From Bacteroidales bacterium (GTDB taxonomy: Bacteria; Bacteroidota; Bacteroidia; Bacteroidales; UBA932): a stretch of DNA of 48,816 nucleotides. Positions within the stretch are counted from its first letter, which is position 1. The number at the start of each line of letters is the position of its first letter. Location: NCBI GenBank assembly GCA_030695025.1, contig JAUYTX010000040.1:1-48816 (forward strand), in the 5' to 3' direction. Below the pieces are notes generated by a model. The model saw only the letters and a program-made list of their open reading frames with translations, was not told where the DNA came from and did not search any database. The translations under genes and the position numbers were made by a program. Below, piece after piece: positions 1 through 48,816 of the stretch.

Positions 1-2538
1 TTTAAGTGTAAGCCTTAATCTTTGGCCGTACGGAATTGACAATACTTCAGGTAAACTTACATTTGTATATTGCTGATCATCTTTAGCATCGGCTTTTGTC
101 CACTCCCCGGTATCAAATTCAAGCAAATCATCAAGCCTCTCACTAAAGAGGTTGTACATAAGTCTGGAAACTGAACTTTTCGACTTGTCTGCAGGCACTT
201 GAGCAAAAATTGCTATCTCTCTTTCTGCTCTTGTCAGAGCGACGTAAGCAACGTTTAAATTATCAACATATGCTTTGACTTTTTCTTGAGAATACTCCTC
301 ACTGAAAATTGTGTTTTCCAATGAAGATGAATACTTTACAGGTAACAGAGGGATGTTTGAGAAAGGCTCTAATGTTGATTTGCACCACATAATCTGAGGG
401 AATAGACTTGTGTTTGCATGATCGAGTTCTGTTTCAAAAAAAGGAAGGATTACAACCGGAATACCCAAACCCTTTGCTTTGTGAATAGTCATTACCCTTA
501 TTGCATCTTGTCCAGAGGGTGCTGGTACTGACCTCTTCTTCCCTTTAATCTCCCACCATTCAATGAAAGAGGCCAGATCTGTTTTACCTGTTTTCAAAAA
601 ATCGTTAACAATATCCAGAAAAGACTGAATATATATCGCATCCGATTCGTCACATTCAGCCTGAATTTGCATCACGACGCCTTCACACAGCTCATAAAGG
701 GATGTGTATTGCATGTTATCCGCTGTATTAACCTCTATTGAGTTGAATTTTGCAATTGTATTATTGACTGAATCTTCGGGATTATTAATATATTTTAGGA
801 TGGTCAGTATTTTTCTGACAGCTGTTGATGATGAAACAAGCAAAGACTCCTCAGAAATAACCGGATAATCATTGTTGATTAAATTCTGAACAACCTTTTC
901 ACCCTCCTTGTTTGTTCTTACAAGTATGGTAATGTCTTTGTAACTATAACCATTTTTAATATATTTTTCCAATAGTGGAACTATCGCTGCAAGAGCTCTC
1001 TCTCTGAAGGAGTCTTCATCTTCACCTTTATCAAAAAATTTCAGATGAATGTGCCCTTTAAGAGAACTGTTTTTATCAGGTATCTGCTGAAATACATTGG
1101 AATATACCTCAGAAAATGCTTCAGAGTTAGTTAAAGTATTGCACTCTGAAGCAGCATATGTAAAAAAATCCCTGTTAAAGTCAACTATCTCTCTGGCCGA
1201 ACGCCAGTTATATTTCAAATCTGTCTCCTCTATTCTTTCACTATCAATATATTTATGAATGTCTCCATTAAGTAAGTTCCAATCAGAACCCCTCCACCTG
1301 TAAATACTCTGTTTGACATCTCCAACTATTAAATTATCATTCCCTGAAGCAAGAGAATTTTCAATAAGTGGTTTAAAGTTCATCCATTGTAAAAGAGAGG
1401 TATCCTGAAACTCGTCAAGCATGAAGTGGTCTATTCTGGTGCCTACCTTCTCATAAATGAATGGAGTATCACTGCCATCTATAATCTTACTAAGCAACTC
1501 TGTTGTTTCAGGTATCAGCACAAGGTTATTCTCCTTGGTGTATCCTTTTACAAATTTCTCAATATCAATCATCAAACCTAGAGTATTGATGTTTGAAAGT
1601 ACTGCTTTGGCACTATAATAAATTTTGGACTGATTATCAACATAATCAAGCAATTCAATACATGATCGGTTCAACCCTTCGTTGAATGCATTTTCTATTG
1701 CATCGCAAATTCCGGGATTCTCTTTTCTCATTGTTTTGTTGACCCAATTATCAAAATTATCCACCATATTCCGAAATCTTACCCCGGGCATTTCAAACTC
1801 ACCTACAGCGCATTTGTAAAAGTAACTTATGCCACTGGTTTTCTTATATGGGAAATCTTCTGCTGAAAGGTTAAAACGATTCAGAACCGTGATAGCCTCT
1901 TCTGCTATTCTTAAAACATTTAGGTCAAATCCTTTAATAACCTCTCTTAGTTGTATTTTAAAAGTTGCAAGTCTCTTTTTATCAAACGAATCGGGAAGCA
2001 AATCTGATTTTTTCAGTCTGAATGACTCTTTGAATATCTCATCTGCAAGTTGTTTGATGCCCTTCTTGAAGTTCCAGTCATCTCCTCTTTCAATTGCATC
2101 AAAGCTTACATTCGTAAGCCACTCCAAAAGGTCGGAGTTATCCGGTTTATCAAGATTAAGAATCATATTATCAATAGCTTCACTCAGAACCATATCCTGG
2201 TCCAGCTCTACTGTATAACTGTTGTTTTTTCCTATCTCTCTGGCGAATGCTCTGAGTGTCTGCTGAAAAAACCTGTCAATTGTAAGTATTGAGAATGATG
2301 AATAATCGTGCAGTATTTCTATCAGGCGTCTCCTTGCACCTGAATCTGAAAGAGATTCTTTAAACAGAGTCTCAACAACTCTTCTTTTCATCTCTTCGGT
2401 GGCCTTATTTGTAAAAGTAACGGCAAGAATGTTTCTGTAGGCCCTCTCCTTTTTAAGTAAAAGTGAGAGATACTCTCCTGTCAGGGTGTGGGTCTTTCCG
2501 GATCCTGCCGATGCTTTTATAATTTTTAGTTTCCCCAT
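1..2538 (-). CDS. AddA-like UvrD-family helicase/nuclease subunit (3' part missing)
   Basis: This is the N-terminal 846 codons of a superfamily 1 helicase; the frame stays open to the left edge, so the C-terminus is missing. I translated it by hand from the ATG at 2536-2538. It begins MGKLKIIKASAGSGKTHTLT, where ASAGSGKT is the Walker A motif, followed by AVTFTNKATEEMKRR (motif Ia of UvrD/RecB proteins) and FSILTIDRFFQQTLR. The start lies 11 nt after the stop of the AddB-like gene, so the two are co-transcribed. Together they should form an AddAB-type helicase-nuclease that processes double-strand breaks for recombination. The expected C-terminal nuclease domain cannot be seen. The family is clear; the symbol addA is inference because Bacteroidetes versions are divergent. 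Confidence 0.88.
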   Translation of the reverse strand, partial: MGKLKIIKASAGSGKTHTLTGEYLSLLLKKERAYRNILAVTFTNKATEEMKRRVVETLFKESLSDSGARRRLIEILHDYSSFSILTIDRFFQQTLRAFAREIGKNNSYTVELDQDMVLSEAIDNMILNLDKPDNSDLLEWLTNVSFDAIERGDDWNFKKGIKQLADEIFKESFRLKKSDLLPDSFDKKRLATFKIQLREVIKGFDLNVLRIAEEAITVLNRFNLSAEDFPYKKTSGISYFYKCAVGEFEMPGVRFRNMVDNFDNWVNKTMRKENPGICDAIENAFNEGLNRSCIELLDYVDNQSKIYYSAKAVLSNINTLGLMIDIEKFVKGYTKENNLVLIPETTELLSKIIDGSDTPFIYEKVGTRIDHFMLDEFQDTSLLQWMNFKPLIENSLASGNDNLIVGDVKQSIYRWRGSDWNLLNGDIHKYIDSERIEETDLKYNWRSAREIVDFNRDFFTYAASECNTLTNSEAFSEVYSNVFQQIPDKNSSLKGHIHLKFFDKGEDEDSFRERALAAIVPLLEKYIKNGYSYKDITILVRTNKEGEKVVQNLINNDYPVISEESLLVSSSTAVRKILTILKYINNPEDSVNNTIAKFNSIEVNTADNMQYTSLYELCEGVVMQIQAECDESDAIYIQSFLDIVNDFLKTGKTDLASFIEWWEIKGKKRSVPAPSGQDAIRVMTIHKAKGLGIPVVILPFFETELDHANTSLFPQIMWCKSTLEPFSNIPLLPVKYSSSLENTIFSEEYSQEKVKAYVDNLNVAYVALTRAEREIAIFAQVPADKSKSSVSRLMYNLFSERLDDLLEFDTGEWTKADAKDDQQYTNVSLPEVLSIPYGQRLRLTLK

Positions 2539-2549
2539 ATCACAACTGT

Positions 2550-5279
2550 TTAGTAACAAATTGGAGAGTATGGACACCATTCACATGTTCTGGTTCCTCT
2601 GTTTCTGTAGAAACTTATTTCAGAGCTAAATATTTCTTTAACAAGCAATTTAAGCCTCTCCTTATATTGCTCTACCTCTGTCTCATCTACAATTTTCTCA
2701 TCACCACGGTTATTTTTGCTGATGTTTCTCAATATGTACGGAGCTAGTTTAACAGGTTGCTTCTCATCCAGAAGCATAGCATAGAACAACATTTGGAATG
2801 CTATCTTGTTTTTATTGAATTTTTTCTGGTCAAACAGCTCTTCAAGATTTGAGTATTTTATCTCTCCTTTGCCGGTCTTGTAATCAACTATTCGCTTAAT
2901 TCCTTCAATCCTGTCAATTCTGTCAATAAAGCCCTTAAGTGCAACCACTTTGCCATCTTCAAGAATAAGCTTTGATATGACTCTTTTTTCTGAATCTGTA
3001 TACTCAAATGGGGCAAGTGACAAATCAAATTCGAGAGTAAGTTGGACATACTTGTGAATAAGCCTTTTAATCAGCAAATTATAACCTTTAAACTCTCTTA
3101 AATTTCGATATTCTAAAAATCCTGCCTCTATAAGTTTTTCGATTTGAGAAGAGTCTTTTATCAGGGTTGTAATCTCATCTTTTGATAACCTTTTGCCCTT
3201 GAAACCAGAATAGAGTTTCTCCATTACAAAGTGGAATATTGAACCAAAATCATTTGATTCAATCTCCTCAGATATCTCATCATCCTCTTTTACACCCTCT
3301 ATATAAGAACAATAAAACTGCAACGGACAGAGAATATATGAACCCAAAGCAGTGGCAGAAAGCGATTTAGCCTGCTCTCCGAAAAATATTTTTTCAACCT
3401 TTTCTATGACCTGAGAGCTCTTTGCAATTTCAACTATTTTTTCAGGAGCACATTTTACTCTAAACGACGCCCTGCTCTCTTTTAAAGGAAGTTTATAATG
3501 ATATTTCATCTGCATGATAAATCTGCTCATCTCCCCGGTGTTGAGACCCTCAGTGCGTGTATCATATAGTAACCAGACGTTTTTTGCCCTGTATATTGAT
3601 CTGTAAAAATGGTATGAGGCAATTGCATCGTTGTACTCTTTAACCGGTAGAGAAAAACCTCTCCTAAGGTTGTAGGGGATAAATGAATTGGATTGTGAAG
3701 ATGATGGAAATGTCCCCTCATTTAATGAGCAGTATATAACATTATCAAAATCAAGTGCACGGGTTTCCAAAACACCCATAATTTGCAGACCCGATAATGG
3801 TTCTCCTTTGAAAGGAATTGAAACAGTAGATAGAATTTGGCTTAAAAGCCTGCCGAATGTGTCAAGCGACATAGGAATAAGTATCCCCGCTATTCTTGTC
3901 AGGGATACCCTTATATGATATATAAACTCCTTCTCAATTCCTTTGGTTTGAGAATTTTGCACTACAAAATCAAGTATCTCAAGAAGTTTAAAGCAAAAGT
4001 CTTTGGCAGAGGTATCCTTGCTTAGGTTTTCGGAAAAAATAAGTTTTAAAAGATGATCGTCTTCAAAGAAAGAGGGAGCGACATAAATCATATTCTGAGA
4101 TACAATTTTGTTGAGATGCTCCCTGGCACTCTCTTTACATATCAATTTTATATAATTATGTTTTAAAATGGGGAGAACTCTTTTGTAATAGTATGCCCCT
4201 TTGTCTTTAGTCAGCTCTGTAATGTACTCTATCAATGACATGATTGGAGATCCTTTGAGTGGATAACCCATAGTAACATTAACATCGGGGTATTTTTCGG
4301 GTATTGAATGAAGCATTGGCAGCAACATCTTTTCATCAGGAAGAACAACTGCATTTTCAATGGCATTTTCGCTGTTTTCCAATATTTCAGTTACGATTTT
4401 TGTTTGCATAACTGCCGATGAAACTCCGATTATTTCAATTTGGGGTATCTCGTATTTCTCGAAAAAAATCTCTCTTTTCGATGGGAAATTGGAGATATTT
4501 CCGTTCATAAAATGAGAGGCTTTATTTGAACTGTCAGTTATAAACTCTCCAAAATAGTCCCAGTAAAAATCTGCCTTGCCTTGTTTTTTGAGTTCTTTGA
4601 GGATCTTGTTTTCACACTCATTTAGTGCGTTTAACCCTACGAAAACAATTTCACGGTACTCGCTAAGTTTGTCAAGCAAAATGGTATTTTCTGCAACATG
4701 TCTGAAAATCATACCCTCGTAGCCACTCTTTTCAACCACCAACTCCTCTCTGAATTTAAGATACAACGGGTACAGGACCTGCCATAATGCTCTGAATTTC
4801 TGTTTTTTCTCACTCTCCCCGATAGGTAAAAAACCCTCCCAAAAACTCATAACTGCCTCAAGTTGTGTTTGAGTTAAAAAAGAGTAATCACTCTCAATCT
4901 CCTTAAGTTCTTTAATGTTAGCAAACAGAAGTCGTGCATCAGCAAGAAATTTGTCTGTATCGTTGAAATCATCAATAATTACATCTCCCCAGAAGACGAA
5001 ATCATCAAAACTCTCTTCGGTCCCTGAAATCTCTTTGTATATTCTGTATAATTTAAAGAGGGAATCCAGCCTGTCTGCCTCCCTCAAACCTGAGACAGAT
5101 ATAATAAAGTCTTTAATTGTGAATATTTTAGGAGAGAAAATAGGAGAATTTATCAGCTCTCCCAGATACTTTTGAAAGAAAAGTCCTGATCTCCTGTTTG
5201 GAAAGACAAAACACAACTCCCGTATTTTCGCCCCTTCGTCTTTATAAAAACGGGAAGCGATTGTTTGTAAAAATTTCAT
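2550..5279 (-). CDS. AddB-like PD-(D/E)XK nuclease
   Basis: A 909-residue protein partnering the AddA-like helicase directly downstream. The N-terminus has FVFPNRRSGLFFQKYL, typical of the inactivated helicase part of AddB. The C-terminal third is a PD-(D/E)XK nuclease: SATALGSYILCPLQFYC near residue 665, FGSIFHFVMEKLY, then GFIDRIDR and IVDYKTGKG carrying the catalytic Asp and the D-x-K pair. The final CEWCPYSPIC (Cys-x2-Cys-x5-Cys) plus the cysteine in ILCPLQFYC match the four ligands of the AddB 4Fe-4S staple. Role: double-strand-break resection with AddA. It follows pgi by 23 nt and probably belongs to the gpsA-pgi-addB-addA transcript. The fold is well supported; exact orthology to Bacillus AddB is inferred. 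Confidence 0.87.
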   Translation of the reverse strand: MKFLQTIASRFYKDEGAKIRELCFVFPNRRSGLFFQKYLGELINSPIFSPKIFTIKDFIISVSGLREADRLDSLFKLYRIYKEISGTEESFDDFVFWGDVIIDDFNDTDKFLADARLLFANIKELKEIESDYSFLTQTQLEAVMSFWEGFLPIGESEKKQKFRALWQVLYPLYLKFREELVVEKSGYEGMIFRHVAENTILLDKLSEYREIVFVGLNALNECENKILKELKKQGKADFYWDYFGEFITDSSNKASHFMNGNISNFPSKREIFFEKYEIPQIEIIGVSSAVMQTKIVTEILENSENAIENAVVLPDEKMLLPMLHSIPEKYPDVNVTMGYPLKGSPIMSLIEYITELTKDKGAYYYKRVLPILKHNYIKLICKESAREHLNKIVSQNMIYVAPSFFEDDHLLKLIFSENLSKDTSAKDFCFKLLEILDFVVQNSQTKGIEKEFIYHIRVSLTRIAGILIPMSLDTFGRLLSQILSTVSIPFKGEPLSGLQIMGVLETRALDFDNVIYCSLNEGTFPSSSQSNSFIPYNLRRGFSLPVKEYNDAIASYHFYRSIYRAKNVWLLYDTRTEGLNTGEMSRFIMQMKYHYKLPLKESRASFRVKCAPEKIVEIAKSSQVIEKVEKIFFGEQAKSLSATALGSYILCPLQFYCSYIEGVKEDDEISEEIESNDFGSIFHFVMEKLYSGFKGKRLSKDEITTLIKDSSQIEKLIEAGFLEYRNLREFKGYNLLIKRLIHKYVQLTLEFDLSLAPFEYTDSEKRVISKLILEDGKVVALKGFIDRIDRIEGIKRIVDYKTGKGEIKYSNLEELFDQKKFNKNKIAFQMLFYAMLLDEKQPVKLAPYILRNISKNNRGDEKIVDETEVEQYKERLKLLVKEIFSSEISFYRNRGTRTCEWCPYSPICY

Positions 5280-5302
5280 CTGAAATATCTGAATTACAGA
5301 GA

Positions 5303-6646
5303 TTATAATCTTCTCCTGAGCTTATCTGCAAGTTGTTCAAACCCGGGTTTATCCAGAAGTGCAAACATGTTCTTTTTGTAGTCTTCAACTCCCTGCTGGT
5401 CAAACGGATTAATATCAAGCATATATGCACTGATACCACATGCAAATTCAAAGAAATAGAACAGTGACCCAAGATTGAATTCATTCAATCTCTCAACAGT
5501 TATGGCAATATTTGGTACTCCTCCGTCTATATGTGCCAACCTTGTTCCAATTTCGGCCATTTTATTGCACTGTTCAACAGTCTTTCCTGATAAAAAATTG
5601 AGGCCGTCAAGGTTATTCTCGTTAGCACTTATATCAAAATCTCTGTCTGTATCAGCAATACTCAAAACTGTTTCAAAAATTATCCTCTCACCATCCTGTA
5701 TGTACTGACCCATTGAGTGAAGGTCTGTTGTGAAGTTGACAGATGCCGGAAAGATGCCCTTTCCCTCCTTGCCCTCGCTCTCTCCGAACAGTTGTTTCCA
5801 CCATTCAGAAAAGTAAGCCAATTTTGGATGGTAATTTACAAGAATCTCAATTTTTTTCCCATTGCCATAAAGTAAATTTCTTACGGCAGCATAACGAATA
5901 ACAGGGTTATCGGCACCACCTTTTTTGCAAAGAGTTTCCATTCTGACGGCCCCGGCAATCAGCTCCCTGATATTGAATCCGGCAACGGCAATCGGTAGAA
6001 GACCCACCGGTGTTAGTACAGAGTATCTGCCTCCAACATCATCAGGTATTACAAAGGTTTTATAACCTTCTGTATCTGAGAGTGATTTAAGAGCACCTTT
6101 GGAAGAGTCGGTTACTGCAACTACTCTTTTGGCAGTACCTGTTTTTCCATATTTCTTCTCATAGTGTTCTTTTATTATTCTGAACGCAACCGCCGGTTCT
6201 GTTGTTGTTCCTGATTTAGAAATCACAATCGTTGCCGACTCTCTCTTTTCAAGCAGATCCATTAACTCAGAAATATACTCACCTGAAAGATTTTGTCCTG
6301 CAAACACAATCGCAGGCCACTCGCGGTTTCCAAGCTGAAGACCAAAACTATGTGACAATGACTCAATTGCAGCTTTTGCCCCAAGATATGAACCTCCAAT
6401 TCCTATTACGACAACAACCTCAGCGATTTTTTTCCACTCGTAGGCTAAAATTTCAATCTCGCTAATTAGTTTTTCATCTGTCTGAGAGGGTAGGTTTAAC
6501 CATCCGGTAAACTCTGCACCCCTGCCTTTGCCTGATAAAAGCGTGTCAAATGACGAGAGTGCATCCGTAACCGATTCGGCATACTCCTTATCTGTAAAGA
6601 AGGGCTTAGCACCTTTTAAATCTATTTGGATAACATTCTCTATCAT
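5303..6646 (-). CDS. pgi: glucose-6-phosphate isomerase
   Basis: A 447-residue cytoplasmic enzyme interconverting glucose-6-phosphate and fructose-6-phosphate. The length fits the short bacterial form of the family. Diagnostic segments are VVVIGIGGSYLGAKAAIE, the phosphate-binding VISKSGTTTEPAVAFR, GGRYSVLTPVGLLP (family signature) and FPASVNFTTDLHSMGQY. The gene starts 5 nt after the gpsA stop and is followed by the AddB-like gene at 23 nt, giving a four-gene minus-strand cluster. No promoter is evident in the 5-nt gap, so expression is probably from the promoter in front of gpsA. Nothing unusual is seen in the catalytic segments. Confidence 0.97.
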   Translation of the reverse strand: MIENVIQIDLKGAKPFFTDKEYAESVTDALSSFDTLLSGKGRGAEFTGWLNLPSQTDEKLISEIEILAYEWKKIAEVVVVIGIGGSYLGAKAAIESLSHSFGLQLGNREWPAIVFAGQNLSGEYISELMDLLEKRESATIVISKSGTTTEPAVAFRIIKEHYEKKYGKTGTAKRVVAVTDSSKGALKSLSDTEGYKTFVIPDDVGGRYSVLTPVGLLPIAVAGFNIRELIAGAVRMETLCKKGGADNPVIRYAAVRNLLYGNGKKIEILVNYHPKLAYFSEWWKQLFGESEGKEGKGIFPASVNFTTDLHSMGQYIQDGERIIFETVLSIADTDRDFDISANENNLDGLNFLSGKTVEQCNKMAEIGTRLAHIDGGVPNIAITVERLNEFNLGSLFYFFEFACGISAYMLDINPFDQQGVEDYKKNMFALLDKPGFEQLADKLRRRL

Positions 6647-6651
6647 AGCAA

Positions 6652-7665
6652 TTACTGTAAATTTTCTGAAAGCTGTTTAATTACATAAGCAGGATATTTT
6701 TGCTCATAGAGGATCTTGTACATTGCCTCAGCAATAGGCATATGAACATTATATTTTCTATTTATCTCATAAATGCATTTTGTTGCATAGTAACCCTCTG
6801 CAACCATATTCATTTCAACCTGTGCAGACTGAACTGAGTAGCCCTTTCCGATCATGCTTCCAAATGTTCTGTTACGGCTGAATTGAGAATAACACGTAAC
6901 CAGAAGATCACCAAGGTAAGCAGAGGTTGATGTTCTCCGTGCAGAGTCCGGATGGGATGCGTGAAGAAAATCTCTCATCTCATGAAAGCTACTGGTTATC
7001 AAAACTGCCATAAAATTATCACCATATGAAAGTGAATGGCAAACACCTGAAGCGACTGCGTAGATGTTTTTAAGTACTGCAGCGTATTCTACCCCATAAA
7101 TATCTGTTCCCGGAACTGTCTTGATATAATTGCAGGCAAAAACATCGCACAGAGATCTGGCAACCTCTATATATTTACTTGAAAGTGTAAGATATGAGAG
7201 TTTTTCCATGGCTACCTCTTCGGCATGGCACGGTCCGCTAACGATTCCAATTTTACCGAAAGAGATGTTAAATTTTACATGGAAGTACTCGGCAATGGTT
7301 ATGTTTTCTTCAGGAATCATCCCCTTTATTGCACTGATAATGAACTTATCCTTGAAGGAGCGTTTTATGAGTGCAGCTTCGGAAAGGAAATATGCTGAGG
7401 GGACGCAGAATACGAGCACATCAGCCGAATCAATAATCTCATTAATGTCTGAGCTGAAGATTATCCTCTCCGGATCAAATTTAAAAGCTTGAAGGTAATA
7501 AGGGTTGTGATAGGATTTTTTCATCTGGTCTATCATCTCGTCATCCCTTACGTACCAGGATATCTTCTCCTGGTTGTTAAGCAACAGTTTGGAAAGGGCC
7601 GTTGCCCAGCTGCCACTCCCAATCATGGCATATCTGAGGCCCTCCCTTTCAAAAAAATTATCCAT
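6652..7665 (-). CDS. gpsA: NAD(P)H-dependent glycerol-3-phosphate dehydrogenase
   Basis: A 337-residue enzyme that reduces dihydroxyacetone phosphate to sn-glycerol-3-phosphate, the backbone of phospholipids. The dinucleotide-binding loop reads MIGSGSWATALSKLL, a slight variant of the usual GxGxWGTAL because Ala replaces Gly. Other family segments are VFCVPSAYF, ISAIKGM, GIVSGPCHAEEVA (substrate site), AVLKNIYAVASG with the catalytic Lys, and RNRTFG. It is the first gene of the gpsA-pgi-addB-addA cluster. A TATATTTG box lies about 35 nt upstream of the start and is divergent from the mqnC promoter. The ATG at 7665 gives a standard N-terminus. Confidence 0.96.
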   Translation of the reverse strand: MDNFFEREGLRYAMIGSGSWATALSKLLLNNQEKISWYVRDDEMIDQMKKSYHNPYYLQAFKFDPERIIFSSDINEIIDSADVLVFCVPSAYFLSEAALIKRSFKDKFIISAIKGMIPEENITIAEYFHVKFNISFGKIGIVSGPCHAEEVAMEKLSYLTLSSKYIEVARSLCDVFACNYIKTVPGTDIYGVEYAAVLKNIYAVASGVCHSLSYGDNFMAVLITSSFHEMRDFLHASHPDSARRTSTSAYLGDLLVTCYSQFSRNRTFGSMIGKGYSVQSAQVEMNMVAEGYYATKCIYEINRKYNVHMPIAEAMYKILYEQKYPAYVIKQLSENLQ

Positions 7666-7699
7666 TACAAATCAACGGTTTTAATCTAGGTTTAATTTA

Positions 7700-7707
7700 C
7701 AAATATA
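7700..7707 (-). promoter_or_regulatory. -7 box for gpsA
   Basis: The minus strand reads TATATTTG, an exact match to the Bacteroidetes TAnnTTTG -7 element, 35 nt before the gpsA ATG. No clear -33 TTTG is visible. It sits back-to-back with the mqnC promoter. Confidence 0.45.
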
Positions 7708-7712
7708 CCCTT

Positions 7713-7747
7713 TTTGTAACATAATCTAAATAAATCTTATACTTTTG
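7713..7747 (+). promoter_or_regulatory. promoter for mqnC
   Basis: A TACTTTTG -7 box at 7740-7747 is preceded by TTTG at 7713-7716, with 23 nt between them, slightly longer than the usual 19-21. The ATG follows 13 nt after the box, so the leader would be very short. Confidence 0.5.
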
Positions 7748-7760
7748 CGTTATATCATAA

Positions 7761-8864
7761 ATGACGAATATGGAGCTGAATATACTGTACAATAAAGCAA
7801 TTGAGGGAAAAGAAATCACTTGTGAAGAGGCTCTTTTTCTTTATGAAAGTGCACCCCTGAATGAACTGCTAAACCTTGCAAATAAAATCAGATTCATATT
7901 AAATCCGGGGAATAAAGTCAGTTGGCAAATTGACAGAAATGTTAATTATACCAATGTTTGTATTTCTGGTTGTAAATTCTGCAATTTCCATTGCAAAATA
8001 TCCAGAAGAGATGTTTCATATATAACAACACCAAAGGAGTACCAAAATAAAATTGACGAACTGTTCAGATACGGTGGAGATCAACTTCTTCTTCAGGGGG
8101 GGCTTCATCCTGAATTGGATATTATATTCTACGAAGAGCTTTTCCGCAGATTAAAAAGAGATTACCCTACACTTAAACTTAACGCATTAGGCCCTCCAGA
8201 GGTCTTTCATATTGCCCGAGTCAGCAATCTAACCATTGAAGAGACTTTAAAAAGGCTTATCGATGCAGGCCTGGATACATTACCCGGTGCCGGTGCCGAG
8301 ATACTTTCAGACAGAGTGAGAAAATTAATCTCTCCTGCAAAACCAGGAGTTAACGCATGGGTTAAGGTTATGAAGTGCGCTCATAATCTAGGGCTTGGCA
8401 CAACTGCAACAATGGTGTATGGTCATATTGAGACTCTAAAAGAGAGAGTTGATCACCTGATACTTTTGAGAGATATACAAAAGGAGAAGCCGGAGGGTGC
8501 TCCCGGGTTCAGGGCCTTCATCTGCTGGCCGATGCAAACAGAAGGGACAAAACTAGCTGAGATGGAACAGATGTCAGAAATAACTGCACCTGATGCCATT
8601 GAACATCTAAAAATGGTTGCTATCAGTAGGATTGTTCTTAACAATATTCCTCATATCCAGGCTTCATGGCTTACAATAGGGATGGAGACAGCTCAACTTG
8701 CCCTACATTCAGGGGCAGATGATATGGGCTCAATTATGATTGAAGAAAATGTGGTCTCATCTGCAGGTGCAGAGAACAGGACAGACGCGGCAGGAATTCA
8801 GAAGTCTATAAAAGAGGCAGGGTTCGTTCCATGGCTGAGGAATCAGGATTATTCACCTCGTTAA
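7761..8864 (+). CDS. mqnC: cyclic dehypoxanthinyl futalosine synthase
   Basis: A 367-residue radical-SAM enzyme of the futalosine menaquinone pathway, which cyclises dehypoxanthine futalosine. The 4Fe-4S motif is CISGCKFC (Cys-x3-Cys-x2-Cys) near residue 67, after the family phrase NVNYTNVC. LLLQGGLHPEL and LPGAGAEILSD are typical of the MqnC/MqnE group. The C-terminal MIEENVVSSAGA fits MqnC, whereas MqnE usually has a VEEKI-type sequence here. It is monocistronic with its own promoter. The last 59 nt overlap the convergent rnhA gene. The UbiD-family gene at 34882 may provide a later decarboxylation in the same pathway. The alternative assignment would be MqnE, which I consider less likely. 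Confidence 0.9.
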   Translation: MTNMELNILYNKAIEGKEITCEEALFLYESAPLNELLNLANKIRFILNPGNKVSWQIDRNVNYTNVCISGCKFCNFHCKISRRDVSYITTPKEYQNKIDELFRYGGDQLLLQGGLHPELDIIFYEELFRRLKRDYPTLKLNALGPPEVFHIARVSNLTIEETLKRLIDAGLDTLPGAGAEILSDRVRKLISPAKPGVNAWVKVMKCAHNLGLGTTATMVYGHIETLKERVDHLILLRDIQKEKPEGAPGFRAFICWPMQTEGTKLAEMEQMSEITAPDAIEHLKMVAISRIVLNNIPHIQASWLTIGMETAQLALHSGADDMGSIMIEENVVSSAGAENRTDAAGIQKSIKEAGFVPWLRNQDYSPR

Positions 8865-9312
8865 TATCAGTAATGTAACCGTTATCAGGCGGCAGGTTTG
8901 ATATCATTGAAGCCTCAACGGCCAGTCTGTCACACCTCTCGTTTTCAAGATGACTACTGTGTCCTTTAATCCAAACAAATTTTACCTTGTGTTTTCTAAA
9001 AATTACAAGAAACCTTTTCCAGAGATCAGGGTTTTTTTTCTTTGCGAAATCTTTTTTCTCCCACTGAAACAGCCAACCTTTATTGATGGCATCACACACA
9101 TAAGAAGAATCGGAATGAACTGTAACTTCGGCATTGTCTCTCTTAACAGTTTCCAATGCAACAATTACTGCCAACAGCTCCATTCTGTTATTGGTTGTAC
9201 AACTGAAACCGCCTGATAACTCTTTATAATGTCTCCCTGATTTAAGGATTGCACCCCATCCACCCGGACCTGGATTGCCGCGAGCAGCTCCGTCTGTATA
9301 AATATTAATCAT
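8806..9312 (-). CDS. rnhA: ribonuclease HI
   Basis: Degrades RNA in RNA-DNA hybrids. All catalytic acidic residues are visible: IYTDGAARGNPGPGGW (Asp), TNNRMELLAV (Glu), VHSDSSYV (Asp) and NERCDRLAV (Asp). The frame can be extended upstream to a TTG at 9339, but the ATG at 9312 is preferred: it is preceded by GAAAGGAG and starts right at the conserved MINIYTDG. That ATG overlaps the pdxA stop by 8 nt, implying translational coupling. A C-terminal tail of about 35 residues follows the catalytic core, and its coding sequence lies opposite the end of mqnC. Confidence 0.94.
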   Translation of the reverse strand: MINIYTDGAARGNPGPGGWGAILKSGRHYKELSGGFSCTTNNRMELLAVIVALETVKRDNAEVTVHSDSSYVCDAINKGWLFQWEKKDFAKKKNPDLWKRFLVIFRKHKVKFVWIKGHSSHLENERCDRLAVEASMISNLPPDNGYITDINEVNNPDSSAMERTLPLL

Positions 9313-10369
9313 TCTCCTTTCCGCCAACAGGCATCTCAACTTTAAGCGGATTAGCCCTTAATGCCTCATAATTTTTTCTATTCTTGTAAATGTCGCATGC
9401 AAGATAAATGGAGGACAGTATTGAGAGGTGATTTGCTTTGTCTTTACCTGCTAAATCATATGCTGTTCCGTGGTCAGGTGAAGTTCTTATTATCTTTATT
9501 CCCGCTGTATAGTTAACCCCGGACTCAATAGACAGTGACTTGAAAGGAATGAGGCCCTGATCGTGGTACATAGCAAGCACAGCATCAAATCTATTTTTAT
9601 AATCAGACCCAAAGAATCCATCCGGAGGAAAAGGACCGAATACGAGTTCACCCTTTTCTGACATCTCTCTGATTGCTGGTTTGATAATCTCCTCCTCCTC
9701 TTTTCCAAGAAGTCCTCCGTCTCCGTTATGTGGATTAAGAGACAACACTGCAATTTTAGGCCTGTCAACCCCAAAGTCCTTTCTCAAAGAGTCTGACATC
9801 ATTGTCAGTTTCTTCATAATTCTCTCTTTGGTTATCATTTTTGAAACCTCAGAAATAGGTATATGATTGGTTACAAGGCCAACTCTAATGTTTTCTGAAA
9901 TCATAAACATGAGAGAGTCCTCTGCGCCAAACTCCTTTGTAAAATACTCTGTATGGCCAGGAAAAGAAAAGCCCTCCTTTGATACACTGTTTTTGTTAAA
10001 AGGAGCTGTTACCAGCACATCTATGACACCTCTTTTAAGATCAGTGACTGCACTTTCCAGGGCAAGAATCGCTGCTTTAGAACCCTCTTCAGTTGCCTTT
10101 CCGGGTTCTGCAATAAATGTATCCGGAACACAGTTGATAATGTTTACTCTTTTTGGATGAGCATCCTCTGCCTTAGCAATGATGTTGGTAGGAATGCTTT
10201 CTGTATCGGGAATGTGTTTCTTATAGAACCCCAATATTTTAGAAGAACCATAAATTACAGGGATGCCAATATCAAAAATTCTTTGATCGGCCAATGCTTT
10301 AATTATTACCTCATAACCAATCCCATTGCTGTCGCCCTGGGTAATGCCTACAATTATCTTATTGTTCAT
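9305..10369 (-). CDS. pdxA: 4-hydroxythreonine-4-phosphate dehydrogenase
   Basis: A 354-residue NAD-dependent enzyme of the DXP-dependent pyridoxal phosphate pathway. Family hallmarks are ITQGDSNGIGYEV at the N-terminus, FPGHTEYF and AMYHDQGLIPFK with metal-binding histidines, and RTSPDHGTAYDLAGK near the C-terminus. It forms a two-gene unit with rnhA, whose ATG overlaps its stop. It is divergent from recG across a 64-nt gap. The length and all motifs are as expected for PdxA. Confidence 0.96.
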   Translation of the reverse strand: MNNKIIVGITQGDSNGIGYEVIIKALADQRIFDIGIPVIYGSSKILGFYKKHIPDTESIPTNIIAKAEDAHPKRVNIINCVPDTFIAEPGKATEEGSKAAILALESAVTDLKRGVIDVLVTAPFNKNSVSKEGFSFPGHTEYFTKEFGAEDSLMFMISENIRVGLVTNHIPISEVSKMITKERIMKKLTMMSDSLRKDFGVDRPKIAVLSLNPHNGDGGLLGKEEEEIIKPAIREMSEKGELVFGPFPPDGFFGSDYKNRFDAVLAMYHDQGLIPFKSLSIESGVNYTAGIKIIRTSPDHGTAYDLAGKDKANHLSILSSIYLACDIYKNRKNYEALRANPLKVEMPVGGKEND

Positions 10370-10421
10370 CTTGTGTAATCTGTGTAATTTCCTGCAAGAT
10401 ACAAATTTTAGATAAGATTCT

Positions 10422-10429
10422 TATATTTG
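10422..10429 (+). promoter_or_regulatory. -7 box for recG
   Basis: TATATTTG matches TAnnTTTG and ends only 4 nt before the recG ATG at 10434. With a start about 7 nt downstream of the box, the recG transcript would be leaderless or nearly so. Confidence 0.4.
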
Positions 10430-10433
10430 TATT

Positions 10434-12539
10434 ATGTCATCAATTCTGGAGAGCGATATTAAATTTCTTCCAGGCGTTGGTCCCAAAAGGGCGGAGCTTC
10501 TTAATAAGGAGCTAAATATCAAAACCTTCAGGGACTTCCTCCTCTTTTTCCCATTTAGATATATTGATCGCACCAAAATATACTCAGTTTCGGAAATTGA
10601 GTCATCAATGAGTTATATTCAGCTTAGGGGAAGGATTACAAGAATAAATGTTATAGGTGAAAAAGGTCCTGCCAGAAGGCTTGTTGCAACCTTTGCTGAT
10701 GCTACCGGAGTTATAGACCTTGTCTTTTTCCAAGGGATTAAATGGATTAAAGATTGGCTGAAAATCAACACAGAGTATATTATTTTTGGAAAGCCCTCAC
10801 TTTTTAATCAGACAATTAACATTGTTCATCCTGAAATTGAACCTGCAACCGAAGAGAATCCAATTTATGTTGGAAATATGCTGGGTGTTTACCCATCAAC
10901 CGAGAGATTACGCAATAACGGATTTAGCAATAAGCAGATTGCCAGACTAATGGCAACTTTAATCAAGACTTGTCATGGCTCGCTAAACGAAACACTACCC
11001 TCTTATGTACTGGAAGATAAGCGGTTAATGCCATTTTATGAAGCCATTCAGAATATTCACTTTCCAAAAGATCTTAAAACGCTTGCTCAGGCACAATTCC
11101 GCTTTAAGTTTGAAGAGCTTTTTTATCTTCAACTCTCTTTACTCAAACAGAAATCTTATAGGGAGAGAGCTCTCAATGGTATTGTTATGAACAAAGTGGG
11201 TGAGTACTTTGACAAATGTTACAAAAAACTACCATTTGAACTCACCGGAGCGCAGAAAAGAGTTATCAAGGAGATTCGGGCAGACATAACCTCCGGAAGA
11301 CAGATGAACAGGCTCTTACAAGGAGATGTGGGAAGCGGAAAAACTCTTGTAGCCATTTTTACTGCGCTTCTGGCTGCTGACAACGGTTATCAATCCTGTA
11401 TTATGGCTCCAACAGAGGTTCTTGCTGTTCAGCACTTCAAAGGCGCTCAAAAGCTTCTGGAGGGTACTGGTGTAAAGTGTGCGCTGCTCACAGGAAACAC
11501 AAAGGCAAAAGAGCGTAAACCTATCCATGAGCAGCTTACAGATGGTGAAATTGATATTTTATTTGGAACTCACGCTCTGATAGAAGATGTTGTTCAGTTC
11601 AAAAATCTGGGATTTGCGGTAATTGATGAGCAACACCGTTTTGGCGTTGAACAGCGTGCTAAACTGTGGAACAAAGGAGAGAGTATTCCTCACATACTCG
11701 TAATGACCGCCACTCCAATACCAAGAACTTTGGCAATGACCCTCTACGGAGACCTTGATGTATCTGTGATTGATGAATTGCCTCCCGGCAGAAAGCCTGT
11801 AAAAACTATTCACGCAAGCGAAAACCAAAGGCAAAGGATTTACTCCTTTATGAAGGAGCAGATTGCAGCCGGCAGACAGATATTTGTTGTCTATCCTCTG
11901 ATTAAGGAGAGTGAAAAAATGGACTATAAAAATCTTCAGGAGGGTTATATGAATATAATTGAGGAATTTAAAGCCCCTCAATATGTAACTGCCGTTGTTC
12001 ACGGGAAACAAAAAAATGAGGACAAAGCTCATGACATGAACCTCTTTGCATCAGGTAATGCGAACATTTTGGTATCTACTTCCGTTATTGAAGTTGGTGT
12101 AGACGTTCCTAATGCCTCTGTTATGATGATAGAGAGTGCAGAGAGATTCGGTCTGTCACAACTTCATCAGCTAAGAGGCAGAGTAGGAAGAGGAACAGAC
12201 GAATCATACTGTATCTTAATGACAGGATATAAGTTAAGCAAAGAGTCCCGGAAAAGAGTTGAGCTTATGTGTTCTACCTCTGACGGGTTTGAGCTTGCCG
12301 AGGCAGATTTGAGAATGAGGGGGCCTGGAGATTTGGAGGGTACTCAACAGAGCGGTTTGCCTATAGATTTAAAAATTGCAAATCTTGCAAAAGACTCACA
12401 AATACTGGAAGATTCAAGAAGGTATGCTCAGAAAATTCTTGATGAAGACCCACAGTTGTCGAATGAAAAAAACAGAGCTCTAACAGTTACCCTTAATTCA
12501 TTAAAAAAAGAGGTTAAAGATTATTCCCAAATAAGTTAG
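10434..12539 (+). CDS. recG: ATP-dependent DNA helicase RecG
   Basis: A 701-residue branch-migrating helicase that remodels stalled replication forks and Holliday junctions. The N-terminal third is the wedge/OB region ([17 protein letters not shown] at the start, [13 protein letters not shown]). The motor follows, with [13 protein letters not shown] (Walker A) near residue 295, [13 protein letters not shown] (the RecG-specific DEQH box), [20 protein letters not shown], and motif [12 protein letters not shown]. The C-terminal [15 protein letters not shown] is the RecG wing. It forms an operon with nfo (10-nt gap). The length is normal for the family. Confidence 0.97.
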
Positions 12540-12549
12540 ATATTTAATT

Positions 12550-13395
12550 ATGAAATATATCGGAGCACATGTCAGCGCATCAGGCGGAGTAGAAAATGCC
12601 CCTGTCAATGCACACAACATCGGAGCAAACGCATTTGCACTTTTTACCAAAAATCAGAGACAATGGATGTCGTCTCCTCTCTCCAAAAAGAGTATTGAGG
12701 CATTCAAAAACAACTGCGAAAAATTTGGTTTTAAGCCATTTCAGATTCTACCCCATGACAGTTACCTTATTAACCTTGGACACCCGGAGGATGAAGGACT
12801 TAAAAAATCAAGAGAGGCTTTCCTTGATGAGATGCAAAGATGTGAACAATTAGGCCTTGACAGACTTAATTTTCACCCAGGCAGCCATCTTAACAAAGTT
12901 GATATTGACACTTGCCTTAAAACAATAGCAGAGTCGATAAACATTACACTTGAAAAGACAAAAGGGGTTACAGCGGTTATAGAAAACACAGCAGGTCAGG
13001 GGACAAACATGGGGCATACATTTGAGCAGATTGCACAAATTATCAGCCATGTAGAAGACAAATCAAGAGTTGGTGTGTGTATTGACACATGTCACTCATT
13101 TGCTGCCGGTTATGACTTTTCGACATCAGAAGGTATTACAGCTGCTTTTGACCACTTTGATAAGGTTATCGGGTTCAAATATCTAAAGGGGATGCATCTG
13201 AATGATGCAAAAAAAGGTTTAAACTCCAGGGTTGACAGACATGACTCTATAGGAGCCGGGACATTGGGTTCCAACCCATTTAAGATATTGATGAAAGACC
13301 CAAGGCTTAACGATATGCCGTTAATACTTGAGACTCCCAATGAAGAGATTTGGGCTGATGAGATTGCACAGATGAGACTTTGGGAAAAAGAGTAA
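12550..13395 (+). CDS. nfo: endonuclease IV (AP endonuclease)
   Basis: A 281-residue zinc-dependent apurinic/apyrimidinic endonuclease of base-excision repair. It starts [18 protein letters not shown], and the metal-binding family signatures are present: [38 protein letters not shown] and [21 protein letters not shown], ending with LILETPN. It lies 10 nt after recG, forming a repair pair, and is followed by a strong terminator. No anomalies are seen. Confidence 0.97.
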
Positions 13396-13418
13396 ATATG
13401 TTAACATAAATAAACCAG

Positions 13419-13456
13419 ACAACCGCTTCAACCAATGAGGCGGTTGTTTGTTTTTA
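13419..13456 (+). terminator. rho-independent terminator of recG-nfo
   Basis: An 11-bp stem pairs ACAACCGCTTC (13419-13429) with GAGGCGGTTGT (13437-13447) around a 7-nt loop, with one G-T wobble. It is followed by TTGTTTTT. Confidence 0.85.
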
Positions 13457-13479
13457 ATGTATGAGTAATTATTTGGAGT

Positions 13480-14382
13480 ATGAAAATAAAATATTCATTG
13501 ACAATTATAATGTTAATTACAACAATTATGACGTTACAGGCACAGAATAAAAGTGTCTTAACCCCTGAAGAGAAGAGGGTTATTATTGACAAGGGTACCG
13601 AGCGGGCATTTACCGGAAAATATCATAATCATAAAGAGGCTGGAACATATCATTGTAAACAGTGCAATGCTCCCCTGTTCCGCTCATCAGACAAATTTGA
13701 CTCAGGATGCGGTTGGCCTAGTTTTGATGATGAAATTCCGGGCTCAATCACACGTCATTTGGATGCAGACGGGATGAGAACAGAAATTGTCTGTTCTAAT
13801 TGCGACGGGCATTTGGGACATGTCTTTACAGGAGAGCGATTTACTCAAAAGAATTTGCGACATTGCGTTAATTCTGTATCACTTGAGTTTGTCCCTGAAA
13901 AAAAGGAGAGAGCAATATTTGCAGGAGGTTGTTTTTGGGGTGTAGAACATCTTTTACAGCAAAAAAGAGGGGTTATCTCCGTTGTAAGCGGTTACACCGG
14001 TGGGTCAACGAATTCTCCGGATTACAGACAGGTCAGCAGTGGAACCAGTGGTCATGCAGAGGCAGTAGAGGTAATCTATGATGCAAACCAAATCACATAC
14101 AGAGAAATTGCAAAGCTCTTCTTTGAAATTCATGATCCCACACAAAAAGACCGTCAGGGTCCTGATATTGGAACCCAGTACAGATCGGAGGTATTTTATC
14201 TGGACCAGTCTCAAAAAGTTATCACAGAAGAGCTTATTGGCATCTTAAAGTCAAAGGGACTAAATGTTCAGACAAAGGTTACAAAGGCATCAAAATTTTA
14301 CAAAGCAGAAGATTATCATCAGGATTACTATGTAAAAAAGGGAACTCAACCTTATTGCCATATTTATACAAAAAGATTCTAA
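13480..14382 (+). CDS. exported bifunctional methionine sulfoxide reductase, MsrB-MsrA fusion
   Basis: A 300-residue protein with a signal peptide of about 21 residues (ends TLQAQ), then MsrB (about 25-140) and MsrA (about 143-300). MsrB keeps the zinc cysteines C59/C62 and C105/C108 and the catalytic C129 in RHCVNSVSLEF. MsrA has the GCFWG motif with catalytic C151, plus GTQYRSEVFY and YHQDYY. The fusion can reduce both R- and S-methionine sulfoxide and, being exported, should repair oxidised periplasmic or surface proteins. The B-then-A order occurs in other bacteria. The electron donor is not evident here, although thioredoxin-like exported proteins occur elsewhere in the window. Confidence 0.94.
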   Translation: MKIKYSLTIIMLITTIMTLQAQNKSVLTPEEKRVIIDKGTERAFTGKYHNHKEAGTYHCKQCNAPLFRSSDKFDSGCGWPSFDDEIPGSITRHLDADGMRTEIVCSNCDGHLGHVFTGERFTQKNLRHCVNSVSLEFVPEKKERAIFAGGCFWGVEHLLQQKRGVISVVSGYTGGSTNSPDYRQVSSGTSGHAEAVEVIYDANQITYREIAKLFFEIHDPTQKDRQGPDIGTQYRSEVFYLDQSQKVITEELIGILKSKGLNVQTKVTKASKFYKAEDYHQDYYVKKGTQPYCHIYTKRF

Positions 14383-14412
14383 AGCCATAGATTCCCATTG
14401 AGCATTAATTTA

Positions 14413-14420
14413 TACTTTTG
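14413..14420 (+). promoter_or_regulatory. -7 box for the MATE gene
   Basis: TACTTTTG fits TAnnTTTG and lies 16 nt before the ATG at 14437. No convincing -33 element is seen. Confidence 0.45.
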
Positions 14421-14436
14421 CATATAAATTATAAAC

Positions 14437-15807
14437 TTGATGAACGATCTGACGCAGGGTAAGGAGGGTAAACAGATCCTGATGTTTGCCATTCCTATGC
14501 TCATTGGTAATGTTTTTCAGCAATTATACAATATTGTAGACAGCGTTGTTGTAGGAAAATATATTGGCTCAGTTGCACTTGCAGCCGTTGGAGCCAGCTT
14601 CCCCATATTATTCACACTCTCTGCGCTTGTTGGTGGCATTGCAATCGGAGGTTCGGTATTGGTATCCCAATACTTTGGAGCAAAGAATTATCAAAAAGTT
14701 AAAATAACATCAGATACTCTTCAAATTTTTCTTCTTGTAAGTTCCGTAATCCTCTCAATAATATTTTTCCTTCTAAGCAGACCCCTTTTCCAGCTTCTTT
14801 CCATACCGGAAGAGGTTCTCCCTTCTGCTGTAAGGTATTTTGACATTGTCATTCTGACAACTACGATACCTATGTTTGCTCTTTTTGGAATGGCATCTAT
14901 TCTCAGAGGAGTTGGAAACTCCAGAACCCCTGTAACATTTATGGTCATATCATTTCTGATCAACATTTTACTAGATCTTCTTTTTGTCCTTGTCTTTAAA
15001 TGGGGAATTGATGGCGTGGCATGGGCTACTGCAATCGCATCAATATTTTCATGGATTGCATTGTGGTACCACTTGAATAAAAAAGAGGATAACATGATTA
15101 AGTTCAATCTTAATTATAAGAAATGGGAGTTTAACTGGGAAAACTTCAAGCTGTCGTTAAAGATCGGCCTTCCTTCCGGAATACAGCAAACTCTTGTAGG
15201 GTTGGGATCAATGGCACTGCTTGCAATTGTTTCACCATTTGGAGTTGCTACTCTGGCTGCATATACTGCAGCAGGAAGAATTGACATGTTTGTTTCAATG
15301 CCGGCGATGAACCTTGCAGCAGCTCTCTCCTCATTTGTGGGACAGAACCTTGGTGCAGAAAGATATGACAGGATTAAAAATGGTCTAAAACAAACATTAA
15401 TCTATTCAACTGTCCTCTGTCTTGCTCTAATGCTAGTGGTGGTTCTGTTTTCGGGAGAGATAATGAGGTTGTTCACAGATGTAAGTTCACCCCATTTTGA
15501 AGAGATTGTAAGTATAGGAAAAGAGTATCTGGTGATAGTTACATCCTTTTACATTATGTTTACAACAATGTTTGTTGTAAACGGAGTTACCCGAGGAGCC
15601 GGGGCCACATTTATACCAATGCTCATAACAACACTTTCGTTGTGGGTTTTCAGAATTCCATTGGCCATTATTCTCTCCAAATCGTTTGGCACTACCGGGA
15701 TCTGGTGGTCAATACCGGTTGGTTGGACAGCCGGATGCATCGGCGCTATAATTTATTATAAATCTGGTCTATGGAAAAAACATAGGGTAAAAACTGTATT
15801 AAATTAG
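14437..15807 (+). CDS. MATE-family multidrug/cation exporter
   Basis: A 456-residue inner-membrane protein with about twelve hydrophobic segments. It carries the MATE N-terminal signature IGNVFQQLYNIVDSVVVGKYIG. A second, related half begins near residue 240 with SLKIGLPSGIQQTLVGLGSMALL and contains FVGQNLGAERYDRIKNGLK, the internal repeat typical of the family. Such proteins export drugs or metabolites in exchange for Na+ or H+. It is monocistronic and converges with glnS. The substrate cannot be predicted from the sequence. Confidence 0.93.
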   Translation: MMNDLTQGKEGKQILMFAIPMLIGNVFQQLYNIVDSVVVGKYIGSVALAAVGASFPILFTLSALVGGIAIGGSVLVSQYFGAKNYQKVKITSDTLQIFLLVSSVILSIIFFLLSRPLFQLLSIPEEVLPSAVRYFDIVILTTTIPMFALFGMASILRGVGNSRTPVTFMVISFLINILLDLLFVLVFKWGIDGVAWATAIASIFSWIALWYHLNKKEDNMIKFNLNYKKWEFNWENFKLSLKIGLPSGIQQTLVGLGSMALLAIVSPFGVATLAAYTAAGRIDMFVSMPAMNLAAALSSFVGQNLGAERYDRIKNGLKQTLIYSTVLCLALMLVVVLFSGEIMRLFTDVSSPHFEEIVSIGKEYLVIVTSFYIMFTTMFVVNGVTRGAGATFIPMLITTLSLWVFRIPLAIILSKSFGTTGIWWSIPVGWTAGCIGAIIYYKSGLWKKHRVKTVLN

Positions 15808-15895
15808 CAGTTTCTACCCTAAGTTGCATTTCTAACTGAGTGATTGTTTTGTCAATTATAATTTAAAATGGAGACAATTTAATCTCTCTGCGAAA

Positions 15896-17560
15896 TTACC
15901 AGGTAGATTTCAACCCCACTGTTCTGTTAAATACAAGATTACCCTCTTTAGATTCAACATCTTTTACAAAATAACCAATCCTTTCAAACTGAACTGCAAT
16001 TTCGGATTTGTCGTCGTGTAATGCACTCTCGGAATATCCGGTTACAACTTTTAAAGAGTCAGGGTTGAGATAATCAATATACTCTTTTCCCTCTTCAAGA
16101 TTGTCCATTTCAGGGTTAGTAAACAGACGGTCAAATAGCCTCACCTCGGTCTTTTTGGAATGAGTAGCCGAAACCCAATGAATGGTTCCTTTAACAGAGC
16201 GCCACTCTCCCACTCCTGGTTTGCTTGAAGGATCGTAAGTACAGCGAATTTCAATTATATTGCCATCATTGTCCTTAATAACCTCTTCGCATTTAATTAT
16301 ATATGAATATTTAAGGCGTACCTCTCCTCCCGGTCTAAGGCGGAAATATTTCTTTGGTGGCTCTTCCATGAAATCTTCCCTTTCAATATATAGCTCTCTG
16401 GAGAAAACTACGTCCCTTGTTCCGGCATCTATGTTCTCAGGATTATTAACCGGAGTGAAAATTTCGGTCACATTCTCAGGATAGTTGATAATTGTAAGTT
16501 TAATAGAATCCAGAACAACCATATATCTGTTGGCTCTCTTGTTCAGATCCTCCCTTACACACCACTCTAAAAGTGATAAGTCAATTATATTATCTCTTTT
16601 TGCTACTCCTACCTTATCTGCAAAAAGGCGAATACTCTCCGGCGTAAAGCCTCTTCTTCTAAGGCCGCAAATTGTTGGCATCCTTGGATCATCCCATCCG
16701 GTAACAAACCCTTTTTGTACAAGTTCGAGCAGTTTTCTCTTGCTCATAACCGTGTATGTAAGGTTCAGCCTGGCAAACTCATATTGTTTTGAAGGGAAAA
16801 TTTCCAGTTTATCAATAAACCAGTCATAAAGAGGCCTGTGTACATCAAATTCCAAAGTGCAAATGGAGTGTGTAATCCTCTCTATTGAATCACATTGCCC
16901 GTGTGCATAATCGTACATGGGATAAATACACCAGTCATTACCGGTTCTGTGATGATGTGCATGAATGATTCTGTACAGAATAGGGTCTCTCATAAGCATA
17001 TTTGTATGTGCCATATCAATTTTTGCTCTGAGTACCTTATCTCCCTCTTTATATTTACCTGCTCTCATCTCTGCAAATATTGCGAGATTTTCTTCTGCAG
17101 ATCTTTTTCTGTAAGGGCTCTCGATTCCCGCCCTGTTAACTGTTCCACGGGTGGTTCGAATCTCCTCCTGGCTTTGGTCATCTACATAAGCCAGACCTTT
17201 TCTGATTAACTCCTGCGCCCAAACATAAAGTTGTTCAAAATAGTCAGATGCATACAGCTCTTTGTCCCAGTTGAAACCCAGCCATTGAACATCCTCCTTG
17301 ATTGAATCTACATATTCAACATCCTCTTTTGTTGGATTTGTATCGTCAAACCTAAGATTGGTTTTACCTCCATATTTTAAGGCAAGTCCAAAATTCAGGC
17401 AGATACTTTTTGCGTGTCCAATATGCAGGTAACCATTAGGTTCCGGTGGGAATCTTGTTAAAATGCTTTTGTGTTTACCCGATCCAAGATCGGCTTCTAC
17501 TATCTCTTCAAGAAAATTTAAAGACCTCTCCTCAGCAGGTTCTTTCAGAATTTCATCCAT
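15896..17560 (-). CDS. glnS: glutaminyl-tRNA synthetase
   Basis: A 554-residue class I synthetase. The HIGH motif appears in RFPPEPNGYLHIGHAKS, the KMSKS-like motif as VMSKRKL, and there are GlnRS-type segments NLRFDDTNPTKEDVEYV, TVNRAGIESPYRKRS and CTLEFDVHRPLYDWF. The C-terminal half is the beta-barrel anticodon-binding domain. The single HIGH domain and full beta-barrel region fit GlnRS rather than bacterial GluRS. Its presence means Gln-tRNA is charged directly. It is transcribed divergently from the YicC-family gene. Confidence 0.96.
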   Translation of the reverse strand: MDEILKEPAEERSLNFLEEIVEADLGSGKHKSILTRFPPEPNGYLHIGHAKSICLNFGLALKYGGKTNLRFDDTNPTKEDVEYVDSIKEDVQWLGFNWDKELYASDYFEQLYVWAQELIRKGLAYVDDQSQEEIRTTRGTVNRAGIESPYRKRSAEENLAIFAEMRAGKYKEGDKVLRAKIDMAHTNMLMRDPILYRIIHAHHHRTGNDWCIYPMYDYAHGQCDSIERITHSICTLEFDVHRPLYDWFIDKLEIFPSKQYEFARLNLTYTVMSKRKLLELVQKGFVTGWDDPRMPTICGLRRRGFTPESIRLFADKVGVAKRDNIIDLSLLEWCVREDLNKRANRYMVVLDSIKLTIINYPENVTEIFTPVNNPENIDAGTRDVVFSRELYIEREDFMEEPPKKYFRLRPGGEVRLKYSYIIKCEEVIKDNDGNIIEIRCTYDPSSKPGVGEWRSVKGTIHWVSATHSKKTEVRLFDRLFTNPEMDNLEEGKEYIDYLNPDSLKVVTGYSESALHDDKSEIAVQFERIGYFVKDVESKEGNLVFNRTVGLKSTW

Positions 17561-17580
17561 ACTTTATAATAATTAACCTG

Positions 17581-17588
17581 CAAATATA
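17581..17588 (-). promoter_or_regulatory. -7 box for glnS
   Basis: The minus strand reads TATATTTG, 20 nt before the glnS ATG, and lies back-to-back with the -7 box of the YicC-family gene at 17611. Confidence 0.45.
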
Positions 17589-17610
17589 AGATTTCTAAAC
17601 CTCATTTTCT

Positions 17611-17618
17611 TAACTTTG
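17611..17618 (+). promoter_or_regulatory. -7 box for the YicC-family gene
   Basis: TAACTTTG matches TAnnTTTG, 38 nt before the ATG at 17657. Confidence 0.45.
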
Positions 17619-17656
17619 TATAATTAAAAGCTACAACTTAAAAAACTCTCATTGCG

Positions 17657-18538
17657 ATGGTTCAATCTATGACAGGCTACGGTAAATCCGAATGTATCAA
17701 CGGCAATAATAAGATCACTATAGAAATCAGGTCCGTAAATGGTAAAAATTCGGATGTTTCCGTTAAATCACAAATTATTCCAAGAGAGCGGGAGATTGAG
17801 GTCAAACAGATGTTAACCTCTGCTCTGCAAAGGGGAAATATTGACCTTTACACCTCCATAGAAACTCTTACCGAAAACGGAGGCAGGACCATTAACAAAG
17901 AGACATTCGCCTCATATCTTAAACAATTAAAGGAGCTTGCCACAGAATCCGGCAATGATATGGACTTTGGCAAGGCAACCGAAATTATCATGAGGCTGCC
18001 TGATGTTTTTGAAAATCAGAAAAAGGAGAGAGAAGAGGAGAACATAGAGGATTGGGAGTCAATAAAAAGAGCAATTGAACACGCTATTGAAATGCTGACA
18101 GGCTTCAGAAAAACCGAAGGCAAAAGACTTGAAGAGGATATGGTTTCTCGAGTAAATCTCATATTATCATATATTGAGGAGATTGAAAAATTTGAGAACG
18201 AAAGGTCTGTCATGATTAAAGAGAAACTGAAGTCCAAATTGGAGGAGTACTCTTCAGATGTCGATATGAATCGACTGGAACAGGAGATGATATACTATAT
18301 TGAAAAATTGGACATTACAGAAGAAAAGGTAAGGCTTAGGCAACACTGCAGCTATTTTCTTGATACTTTAGCTCAGGAGGAGTATCCAGGAAAAAAACTT
18401 GGCTTTATTGGTCAGGAGATGGGCAGGGAGATAAATACTCTGGGCTCAAAAGCATCTCACGCCAAAATTCAGATGTGGGTTGTCAAAATGAAGGACGAAC
18501 TCGAAAAGATAAAAGAGCAATCATTGAACATTTTATAG
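17657..18538 (+). CDS. YicC-family endoribonuclease
   Basis: A 293-residue cytoplasmic protein. The N-terminal VQSMTGYGKSE is the signature of the YicC family. The C-terminal DUF1732 part contains FIGQEMGREINTLGSKA and HAKIQMWVVKMKDELEKIKEQ. Known members are endoribonucleases that cleave small RNAs. The middle region (residues about 110-230) is highly charged and predicted helical. The gene has its own -7 box and is followed by a secreted-protein gene about 100 nt downstream. In many bacteria yicC precedes gmk; no gmk is present here. Confidence 0.92.
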   Translation: MVQSMTGYGKSECINGNNKITIEIRSVNGKNSDVSVKSQIIPREREIEVKQMLTSALQRGNIDLYTSIETLTENGGRTINKETFASYLKQLKELATESGNDMDFGKATEIIMRLPDVFENQKKEREEENIEDWESIKRAIEHAIEMLTGFRKTEGKRLEEDMVSRVNLILSYIEEIEKFENERSVMIKEKLKSKLEEYSSDVDMNRLEQEMIYYIEKLDITEEKVRLRQHCSYFLDTLAQEEYPGKKLGFIGQEMGREINTLGSKASHAKIQMWVVKMKDELEKIKEQSLNIL

Positions 18539-18639
18539 TAACAATTTATATTTGATTGAAAGATTTTTGTTAAAAACTGCAACTTTTATGAGGGTCACCT
18601 CGTCTATTAAGCAGAAAAACCAAAAATCATTTTTCAATC

Positions 18640-19590
18640 ATGAAAACAAAAGCTCTGTTACTTTCGGTTATTGCAATTTTTGCCCTAACCTCTATTCAAG
18701 CCGGGATCGCACCGAAGAGTGAGATTAAAAACCCAAAAACAGACCCTGCAACTCTGGTTCAGATAGCATTTAGCAAAATCAGCCAAAACTATTCAACCAC
18801 CGAGAATCAGATCAACGCTTTTTATAAAGAACGTGTGATCAGGAACAACGATTGTGTATCGGTAAATGAAGCAATTCTTAATATCAATAAAAGCCCTTAC
18901 AAAGGATGGAAGAGAGATCTTGTAGCCGTTAAAGATGTAAGAGGTAATTGCGACTTCAGCAAAATTGACGCCTTTATGGTCAAATTACAAGGAGGGCCTA
19001 TATCTGCATTACAGCTTGATGTGGTAAAAACTCCTTTCCTTGGAACCGAATTACATGACATTAGGGACAAGTATAATTTTGAATATCTTGAACCGGTTGA
19101 GATGTTTGGAAGACCATTTTACGTGGTTGCTTTTGACCAAAAAATCAAGGATGAAGAGACGCTTTACAAAGGAAAAATCTACATCGATTCAAAATCATCA
19201 GCAATTGGTAAAATTGAATTTTCAATGAATGTTGAGAATAACACAGATTCATATAAATTATTCCTGAAAAGTAAGCCAAAAAAATCAACCGTGAACATGA
19301 TGTCAGCTGACTATGTTGTAAACTACAGAGAGTATAACGGTCAATGGTATCTGGATTATACCACATCTGACATCACCTTTTATGTAGAAAAGGACAAGAA
19401 AGTGCCTGCAGACATTTACACTATAAGTTCACAGCTTGCAGTTACTTCACTTATCGCTGAAAAGTTCTCAATAGACAAAAAGGATCTTCTTAAGTCAACT
19501 GATGTACTGGCTGATAAAATTGGAGATTTTAAAGTGGCATCTGAGTGGGATATTTATAATCTCATTATGCTGTTGGCAATAAATTATTAG
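18640..19590 (+). CDS. secreted protein of unknown function
   Basis: A 316-residue protein with a clear signal peptide (MKTKALLLSVIAIFALTSIQ, cleaved near AGIA). I do not recognise a characterised family. The mature part, with AFYKERVIRN near residue 60 and strands such as GKIYIDSKSSAIGKIEFSM, resembles the beta-rich region found behind carboxypeptidase-regulatory-like domains in Bacteroidetes secreted proteins, but that domain itself is absent. It is probably periplasmic or surface-exposed. A TATATTTG box at 18547-18554 could drive it, although the leader would be about 80 nt. It is followed by a strong terminator. Confidence 0.75.
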   Translation: MKTKALLLSVIAIFALTSIQAGIAPKSEIKNPKTDPATLVQIAFSKISQNYSTTENQINAFYKERVIRNNDCVSVNEAILNINKSPYKGWKRDLVAVKDVRGNCDFSKIDAFMVKLQGGPISALQLDVVKTPFLGTELHDIRDKYNFEYLEPVEMFGRPFYVVAFDQKIKDEETLYKGKIYIDSKSSAIGKIEFSMNVENNTDSYKLFLKSKPKKSTVNMMSADYVVNYREYNGQWYLDYTTSDITFYVEKDKKVPADIYTISSQLAVTSLIAEKFSIDKKDLLKSTDVLADKIGDFKVASEWDIYNLIMLLAINY

Positions 19591-19663
19591 CCAGTTCCAA
19601 CCACAAAATTTAGAGAAGTTTTGGTTAGTTTTAAGTGTTTAAATTTAAGTTGGTATGGCATAG

Positions 19664-19693
19664 GGCTGCCCGGTTTCGGGCAGCCTTTTTTCT
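19664..19693 (+). terminator. rho-independent terminator
   Basis: A perfect 9-bp stem pairs GGCTGCCCG (19664-19672) with CGGGCAGCC (19677-19685) around GTTT, followed by TTTTTT. It ends the secreted-protein transcript. The convergent peptidase gene stops 19 nt beyond it. Confidence 0.88.
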
Positions 19694-19711
19694 TCTGTCC
19701 GGCGCTGAGAT

Positions 19712-21826
19712 TTATTTATTGAGCAGTACTTTTCTCCAGAAGTTAATAGTGGCCTCTTCTGAGTGGGCACCCTGATAACCTCTGTAACCGTGAAAAGCTC
19801 CGGGATATAGCATAAGTTCAAATTGCTTGCCCTCTTTCTGTAAGGCGTCAATCATCTGAATGGTGTTTTGCATGTGAACATTGTCGTCGGCTAAACCATG
19901 TGTCAGATATAGCAGAGAACCAGACTCACTTTTATAATTTTTTGCTTTGTTAATTGCAGCAGATTCCTTGTACCCGTCTGGATTGTTGTCAGGATGGTCC
20001 ATGTATCTCTCTGTGTAGTGAGTATCGTAAAGCATCCAGTCATAAACACCGGCACCGGCAATTCCATAGCGGAAATATTCTGCACCATCTGTCAGAGCAA
20101 GAACAGTCATGGTCCCTCCGTAGCTAAAGCCGCTAATACCTATTTTATCAGTGTCAACATAACCCAGAGCAGCCAGGTATTTAGCCCAGTGTATGTAATC
20201 CTGAAGTTCATAATAGCCCAGGTTTCTGTGAACATAATTGATGCCCTCTTTTCCGCAGTGACCCGAAGCTCTGTTATCGACCGATATCTGAATTACACCC
20301 TCATTTGCCAAAAGAAGATTCAGCTTTGCAGGATTTCTCCAGGTATCCATAACATTAGAGGAGTTTGGCCCTCCGTAGATGCTCATTATTACAGGGTATT
20401 TTTTCTTTGGATCAAAATTATGAGGCAGGGTAATTACACCGGGAAGCTTGTATCCCTCCGGTGTAGTTGTATAGATAAGTTTCGGCTTTGGCAGACCAAG
20501 GCTGTCAAAATTCTCTTTTTTAGTATCTGCAATAACCCTTATCTCTCCTGTTTTAACAGCACCGCCCATCTCTGTTGCCAACAACACCACCTTTAGCGGA
20601 GTTGCAGTATTGGAAATAATTGATACAAAGTGCTTTTTGTCTGGGGATAACAGCGGCATGGCGTAGTTAAACTCTCCTTCTGACAACTTCCTTACATTTT
20701 TACCCTTCTCTCCCCATGATACTTTATATATATCGTTTCTTACCGAAACATCTCTTCTGGCGGAGAAATGGATTTCAGAATTTTTCTCATCAACATCCAG
20801 AATTTTCAGTCCCCAGTTCATTCCGTCTGTCAGTCTTTCAAATTTATTGCCGTCATATGACTGATAGTAAATGTGTTCCCATAATTCAAAATCTCTGACA
20901 AAGTAGAATCCCTCTTTACCGAATTTCATGTCTGTCATCCAGTTTATCCAGGTCTTCTGATACTCTTTGTATACAGGTGTTTTAGATCCATTATAGACAT
21001 TAACGGCATACAATACAAGATTGCTCTGGTCTCTGTCCATCCACTGAACCATTATTGTAGAACCTGTGCCTGCCCAGAAGGGAGTACCAAAGTACTGGTC
21101 ATCTTTATGATTAAAATCGGCCCAAACAATATCTCCTCCATCAGGAGATACAAAGCCTAATTTTACTTCCGGGTTTGAATCTCCTGCTTTTGGATATCTT
21201 GTTCTGGTTATTGTGCCATGTTTACCTTTTGAATCGTAGATAGGAAACATTGGAACCATTGAATCGTCGAATCTGTAAAAGGCAAGTGTGCGACTGTCAG
21301 GTGACCACCAAAACGCTCTGTACTGCCCTCCCCTGCCAAATATCTCTTCATAATACACCCACGAAGCCCATCCATTAAGGATCAATTCCGACCCGTCTGA
21401 AGTAAGTCTTGTCTCTGTGTTTTTCTCAAGGTCAAATGAGTACAGATCGTTATCCCGTGTATATGCAACTCTTTTAAAATCAGGTGATAGTACCGGATTT
21501 CTCTCGTGAGAGGATGTGAATGTAATCTGCTTTTCCTTTCCGGCAATGTCTAAGAATATAACATCTCCATTTTTTACCAAAACAGATGGAGTTGCTTTCG
21601 GCGCAACCGGAGAGACTATCTCGGTCATCTTCTCCTTTTTGATATTATATTCATAAAAGACCCTCTTCATGCCCATTGTATGAACCATGACAAGAGTATT
21701 ATTGTCTTTCCATGAGTGTGGCATTGGAACGGACTGGACCGGACCTTGGGCAATAAGCAACTGATTAGCAAATAATAAGGACACCAGCACTGCTGTTGCT
21801 CGTTTAAAACAGAATAAGAAGTTCAT
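19712..21826 (-). CDS. dipeptidyl peptidase IV-like S9 peptidase
   Basis: A 704-residue secreted or periplasmic serine peptidase. The signal peptide spans about 1-27 (ends LLIAQ). The N-terminal half is the DPP-IV-type beta-propeller (WASWVYYEEIFGR and FWWSPDSRTLAFYRFDD are typical of S9B). The C-terminal alpha/beta-hydrolase domain holds the triad: Ser in GISGFSYGG, Asp in HGLADDNVH and His in GAFHGYRG. The propeller carries the EE motif (YYEE) that binds the substrate amino terminus, so removal of N-terminal dipeptides after proline or alanine is likely. It lies 29 nt after the helicase gene on the same strand and may share its transcript. Confidence 0.92.
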   Translation of the reverse strand: MNFLFCFKRATAVLVSLLFANQLLIAQGPVQSVPMPHSWKDNNTLVMVHTMGMKRVFYEYNIKKEKMTEIVSPVAPKATPSVLVKNGDVIFLDIAGKEKQITFTSSHERNPVLSPDFKRVAYTRDNDLYSFDLEKNTETRLTSDGSELILNGWASWVYYEEIFGRGGQYRAFWWSPDSRTLAFYRFDDSMVPMFPIYDSKGKHGTITRTRYPKAGDSNPEVKLGFVSPDGGDIVWADFNHKDDQYFGTPFWAGTGSTIMVQWMDRDQSNLVLYAVNVYNGSKTPVYKEYQKTWINWMTDMKFGKEGFYFVRDFELWEHIYYQSYDGNKFERLTDGMNWGLKILDVDEKNSEIHFSARRDVSVRNDIYKVSWGEKGKNVRKLSEGEFNYAMPLLSPDKKHFVSIISNTATPLKVVLLATEMGGAVKTGEIRVIADTKKENFDSLGLPKPKLIYTTTPEGYKLPGVITLPHNFDPKKKYPVIMSIYGGPNSSNVMDTWRNPAKLNLLLANEGVIQISVDNRASGHCGKEGINYVHRNLGYYELQDYIHWAKYLAALGYVDTDKIGISGFSYGGTMTVLALTDGAEYFRYGIAGAGVYDWMLYDTHYTERYMDHPDNNPDGYKESAAINKAKNYKSESGSLLYLTHGLADDNVHMQNTIQMIDALQKEGKQFELMLYPGAFHGYRGYQGAHSEEATINFWRKVLLNK

Positions 21827-21855
21827 ATAGTTTTGAGTTTTTATTTGGCAATATT

Positions 21856-23271
21856 CTACTGTTTGGCAAAAAATTTGTCATCAAAATTAACAAAATAAAC
21901 CTTATCAACGGCCCTTGTTATAGCAGTGTACAGCCATTTCAGATCATCTTTTGTAATTTCTCCCTTCCAGAAAGGGTTGTCAATAAAAACAGTTTTCCAC
22001 TGGCCTCCCTGTGATTTATGACAAGTTATGGCATTTGCATATTTTATCTGCAATGCATTAAAATACTTATCTTCTCTGACTGCCGCAATACGTTTTCTTT
22101 TAAGTTTTATATGCGAGTAATCTTCCATAACAGAGTTAAAAAGAGCTCTTTGTATGTCATTTCCGAGACTGGCTGTCTCACTGTCAAGTGTATCGAGTAT
22201 GATTCTTGCCTCTATTTCAGTGTCGTTGTAATCGGGAAACCTGAGTTTTGCCTTGGCGAAATTTAGTCCATAACGCTCTTCATAGCCTGAAATTTTAATC
22301 AACTCAGCAACATCACCATTGGCTATAAAATCAATATCTTCAACATCGTCCAGAAACTGATAGCAGTTTTTGACAATCATTAATTTGTCACCTTTTGTCA
22401 GCCTCTCCTCTCTGAACAGAATCTTTCCTCTTATCCCGGCGTTGTACCTGTTTGCTCTTTTATTTGACCTGCAGAGAACAAGGGTTTCGTCCGTTCCTAC
22501 TTTTTCATATGACATTGTCATTTGCTCAATAAGATCAGAACCAGTTATTCGCTCTACATCAGAAAAAGGATTTACCGAGAATTTTGGGAAGTCAAATTTC
22601 TCTTGCTCAATCATCTCTCTTAACATGGTTGCATTGACCAGTATGCCTGAATTTTGAGCTTGTCTTACAACACTTTTTAATGTTACGTACATAGCCTTAC
22701 CGTAACTGCCAACTTTATCAAAGTCCAGGGCATTGGAAATAACCTCTCCTACGGGTGGTAGCTGCGCAGAGTCTCCAATTAAAATTAGTTTGTTTCCTGT
22801 ATTTGATCTGACATAAGTAATAAGGTCGTCAAGAAGATTGCCGCTTCCGAATATTGAACCTTCTCCCGATCCCGAAGATATCAGAGATGCTTCGTCCACG
22901 ACGAAAATTGTATCCCTGTTTTTGTTAAGGTCAAGAATAAACTGACCTAAACCATCTTTGAGCGATTTTTGCCTGTAAATCTGTTTGTGAATAGTATATG
23001 AGCTGCAACCTGTATAACCTGTCAGAACCTTGGCTGCTCTGCCGGTGGGTGCGGTTAGAATGTATTTTTTATTAAACCCCTTTAATAGTGAAACAAGCGA
23101 AGATATTGAGGAGGTTTTTCCTGTCCCGGCATAGCCGTTTATTAGCAAAATGTCGTTATCATCCTCCTTTATGAAGAGGGAGAGTATTCTAAATAGGTTT
23201 TGTTGACATGGTGTCGGCTCAAAACCAAGACCAGACACAAGTTTGTCGTATATAAAATTATCCAGAGACAT
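21856..23271 (-). CDS. RecD/Dda-like SF1B DNA helicase
   Basis: A protein of about 471 residues. Motifs in order: NGYAGTGKTSS (Walker A) near residue 50, APTGRAAKVL, FVVDEASLIS (Walker B), ILIGDSAQLPPVGE, and the C-terminal AITCHKSQGGQWKTVF and WLYTAITRAVDKVYFVN (UvrD_C_2 type). It is shorter than RecD2 and lacks its N-terminal extension, so it resembles stand-alone RecD-like or Dda-like helicases. The frame extends to a TTG at 23304 overlapping trkH, but the ATG at 23271 has GGAGGT ahead of it and lies 10 nt past the trkH stop, so I chose it. Role: 5'-3' DNA unwinding in repair or replication. Confidence 0.88.
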   Translation of the reverse strand: MSLDNFIYDKLVSGLGFEPTPCQQNLFRILSLFIKEDDNDILLINGYAGTGKTSSISSLVSLLKGFNKKYILTAPTGRAAKVLTGYTGCSSYTIHKQIYRQKSLKDGLGQFILDLNKNRDTIFVVDEASLISSGSGEGSIFGSGNLLDDLITYVRSNTGNKLILIGDSAQLPPVGEVISNALDFDKVGSYGKAMYVTLKSVVRQAQNSGILVNATMLREMIEQEKFDFPKFSVNPFSDVERITGSDLIEQMTMSYEKVGTDETLVLCRSNKRANRYNAGIRGKILFREERLTKGDKLMIVKNCYQFLDDVEDIDFIANGDVAELIKISGYEERYGLNFAKAKLRFPDYNDTEIEARIILDTLDSETASLGNDIQRALFNSVMEDYSHIKLKRKRIAAVREDKYFNALQIKYANAITCHKSQGGQWKTVFIDNPFWKGEITKDDLKWLYTAITRAVDKVYFVNFDDKFFAKQ

Positions 23272-23281
23272 TGCTTTTACT

Positions 23282-24727
23282 CTACCTCCATCTGTATAAA
23301 ACAAATATCAGCAAAAGAGCATATATTTCCAGACGCCCCAAAAGCATTTGCACAGTAAGTAAGAGTTTTCCCAAAGCAGGAATTGATGTATAATTACCTA
23401 AAGAGCCAACCTCGCCAAAACCAGGTCCAACATTTCCCATGCAGGCTGCAGAAGCAGAAAATGAATCAATAATAGGAGTTCCAAGCCCGGTTAGCAGTAA
23501 TGCTGATATAAAAACAATTAATAAATACAAGGCAATAAAAAGATTTATACTATACACAGTTTCTCTGTCAAGGGTTTGTGATCCCATTTTTACTGAGACT
23601 ACTGCATTTGGGTGTATTTGTTTAATAATTTGTGCTTTAACCGCTAAAAAGAATATCCACACCCTGTCTGCTTTCATTCCTCCAGAAGTGGAGCCTGAAC
23701 ATGCACACTGAATAGTAAAAAACATTATTAGTAAAATTGAAAAACCAGGCCAAATCGAAGAATCTCCGTTAGCGAAGCCTGTCGTTGTCCCGATAGAAAT
23801 TACCTGAAAAAACCCCTCTCTGAATGCAGTTGCCCAATCGGTATACAATCCGCTAAATTTAATATTAAGTGACACAATTACCGATCCGGTAAGTATAGAA
23901 AGTAAATAGTATCGGATAATTGGTGATCTGAAAAGGTTTGTAGATTTTCCTGACACAAAACTATAAAGAAGACCGAAATGAATTCCGGAAAGTAACATGA
24001 AAACCATTATAATGATCTCAATAGCAACAGAATCAAAACTTCTGATAGAAAGATTTTTTGTACTAAAGCCACCTGTCGCAATTGTTGCAAACGAATGGTT
24101 AACAGCATCAAACAGATCCATCCCTGCAATTACCAATAACAAAACTTCAGCAAAAGTAAGACCAAAATAGACCAAAGATATGACCCTAATTGTTTGGTGA
24201 GCCTTAAATCTGAAATTCTCTTTTGAAAGTGAAGATATCTCCATTTTTGACAATCTCATCCTGAATGTGCTTACTGATGGAAGCACAAGAAGCATAAACA
24301 GTACTACCCCCAGACCTCCCAGCCAGTGAGTAGATGATCTCCAGAAAAGCAGACCCTTAGGCACACTCTCTATATCTGTTAGAATTGTTGCTCCGGTTGT
24401 TGTATATCCGGATACACTTTCAAACCATGAATTAAGAATAGAGAACTCTCCACCGAAAAGCACATAAGGCAGCATTCCAAACAGGCAGGATAATATCCAT
24501 GAGAAGACAACAATAGTAAAGCCCTCCTTTATGTTAATCTCATAAAATTTATTAACAAAAATTAATGGAAAACTACCTGCAAATGTTGTAATTACGGCAC
24601 TTAGCAATAAAGGAGAAAATGACGCATCAAAATCATATATGGCTGAAACAATAGCAGAAATATACATAAACAACGCATTCAAAAGAAGCGCAAGCCCTAT
24701 ATTTCTGGTGACAGTCCTTAAATTCAT
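23282..24727 (-). CDS. trkH: TrkH-family potassium uptake channel subunit
   Basis: A 481-residue inner-membrane protein with four membrane-pore-membrane repeats. The selectivity loops are visible as SGYTTTGATIL, FATIATGGFST, IGTTTGFANGDSS and ACMGNVGPGFGEVG. TrkH forms the K+ pore and normally works with the cytoplasmic nucleotide-binding subunit TrkA, which is not in this window. The sensor-like membrane protein gene lies immediately upstream (3-nt gap) and the helicase gene follows 10 nt downstream, so the three are probably one transcript. Confidence 0.93.
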   Translation of the reverse strand: MNLRTVTRNIGLALLLNALFMYISAIVSAIYDFDASFSPLLLSAVITTFAGSFPLIFVNKFYEINIKEGFTIVVFSWILSCLFGMLPYVLFGGEFSILNSWFESVSGYTTTGATILTDIESVPKGLLFWRSSTHWLGGLGVVLFMLLVLPSVSTFRMRLSKMEISSLSKENFRFKAHQTIRVISLVYFGLTFAEVLLLVIAGMDLFDAVNHSFATIATGGFSTKNLSIRSFDSVAIEIIIMVFMLLSGIHFGLLYSFVSGKSTNLFRSPIIRYYLLSILTGSVIVSLNIKFSGLYTDWATAFREGFFQVISIGTTTGFANGDSSIWPGFSILLIMFFTIQCACSGSTSGGMKADRVWIFFLAVKAQIIKQIHPNAVVSVKMGSQTLDRETVYSINLFIALYLLIVFISALLLTGLGTPIIDSFSASAACMGNVGPGFGEVGSLGNYTSIPALGKLLLTVQMLLGRLEIYALLLIFVLYRWR

Positions 24728-24730
24728 ATT

Positions 24731-25507
24731 CTACTTATTATCTCCTGAACTTTTGAATTTCTTGTTCTCATCAATGATGCTCCGTACTTCATTATTGATA
24801 TCTTGAATTTCATCGTCGTTATCAAATTGGACATTGTAACTCTTTCTGAAATCCCGGTAATTTTTAATTCCTTTGGAAATTAACAGCACAGGAGAGATAA
24901 AATAGAGATTGATAAAATAGTTGAACAGAAGAACCAGTACAATACCTGCGCTGACGGCTATTATTCCGGGCATAATACTTCTGTAGTAACCCTCCTGCAA
25001 TTCTCTGGTATTGTCTGCAAGTGCCTCCTGAGTAAGAAGACCAAGCTTTTTCTTGTACATCCTTAGTTTATTGTAAACAGGCTTGAGTTTAGATTCATAC
25101 CACTCCTTTCTAACAGCGATATCTTCTGTCATAATCTTTCTGGTTTCGCTTATTACCGCCAGATATTCAGAATAAGAAAGCGCAAGTGAATCAGCTATGG
25201 CAACCTCAGCTTCAGATGTAAAATTGTTTTTTATACTGGAGATGTGTTTGTCAAATCTGTCATCATAAAGAATTTCTTCAGAAACAATTGTAGAATCAAC
25301 TATTACTCTGCTAAGCAGAATGAAGTTGTACTCATCGGTAAGTTCCATGAGCATTCTGGAGGTGTTTATGCTGTTAATGTTAGCCCGCATGAGCCCTGTG
25401 ACCGAGTTTCTCATCCGGTTAAATTCAAAAACAGCAATTACGCTTGACAGAAACAGAATGGCACCTATAACGACAAATCCAAGGGAGATTTTTTTACGAA
25501 TACCCAT
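24731..25507 (-). CDS. membrane protein with MCP-like four-helix sensor region, no output domain
   Basis: A 258-residue protein with a membrane segment at about 8-28, a helical periplasmic region of about 150 residues, a second membrane segment at about 178-202, and a cytoplasmic tail of about 55 residues resembling the first part of a HAMP linker. The layout matches the four-helix-bundle sensor module of chemoreceptors and histidine kinases, but no methyl-accepting, kinase or cyclase domain follows; the frame simply stops. It is 3 nt from trkH and probably co-expressed, so a role near K+ uptake or osmotic sensing is possible but unproven. Confidence 0.72.
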   Translation of the reverse strand: MGIRKKISLGFVVIGAILFLSSVIAVFEFNRMRNSVTGLMRANINSINTSRMLMELTDEYNFILLSRVIVDSTIVSEEILYDDRFDKHISSIKNNFTSEAEVAIADSLALSYSEYLAVISETRKIMTEDIAVRKEWYESKLKPVYNKLRMYKKKLGLLTQEALADNTRELQEGYYRSIMPGIIAVSAGIVLVLLFNYFINLYFISPVLLISKGIKNYRDFRKSYNVQFDNDDEIQDINNEVRSIIDENKKFKSSGDNK

Positions 25508-25545
25508 AGTCTAAGTTTTGAATACAAATATATATATAAAATTAA

Positions 25546-25579
25546 GAGGGTGTCTCAAATCATAGATTTTGACACCCTC
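25546..25579 (-). terminator. terminator of gap
   Basis: Nine perfect base pairs (GAGGGTGTC with GACACCCTC) enclose a 16-nt segment that folds further (AAATC with GATTT). On the minus strand a T-rich stretch follows. It lies 21 nt beyond the gap stop. Confidence 0.75.
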
Positions 25580-25599
25580 CATTATATTAATTGGCTTTT

Positions 25600-26616
<1,017 letters not shown>

Positions 26617-26660
26617 TTAAATTGAATGTGTTAGTCTGTAAGAACTACTAAAAACCGCCG

Positions 26661-26668
26661 CAAAGTTA
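26661..26668 (-). promoter_or_regulatory. -7 box for gap
   Basis: The minus strand reads TAACTTTG, matching TAnnTTTG, 56 nt before the gap ATG. Confidence 0.45.
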
Positions 26669-26680
26669 ATAATTATTTGC

Positions 26681-26688
26681 TACCTTCG
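26681..26688 (+). promoter_or_regulatory. -7 box for surE operon
   Basis: TACCTTCG, a one-base variant of TAnnTTTG, lies 32 nt before the surE ATG and is divergent from the gap promoter. Confidence 0.4.
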
Positions 26689-26720
26689 CATATTGTAAAC
26701 ATCCAATTTTTAAAAATTAT

Positions 26721-27488
26721 ATGAGGCGTATTCTCATTACCAATGATGATGGAGTAAAATCCAAAGGAATAGGGGCACTTACAGATTTAATGAGACCATA
26801 CGGCCAGGTTACCGTAGTTGCCCCATTTGAAGCTCAAAGTGGCATGTCTGCTGCTCTTACAATCGGGAAACCGCTAAGGCTTACTGAGCTTCGCAATGAA
26901 GAGGGTCTTAAGGTTTATGCCTGTTCAGGCACTCCCGCTGATTGTGTAAAAATGGCTATGAATCAAATATTTAGTGATAAAATGCCCGACATTTTGGTAT
27001 CCGGTATTAATCATGGCTCAAATGCATCAATTGCAGCACTATACTCCGGAACACTTGGAGCTGCTGCAGAGGGAACTGTTTATGGAATTCCATCAATTGG
27101 ATTTTCTTTAGCCTCTCATGATCCAAATGCTGATTTTACTGCTGCAGTTCATTATGCAAAAATTATTATTGATAAATTCCTTGAAATTCCCCCTGTTGCA
27201 AACACATATCTTAATGTAAATTTTCCTGCCGTCAAGCTGGAGCATATTAAGGGAATTAAATTTTCAGAACAGGGCAAAGGGCAGTGGATTAAAGAGTTTG
27301 AAGAGAGAAAAGATCCATATGGGTTTAATTACTATTGGATGACAGGTGAGTTCTACAATAATGAACCGGAAAATAAGCTTGCAGATCACAATCTTGTTGA
27401 ACAAAATTTTATAAGCATAGTGCCTCATAAAATTGACACAACAGATTACAACGAATTAAAAAGATTAGAGGAGCTTTGGAAGTTATAA
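26721..27488 (+). CDS. surE: 5'/3'-nucleotidase SurE
   Basis: A 255-residue metal-dependent phosphatase acting on nucleoside monophosphates. The N-terminal ILITNDDGVKSKGIGAL carries the metal-binding DD pair. VAPFEAQSGMSAALT, ACSGTPADCVKMA and LVSGINHGSNAS complete the SurE signature. It is the first gene of a plus-strand run continuing with the lpxB fusion 19 nt downstream. No anomalies are seen. Confidence 0.96.
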   Translation: MRRILITNDDGVKSKGIGALTDLMRPYGQVTVVAPFEAQSGMSAALTIGKPLRLTELRNEEGLKVYACSGTPADCVKMAMNQIFSDKMPDILVSGINHGSNASIAALYSGTLGAAAEGTVYGIPSIGFSLASHDPNADFTAAVHYAKIIIDKFLEIPPVANTYLNVNFPAVKLEHIKGIKFSEQGKGQWIKEFEERKDPYGFNYYWMTGEFYNNEPENKLADHNLVEQNFISIVPHKIDTTDYNELKRLEELWKL

Positions 27489-27507
27489 CTTTCTAAATGC
27501 CAAGGTT

Positions 27508-29124
27508 ATGAAATATTATATTATTGCAGGTGAAGCATCGGGCGATCTTCACGGATCAAATCTAATGAAGGGGCTTAAAGCCTCCGACTCCTCAGCGGAG
27601 TTTCGCATCTGGGGAGGTGATCTTATGGCAGCCGAGGGCGGCACACTCGTCAGGCATTACAAAGAGACAGCCGTAATGGGTTTTGTAGAGGTGCTTATGT
27701 CCTTGAATAAAATCACCAAAAATCTCAGATTATGCAAAAAAGACCTTCTTGATTATAAGCCGGATATATTAATATTAATTGACTATCCCGGCTTCAATTT
27801 CAGAATTGCTAAATTTGCAAAAGAGAACAACATTATTGTATTCTATTACATATCTCCAAAGGTTTGGGCATGGAAAGAGAGTCGCGTAAAAAACCTGAAA
27901 AGTGATGTTGACAGACTATTCATAATATTTCCTTTCGAGATTGAGTATTTCAAAAAGTGGGGCATTAATGCAATTTATAACGGCAATCCTCTCCTTGACT
28001 CAACAGCAGGCCATCCTGTGCATAAAGAGAGCGAGAAAGAGTTCCGGGAGAGAAATAATCTTGACGAAAGGCCGATTATTGGGTTACTCGCAGGGAGCAG
28101 AGTCATGGAGATAAACTATCTTTTACCCCGAATGGTAAAGCTTGAAAAGAATTTTCCCGATTATCAGTTTCTTTTAGCCGGAGCACCCTCAATTGACAAC
28201 TCTATATACGATAAGCACTTAAAATCAAGCAATATAAAGCTCCTTACAGGAGAGACATACGGCATCTTAAAACACAGTAAGGCAACGGTACTTTCCTCTG
28301 GTACTGCCAGTTTGGAAGCAGCTCTTCTGGACGCACCTCAGGTAGTCTGTTATGGTGGAAACGAAATCTCTTACAGAATTGCAAAATTACTCGTAAAAGT
28401 AAAATTCATAAGTCTGGTTAACCTGATTCTTGACAGGCCGGTTGTCAAAGAGTTGATTCAGCACGACTGCACCCCTGACAATATTACCAAAGAGTTGAAA
28501 AAATTATTAAGCAAGGGACAAAGGGAAAAGCTTGTAAAGAAATACAGCAAACTTAGAGATATTCTCGGGGGAGAGGGAGCATCAGTTAAAGTTGCAAAAT
28601 CAATGATCGAAGAGTATAATAAAATGGTTGACTCAAGAAGGTTTTCTAAAATAATTGACACACCAATCGGACTTCTTAGGTTGACTTGTGACAAAGACAG
28701 TCTGACAGAAGTAACATATTTGCAGAGCAAAAACAATAATTTGCATAATGACATCCACCCGGTACTTACAGAGGCCGAAAAACAATTTAAAGATTATTTT
28801 GCAAATCAGAGAAAGAGCTTTGACCTGCCAATAAAACCTGATGGGACAGAATTTCAGAGGAAAGTTTGGGATGAACTGTGCAGAATACCTTACGGGAAAG
28901 TCAGAAGTTATGGAGAGGTTGCCAAGCTGATTGGCACTAAAGACGCAAACAGGGCTGTTGGGATGGCATGTAAAATGAATCCTCTGCTAATTGTTGTACC
29001 TTGTCACCGGGTACTGGGTGCTCACAATAAGCTAACAGGGTTTAACATAGGAATAGACAAGAAAAGCTTTTTGCTTGAGCACGAAAAGGCATATCAATCC
29101 GAGGAGCAGAATCTTTTCAACTAA
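27508..29124 (+). CDS. lpxB: fusion of lipid-A-disaccharide synthase (LpxB) and O6-alkylguanine-DNA alkyltransferase
   Basis: A single 538-residue frame. Residues 1 to about 372 are a full-length LpxB (glycosyltransferase family 19): AGEASGDLHGS at the start, YYISPKVWAW, LLAGSR, and SSGTASLEAALL. It joins UDP-diacylglucosamine and lipid X in lipid A synthesis at the inner membrane. Residues about 378-538 are a complete Ogt/MGMT domain: EFQRKVWDELCRIPYGKV, SYGEVAKLIG, NRAVGMACKMNPL (arginine finger) and VVPCHRVLG with acceptor Cys499. No stop separates them. An ATG at 28624 (Met373) sits at the junction and could allow separate synthesis of the repair domain. No functional link between the two halves is known to me. 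Both domain assignments are firm. Confidence 0.93.
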   Translation: MKYYIIAGEASGDLHGSNLMKGLKASDSSAEFRIWGGDLMAAEGGTLVRHYKETAVMGFVEVLMSLNKITKNLRLCKKDLLDYKPDILILIDYPGFNFRIAKFAKENNIIVFYYISPKVWAWKESRVKNLKSDVDRLFIIFPFEIEYFKKWGINAIYNGNPLLDSTAGHPVHKESEKEFRERNNLDERPIIGLLAGSRVMEINYLLPRMVKLEKNFPDYQFLLAGAPSIDNSIYDKHLKSSNIKLLTGETYGILKHSKATVLSSGTASLEAALLDAPQVVCYGGNEISYRIAKLLVKVKFISLVNLILDRPVVKELIQHDCTPDNITKELKKLLSKGQREKLVKKYSKLRDILGGEGASVKVAKSMIEEYNKMVDSRRFSKIIDTPIGLLRLTCDKDSLTEVTYLQSKNNNLHNDIHPVLTEAEKQFKDYFANQRKSFDLPIKPDGTEFQRKVWDELCRIPYGKVRSYGEVAKLIGTKDANRAVGMACKMNPLLIVVPCHRVLGAHNKLTGFNIGIDKKSFLLEHEKAYQSEEQNLFN

Positions 29125-29136
29125 TTAATTGAGAAT

Positions 29137-30009
29137 ATGAAAATCAAAGTCTACAAATATCAGGGAGCAGGTAACGATTTTGTTATCATTGACAACAGAA
29201 AAGACGAAATTGATCTTTCTGAAAGTCAAATTAAATTACTTTGTGACAGACGATTCGGCATTGGCGCAGATGGGCTTATGTATCTTAACAGCAACAAAGA
29301 GTACGACTTTGCAATGAGATATTTTAATGCAGATGGAAAGGAGGGAAGCATGTGCGGTAACGGAGGAAGATGCCTCGTTGCTTTTGCTGCACATAAAGGT
29401 ATACAGAGCTATCGGTTTATTGCCACAGATGGAGAGCACATTGCCAAAGTTCTGGAGTACTCTCCTACTCTGTGCAAAGTTGAACTTGGAATCATTGATG
29501 TTAATGCCATAAAAGAGCATTCGCCTAAAAGTTTATATCTTAACACTGGATCTCCTCACCTTGTAATGTTTGTAGACAACCTAAGTGACTATGACGTGCT
29601 TGGTCAGGGGAAATTATGGAGACATCATCCTCAGTTCCCAGGGGGCACAAATGTAAACTTTGTACAAGGAAATTGGGGGAAAGACTCTTCAGGCTGGAGC
29701 AAGTCCCTATCCCCGGGACATGTTCAGGAGATTTCTGTTAGGACCTTTGAAAGAGGTGTAGAAGACGAGACCTTTGCCTGCGGGACAGGAGTAACTGCTT
29801 CTGCCATAGCATATCACCACTTGCTTTCAAAAGGAACTTTCAATAAAAATGCCAACCCGTACCCTGTCTACGTATCAACAAATGTTAAGGCTATAGGAGG
29901 AGATCTGAACGTAAGTTTCAGATGCAATGCAGAAGAGCATTACTCTGATATTAAACTTACCGGTCCCGCTGCTTTTGTTTTTAAATGCAAAATAGAAATC
30001 GATGAATAA
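29137..30009 (+). CDS. dapF: diaminopimelate epimerase
   Basis: A 290-residue cytoplasmic enzyme converting LL- to meso-diaminopimelate for lysine and peptidoglycan. YQGAGNDFVIID opens the protein. The two catalytic cysteines are in MCGNGGRCLVAF (near residue 74) and ETFACGTGVTASA (near residue 214). It starts 12 nt after the lpxB fusion, and its last 8 nt overlap coaD, so translation of the two is probably coupled. Confidence 0.96.
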   Translation: MKIKVYKYQGAGNDFVIIDNRKDEIDLSESQIKLLCDRRFGIGADGLMYLNSNKEYDFAMRYFNADGKEGSMCGNGGRCLVAFAAHKGIQSYRFIATDGEHIAKVLEYSPTLCKVELGIIDVNAIKEHSPKSLYLNTGSPHLVMFVDNLSDYDVLGQGKLWRHHPQFPGGTNVNFVQGNWGKDSSGWSKSLSPGHVQEISVRTFERGVEDETFACGTGVTASAIAYHHLLSKGTFNKNANPYPVYVSTNVKAIGGDLNVSFRCNAEEHYSDIKLTGPAAFVFKCKIEIDE

Positions 30010-30496
30010 TAATAGTAATAATAATCCAAAAACGGCTGTATTTCCCGGCTCTTTCGATCCGTTCACCCTTGGTCACCTAGATGTTCTGAAATCTGCCCTG
30101 AAATTATTCGATAAAATAATTATTGCTGTAGGCTATAATGTTCAGAAAAAAGGATTCTTCACACCTGAGGAGAGAATGGATATCATCAGACAATCCGTAA
30201 ATGGACTTCAAAATATTGAGATAGACTGCTATGAAGGCCTAACCATTGACTTTTGCCGAAAATCAGGAGCAGGTTTTATTGTCAGAGGCCTCAGAACTAC
30301 AACCGATTTTGAACTTGAAAGGGTAATTGCTCAAGCCAACACAAAGATGTCGCCAGAAATTACCACGGTTTTTATTCCGTCATCACATGAGTTCTCCTTT
30401 ATTAGCTCTACGGTTGTCAGAGATGTATTTATAAACGGAGGAGATATTAAAATATTCCTGGCGGAGGGAGTGAACCTCGAGCTCTACCGCAAATGA
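30002..30496 (+). CDS. coaD: phosphopantetheine adenylyltransferase
   Basis: A 164-residue enzyme of coenzyme A synthesis. The nucleotidyltransferase motif is VFPGSFDPFTLGHLDVL (TxGH). IVRGLRTTTDFELE and FISSTVVRDVF are typical. The first eight residues, MNNNSNNN, are an asparagine-rich lead encoded by the segment overlapping dapF. A later start is impossible without losing the FPGSFDPF strand, so the track start is accepted. Confidence 0.95.
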   Translation: MNNNSNNNPKTAVFPGSFDPFTLGHLDVLKSALKLFDKIIIAVGYNVQKKGFFTPEERMDIIRQSVNGLQNIEIDCYEGLTIDFCRKSGAGFIVRGLRTTTDFELERVIAQANTKMSPEITTVFIPSSHEFSFISSTVVRDVFINGGDIKIFLAEGVNLELYRK

Positions 30497-30505
30497 TAAC
30501 TGAAA

Positions 30506-32056
30506 ATGTACCGTATATTTACAGCAACGGCTGCTCTGATAATTGTAATTATAACAACAGGTTACAGCCAGGAGAACCGTTCAATTTTAAATAATAGCAG
30601 AGACACTGTCACGATACATAATATATATCGTGATATTGACAACTACATTTCAAGAGCTAATCCTCATCCCGACTCTCTTATTGCAGCCTGCAACAGGCTG
30701 ATATCTTTAACTGACAATACTGCTTTAAAAACTGCAATTGCTGGTTATCTTTTTAATACTTTTAGTACGTCACCTGTGATGGGACAGGAATCAGTAGCAA
30801 TTTACATTGCAAAAAAATATTTTCTATCCGGAGAATTGGAGTGGCATGGCGAGGGGGGTGAGGCAATTCTTAGATTATATACCGAATTCAATCAAAATTC
30901 CCTTATCGGAATGAAAGCCCCTGAACTCAATCTTCAGACAATAACAGGAGAAGAGATTGCTCTTAAATCACTAAAGACCAACTATACCGTTATCTATTTT
31001 TTTGACAACAACTGTAGTGTGTGCAAGGCTAAACTCCCGGATCTTAAAAAGGTTACGGAATTGAGAAATTATCTTGGTATTGAGGTTTACGCAGTTTATA
31101 CAGGTCAGGACACTCTTTCCCTTTTACAATTTATAGCTGAGGAATTTCCTGTTGAAAGTTCTGATAGAAAAATAAAATGGCACTTTGTATATGACCCAGA
31201 TGGCATGAGTGGCTTCCACAAGCTTTATAACGTTTTAAGCACCCCGCAAATGTTTCTTCTGGACAGAGAAAAAAAGATAATAGGTAGAAATTTAGACGCT
31301 ACGGCTCTAGAAAAAGTGTTTGAATCAGATGAACAGAGAATTAACAATCTCTATAATGAGTCTGAAAATTTTGTTCCTGCCTATCTCTCCATTTTCGATT
31401 TAAAGGATACCTCTCAGTTTAAAGAGGCGTTTGACCCACTTTTTCAAAGAGCAACCCGAGATAATTACGACACATACAATGCAATTTTTTATCATCTTTT
31501 TGAATTTCTTTTCAATGAGGATGACCCTGCGTTTAAATATGCGGCTGTGTATGTAGCTGAAAAATACATAATTCCATATGCTAGCTTATGGAGAGACCCG
31601 GATTATCCTCAAAATATTGTATCGACCAAAGTATCAGTTATAAAAAATAACAGAGTCGGGTCTGTTATTCCTGATGTAACTCTGTACACGACAAAAGGTA
31701 GGGCCAAAAAGATCAAAAAGATGCTTACCGGGCACACTCTGCTCTATTTCTTCAACCCAGACTGTTCTGTATGCACTCCATTTACCGAAGAACTTAAAGA
31801 GAACTTCAAATATTTTAAAAAGCATGGTTTAAGAATAATTGCCATTTATGCGGGCAGTTACGATGACGAACTTTTTAAATATATAAATGTAATTAACCCT
31901 CCATGGAAAATTCTTAGACCAAAAGATTATAATTATTTAGATTTGTACAAAATATTTGAGGTAGGACAGGTACCTCAGACATACCTTCTGGATAAAAAGG
32001 GGAGAATTATTGCCAAACGGATATTCACTGCACAATTAAAAGAGATGTTCAAATGA
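30506..32056 (+). CDS. secreted protein with two thioredoxin-like (TlpA-type) domains
   Basis: A 516-residue protein with a signal peptide (about 1-22, ends TTGYSQ). A first TlpA-like domain (about 138-265) has the redox motif NNCSVCK. A mostly helical segment of about 130 residues follows, then a second TlpA-like domain (about 385-516) with NPDCSVCTPF. Both active sites read Cys-Ser-Val-Cys. LNTP/cis-Pro equivalents appear as VLSTPQMFLLD and EVGQVPQTYLLD. It is probably a periplasmic disulfide reductase or thiol exchanger. Its ATG is 9 nt past coaD, and its stop overlaps the next gene by 4 nt. The client is unknown. Confidence 0.86.
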   Translation: MYRIFTATAALIIVIITTGYSQENRSILNNSRDTVTIHNIYRDIDNYISRANPHPDSLIAACNRLISLTDNTALKTAIAGYLFNTFSTSPVMGQESVAIYIAKKYFLSGELEWHGEGGEAILRLYTEFNQNSLIGMKAPELNLQTITGEEIALKSLKTNYTVIYFFDNNCSVCKAKLPDLKKVTELRNYLGIEVYAVYTGQDTLSLLQFIAEEFPVESSDRKIKWHFVYDPDGMSGFHKLYNVLSTPQMFLLDREKKIIGRNLDATALEKVFESDEQRINNLYNESENFVPAYLSIFDLKDTSQFKEAFDPLFQRATRDNYDTYNAIFYHLFEFLFNEDDPAFKYAAVYVAEKYIIPYASLWRDPDYPQNIVSTKVSVIKNNRVGSVIPDVTLYTTKGRAKKIKKMLTGHTLLYFFNPDCSVCTPFTEELKENFKYFKKHGLRIIAIYAGSYDDELFKYINVINPPWKILRPKDYNYLDLYKIFEVGQVPQTYLLDKKGRIIAKRIFTAQLKEMFK

Positions 32057-34869
32057 TTACAGGAAAGTACCTTCAGTATTACAAAGAGCTATTAAAAGAG
32101 ATCCCGAAAGAGAGACTTTTGCACGATGCCCTGAGCACCCTGGCATTCGGAACCGACGCTTCATTCTACAGATTAATACCAAAGTTGGTTGTAAAGGTGC
32201 AAAGCGAAAGTGAACTTCGTCTAGCAGTGGCAAAAGCCTTCGAAGCAGAAATTCCCGTAACATTCAGAGCGGCAGGAACATCTCTATCTGGTCAGGCAAT
32301 TTCAGATTCCGTATTGATAGTAGCCACTCACGGATGGCAGGACCATAAGATATTTGAAGAAGGGAAGAAAATCAGGCTCCAGGCAGGGATAAGAGGCTAT
32401 AAAGCTAATAGTTATCTTGTAAAATATGGTCGTAAAATAGGCCCTGATCCTGCTTCAATAGATAGTGCAATGATTGGAGGTATTGCTGCAAACAACGCAA
32501 GTGGAATGTGTTGCGGAACAAGCGAAAACTCATACAAAACTGTTGCTGATATAAGAGTAGTTCTGGCAGATGGCACTGTTTTCGATACTGCAAATCCGTC
32601 AGAAGCTATTAGAAACTCTCATATGCTAAAGCAGCTACTGACCGAACTGGAAAAGATGGCTGCTGAGGTGAAATCCAATCAATCTCTTTTTGACAGAATT
32701 CAAAAGAAATTTAAGATTAAAAATACTACCGGTTACAGTCTTAATGCATTAACCGACTACTCCGACGGAACAGAGATATTAAAGCACCTTATGATAGGCT
32801 CCGAAGGAACCTTGGGTTTTATTTCTGATATTACATATAACACTGTTGTTGAACTACCGGAAAAAGCCTTAGCTCTGATTATATACCCAGATATCGAGAG
32901 CGCCTGCAAAGCTGTTATAGTCTTAAAACAGAAGAGTGTATCAGCTGTAGAGATTATGGACAGAGCAGCTTTAAAATCGGTAGAGGATGCCAAAGGTGTC
33001 CCGGAATATCTTAAAAACCTGCCTGACAATGCATGTGGTATACTCGTTGAGACCAAGTCGATTACCGGTAAGGGAATAAATGATAATATCGCTCAGATCT
33101 CAGAGGGGATAAAAGAGATAATGCCGCTAATGCAAATTGAGTTTACTCATGACGCAAAGGAGCAGGCAAAATTGTGGAAAATCAGGAAAGAGACCTTCCC
33201 GACTGTTGCGGGAATGAGGCTTTCAGGAACTACACCTATTATTGAAGACATCTGTTTCCCGATAAATAGACTGGCAGAAGGAACTCTTGAACTTCAATCT
33301 CTTTTTGTTAAACATGGCTATAGTGAAGCGGTTATTTTTGGTCACGCTCTGGAGGGAAATCTCCATTTTGTATTCAACCAGGATTTTGGTCAAGAGAGCG
33401 AGGTTAAGAGGTATAGTGCTTTTATGGATGATATTGCAAAGATGGTGGTCGAAAAATATGATGGATCGCTTAAAGCCGAGCACGGTACCGGAAGAAACAT
33501 GGCCCCATTTGTCGAGATGGAATGGGGAGCACAGGCCTACAGCCTAATGAAGAGAATAAAAGAGCTGTTCGACCCAAAAGGGATTCTTAATCCGGGAGTT
33601 ATACTTAACAATGATAAAGAGATACACCTAAAAAACCTTAAACCGATTCCATCAACACGAGAGACCGTTGACAAATGTATGGAGTGTGGTTTTTGTGAGC
33701 CTGTATGTGTTTCAGAAGGCTTCACACTCTCGCCCAGGCAAAGAATTGTTGCTTTCAAAGAGATGGAGAGACTCCGTGCTACTGGAGAAGAGCCACACAG
33801 AGCAGCAGAAATTCAAAAAGAGTACAATTTTTCTGGGCTAGATACATGTGCAACAGACAGCCTTTGTTACATCAAATGTCCGCTTAAAATTGATACAGGT
33901 AAACTTGTTAAAGAGCTCAGGCATGAGAGCCACTCCCAAAGGTCGGAGAAAATAGCCCTGAGAATTGCCAAAAATATGGGAGCAGTAACAGGCGGGATGA
34001 GATTTGGCTTGAATGCTGTTCACTACGCAAGGCTGCTCACCGGAAAGAGGTTTTTTGGCTCTGTAGCAACCGGAATGCACAAAATTACAGGAGGTATTGT
34101 ACCGCTTTGGAATGAGCACTTTCCAAAAGGGGCCTCAAAAATTAAGGCCTCACTTCCAAACAAAGGGGCCAATTCGGTTGTCTATTTTCCATCATGTATT
34201 ACAAGAAGCATGGGTCAATCTAAGACAATGACAGACCAACCTCAGGTAACTGAAATTACCAAAATATTGCTTGAAAGAGCCGGATTTAATATAGTCTATC
34301 CACAAAACATGAACTCACTTTGCTGTGGAATGGCATTTTCAAGCAAAGGCTTTGTAGAAGCCGGTCAGGAATCTTCAAAGAGACTTGAAGAGGCGTTGTG
34401 GATTGCTTCAGATGGAGGTAAGATTCCTGTTCTATGCGATATGAGCCCATGTTTGTACACAATGAAAACCAACTTTGGCGAGAGGATTAAACTATATGAG
34501 CCTGCTGAGTTTATCTGCGAATTTGTTAAAGACAAGCTTACTTTCAACAAGTTAAACAAAAAAGTATCTGTTTTTGCAGTTTGTAGTGCCAAGAAAATGG
34601 AGGTGGACAAATACATATACCAACTGGCAACATTGTGTGCCAGTGAGGTTGTCGAAATTGAGAGTAATTGCTGCGGATTTGCAGGTGACAGAGGGTTCCT
34701 TCTTCCTGAACTGAATAAACATGGCCTCAGAGATATTGCAAAGCAAAGTGAAGGTTGTGAAGAGGGATATGCCACCAGCAGAACTTGTGAAATAGGTCTC
34801 TCCAATCACAGCGGAATTAATTTTTCGTCTATTGTCTATCTAGTAGAAGAGGCTACAAGACCAAATTAA
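32053..34869 (+). CDS. FAD- and Fe-S-containing dehydrogenase (GlcD-GlcF / D-lactate dehydrogenase type)
   Basis: A 938-residue fusion of a GlcD-like flavoprotein and a GlcF-like iron-sulfur protein. The FAD-binding PCMH fold comes first (TFRAAGTSLSGQAISD, IGPDPASIDSAMIGGIAANN), then the FAD-oxidase C-terminal region (ending HGTGRNMAPF and LFDPKGILNPGVIL). Near residue 540, CMECGFCEPVC is a 4Fe-4S motif, with a second cluster in CATDSLCYIKCP. Two cysteine-rich CCG-type modules follow (NSLCCGMAF and SNCCGFAGDRGF). Such enzymes oxidise 2-hydroxy acids such as D-lactate or glycolate and feed electrons to the respiratory chain. The start overlaps the previous stop (ATGA), so translation is coupled. 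The substrate is not decided by sequence. Confidence 0.9.
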   Translation: MITGKYLQYYKELLKEIPKERLLHDALSTLAFGTDASFYRLIPKLVVKVQSESELRLAVAKAFEAEIPVTFRAAGTSLSGQAISDSVLIVATHGWQDHKIFEEGKKIRLQAGIRGYKANSYLVKYGRKIGPDPASIDSAMIGGIAANNASGMCCGTSENSYKTVADIRVVLADGTVFDTANPSEAIRNSHMLKQLLTELEKMAAEVKSNQSLFDRIQKKFKIKNTTGYSLNALTDYSDGTEILKHLMIGSEGTLGFISDITYNTVVELPEKALALIIYPDIESACKAVIVLKQKSVSAVEIMDRAALKSVEDAKGVPEYLKNLPDNACGILVETKSITGKGINDNIAQISEGIKEIMPLMQIEFTHDAKEQAKLWKIRKETFPTVAGMRLSGTTPIIEDICFPINRLAEGTLELQSLFVKHGYSEAVIFGHALEGNLHFVFNQDFGQESEVKRYSAFMDDIAKMVVEKYDGSLKAEHGTGRNMAPFVEMEWGAQAYSLMKRIKELFDPKGILNPGVILNNDKEIHLKNLKPIPSTRETVDKCMECGFCEPVCVSEGFTLSPRQRIVAFKEMERLRATGEEPHRAAEIQKEYNFSGLDTCATDSLCYIKCPLKIDTGKLVKELRHESHSQRSEKIALRIAKNMGAVTGGMRFGLNAVHYARLLTGKRFFGSVATGMHKITGGIVPLWNEHFPKGASKIKASLPNKGANSVVYFPSCITRSMGQSKTMTDQPQVTEITKILLERAGFNIVYPQNMNSLCCGMAFSSKGFVEAGQESSKRLEEALWIASDGGKIPVLCDMSPCLYTMKTNFGERIKLYEPAEFICEFVKDKLTFNKLNKKVSVFAVCSAKKMEVDKYIYQLATLCASEVVEIESNCCGFAGDRGFLLPELNKHGLRDIAKQSEGCEEGYATSRTCEIGLSNHSGINFSSIVYLVEEATRPN

Positions 34870-34881
34870 AAATTTGAAACT

Positions 34882-36606
34882 ATGTATAAGAGTTTAACCG
34901 ATTTTGTAAAATATCTTGATACTCAGGGTGAACTCATTAGAATAAAAGAGTTTGTCGACCCTGTGCTTGAGATTGCAGAGATAACCGACAGAGTAAGCAA
35001 ACAACCGGGTGGAGGCAAAGCTCTCCTCTTTGAAAATACCGGAACTCAGTTTCCGGTGCTAACCAATATGCTTGGTTCAGAAAAGAGGATATGTATGGCA
35101 TTCGGAGTTGAATCTATAGCTCAAATCACCGGCCATATGAACTTACTTATGAAGGAGGTGATGCAGGAGAGGACATCTATAATGGATAAACTAAAGTTGC
35201 TGCCTCATCTTAAGGAGGCTGCAGGTTGGCTCCCAAAAAAATTCAAAGGTCATGCACCTTGCCAGGAGGTTGTTTTGTTTAAACCTGAACTTTCAAGATT
35301 GCCCATTTTACAGTGTTGGCCGGAAGATGGAGGTAGGTTTATAACCTTACCTCTGGTTCACACCAAAGACCCCGAAACAGGCGCAAGAAATCTGGGAATG
35401 TACAGAATGCAGGTATTTTCAGAAGAGACAACCGGAATGCACTGGCACAGACACAAAACCGGAGCAAGACACTTTGCTAAACTTAAAGCAGGAAGAATGC
35501 CGGTGGCAGTAGCAATCGGAGGAGATCCTGTTTACACCTATGCGGCAACAGCACCACTCCCGGAGGGAATAGACGAATACCTGCTTGCAGGCTTCCTTCG
35601 AAATAAGCCCGTCGCGCTCACAGATTGTCTCACTCAACCTCTTCAGGTTCCGGCAGATTGTGATTTTATTATTGAAGGCTATGTGGATAAGAGTGAGCCG
35701 CTTGTAACAGAAGGTCCATTTGGAGACCACACAGGATTCTACTCTCTGGCAGATCTCTATCCTAACTTTCATATTACCTGCATCTCCTATAAAAAAGATG
35801 CTATCTACCCTGCAACACTTGTCGGAATCCCTCCTCAGGAGGATAAATATATTGCCATTGCAACAGAGAAAATATTTCTCTCCCCTATTCAGTTTGCCAT
35901 GGTCCCTGAAATACGCGACCTCCACCTTCCTGAAGAGGGTGTTGGACACAATATTGCCATAGTAAAAATCGAAAAGAGCTATCCGGGACAGGCAATAAAA
36001 GTTGCCCATGCATTGTGGGGAGCAGGCCAGATGATGTTTAATAAAATTATGATTGTGGTTGATCAGGATATTGATATTCGCAATCATGATCAGTTAATGA
36101 CCTGCTTTACTAACAATTATACTCCAAAAAGAGATACACATTTCAGCAGAGGTCCTCTCGATGTTCTCGACCACACCTCACCACAATGCGGTTATGGTGG
36201 AAAGGTAATGTTCGATGCAACAGTCAAACTTCCCGAAGAGGTAGGATCGATTAAGTCAACAAAAGATAAAAGGGCATATAAGCCTCTCCATTTCACTCAT
36301 TCTCAATCAGATATTCAAGGCTTAATAAACATTGTTACAGATTCTGAACTCCCGCTTGACGACAGATACACCATGCTTTGGATTTGGGGTAGCAACTGTG
36401 ATCCTGTAAGAGATTCCCGTTTTGAAGATGGAATGCTCATTATGGACAGCAGAACCAAGGTGACCGGAGAGAATGGCTTTACCCGGGAGTGGCCGGGTTA
36501 TGCTTTATCATCAAAGGAGACAATTGCCAGAATTGATACAATGTGGGATTCTCTAGGATTAGGTGAATTTATTAAATCTCCTTCGTTAAAGTTTTTAAAG
36601 AGTTAA
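34882..36606 (+). CDS. UbiD-family prenylated-FMN-dependent decarboxylase
   Basis: A 574-residue UbiD-family enzyme. Hallmarks are TLPLVHTKDPETGARNLGMYR, with an Arg of the active-site region, and TEGPFGDHTGFYSLAD, which carries the conserved acidic residue and metal/phosphate-binding loop. Family members remove carboxylate groups from aromatic or quinone precursors with prenyl-FMN made by a UbiX protein (none here). Since mqnC is in the same window, a step in futalosine-type menaquinone synthesis is plausible, but a UbiD enzyme for another aromatic acid cannot be excluded. It follows the FAD/Fe-S dehydrogenase by 12 nt. Confidence 0.88.
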   Translation: MYKSLTDFVKYLDTQGELIRIKEFVDPVLEIAEITDRVSKQPGGGKALLFENTGTQFPVLTNMLGSEKRICMAFGVESIAQITGHMNLLMKEVMQERTSIMDKLKLLPHLKEAAGWLPKKFKGHAPCQEVVLFKPELSRLPILQCWPEDGGRFITLPLVHTKDPETGARNLGMYRMQVFSEETTGMHWHRHKTGARHFAKLKAGRMPVAVAIGGDPVYTYAATAPLPEGIDEYLLAGFLRNKPVALTDCLTQPLQVPADCDFIIEGYVDKSEPLVTEGPFGDHTGFYSLADLYPNFHITCISYKKDAIYPATLVGIPPQEDKYIAIATEKIFLSPIQFAMVPEIRDLHLPEEGVGHNIAIVKIEKSYPGQAIKVAHALWGAGQMMFNKIMIVVDQDIDIRNHDQLMTCFTNNYTPKRDTHFSRGPLDVLDHTSPQCGYGGKVMFDATVKLPEEVGSIKSTKDKRAYKPLHFTHSQSDIQGLINIVTDSELPLDDRYTMLWIWGSNCDPVRDSRFEDGMLIMDSRTKVTGENGFTREWPGYALSSKETIARIDTMWDSLGLGEFIKSPSLKFLKS

Positions 36607-36634
36607 ATTCCTGCACGATTTGAATATAATTTTA

Positions 36635-36642
36635 TATTTTTG
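36635..36642 (+). promoter_or_regulatory. -7 box for the LysE-type gene
   Basis: TATTTTTG fits TAnnTTTG, 19 nt before the ATG at 36662. There is no -33 element at proper spacing. Confidence 0.35.
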
Positions 36643-36661
36643 GGGCTGAAAATATTTATAG

Positions 36662-37306
36662 ATGGTTGAGAGTTTCATAAAAGGGTTTATTGTTGGAATG
36701 GGTGCGTCAATACCTCTTGGGCCTCTTGGCGTCATGTGTGTTCAAAAGACTTTAAGTAAAGGTCGTATGTCAGGTTTTGTTACCGGACTGGGAGCCTCTC
36801 TGGCTGACACTCTGTTTGCCTCTTTTGCAATACTCAGTCTTGCTATCATTCAGGAATTTGTGAACAATCATGAGGCTTCTGTACTCTTTTTTGGAGGCCT
36901 TGCAGTTGTTATAATAGGTCTCAAAATTTTTCTGACAAACCCTGTTAAACAAATCAGAAACACCAAGGGCGGCAAGAGGCTTTTTGAAGATTTCCTGTCA
37001 TCGGTGATAATGACAATTACCAATCCGGGTGCAGTTTTTCTGATTTTAGGTCTCTTTGCATTTGTGGGACTGAATGTTGACGGTTCCTCCGCAAAAATGG
37101 TAATTACGGCAGCTCTTGGAGGTGTCTTTGCAGGAGCTCTTGCATGGTGGATTATTCTTAGTACATCGATAAATATATTTCGCAAAAAATTCAGATTAAG
37201 GCAATTATTAACGATAAACCGCGTTGCAGGAGTTGTTATTATGGTACTAGGCCTAATATCTTTTCTTGACGGTAGCTGGCGCTATATAATGTCATATTTT
37301 AGATAG
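36662..37306 (+). CDS. LysE-family amino-acid exporter
   Basis: A 214-residue membrane protein with about six hydrophobic segments. The N-terminal FIVGMGASIPLGPLGVMCVQKTL is the LysE/RhtB signature (SIPLGPLG). SGFVTGLGASLADTLFA and ITNPGAVFLILGLFAFVG follow. Members export lysine, threonine, homoserine or related compounds. It is placed 55 nt after the UbiD gene and just before ssrA. The substrate is unknown. Confidence 0.87.
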   Translation: MVESFIKGFIVGMGASIPLGPLGVMCVQKTLSKGRMSGFVTGLGASLADTLFASFAILSLAIIQEFVNNHEASVLFFGGLAVVIIGLKIFLTNPVKQIRNTKGGKRLFEDFLSSVIMTITNPGAVFLILGLFAFVGLNVDGSSAKMVITAALGGVFAGALAWWIILSTSINIFRKKFRLRQLLTINRVAGVVIMVLGLISFLDGSWRYIMSYFR

Positions 37307-37321
37307 ATCACATTTTTTATA

Positions 37322-37329
37322 TAACTTTG
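37322..37329 (+). promoter_or_regulatory. -7 box for ssrA
   Basis: TAACTTTG matches TAnnTTTG and ends 15 nt before the tmRNA 5' end. Confidence 0.5.
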
Positions 37330-37344
37330 CACAAGTTTATCAAT

Positions 37345-37746
37345 GGGGATGTTTTGGTTTTGACAGCATTCACAATCGGAAGATAAGCACGTCGAGCGTT
37401 GTATCCCCGGCTCGTTAATCCCGGAGTACAAGCCATAACTGGCAACAATAACTATGCACTCGCTGCGTAATTTAAGCATAGCTTAAAACGCTTAATTGTG
37501 GCAGGCCAGGTCCTGTTATAACGAGTATCCCGCCGGGTCTTTAAGCCCTCTATGAAACGGCAAATGGGGTATCATTCAAGAGTGGATGCGGAGGCGGACT
37601 CCTTTAAAGTCTCCTAAGTACTCAGAGGATAAGCCGTGAGTGGCCTGCCTTTCGGCAGCTCGCAGACGAAAATTGTAGAAAGGATAAACGTGTAGAAGCT
37701 CTTTGGATGGTTTGTTTGGACGGCGGTTCGAGTCCGCCCATCTCCA
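37345..37746 (+). ncRNA. ssrA: transfer-messenger RNA (tmRNA)
   Basis: A 402-nt tmRNA for ribosome rescue. The 5' end GGGGATG pairs with CATCTCC at 37739-37745 to make the 7-bp acceptor stem, followed by discriminator A. The T-arm is GGCGG-TTCGAGT-CCGCC at 37723-37739. The tag reading frame is 37441-37470 (GGC to TAA) and encodes GNNNYALAA, ending in the expected ALAA degradation signal. The CCA end is not encoded: after the discriminator the DNA reads CAAAA. The region between tag and T-arm contains GC-rich inverted repeats consistent with pseudoknots. The partner SmpB is not in this window. Confidence 0.96.
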
Positions 37747-37747
37747 C

Positions 37748-37794
37748 AAAACTCTGAAATTCATTTAATGCAATGAATTTCAGAGTTTTTTTTT
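37748..37794 (+). terminator. terminator of ssrA
   Basis: A 17-bp stem pairs AAAACTCTGAAATTCAT with its reverse complement around TTAATGCA, followed by a run of T. It begins directly after the tmRNA 3' end. Confidence 0.88.
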
Positions 37795-37813
37795 ATTAAT
37801 GTTTCTCTTTACA

Positions 37814-37821
37814 TAACTTTG
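37814..37821 (+). promoter_or_regulatory. -7 box for the NTF2-like gene
   Basis: TAACTTTG matches TAnnTTTG, 38 nt before the ATG at 37860. Confidence 0.45.
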
Positions 37822-37859
37822 TTAATAAAAGAAATCTTAACAACCTTAAATTTTTTGTT

Positions 37860-38294
37860 ATGAGAAAATTATTACTTATAAATGTCCTGTTAATAACAAC
37901 GGTAACATTATTTGGCCAAACAGATGAAGACCTTATTAAAAAGACAATAACCGATTCATATGTTATTGGTATTCATAATGGAGGCACATTAGATGCTATA
38001 AGCAAAGGCTTTCATCCGGGATTCGAGTTGTTGGGAATCGGACAGGATGGAAACACAATGACAAAATTGCCAATTTACAACTGGGTGGAGAATATCAGAC
38101 AAGCTAAAGAGGCAGGTAAAGTACCTTCGGTAAAGACAGAGTGCAAGTTTCTTGATATTGACATTACCGGCAATGCCGCTATGGCAAAAATTGAGCTTCT
38201 CCGGGAGGAAAAACTCATATTTACCGATTATCTGTTTCTCTATAAATTTAAAGATGGTTGGAAAATTGTCAATAAAATTTACTTCAGACATTAG
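37860..38294 (+). CDS. small secreted NTF2-like (putative lumazine-binding type) protein
   Basis: A 144-residue protein with a signal peptide of about 20 residues (ends TLFGQ). The mature part (IKKTITDSYVIGIHNGG, FHPGFELLGI, then TECKFLDIDITGNAAMAKI and LFLYKFKDGWKIVNKIYF) has the helix-then-sheet order of the NTF2/SnoaL superfamily. It resembles the putative lumazine-binding group common in Bacteroidetes. No catalytic residues can be assigned. It has its own promoter and is followed by the esterase gene at 79 nt, perhaps co-transcribed. The function is unknown. Confidence 0.75.
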   Translation: MRKLLLINVLLITTVTLFGQTDEDLIKKTITDSYVIGIHNGGTLDAISKGFHPGFELLGIGQDGNTMTKLPIYNWVENIRQAKEAGKVPSVKTECKFLDIDITGNAAMAKIELLREEKLIFTDYLFLYKFKDGWKIVNKIYFRH

Positions 38295-38373
38295 CACTGT
38301 AGTCTATAGTTTAATAGCCAAGAGCAATTAAAAAGGATTAGTAAGAATTAAATAAATAATAATAAGCGAAAAA

Positions 38374-39210
38374 ATGAATCTAAAAGATTTAAAACCCATA
38401 TTCCTGATTTTTCTTACAATCTTGTTGTTTTCAACCGGATTAAAATCTCAGGAGTTGATAGTCATTGAATCAGCAAATCTTAAGTGTAATGACTCTGTAT
38501 TGGTATTTACTCCAAAGGGTTATTGCCCGGATAAAGCAGGTGAAACTCCTGCCCTGTATCTTCTTCATGGCTGGAGCGGGAATTACCGCAACTGGGGCGA
38601 TAAGGCAGACATTCAGGCAATGAGTGATAAATATGGTTTTATTATCATAACTCCTGATGGTTTTTACAACAGTTGGTATCTGAACAACGTAGATAAGGAC
38701 AAAATGCAATGGAGAACCTTCTTTGACGAGGAGTTGTATCCGCTTATCAAATTAAAATTCAACCTCAACCCCGAAAAGACCTTTATAACCGGTTTAAGTA
38801 TGGGCGGACATGGAGCCATTAACATCTATATGGATGACACTACAAGGTTCAAAGCGGCAGGCAGTATGTCCGGGGTTTTAAACCTACACGACACAAGACT
38901 CAAAGAGACTCAGATGGCAGAGGTTCTGGGCCCATATGCCAAAGAGAATGGCCAATATGACCTCCACTCAGCAGTTAACCGCCTTGAATCAATAAAGGGA
39001 GGCAAAGATATTCTGCTAATCAGCTGTGGCGCACAAGATGGACTTGCCCAAAGCAGCAGAGATTTTGCGAAACGTTGTGACGAACTCAAAATCCCAAATA
39101 TGCTTATGATGAGCCCCGGAGTTCATAGCTGGCCATACTGGATATTCATGCTTGACCAACATCTGTTCATCTTTAACAGAATCAACAAAGGGGTTGGTTT
39201 GGGTTACTAA
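38374..39210 (+). CDS. secreted esterase of the S-formylglutathione-hydrolase/feruloyl-esterase type
   Basis: A 278-residue alpha/beta hydrolase (Esterase D family) with a signal peptide of about 26 residues. YLLHGWSGNYRNWG supplies the oxyanion region. The nucleophile is in TGLSMGGHGA, the acid is probably in SCGAQDGL and the histidine in SPGVHSWPYW. Related secreted enzymes de-esterify plant polysaccharides or small esters; the substrate is not clear here. The last 4 nt overlap the end of the convergent S9 peptidase gene. Confidence 0.87.
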   Translation: MNLKDLKPIFLIFLTILLFSTGLKSQELIVIESANLKCNDSVLVFTPKGYCPDKAGETPALYLLHGWSGNYRNWGDKADIQAMSDKYGFIIITPDGFYNSWYLNNVDKDKMQWRTFFDEELYPLIKLKFNLNPEKTFITGLSMGGHGAINIYMDDTTRFKAAGSMSGVLNLHDTRLKETQMAEVLGPYAKENGQYDLHSAVNRLESIKGGKDILLISCGAQDGLAQSSRDFAKRCDELKIPNMLMMSPGVHSWPYWIFMLDQHLFIFNRINKGVGLGY

Positions 39211-41780
39211 TTCATCCAAACGGGTCTTTTTGAACCCATAAGGTAGTAATCAAAATATTCATCCATACGACGGGACCAGTCAACGGCTATGTCCCGTTTT
39301 TTTATGTTGTGACCGTCACCTTTATAATTGAACATCCAAACCTCCTTTCCAAGCCTTTTAAGCCCAAGAAAGAGCTCAAGACCCTGAGAATATGGCACAG
39401 CTTCGTCACCGTCACTGTGTCTGGATAAAAGAGGAGTAGTCACCTTGTCAAGAAAGAATATTGGTGAGTTCTGAATATAATTTTGCTGTCTGTCCCAAAG
39501 TGTCCCGCCAATTCTGCTTTGTGATGATTCGTACATGAACATTCTGGGTTTTCCCGCTCCTGCCCTCAGTCCGGTATAGGCCGATGTCATATTAGCAACG
39601 GCTGTTTCGGAGCAGGCACATTTGAATATGTCTGTCTGAGTTATGAGATATGCCACCTGATATCCGCCCCAGCTATGCCCCTGAACACCAATTCTTTCGG
39701 GGTCAGCAACTCCCTTATCAATAAGGTGTTTGGTGCCGCTCTCCACAATATTCAGACAACTCTGTCCCGGCCACCCAATCTCATATCTGATATCCGGCAT
39801 AAAGACAACATAACCTCTGCTTACAAACATGGCAGGATTAATTGTTGAGGTGGTTGGAGCCGGAGGATAAAACATGAATATATCCTGACTCATTGTCTCA
39901 TAGAAATAGACAATCATAGGATATTTTTTTGCAGGGTCATAATCTTCCGGAGTGTACAGAATGCCTGTCTGTTTTGCACCTTTAGAATCGCTCCAGGTTA
40001 TATATTCTGTTTTGCCGAATTTATAATCTTTAGTTTGTTCATTCAAATCTGTAAGTCTCTCCTTAAGAGTGATATCGGGACCAACCAACCAGTAGTCAGG
40101 TGCCTGAGAAAAGTTCTCGATTTGAATTATATAGTTACTCTTTCCAGATCTTTTTACAAATTTAAATTTTTGTGGCCCTTCGGTTAGCAATTCTGGTTTT
40201 TTGCCCGGTTGCAGTGTATAAAAACCAGAGTACATATTATTGTAATTTACAGACTCCAGCAGAATCTCTTTTTTAAGGTCAACCCCCTCATCTCTTGTTC
40301 TTCCTCCCGAAATATTTATCACTTTAAACCTGATATTGTTCTCTCTGCCATAACCGCCTGTGATACATACTGCATCTTTTGAGCTGTCAAGGGGTAGTGC
40401 CCATACATCAAATTCATCATATACCAGAAAGTATCTATTATCGGCAGTCATACCTGCTTGCCCATACGGAGAGGCCGGCTGTGGTTTGTCAAAACTCAAA
40501 TTCTTAATGGGGTATGGTAATGCCGAGGAGATGTCTCTCTTTTCCAGGGTATTCAGATTAGTTACAATCCACGCCTCTTTGTCATATTCATATGTAAAGA
40601 GGTTGTCTGTGGTGTTTGATATCGCAAAGCTCCCCATAAAGGCCTCAAAAAGAAGCTTATATTCGCCGGTTTTTCTGTTTACAAAGTAGAAGTCTCTTGG
40701 AAGGGGGTCTTCCCAGAGATCTGTGTACATATAGGGTTTGTTGTCAAGTTCAAAACCGAAATTTGAATTATCGTCTGGCATAAGGAAAACCCCTTTTCCG
40801 TAGGATAGTTGCACAAGCTTACCGGAAGAGGGATCATACAGACATTTAAGCTGGTTGGCAAAAATACTCTCCCTGGTTCTCCTCTGAGATGGGAGTAAAG
40901 TGTCGTTCCATCGCCAAAGTTCATATTCATAGATCGGCTTCTCTTTTTTAACCTCAGCAGCCTCCTCTTTAGCCGGGTTTACCTCAAATTTGTAATAATC
41001 AAAGTTTTTGGAAAACTGAATACCCTTTTTGAAATTGAACACCGTTCCTGAAGGTAATTTCTTCTCATCCAGGCCGGCTTCATTCAATCTCTTCTTTTTG
41101 AGGTCATACAATACAGCCTTAACTCCGGTCTTACCCAATGAATCATCAGCCTGAAAGAAGATAAGGGTCTCACCATTTTTACCAACCGAAATTTCACTCA
41201 AATGCTTTTCTGTTATTAGCAAAGTGTCACGTTTAAACCGGTTCTTACCTTGGGAAAAGATCCTAAGAAGTGCTCTCTTATTATTTGAGGATGATATAAG
41301 CAGCATCTCTCCTGATGGAGAATAGGTTGCATATGAAACATTTACTGCAGAATCTATCCTCGCTGTTGAAATATCGGTGTAGTATAAAATTTTACCCTCA
41401 TACCAGGCAATAAAGGGGGAATCATCCGAAATCTCATATTTTTTAGAAACGCCAACTCTTTTTGTCTCACCTGTAGCAGCATTGACTGTAAAAAGAGTGT
41501 CTTTAACAAGATAGAGAGCAGCCTTTTGTCTGTTAAAAAACTTAGCATCCTTACCTCCCTTTACTGTTAATGCAAAAGAGATATTTCTGATCTTAATATC
41601 AAGAGTTGATTTATCGGAAAAGCTTTCATATTCAGTAAAGGTAATGTTGGCATCGTCAGAGACCAGAAAGCTTTTAATGGTTTTCCAGGAGTCATAAACA
41701 GATTCGTCCAGAACCCTTTTCTGTGCCTCCGCAAACACAAAAGAGAGAACGGCAATTGTTAAAAAAAACATTTTTTTCAT
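39207..41780 (-). CDS. large secreted S9-family peptidase
   Basis: A protein of about 857 residues. The frame extends to a TTG at 41795, but I chose the ATG at 41780 because it starts a normal signal peptide (MKKMFFLTIAVLSFVFAEAQ). A long N-terminal region (about 20-600) has WD-like beta strands, and the prolyl-oligopeptidase-type hydrolase domain is at the end: Ser in GVQGHSWGGYQ, Asp in SRHSDGDEAVPYSQ and His in GDGHNIKK. It is probably a periplasmic oligopeptidase or aminopeptidase. It is separated from susD by a terminator, so it is not part of that operon. Confidence 0.9.
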   Translation of the reverse strand: MKKMFFLTIAVLSFVFAEAQKRVLDESVYDSWKTIKSFLVSDDANITFTEYESFSDKSTLDIKIRNISFALTVKGGKDAKFFNRQKAALYLVKDTLFTVNAATGETKRVGVSKKYEISDDSPFIAWYEGKILYYTDISTARIDSAVNVSYATYSPSGEMLLISSSNNKRALLRIFSQGKNRFKRDTLLITEKHLSEISVGKNGETLIFFQADDSLGKTGVKAVLYDLKKKRLNEAGLDEKKLPSGTVFNFKKGIQFSKNFDYYKFEVNPAKEEAAEVKKEKPIYEYELWRWNDTLLPSQRRTRESIFANQLKCLYDPSSGKLVQLSYGKGVFLMPDDNSNFGFELDNKPYMYTDLWEDPLPRDFYFVNRKTGEYKLLFEAFMGSFAISNTTDNLFTYEYDKEAWIVTNLNTLEKRDISSALPYPIKNLSFDKPQPASPYGQAGMTADNRYFLVYDEFDVWALPLDSSKDAVCITGGYGRENNIRFKVINISGGRTRDEGVDLKKEILLESVNYNNMYSGFYTLQPGKKPELLTEGPQKFKFVKRSGKSNYIIQIENFSQAPDYWLVGPDITLKERLTDLNEQTKDYKFGKTEYITWSDSKGAKQTGILYTPEDYDPAKKYPMIVYFYETMSQDIFMFYPPAPTTSTINPAMFVSRGYVVFMPDIRYEIGWPGQSCLNIVESGTKHLIDKGVADPERIGVQGHSWGGYQVAYLITQTDIFKCACSETAVANMTSAYTGLRAGAGKPRMFMYESSQSRIGGTLWDRQQNYIQNSPIFFLDKVTTPLLSRHSDGDEAVPYSQGLELFLGLKRLGKEVWMFNYKGDGHNIKKRDIAVDWSRRMDEYFDYYLMGSKRPVWMN

Positions 41781-41826
41781 GAGTAAAAATTTCAAAGAGG
41801 TTAATTAAAGTAGTTCTCAAAAGTAA

Positions 41827-41860
41827 CAAAAAAAGGCCGCCATAAAAAATGACAGCCTTT
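41827..41860 (-). terminator. terminator of susCD
   Basis: On the minus strand an 11-bp stem with G-T wobbles pairs AAGGCTGTCAT with ATGGCGGCCTT around TTTTT, followed by seven T. It lies 23 nt past the susD stop. Confidence 0.78.
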
Positions 41861-41882
41861 GAATCATATGAAGAGAATTAAA

Positions 41883-43403
41883 CTATGCGGGATTTTGAAC
41901 CATGTGTGGATTGGTTTCAATTTCAGCCCCTGGTATCATCCATGTCCAGTTTTTACTACCTGCTGGTTCATATAGTTTGATTGCAATTGAGCCAATATGT
42001 CCTCCTGCACCCTCTACTGACGCTTCAGGTCTTACAAGAGGAAGGTTTAGTCTTTTCAAATCAGTAAAGTTTCTGCCTTCACCCCAAAGTTCAATTCTTC
42101 TTTGAATTAAAATTTCATCTATTAATGCTTGTCCACTGTTTTCAGATCTTGTGTATTGAGTATCTCTATTTTTCGCAAGCAGATAAAGTACGTCTTTAGC
42201 TTGTTCTTCTTTACCTGTTTGTCTGGCAAGAGCTTCGGCTTCTATCAGATACATCTCCGCAACTCTTATCCATGGAAAATCTCCGCGACTGTCAGATGTT
42301 GACACAGCTTTAAACTTTGAATTCATATAGTTATACCTTACACCACCTGGAGGTACTGCCGGTAGGCCGGTAGCAACCGCATTGGGATGCCAGAAAGACT
42401 TTCTTACATCTGTTGGTGAAATCTTGTCATACAGATCTTTCACAATAGATTTTGGACTCGTCCTAATAACTCCTGAGTTAAAATTGTGAGAGAGATACGC
42501 ATAGAATGAGAAGAAGTACATTGATTGATCTTCCTGGACATATGAAGCCCACATAAACTCAGGATTGCTTATCTTACTGTACCCCTCCTGGTGTTGAGCA
42601 AAAGACATAAAACTGAATCCCTGTCTTGCAGCATTTGCAGCGGTTGAAGCTAACTCCCAGTTACCCTGAACCAATGCAACCTGAGCTTGTATTGCTTGTG
42701 CTACAGATTTGTTAATATGAGATTTGTTAGCTCTGGCATAGCCCTGAAGATTATCTATGGCAGCGATAAGGTCAAGGTTGATCTTTGTATAAACCTCTTC
42801 AACAGTGTTTCTGGCCTTACCTTCAAGAGTTACCTCTTCCATGTATGGAACGCCAAGCTGACTATTCTGTCCGCCCGGAACATATCTTTCGGCATAGAGC
42901 TGAACTAGCATAAAGTGCGCCCATGCTCTGTATGCAAGAGCCTGGCCTTTTATATGCTTTTTCTGATTTTCAAAATCAGCAATGTTGTCTACATTTGTTA
43001 TTCCATCAATTTTTGTAAGAATTTGGTTGGCATTACCAATTAATCTATACAAGTTTGTCCAGTATAAGACAGCACCCGATCTTTCATTTCTGTGATCAAT
43101 CCACTTGTAAACATTTAAGTTATGAGTATTACCTCCGGTATTAAAAAGCAGATCAGTACCTAAAAAATCTATGTGTCGGAGTAAACCATCCATCCCTCCG
43201 TGAGCCTGAATTGAGTTGTACTGGATGTACATCGATCTGTGAAGACCGTTAACCGCACCCCATACACTCTTAACTGACTGAAAAACACTGGTTGCATCTA
43301 CCTGGTCTGTTGGTTTAGTATCTAAAAAATCTTTCGAGCAAGAGGCAGGAATTATTAGTATTCCAGCAATAAGAGATAATATTGTTAAATTATATTTTTT
43401 CAT
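41883..43403 (-). CDS. SusD/RagB-family nutrient-binding lipoprotein
   Basis: A 506-residue outer-membrane surface lipoprotein. The lipobox IPASC places lipidation at Cys22, followed by SKDFLDTKPTDQV, a typical SusD N-terminus. TPR-like helices with YRAWAHFMLVQLYAERY are diagnostic, and the C-terminal SusD domain includes FPWIRVAEMYLIEAEALARQTG and RRIELWGEGRNFTDLKRL. It caps the SusC channel and captures substrate. It lies 13 nt after susC in one transcript. No glycoside hydrolase or polysaccharide lyase is nearby, so the ligand (glycan, peptide or other) cannot be inferred. Confidence 0.96.
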   Translation of the reverse strand: MKKYNLTILSLIAGILIIPASCSKDFLDTKPTDQVDATSVFQSVKSVWGAVNGLHRSMYIQYNSIQAHGGMDGLLRHIDFLGTDLLFNTGGNTHNLNVYKWIDHRNERSGAVLYWTNLYRLIGNANQILTKIDGITNVDNIADFENQKKHIKGQALAYRAWAHFMLVQLYAERYVPGGQNSQLGVPYMEEVTLEGKARNTVEEVYTKINLDLIAAIDNLQGYARANKSHINKSVAQAIQAQVALVQGNWELASTAANAARQGFSFMSFAQHQEGYSKISNPEFMWASYVQEDQSMYFFSFYAYLSHNFNSGVIRTSPKSIVKDLYDKISPTDVRKSFWHPNAVATGLPAVPPGGVRYNYMNSKFKAVSTSDSRGDFPWIRVAEMYLIEAEALARQTGKEEQAKDVLYLLAKNRDTQYTRSENSGQALIDEILIQRRIELWGEGRNFTDLKRLNLPLVRPEASVEGAGGHIGSIAIKLYEPAGSKNWTWMIPGAEIETNPHMVQNPA

Positions 43404-43415
43404 CGTTTTAATTGA

Positions 43416-46400
43416 TTAGAAATTTATGTTTACACCAAAAGTGAAGATTCTGTTAAATCCTACATCATTCAATATGTTACCGTCAAAATTTTGAGTTGGA
43501 TCAATACCTTTTCTAGCTGTAATAAGAGCAAGGTTTTCGGCAGAAGCATAAACTTTCAAAGCTTTGATATTTAGAGACTTTAAAGCATCCGGATTGAAGC
43601 TATAGGCAATATTTATGTTCCTGAGCGACAGGTAAGACGAACTTACAAGCCACCTGTCTGACGAAGCATTAAAGTCAGTTGTTCTTGCATTGTCCATTCT
43701 TGGAACATTGGTAATCTGTCCCGGAGTTGTCCATCTGTTTAGAATATCAACATGTTTTGCAGATCCCATCCCTCCGGTTGACATTAGAGAGGAATAGCCA
43801 TAGTCAAAGGTTTTTCCTCCAATTGAGTAGTTAAACTGAACAGATACATCAATTCCATAAATTTTAAATATTGGCGTAACAGAACCGAAAACCTTTGGGA
43901 TGCTTGTACCTGACCTGCCATATTTTGCTTTTGCTTGGTTAGATGTAACAAGGGTACCATCTCCAAGTGTTTTACAATCAGCTTCATTCCATTGCATAAG
44001 ATATGCTCCATTGGCATCTTTTGCATCATTGAAATAATAGAGAGCGTCTCCGTTTGACGGATCTACGCCATACCACTTTCTAAGCCAGTAGTCATATATT
44101 GATCCCCCTTCAACTCTTTTATATAGAGGAACATCAAGTGAATTATTGGCAATTATTCCTAACTCTCTATTTGCTTCAGGTAACGCTTTTATTCTGTTTT
44201 TATATGTAGTAGCATTTAAATTTAAGTTAAAACTGAAATTTTTAACATCAATGATACCTGCTGTGAGATCTAACTCCCATCCTCTATTATATACAACACC
44301 TATGTTTCTGTCTTGTGAAACATATCCGGTTGTTGGAGCTAATGGCATTGAGAAGATAAGGTCTTTAGACTCTTTGTTAAACCAGTCTATGCTACCTCTC
44401 ATTCGATTGCTAAATAGATTAAACTCAAGACCAATGTCAGTTTGAACTGTGGTTTCCCACTTGAGCAAAGGATTTCCGGGTGCAGTATCCTGAATATACC
44501 CAAGTTCAGCAGCATTGTTTCTGTAGCGATAAAGAATCTGCCATGCATAATTGCTGATACCTCCATCGTTACCGTTTAGTCCGTACGAAGCTCTGAGTTT
44601 TAAATAGTCAACCCATTTTTGACCAACCATAAAATTCTCTTTGTCAATTCTCCAGCCACCACCAACTGACCAAAAATTACCCCATCTTACATCGTTTGAA
44701 AACTTTGATGAACCATCTCTTCTGAAAGATGCTTCGGCAGTATATCTGCCATTGTCATATGAGTATGTTGCTCTCGACAGGTATCCCTCCACTCTGTGTC
44801 TGTCAAGGTAGGAGTATAGGCTGTTTGTTGTTGTGAAGTTTATAAGTTCGGTATTTCCAGAGATAATCTCTCCCTGGCGAAATCCATTCAAATAATTGTA
44901 CTCATTTTTATAACTTTCATGAGCAGCCATGACATTGAAATCATGTTTTGCAATAGTTTTTTCGTATGTTAACATTTGAACAGATGTCCATGTGTAGCGC
45001 AGAGAACTCTCTTTTCTTGAGCGTCCCTGAGGTGCTCCATCTCCAACTAATGAGTTTTCATACTCAGAGTTCAAATAGTTGTTTATATCAAAAGAGTGTT
45101 GAAGTTTAAATTTGAAATCTTTTAAGAAAGTAAACTCAGCGTAGGCTCTCGACTGAATTGTGTTTCTCTGAAAATCTCTTATATTAAGCAAATGTTCTGC
45201 AATTGCATGTCTGCCGTTATTATGAGCTCTTGATTTGTGAGTAACACCATTCTCAACAACACTTGCACCAAGGTCCCAAAGTTTATTGCCGTTATCATCG
45301 GTAACGTATTCACCATTTGTTCGGTTGTGCCTATATACAGGGTAAATCGGCCCCATAGATCTGGCAAAATAGATTGGGTTTGCGTAACCTAAATGGTTTG
45401 CAGTATTTGCAGATGACGATGTGTTATATGAAGCATTTAGGTTGACTCCAAATTTTAACCAGTTTTTAGGGGTAAAATTAATGTTTGCTCTTGCAGATAT
45501 CCGGTCATAATTGGTTTTTTTCATCCATCCGTTATCGGTAGTATAACCAACAGAGAGGTAGTAGTCAGCCGCTTCTGTTCCACCGCTAGCAGAGATCATT
45601 GCATCAGTTCTGTGTCCAACTCTTTCAATAGGCGAATACCAGTCCAGATCATTGCCCCAAAGTAACGATGTTGCAGCAGGGTTTAATTTTCCGTCTGTAT
45701 CAACAACCTGGTCATTTGCAATTCCTCTGAAAGGGTTGTATCCTAAATTTGAGACAATTCCATTTGCAGTTGCACCTGATGCAAGAAGAGTTGCTTCTGC
45801 TTTTGTTCTATCTGTGTTTATTAAACTGTTTCTTAGCGATTCCCACATTACAGGATAGTAGTCAAATGCATCAATTCTATCATACTCAGGCAATCCTCTT
45901 TGTGAAAAACCCTGTGTAATGTTTGCAGATACACTTAGCTTCTCTTTTCTACCTTTTTTTGTGGTAATCATAACAACACCATTAGATCCTCTTGAACCGA
46001 ATAGTGCAGTAGAAGCAGCATCCTTAAGAATGTTAATTGACTCGATATCTGCAGGATTGATATTTGCCATTACACCATTGTAAGGTGAACCGTCAAGAAC
46101 TATAAGTGGCTCCGAAGAGTAGTTAATTGAACCAAAACCACGGATTCTTATTGCAGGGTCTGTTCCCGGCTGACCGCTAGCAGTGTTAACCTGTATACCG
46201 GGAGCTGAGCCGGCAAGAGCGGCAAGAGCGTTGGTAACAGGTCTCTTTTCAATACTTGCCGAATTTACAGAGGCAATTGAACCGGTAACGCTTGATTTTT
46301 TGGCAGTACCATAAGCTACCATTACAACCTCGTCCAGAGATAGTGCATCAAATTCAAGTTGTGAGTTGACTACGTTTCTACCATTAACCGGAATTTCTAA

Positions 46401-46640
46401 AGTTTTATAGCCGATAAAGCTAAAAACAAGAGTTGCTTCAGCGGGTGCATTAATTGTGTATGAACCGTCATCGGCAGACGTTGTACCGGTAGTAGAACCT
46501 TTAACCATTATGGTTACATAAGGCATTGGAGCCCCGGTTCCTACCTCGGTAACCGTGCCGGAAATTTTCATATTCTGAGCAGTCAGAATATGGCATGCAA
46601 CAAATACAAATGTTGCGATTGTTAAACAAATTTTTTTCAT
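43416..46640 (-). CDS. SusC/RagA-family TonB-linked outer-membrane transporter
   Basis: A 1074-residue outer-membrane importer. The signal peptide (about 1-21) precedes a carboxypeptidase-regulatory-like domain (ISGTVTEVGTGAPMPYVTI). The TonB plug follows (KSSVTGSIASVNSASIEKRP, IRIRGFGSINYSSEPLIVLDG, NILKDAASTALFGSRGSNG), then a 22-strand-type barrel ending NRIFTFGVNINF. There is no N-terminal STN or anti-sigma-interacting extension, so signalling through a classical sigma/anti-sigma pair is not suggested by the protein. It is first in the susCD pair, and 153 nt upstream lies the Cas12f-like gene on the same strand. Confidence 0.97.
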   Translation of the reverse strand: MKKICLTIATFVFVACHILTAQNMKISGTVTEVGTGAPMPYVTIMVKGSTTGTTSADDGSYTINAPAEATLVFSFIGYKTLEIPVNGRNVVNSQLEFDALSLDEVVMVAYGTAKKSSVTGSIASVNSASIEKRPVTNALAALAGSAPGIQVNTASGQPGTDPAIRIRGFGSINYSSEPLIVLDGSPYNGVMANINPADIESINILKDAASTALFGSRGSNGVVMITTKKGRKEKLSVSANITQGFSQRGLPEYDRIDAFDYYPVMWESLRNSLINTDRTKAEATLLASGATANGIVSNLGYNPFRGIANDQVVDTDGKLNPAATSLLWGNDLDWYSPIERVGHRTDAMISASGGTEAADYYLSVGYTTDNGWMKKTNYDRISARANINFTPKNWLKFGVNLNASYNTSSSANTANHLGYANPIYFARSMGPIYPVYRHNRTNGEYVTDDNGNKLWDLGASVVENGVTHKSRAHNNGRHAIAEHLLNIRDFQRNTIQSRAYAEFTFLKDFKFKLQHSFDINNYLNSEYENSLVGDGAPQGRSRKESSLRYTWTSVQMLTYEKTIAKHDFNVMAAHESYKNEYNYLNGFRQGEIISGNTELINFTTTNSLYSYLDRHRVEGYLSRATYSYDNGRYTAEASFRRDGSSKFSNDVRWGNFWSVGGGWRIDKENFMVGQKWVDYLKLRASYGLNGNDGGISNYAWQILYRYRNNAAELGYIQDTAPGNPLLKWETTVQTDIGLEFNLFSNRMRGSIDWFNKESKDLIFSMPLAPTTGYVSQDRNIGVVYNRGWELDLTAGIIDVKNFSFNLNLNATTYKNRIKALPEANRELGIIANNSLDVPLYKRVEGGSIYDYWLRKWYGVDPSNGDALYYFNDAKDANGAYLMQWNEADCKTLGDGTLVTSNQAKAKYGRSGTSIPKVFGSVTPIFKIYGIDVSVQFNYSIGGKTFDYGYSSLMSTGGMGSAKHVDILNRWTTPGQITNVPRMDNARTTDFNASSDRWLVSSSYLSLRNINIAYSFNPDALKSLNIKALKVYASAENLALITARKGIDPTQNFDGNILNDVGFNRIFTFGVNINF

Positions 46641-46672
46641 TGAAATTAGTTAAGTATTTAGATGTTTAGAAT

Positions 46673-46680
46673 CAAATTTA
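46673..46680 (-). promoter_or_regulatory. -7 box of susC, no matching -33 element
   Basis: The minus strand reads TAAATTTG, an exact TAnnTTTG, 32 nt before the susC ATG. No TTTG lies 19-21 nt further upstream; an imperfect inverted repeat (46682-46708) occupies that space. The arrangement looks like a weak promoter that needs an activator. Confidence 0.45.
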
Positions 46681-46681
46681 T

Positions 46682-46708
46682 AAAGACATGGCCCTATCAT
46701 CTGCCTTT
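46682..46708 (-). repeat. imperfect inverted repeat upstream of susC
   Basis: On the minus strand AAAGGCA-(GA)-TG pairs with CA-TGTCTTT around a 7-nt loop ATAGGGC. It directly abuts the susC -7 box. It could be an operator-like dyad or, if transcription starts further upstream, an RNA hairpin in the leader. Confidence 0.45.
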
Positions 46709-46793
46709 AAGACAGTGAGAGAGTCTATTGCAATACTGAAAGTGTTAATTGATATTCTAAATGAAATAGAGAAATGTTAAAAACCGGACAGAA

Positions 46794-47876
46794 TCAGCCA
46801 GCCTTCTCTACTATTTTAATTCCGAACAAATTTGCCTTATATGCCAATTTTTGCTTTAGGCCGTAGTATCCCCAATTTCTAAGTAAAAATGAGTTTTTCA
46901 CAGCCTCCTTCTCTTTTTGGTTCTGGTTTATCAGATTTATGGTACTACATCTGTTTTTCACTGCAAAATCGATTAGTAATCTTGTGTAAGTGTGAAGTTT
47001 CGTATTGATGTAATCTTTCTCCTTACCATTGAAGTTGTCAAGAGCCTTGGTTTTTCTCTTTCTTCCTCTGCCTCCATTTGTGTAAGCAGAGTTTATCTGA
47101 GCTCTCTTTAACGCCTTCTGAATCTGAATCCTTCTGTGAAGATACTCCTCCTTATTTCCTATCATTTTTTTTTCGTTTCGAAAAAAAGCAACAATAGGTG
47201 TTTCTATTGATAAGTGAGCATCAATAAAATTTTCTTCACTAAGCGAAAGCTCTATTCGTGGCATTTCGACACTTAAGAGAAGAAATAACTTTCTTTTATT
47301 TTCACTGATTTGAAGTGAAGATGTGCAAATTTTAATCTCCTTTGTCAGGCATTTGTTAAGCACATAGTTGTTGTTGCTTCTGTCTCTTCCCAACACCGTG
47401 ACAAACGGAATCCCAAACAGAGAAAAATGGTAACTATTTGTATCTTCTGTATATACCAGATTTCTTAACGATGCTCCTCCAAAAGGTATGGGGATATTAC
47501 CGAATGACTTTAGTGAGGCTGTTCCTTTAAATATCTTGCCCCTTATCTCCTTGTAGCTGTTGGTGACATTTTGCTGTAATGCATTTGCCACGTCCATAGG
47601 AACCTGTCCTTTAAGCCTTTCCGATAGAAGAACATATGATGCAGACCCCTCTTTTATGCTCTCTCCTTTTGCTCCGATTATACCGAGTTCAATCTTAGTA
47701 TCTTCTGTTATAAACTTGTAATACTTAAGTCTGTCGATACTATATAAATAGGAAATAAGTTCATTTGCGCCATTGCGCACCAGATAACCCCACGAATGAA
47801 TCTGTTTTAAATATTCGCTTTTGAGTTCTGTCTCATTTTCGTCAATGACAATCTCTATCTTTCTGGTCAAGATCAT
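46794..47876 (-). CDS. nuclease-dead, C-terminally truncated Cas12f/TnpB-family protein (putative RNA-guided regulator)
   Basis: A 360-residue protein whose N-terminal 200 residues (TRKIEIVID, WGYLVRNGANELISYLY, NIPIPF) look like the recognition part of small Cas12f proteins, and whose C-terminal part is RuvC-like: NGGRGRKRKTKALDNFNGKE, KEKDYINTKLHTYTRLLIDFAVKN and LLRNWGYYGLKQKLAYKA. Where active enzymes have GVDLG or GIDLG, this one reads DAHLS, so His221 replaces the RuvC-I Asp. Where they have VLEDL it reads INLINQ, so Ile316 replaces the RuvC-II Glu. The protein ends at GIKIVEKAG, before the zinc ribbon and RuvC-III Asp. It therefore probably binds RNA and DNA without cutting. No transposase or IS ends are present. 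A structured RNA candidate lies upstream and susCD lies downstream on the same strand. The regulatory role is inferred; superfamily membership is well supported. Confidence 0.85.
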   Translation of the reverse strand: MILTRKIEIVIDENETELKSEYLKQIHSWGYLVRNGANELISYLYSIDRLKYYKFITEDTKIELGIIGAKGESIKEGSASYVLLSERLKGQVPMDVANALQQNVTNSYKEIRGKIFKGTASLKSFGNIPIPFGGASLRNLVYTEDTNSYHFSLFGIPFVTVLGRDRSNNNYVLNKCLTKEIKICTSSLQISENKRKLFLLLSVEMPRIELSLSEENFIDAHLSIETPIVAFFRNEKKMIGNKEEYLHRRIQIQKALKRAQINSAYTNGGRGRKRKTKALDNFNGKEKDYINTKLHTYTRLLIDFAVKNRCSTINLINQNQKEKEAVKNSFLLRNWGYYGLKQKLAYKANLFGIKIVEKAG

Positions 47877-47890
47877 ATTATTTCTATAAT

Positions 47891-47898
47891 CAAAATTA
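47891..47898 (-). promoter_or_regulatory. -7 box for the Cas12f-like gene
   Basis: The minus strand reads TAATTTTG, 14 nt before the ATG at 47876, just downstream of the candidate guide RNA. The protein may thus be transcribed separately from the RNA. Confidence 0.4.
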
Positions 47899-47904
47899 GA
47901 TTTG

Positions 47905-48025
47905 TCTATTGTACTTAATTACTAACCGCTGCATCCAAATTGGTTTATGAGTGCTCTTTCACCTCACATTAAGGGCATACAGCTGCCCCAAAACTTATAA
48001 TGAGTTTTATTTCCTTTATTATTTA
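47905..48025 (-). ncRNA. candidate guide RNA for the Cas12f-like protein
   Basis: The minus strand shows a run of structures with no protein-coding explanation: hairpin AAAACT/AGTTTT (48008-47990), hairpin GGGCA/TGCCC (47988-47973), linker TTAATGT, hairpin TGAGGTG/CACTCA (47966-47948, one bulge), then CCAA/TTGG and the end GGATGCAGC (47936-47928). The order and the AUGCAGC end resemble what I recall of Cas12f guide scaffolds, which end in AUGCAAC just before the spacer. The spacer would then start at 47927 with GGTTAGTAATTAAGTACAAT. A -7 box TACATTTG precedes it at 48039-48032, giving a start near 48025. The 3' end and exact spacer boundary are uncertain, and no terminator is seen. Confidence 0.55.
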
Positions 48026-48031
48026 CGATGC

Positions 48032-48039
48032 CAAATGTA
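48032..48039 (-). promoter_or_regulatory. -7 box for the candidate guide RNA
   Basis: The minus strand reads TACATTTG (TAnnTTTG), placed so that transcription would start about 15 nt before the first hairpin. There is no coding start directly downstream, which supports a non-coding transcript. No perfect -33 TTTG is present. Confidence 0.42.
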
Positions 48040-48093
48040 TTCATGATATTTTCCCTGGAAAAAGAAAACAACTTAAACGTGTAGTTTTTGGGT

Positions 48094-48124
48094 GTTGTAA
48101 TAGCAGTTTGAATTGTTAATTTTG
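48094..48124 (+). promoter_or_regulatory. promoter of the serine hydrolase gene
   Basis: A TAATTTTG box at 48117-48124 is preceded by GTTG at 48094-48097 with 19-nt spacing, close to the Bacteroidetes -33/-7 consensus. It lies 28 nt before the ATG and is divergent from the guide-RNA promoter. Confidence 0.45.
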
Positions 48125-48152
48125 TTTTAACATTTTAATATTTTCTAATACA

Positions 48153-48816
48153 ATGCGAAAATTACTCTCTCTTTTAGTAGTGTCTGTCGCTTTTTCCTGC
48201 AACACTCAGAGAATAAATAATATTAAATCAAAGACAGCTGAAATTGCCGATTCTGCCAATATTCCTGTGATTCAGGTAGCCTTTAAAAACCAAAAAGAGT
48301 TTATATCATTTGAATTATCGCAATCTGACACATTAATAGCATCAGCAGATGAAAATACTGTTTTCCAGGCAGCTTCACTAAGCAAACCAATCTTCTCCTA
48401 TATAGTCTTTCTGTTGTCAGAAAGAGGGGTCATTGATCTGGATGTACCTTTGGCAGAGTATACAAGCATTCAGAGGTTTGAGAATAGAGAATGGGCTTCA
48501 AAAATCACTGCACGAACTGTTTTAAGCCATCAAACCGGACTCCCCAACTGGGCAACATCGCCATCATCTGAGGAGTGGCCTTCATCTGTCGTCAAGTTTA
48601 AATTCAAACCTGATTCTGCATTCAGTTATTCCGGAGAGGGTTATTACCTGCTTCAAAGAGCTGTAGAGGAAATTTCCGGCAAAAGTCTTGAGCAGTTGGC
48701 TATTGAAGAGGTTTTTACTCCTTTTGAGATGCAGCATACAAGTTATGAGTGGAAAGAGGAGTACGACACTCTGGCTGCTGACGGATTTAACAGAGAGGGA
48801 GAGAGCAAGGGCAAAG
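48153..48816 (+). CDS. class C beta-lactamase-family serine hydrolase lipoprotein (3' part missing)
   Basis: The first 221 codons of a frame that runs off the right edge, translated by hand from the ATG at 48153. The N-terminus MRKLLSLLVVSVAFSCN is a lipoprotein signal with Cys16 as likely lipid site. FQAASLSKPIFSYIVF holds the SxxK nucleophile motif (S-L-S-K), TARTVLSHQTGLPNW is typical of the family, and FSYSGEGYYLLQRAVEEISG contains the Tyr-Ser motif with Gly in place of the usual Asn. Such proteins are beta-lactamases, D-amino-acid peptidases or esterases; which one is unclear. It is divergent from the Cas12f-like locus. Confidence 0.88.
   Translation, partial: MRKLLSLLVVSVAFSCNTQRINNIKSKTAEIADSANIPVIQVAFKNQKEFISFELSQSDTLIASADENTVFQAASLSKPIFSYIVFLLSERGVIDLDVPLAEYTSIQRFENREWASKITARTVLSHQTGLPNWATSPSSEEWPSSVVKFKFKPDSAFSYSGEGYYLLQRAVEEISGKSLEQLAIEEVFTPFEMQHTSYEWKEEYDTLAADGFNREGESKGK

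What the first reader, a model, noticed from the sequence alone, without database searches (positions are those of the whole stretch)
46794..47876. Nuclease-dead, truncated Cas12f/TnpB homologue directly upstream of susCD
Seen: a 360-residue protein with Cas12f-like N-terminal features and RuvC-like helices, but His221 at the RuvC-I Asp position, Ile316 at the RuvC-II Glu position, and an end before the zinc ribbon and RuvC-III Asp. The frame is intact. There is no TnpA, IS end or CRISPR array beside it. Known: nuclease-dead TnpB repressors (TldR) and, as I recall, nuclease-dead Cas12f proteins of Bacteroidetes working with ECF sigma factors are RNA-guided transcription regulators. Inferred: this gene is a domesticated RNA-guided regulator of the adjacent SusCD operon.
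Basis: partly seen in the sequence, partly recalled or inferred. Interest (0 to 1): 0.95.

Follow-up and report, generated by a model that had tools for sequence, protein, structure and literature searches.

The report
Dead Cas12f guided to susC starts
An uncultured Bacteroidales bacterium carries a CRISPR enzyme that has lost its scissors and, judging from its built-in guide RNA, is aimed at the start sites of several nutrient-receptor (susC) genes elsewhere in its genome, probably to switch them off, without the sigma-factor partner that its known relatives use.

Summary
The 360-aa gene is an intact, nuclease-dead, truncated Cas12f under purifying selection (dN/dS 0.06-0.07). Its best solved relative is the "nuclease-deactivated Cas12f" of PDB 9n9c.

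The genus clade (9 loci, 100/100 in the tree) has no sigmaE beside the gene, whereas 7 of 7 distant dCas12f loci do; none of that type was found elsewhere in the 8 genomes searched. Its guide RNA was found here: a conserved single-copy scaffold UPSTREAM of the gene (47928-47989, minus), ending in a guide, GGTTAGTAATTAAG, identical in 8 of 9 loci.

In this genome the guide matches three other susC genes (14/14, 13/14, 12/14), antisense and 14-15 nt before the ATG; the adjacent susC matches 9/14, background. The placement recurs in six of seven other dCas12f+ genomes (one weakly). In the two sigmaE systems where a target was found, it is sense and 157-210 bp upstream.

Best reading: a sigmaE-independent RNA-guided repressor of paralogous susC genes in trans. 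An mRNA-level antisense mode is not excluded. No step is tested by experiment.

The parts
46794..47876 (-). dcas12f: nuclease-dead, truncated Cas12f (360 aa; His221 at RuvC-I Asp, Ile316 at RuvC-II Glu)
   Evidence: dN/dS 0.06-0.07
47928..47989 (-). guide-RNA scaffold (GGGGCAGCTG...GATGCAGC), single copy in the genome, conserved in 9 of 9 loci of the clade
   Evidence: related to RNAs downstream of other dCas12f genes
47914..47927 (-). predicted guide core GGTTAGTAATTAAG (may extend to 47908: ...TACAAT)
   Evidence: follows the scaffold end, as spacers follow the repeat in the L035 CRISPR array; matches susC leaders
46641..46793 (-). dcas12f-susC intergenic region with the linked susC leader, which fits the guide only 9/14
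43416..46640 (-). linked susC (TIGR04056, 1074 aa); 79% identical to the predicted target SusC at G000:C5
41883..43403 (-). linked susD
39207..41795 (-). S9-family peptidase downstream of susCD (syntenic in L029); probably part of the same nutrient-uptake locus (inference)

Best explanation
A sigmaE-independent, RNA-guided regulator. Shown by sequence: (1) a nuclease-dead Cas12f kept by purifying selection; (2) a linked, conserved guide-RNA-like element whose spacer-like 3' end is nearly constant in the clade; (3) that guide is antisense to the leaders of several other susC genes, 14-16 nt before the start codon; (4) no dCas12f-type sigmaE was found in the eight dCas12f+ genomes of the genus that were searched. 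Inferred: dCas12f binds this RNA, is led to the susC start regions, forms an R-loop there without cutting, and blocks transcription (and perhaps translation) of those receptors in trans, while the susCD pair encoded just downstream of dcas12f, whose leader lacks the site in this genome, stays expressed. The logic would resemble TldR, which silences the host flagellin while its own linked flagellin is made.
For: Protein. Guide RNA: conserved in 9 of 9 loci, single copy in the genome, related to the scaffold of other dCas12f systems. Boundary: in the neighbouring locus L035 a true CRISPR repeat ends ..CATACAAC before unique spacers, and the T6SS-linked RNAs end ..GCAGC before their guides. Targets: 3 of 17 non-self matches with <=2 mismatches in the own genome lie 14-15 nt before the ATG of SusC genes, all antisense. 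One of 20,000 shuffled guides reaches the same top-three score on the 10 susC leaders, and 0 of 300 the same best duplex energy. Six of 9 non-self matches (<=1 mismatch) in seven other dCas12f+ genomes are placed alike. Repression rather than activation: in the two sigmaE systems where a target was found it is sense and 157-210 bp upstream of the sigmaE gene, and no dCas12f-type sigmaE was found here.
Against: No expression, binding or phenotype data. The same susC-leader motif occurs in dCas12f-negative genomes of the genus (4 of 13 matches), so it is a general leader element, not a site that arose for dCas12f. The guide's matches are no more numerous than those of the reversed pattern (18 against 29 in the own genome); only their placement is special, and the placement of the reversed-pattern hits was not examined. 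G180 has no susC target at <=1 mismatch, and G064 only weak ones (12/14), one of them the linked susC. At predicted targets in dCas12f+ genomes 9 of 12 mismatches (several of them shared by orthologues) would be G-U wobbles in RNA-RNA pairing, which fits an mRNA-level mode as well. The guide start (and so the TAM) is uncertain by 1-2 nt. The orientation control rests on 2 of 7 sigmaE systems. No promoter was identified for the guide RNA (one consensus).
Confidence: 0.6

Rival explanations
1. The guide RNA works on mRNA: it pairs with susC transcripts at the ribosome-binding region, like the FopS small RNAs of Bacteroides, and dCas12f stabilises or presents it.
For: The guide is perfectly antisense to the C102 leader, with predicted duplexes of -18.0 to -21.5 kcal/mol for the three targets against -4.6 to -11.6 for the other seven leaders. 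The position near the start codon is where FopS acts (PMC11697453, passages read). Nine of 12 mismatches at predicted targets in dCas12f+ genomes are of the G-U wobble type.
Against: The RNA is a Cas12f-type guide scaffold beside a conserved Cas12f protein, and a known dCas12f complex binds DNA (PDB title 9n9m, dCas12f-gRNA-DNA partial R-loop). Mismatches in G122 C19 and G064 L172 are not wobbles.
Confidence: 0.22
2. RNA-guided activation as in the known dCas12f-sigmaE systems, with a sigmaE supplied in trans.
For: Full-length similarity to the sigmaE-coupled dCas12f. The own genome has 14 ECF-type sigma region-4 matches.
Against: No ECF of the partner type: best own ECF <=49 bits against 140-285 for held-out partners. 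With the six-sequence model the eight dCas12f+ genus genomes reach 51-76 bits and four dCas12f-negative ones 47-66 (four of the eight, at 72-76, lie slightly above the negatives), while genomes with true partners reach 317-409, those partners being in the model. The target points away from susC and sits at the start codon, not upstream in sense.
Confidence: 0.08
3. A decaying CRISPR-Cas12f relic without function.
For: Dead active site, no array, truncated.
Against: dN/dS 0.061-0.069 in six pairs. The truncated, dead form is shared by all 20 proteins compared. The guide is nearly constant while flanks diverge.
Confidence: 0.04
4. RNA-guided regulation mainly of the adjacent susCD.
For: Linkage to susCD in 8 of 9 loci. 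Linked leaders of L030-L032 fit 11/14; in G064 the linked susC is a weak predicted target (12/14).
Against: In the window, L028 and L029 the linked leader fits 9/14, no better than most non-target susC leaders.
Confidence: 0.06

Closest known systems
dCas12f-sigmaE RNA-guided transcription systems (PDB 9n9c, 9n9m, 9n9q; the 2025 study itself is recalled, not read)
   Same: Nuclease-dead truncated Cas12f of the same size, full-length homology E=5.8e-65, related guide scaffold, Bacteroidetes hosts.
   Different: No sigmaE found; guide RNA upstream instead of downstream of the gene; nearly constant guide; antisense target at the start codon of susC instead of a sense site upstream; separate clade (100/100).
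TldR (nuclease-dead TnpB repressors)
   Same: Dead RuvC, short guide, a predicted target is a paralogue of the gene encoded beside the regulator (SusC here, flagellin there).
   Different: Closer to Cas12f than to transposon TnpB; no prophage context seen here; repression not shown.
FopS small RNAs of Bacteroides thetaiotaomicron
   Same: One RNA seed that fits the start region of several susC mRNAs, predicted repression of receptor genes.
   Different: FopS are stand-alone small RNAs that interact with the RNA-binding protein RbpB; here the RNA has a Cas12f scaffold and a dCas12f gene beside it.
CRISPR-Cas12f nucleases
   Same: Fold and scaffold ancestry.
   Different: No catalytic Asp/Glu, C-terminus missing, no array.

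Membership tests
dCas12f-sigmaE RNA-guided transcription | Nuclease-dead, truncated Cas12f | tested here: met
dCas12f-sigmaE RNA-guided transcription | sigmaE gene adjacent | tested here: not met
   No ECF seen in the ORF lists of the window, L028-L034 and L036 and no HMM hit in L028-L030, L033, L034, L036; 7 of 7 distant dCas12f loci have one (six aligned, L047 by reading its ORF)
dCas12f-sigmaE RNA-guided transcription | dCas12f-type sigmaE anywhere in the genome | tested here: not met
   own genome 91% complete, so a missed copy is possible
dCas12f-sigmaE RNA-guided transcription | Guide RNA linked to the gene | tested here: met
   but upstream, whereas downstream in the other systems
dCas12f-sigmaE RNA-guided transcription | Sense target upstream of the regulated gene | tested here: not met
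   Targets are antisense at -14 to -16; the sense rule itself was seen in 2 of 7 sigmaE systems
dCas12f-sigmaE RNA-guided transcription | 5'-G TAM (recalled) | tested here: inconclusive
   Holds for L046; for L049 only if its guide starts 1 nt later, and for the 12 predicted susC targets only if the guide starts 2 nt later; the weak G064 target has A there
dCas12f-sigmaE RNA-guided transcription | Programmable activation by RNAP recruitment | not testable with these tools
   needs experiment
TldR | Descends from transposon TnpB | tested here: not met
   Best relatives are dCas12f and Cas12f, TnpB later in the list; neighbouring row in the tree is CRISPR-linked L035; TldR and TnpB were not put in the tree
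TldR | RNA-guided repression of a paralogue of the linked gene | not testable with these tools
   Consistent targets predicted; repression itself needs experiment
CRISPR-Cas12f nuclease | RuvC catalytic residues | tested here: not met
CRISPR-Cas12f nuclease | CRISPR array beside the gene | tested here: not met
   No direct repeats of 20+ bases within 400 bases in window 44000-48816, L028 and L029 1-7300
FopS small RNAs | Stand-alone small RNA (seed plus terminator) | tested here: not met
   The RNA is a Cas12f-type scaffold; at gathering thresholds Rfam finds only tmRNA in the window

The most novel reading that the evidence does not exclude
An RNA-guided receptor-switching system. The dcas12f locus acts as an expression site whose own susC leader escapes the guide, while dCas12f silences susC copies that carry the canonical leader elsewhere. 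SusCD bodies are exchanged between protected and silenced sites by recombination in the conserved 5' part of susC: one body type (88% aa identity over residues 111-490) sits at the dCas12f site in G122 but behind a guide-matching leader in the window's genome, and beyond the first ~150-300 bp the susCD pairs at the same dCas12f locus are only 52-76% identical in DNA, although dcas12f, guide RNA, leader region and susC 5' end are 85-99%. This would be CRISPR-derived control of surface-receptor variation or nutrient hierarchy, arisen from CRISPR-linked dead Cas12f separately from the sigmaE branch.
Probability: 0.28. Interest if true: 0.93.

Novelty: new variant of a known kind. Interest (0 to 1): 0.78.

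Why it matters
If right, exapted Cas12f gave rise to at least two regulatory modes in Bacteroidota: RNA-guided activation with a sigma factor and, here, sigma-independent RNA-guided control of several members of a nutrient-receptor family. It supplies a named guide and three named targets in one genome, so the idea is directly testable. It would also join CRISPR biology with nutrient-uptake (SusCD) control, where small RNAs acting at susC start regions are already known to matter.

Tried and rejected
A target in the dcas12f-susC gap: an 8-nt stretch CAATAGAC after a G (window by reading; L029) looked promising, but only for a guide beginning further on. L028 lacks it, and the boundary shown by L035 and the T6SS loci puts the guide earlier. 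Rejected.

Taking the constant GGTTAGTAATTAAG as scaffold: rejected because it lies behind the homologue of the CRISPR repeat end and matches susC leaders.

Local targets for the T6SS-linked guides, for six of seven sigmaE guides and for two L035 spacers: none convincing in the stretches held. Only the L046 guide (17/20) had a local target by that scan. The L049 target (14/20) came from a pattern search of three genomes, which gave six matches: three the guide RNAs themselves and three others, all in G492; the other two of those were not examined.

Structure prediction from a 7-row alignment was poor (mean pLDDT 57.6, pTM 0.44). Its fold search ranked dCas12f 9n9m and 9n9c first, but the active-site assignment rests on sequence alignment, not on this model.

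Promoter consensus TTTG-N-TAnnTTTG: one match in the window, elsewhere, no better than chance. Covariation in the scaffold is slight (2 of 14 predicted pairs), so the RNA claim rests on conservation and homology. RNA model R1 did not hit L045, L047 and L051; their scaffolds were read by eye. Its hits at L046, L048, L049 and L188 (E 0.002-0.02) are no better than those at L081, L089 and L095 (E 0.002-0.012), loci that were brought in only because they hold the guide stretch; they count because of their place right behind dcas12f and their likeness by eye.

Literature: the dCas12f-sigmaE paper was not found in the held library; what I say of it beyond PDB titles is recalled. No paper on sigmaE-less, susC-directed dCas12f turned up in those searches, which hold no preprints and few subscription journals. 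TldR paper PMC13418256: passages only. RbpB/FopS paper PMC11697453: passages, part of the abstract among them. (SusCD phase variation) was seen as a listing only.

Full report
1. The observation. The window is one whole contig (G000:C86, 48,816 bases). The ORF at 46794-47876 (-) is intact, 360 aa. Pfam gives nothing; NCBIfam gives guided_TnpB, E=1e-18, under its curated cut-off. Among solved structures the best match is 9n9c "Nuclease-deactivated Cas12f" over residues 4-356, E=5.8e-65, well ahead of other Cas12f (9nzo/9nzr, E about 7e-38). Against 9nzr His221 stands at the RuvC-I Asp and Ile316 at the RuvC-II Glu (numbering checked), and the last ~90 residues are absent. Six pairs of orthologues give dN/dS 0.061-0.069; two further pairs were saturated at synonymous sites. 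No array-like direct repeats lie nearby.

2. Relatives. In 398 genomes of the family, 12 (own included) had a match at E<=1e-3. Nine are strong (8 genomes of the genus and G110); three are weak, partial hits that I did not use. G133 has two copies. In 395 genomes of the phylum, 8 (own included) matched at 1e-20; in 393 of the order, 3 (own included), with G1091 carrying two copies. A maximum-likelihood tree of 20 dCas12f proteins puts the nine loci of the genus in one clade (100/100) and the seven sigmaE-linked ones in another (100/99). The row next to the susC clade is L035, a dead Cas12f with a CRISPR array (support 92/91, below the stricter threshold; root by midpoint only). This suggests, without proving, that the susC clade came from CRISPR-linked dead Cas12f and not by loss of sigmaE.

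3. No sigmaE. All 7 of 7 distant loci have an ECF sigma gene directly upstream of dcas12f (six aligned, L047 judged from its ORF; the L049 sigma appears split over two frames). The L046 sigma matches PDB 9n9q_C RpoE at E=7e-114. In the genus clade none is beside dcas12f: ORF lists for the window, L028-L034 and L036 and an HMM scan of ORFs of L028-L030, L033, L034, L036. Leave-one-out models of five partner sigmas score the held-out partner at 140-285 bits and the best of the own-genome ECF candidates (from the 14 matches) at <=49 bits. With the model of all six, the 8 dCas12f+ genus genomes give best scores of 51-76 bits, in seven of them ending by position 198 of 269, short of the partners' C-terminal extension (in G064 at 227, with two stops inside), against 47-66 bits in four dCas12f-negative genomes. 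The own genome is 91% complete, so absence is likely, not certain.

4. The guide RNA. Comparing flanks showed two conserved blocks within about 175 nt upstream of dcas12f in all nine loci. The element is single-copy in the genome. A covariance model from it finds related RNAs just downstream of dcas12f: clearly in L035, L186 and L187 (E 2e-6 and below), weakly in L046, L048-L050 and L188 (E 0.0002-0.02); those of L045, L047 and L051 were read by eye. So in the other systems the scaffold is on the opposite side of the gene. In L035 a real CRISPR repeat ends ..GAGCATACAAC before unique spacers. The two T6SS-linked RNAs of G1091 end ..GCAGC before a guide beginning AACTGG. By homology the window's scaffold ends ..GATGCAGC and the guide is GGTTAGTAATTAAG(TAC...). 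This 14-mer is identical in 8 of 9 loci; L034 has one change, while sequence beyond it diverges. Covariation support for the fold is slight.

5. Targets. With <=2 mismatches the guide has 18 matches in the own genome, itself included; the reversed pattern has 29, so count alone says nothing. Position does: 3 of the 17 non-self matches lie 14-15 nt upstream of the ATG of SusC genes and antisense to them: C102 (14/14), C40 (13/14), C5 (12/14). All three are among the 10 TIGR04056 matches over that family's cut-off (eight further weak matches were not used). Scored on these 10 leaders the guide gives 14, 13, 12, 10, 9, 9, 9, 9, 9, 8; of 20,000 shuffled guides one reaches the top-three sum. Duplex energies agree (0 of 300). 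The susC linked to dcas12f in the window scores 9/14.

6. Other genomes. With <=1 mismatch, 15 genus genomes gave 30 matches, 8 of them the guide RNAs themselves. In the seven other dCas12f+ genomes 6 of 9 remaining matches, from five genomes, are antisense and 14-16 nt before a SusC-like start; in eight dCas12f-negative genomes 4 of 13 are (SusC-likeness judged from sequence, partly checked). So the motif is a general susC-leader element of the genus and the guide fits it. In G111, G168 and G186 the match runs over 16 nt. G180 has no such target at this threshold. G064, with its own guide variant, has 2 of 20 non-self matches placed this way at 12/14, one being its linked susC.

7. Orientation control. 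In sigmaE systems I found two targets, out of seven systems: L046 (17/20, after a G, about 210 bp upstream of its sigmaE, sense) and G492/L049 (14/20, about 157 bp upstream of its sigmaE, sense). This agrees with the recalled rule that transcription starts downstream of the R-loop in the guide's direction. In the susC clade the guide reads the other way, from the start codon away from the gene. A steric block of susC is therefore more likely than activation. This is inference.

8. Linked versus silenced copies. The window's linked SusC is 79% identical to the target SusC at C5. In L029, with the same dcas12f (90% aa) and leader, the linked susCD is instead 84-86% identical to the C102 pair. 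Along the DNA, window and L029 agree at 84-93% up to about +150 of susC, then fall to about 50%, and recover to 69% in the first 1.1 kb of the S9 peptidase after susD; window and L028 fall from 99% to mostly 65-80% over the same stretch. In G122 and G133 the C102-type leader carries another body (95% between the two, 40-41% to C102). So susCD bodies have moved between guided and unguided leaders. Whether this is a regulated switch or ordinary receptor recombination is open. All are draft or metagenome assemblies, so chimaeras cannot be fully excluded, though the contigs concerned are 31-101 kb long.

9. Reading. dCas12f here most likely is an RNA-guided repressor of several susC genes in trans. 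The alternative that the RNA acts on mRNA, as FopS RNAs do at susC starts (PMC11697453, passages), is real: 9 of 12 mismatches at predicted targets in dCas12f+ genomes would be G-U wobbles. TldR (PMC13418256, passages), which silences the host flagellin while its linked flagellin is made, is the nearest functional parallel. The protein is a member of the dCas12f family, but not of the sigmaE-coupled system, whose defining partner was tested and not found.

Noticed in passing
L035:8369-9914 (G110, same family): Dead Cas12f (Met/Val at the RuvC sites) with a short CRISPR array and, further on, a second tracr-like unit joined to a single repeat end, which looks like a natural single guide RNA beside an array; no sigmaE-like ORF found in the stretch. 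Possible evolutionary intermediate.
   Followed up: partly
L186:5277-10000 and L187:3181-9104 (G1091, same order): Two dead Cas12f genes without sigmaE beside type VI-like genes (ClpB/ClpV-like AAA ATPase, and in L187 a VgrG-like gene), with downstream guide RNAs that share the guide start AACTGG.
   Followed up: partly
L188:5433-6700 onward (G853): Dead Cas12f with an array of 'ATTAGTTATGTATTCA...' repeats downstream and no sigmaE-like ORF detected.
   Followed up: partly
L189, L190, L191, L192, L193 (IMG/VR viral contigs): Viral contigs encode dCas12f relatives; only L192 has a sigmaE-like neighbour by HMM, and L191 shows a CRISPR-repeat-like unit downstream. Their active-site residues were not aligned.
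   Followed up: partly
L036:2415-4122 (G133:C5): A second dCas12f copy (73%) with the same guide start, followed not by susCD but by a MarR-family gene; a 66% identical MarR gene lies upstream of the linked susC in L034.
   Followed up: partly
window 37345-37747 (+): tmRNA gene with tag GNNNYALAA.
   Followed up: no
targets at G000:C5, G000:C40, G111/G168/G186 C5-type susC, G064:C4:264111: Mismatches to the guide are all guide-strand G to A, i.e. G-U wobbles if the guide paired with mRNA; not so at G122:C19 and G064 L172.
   Followed up: partly
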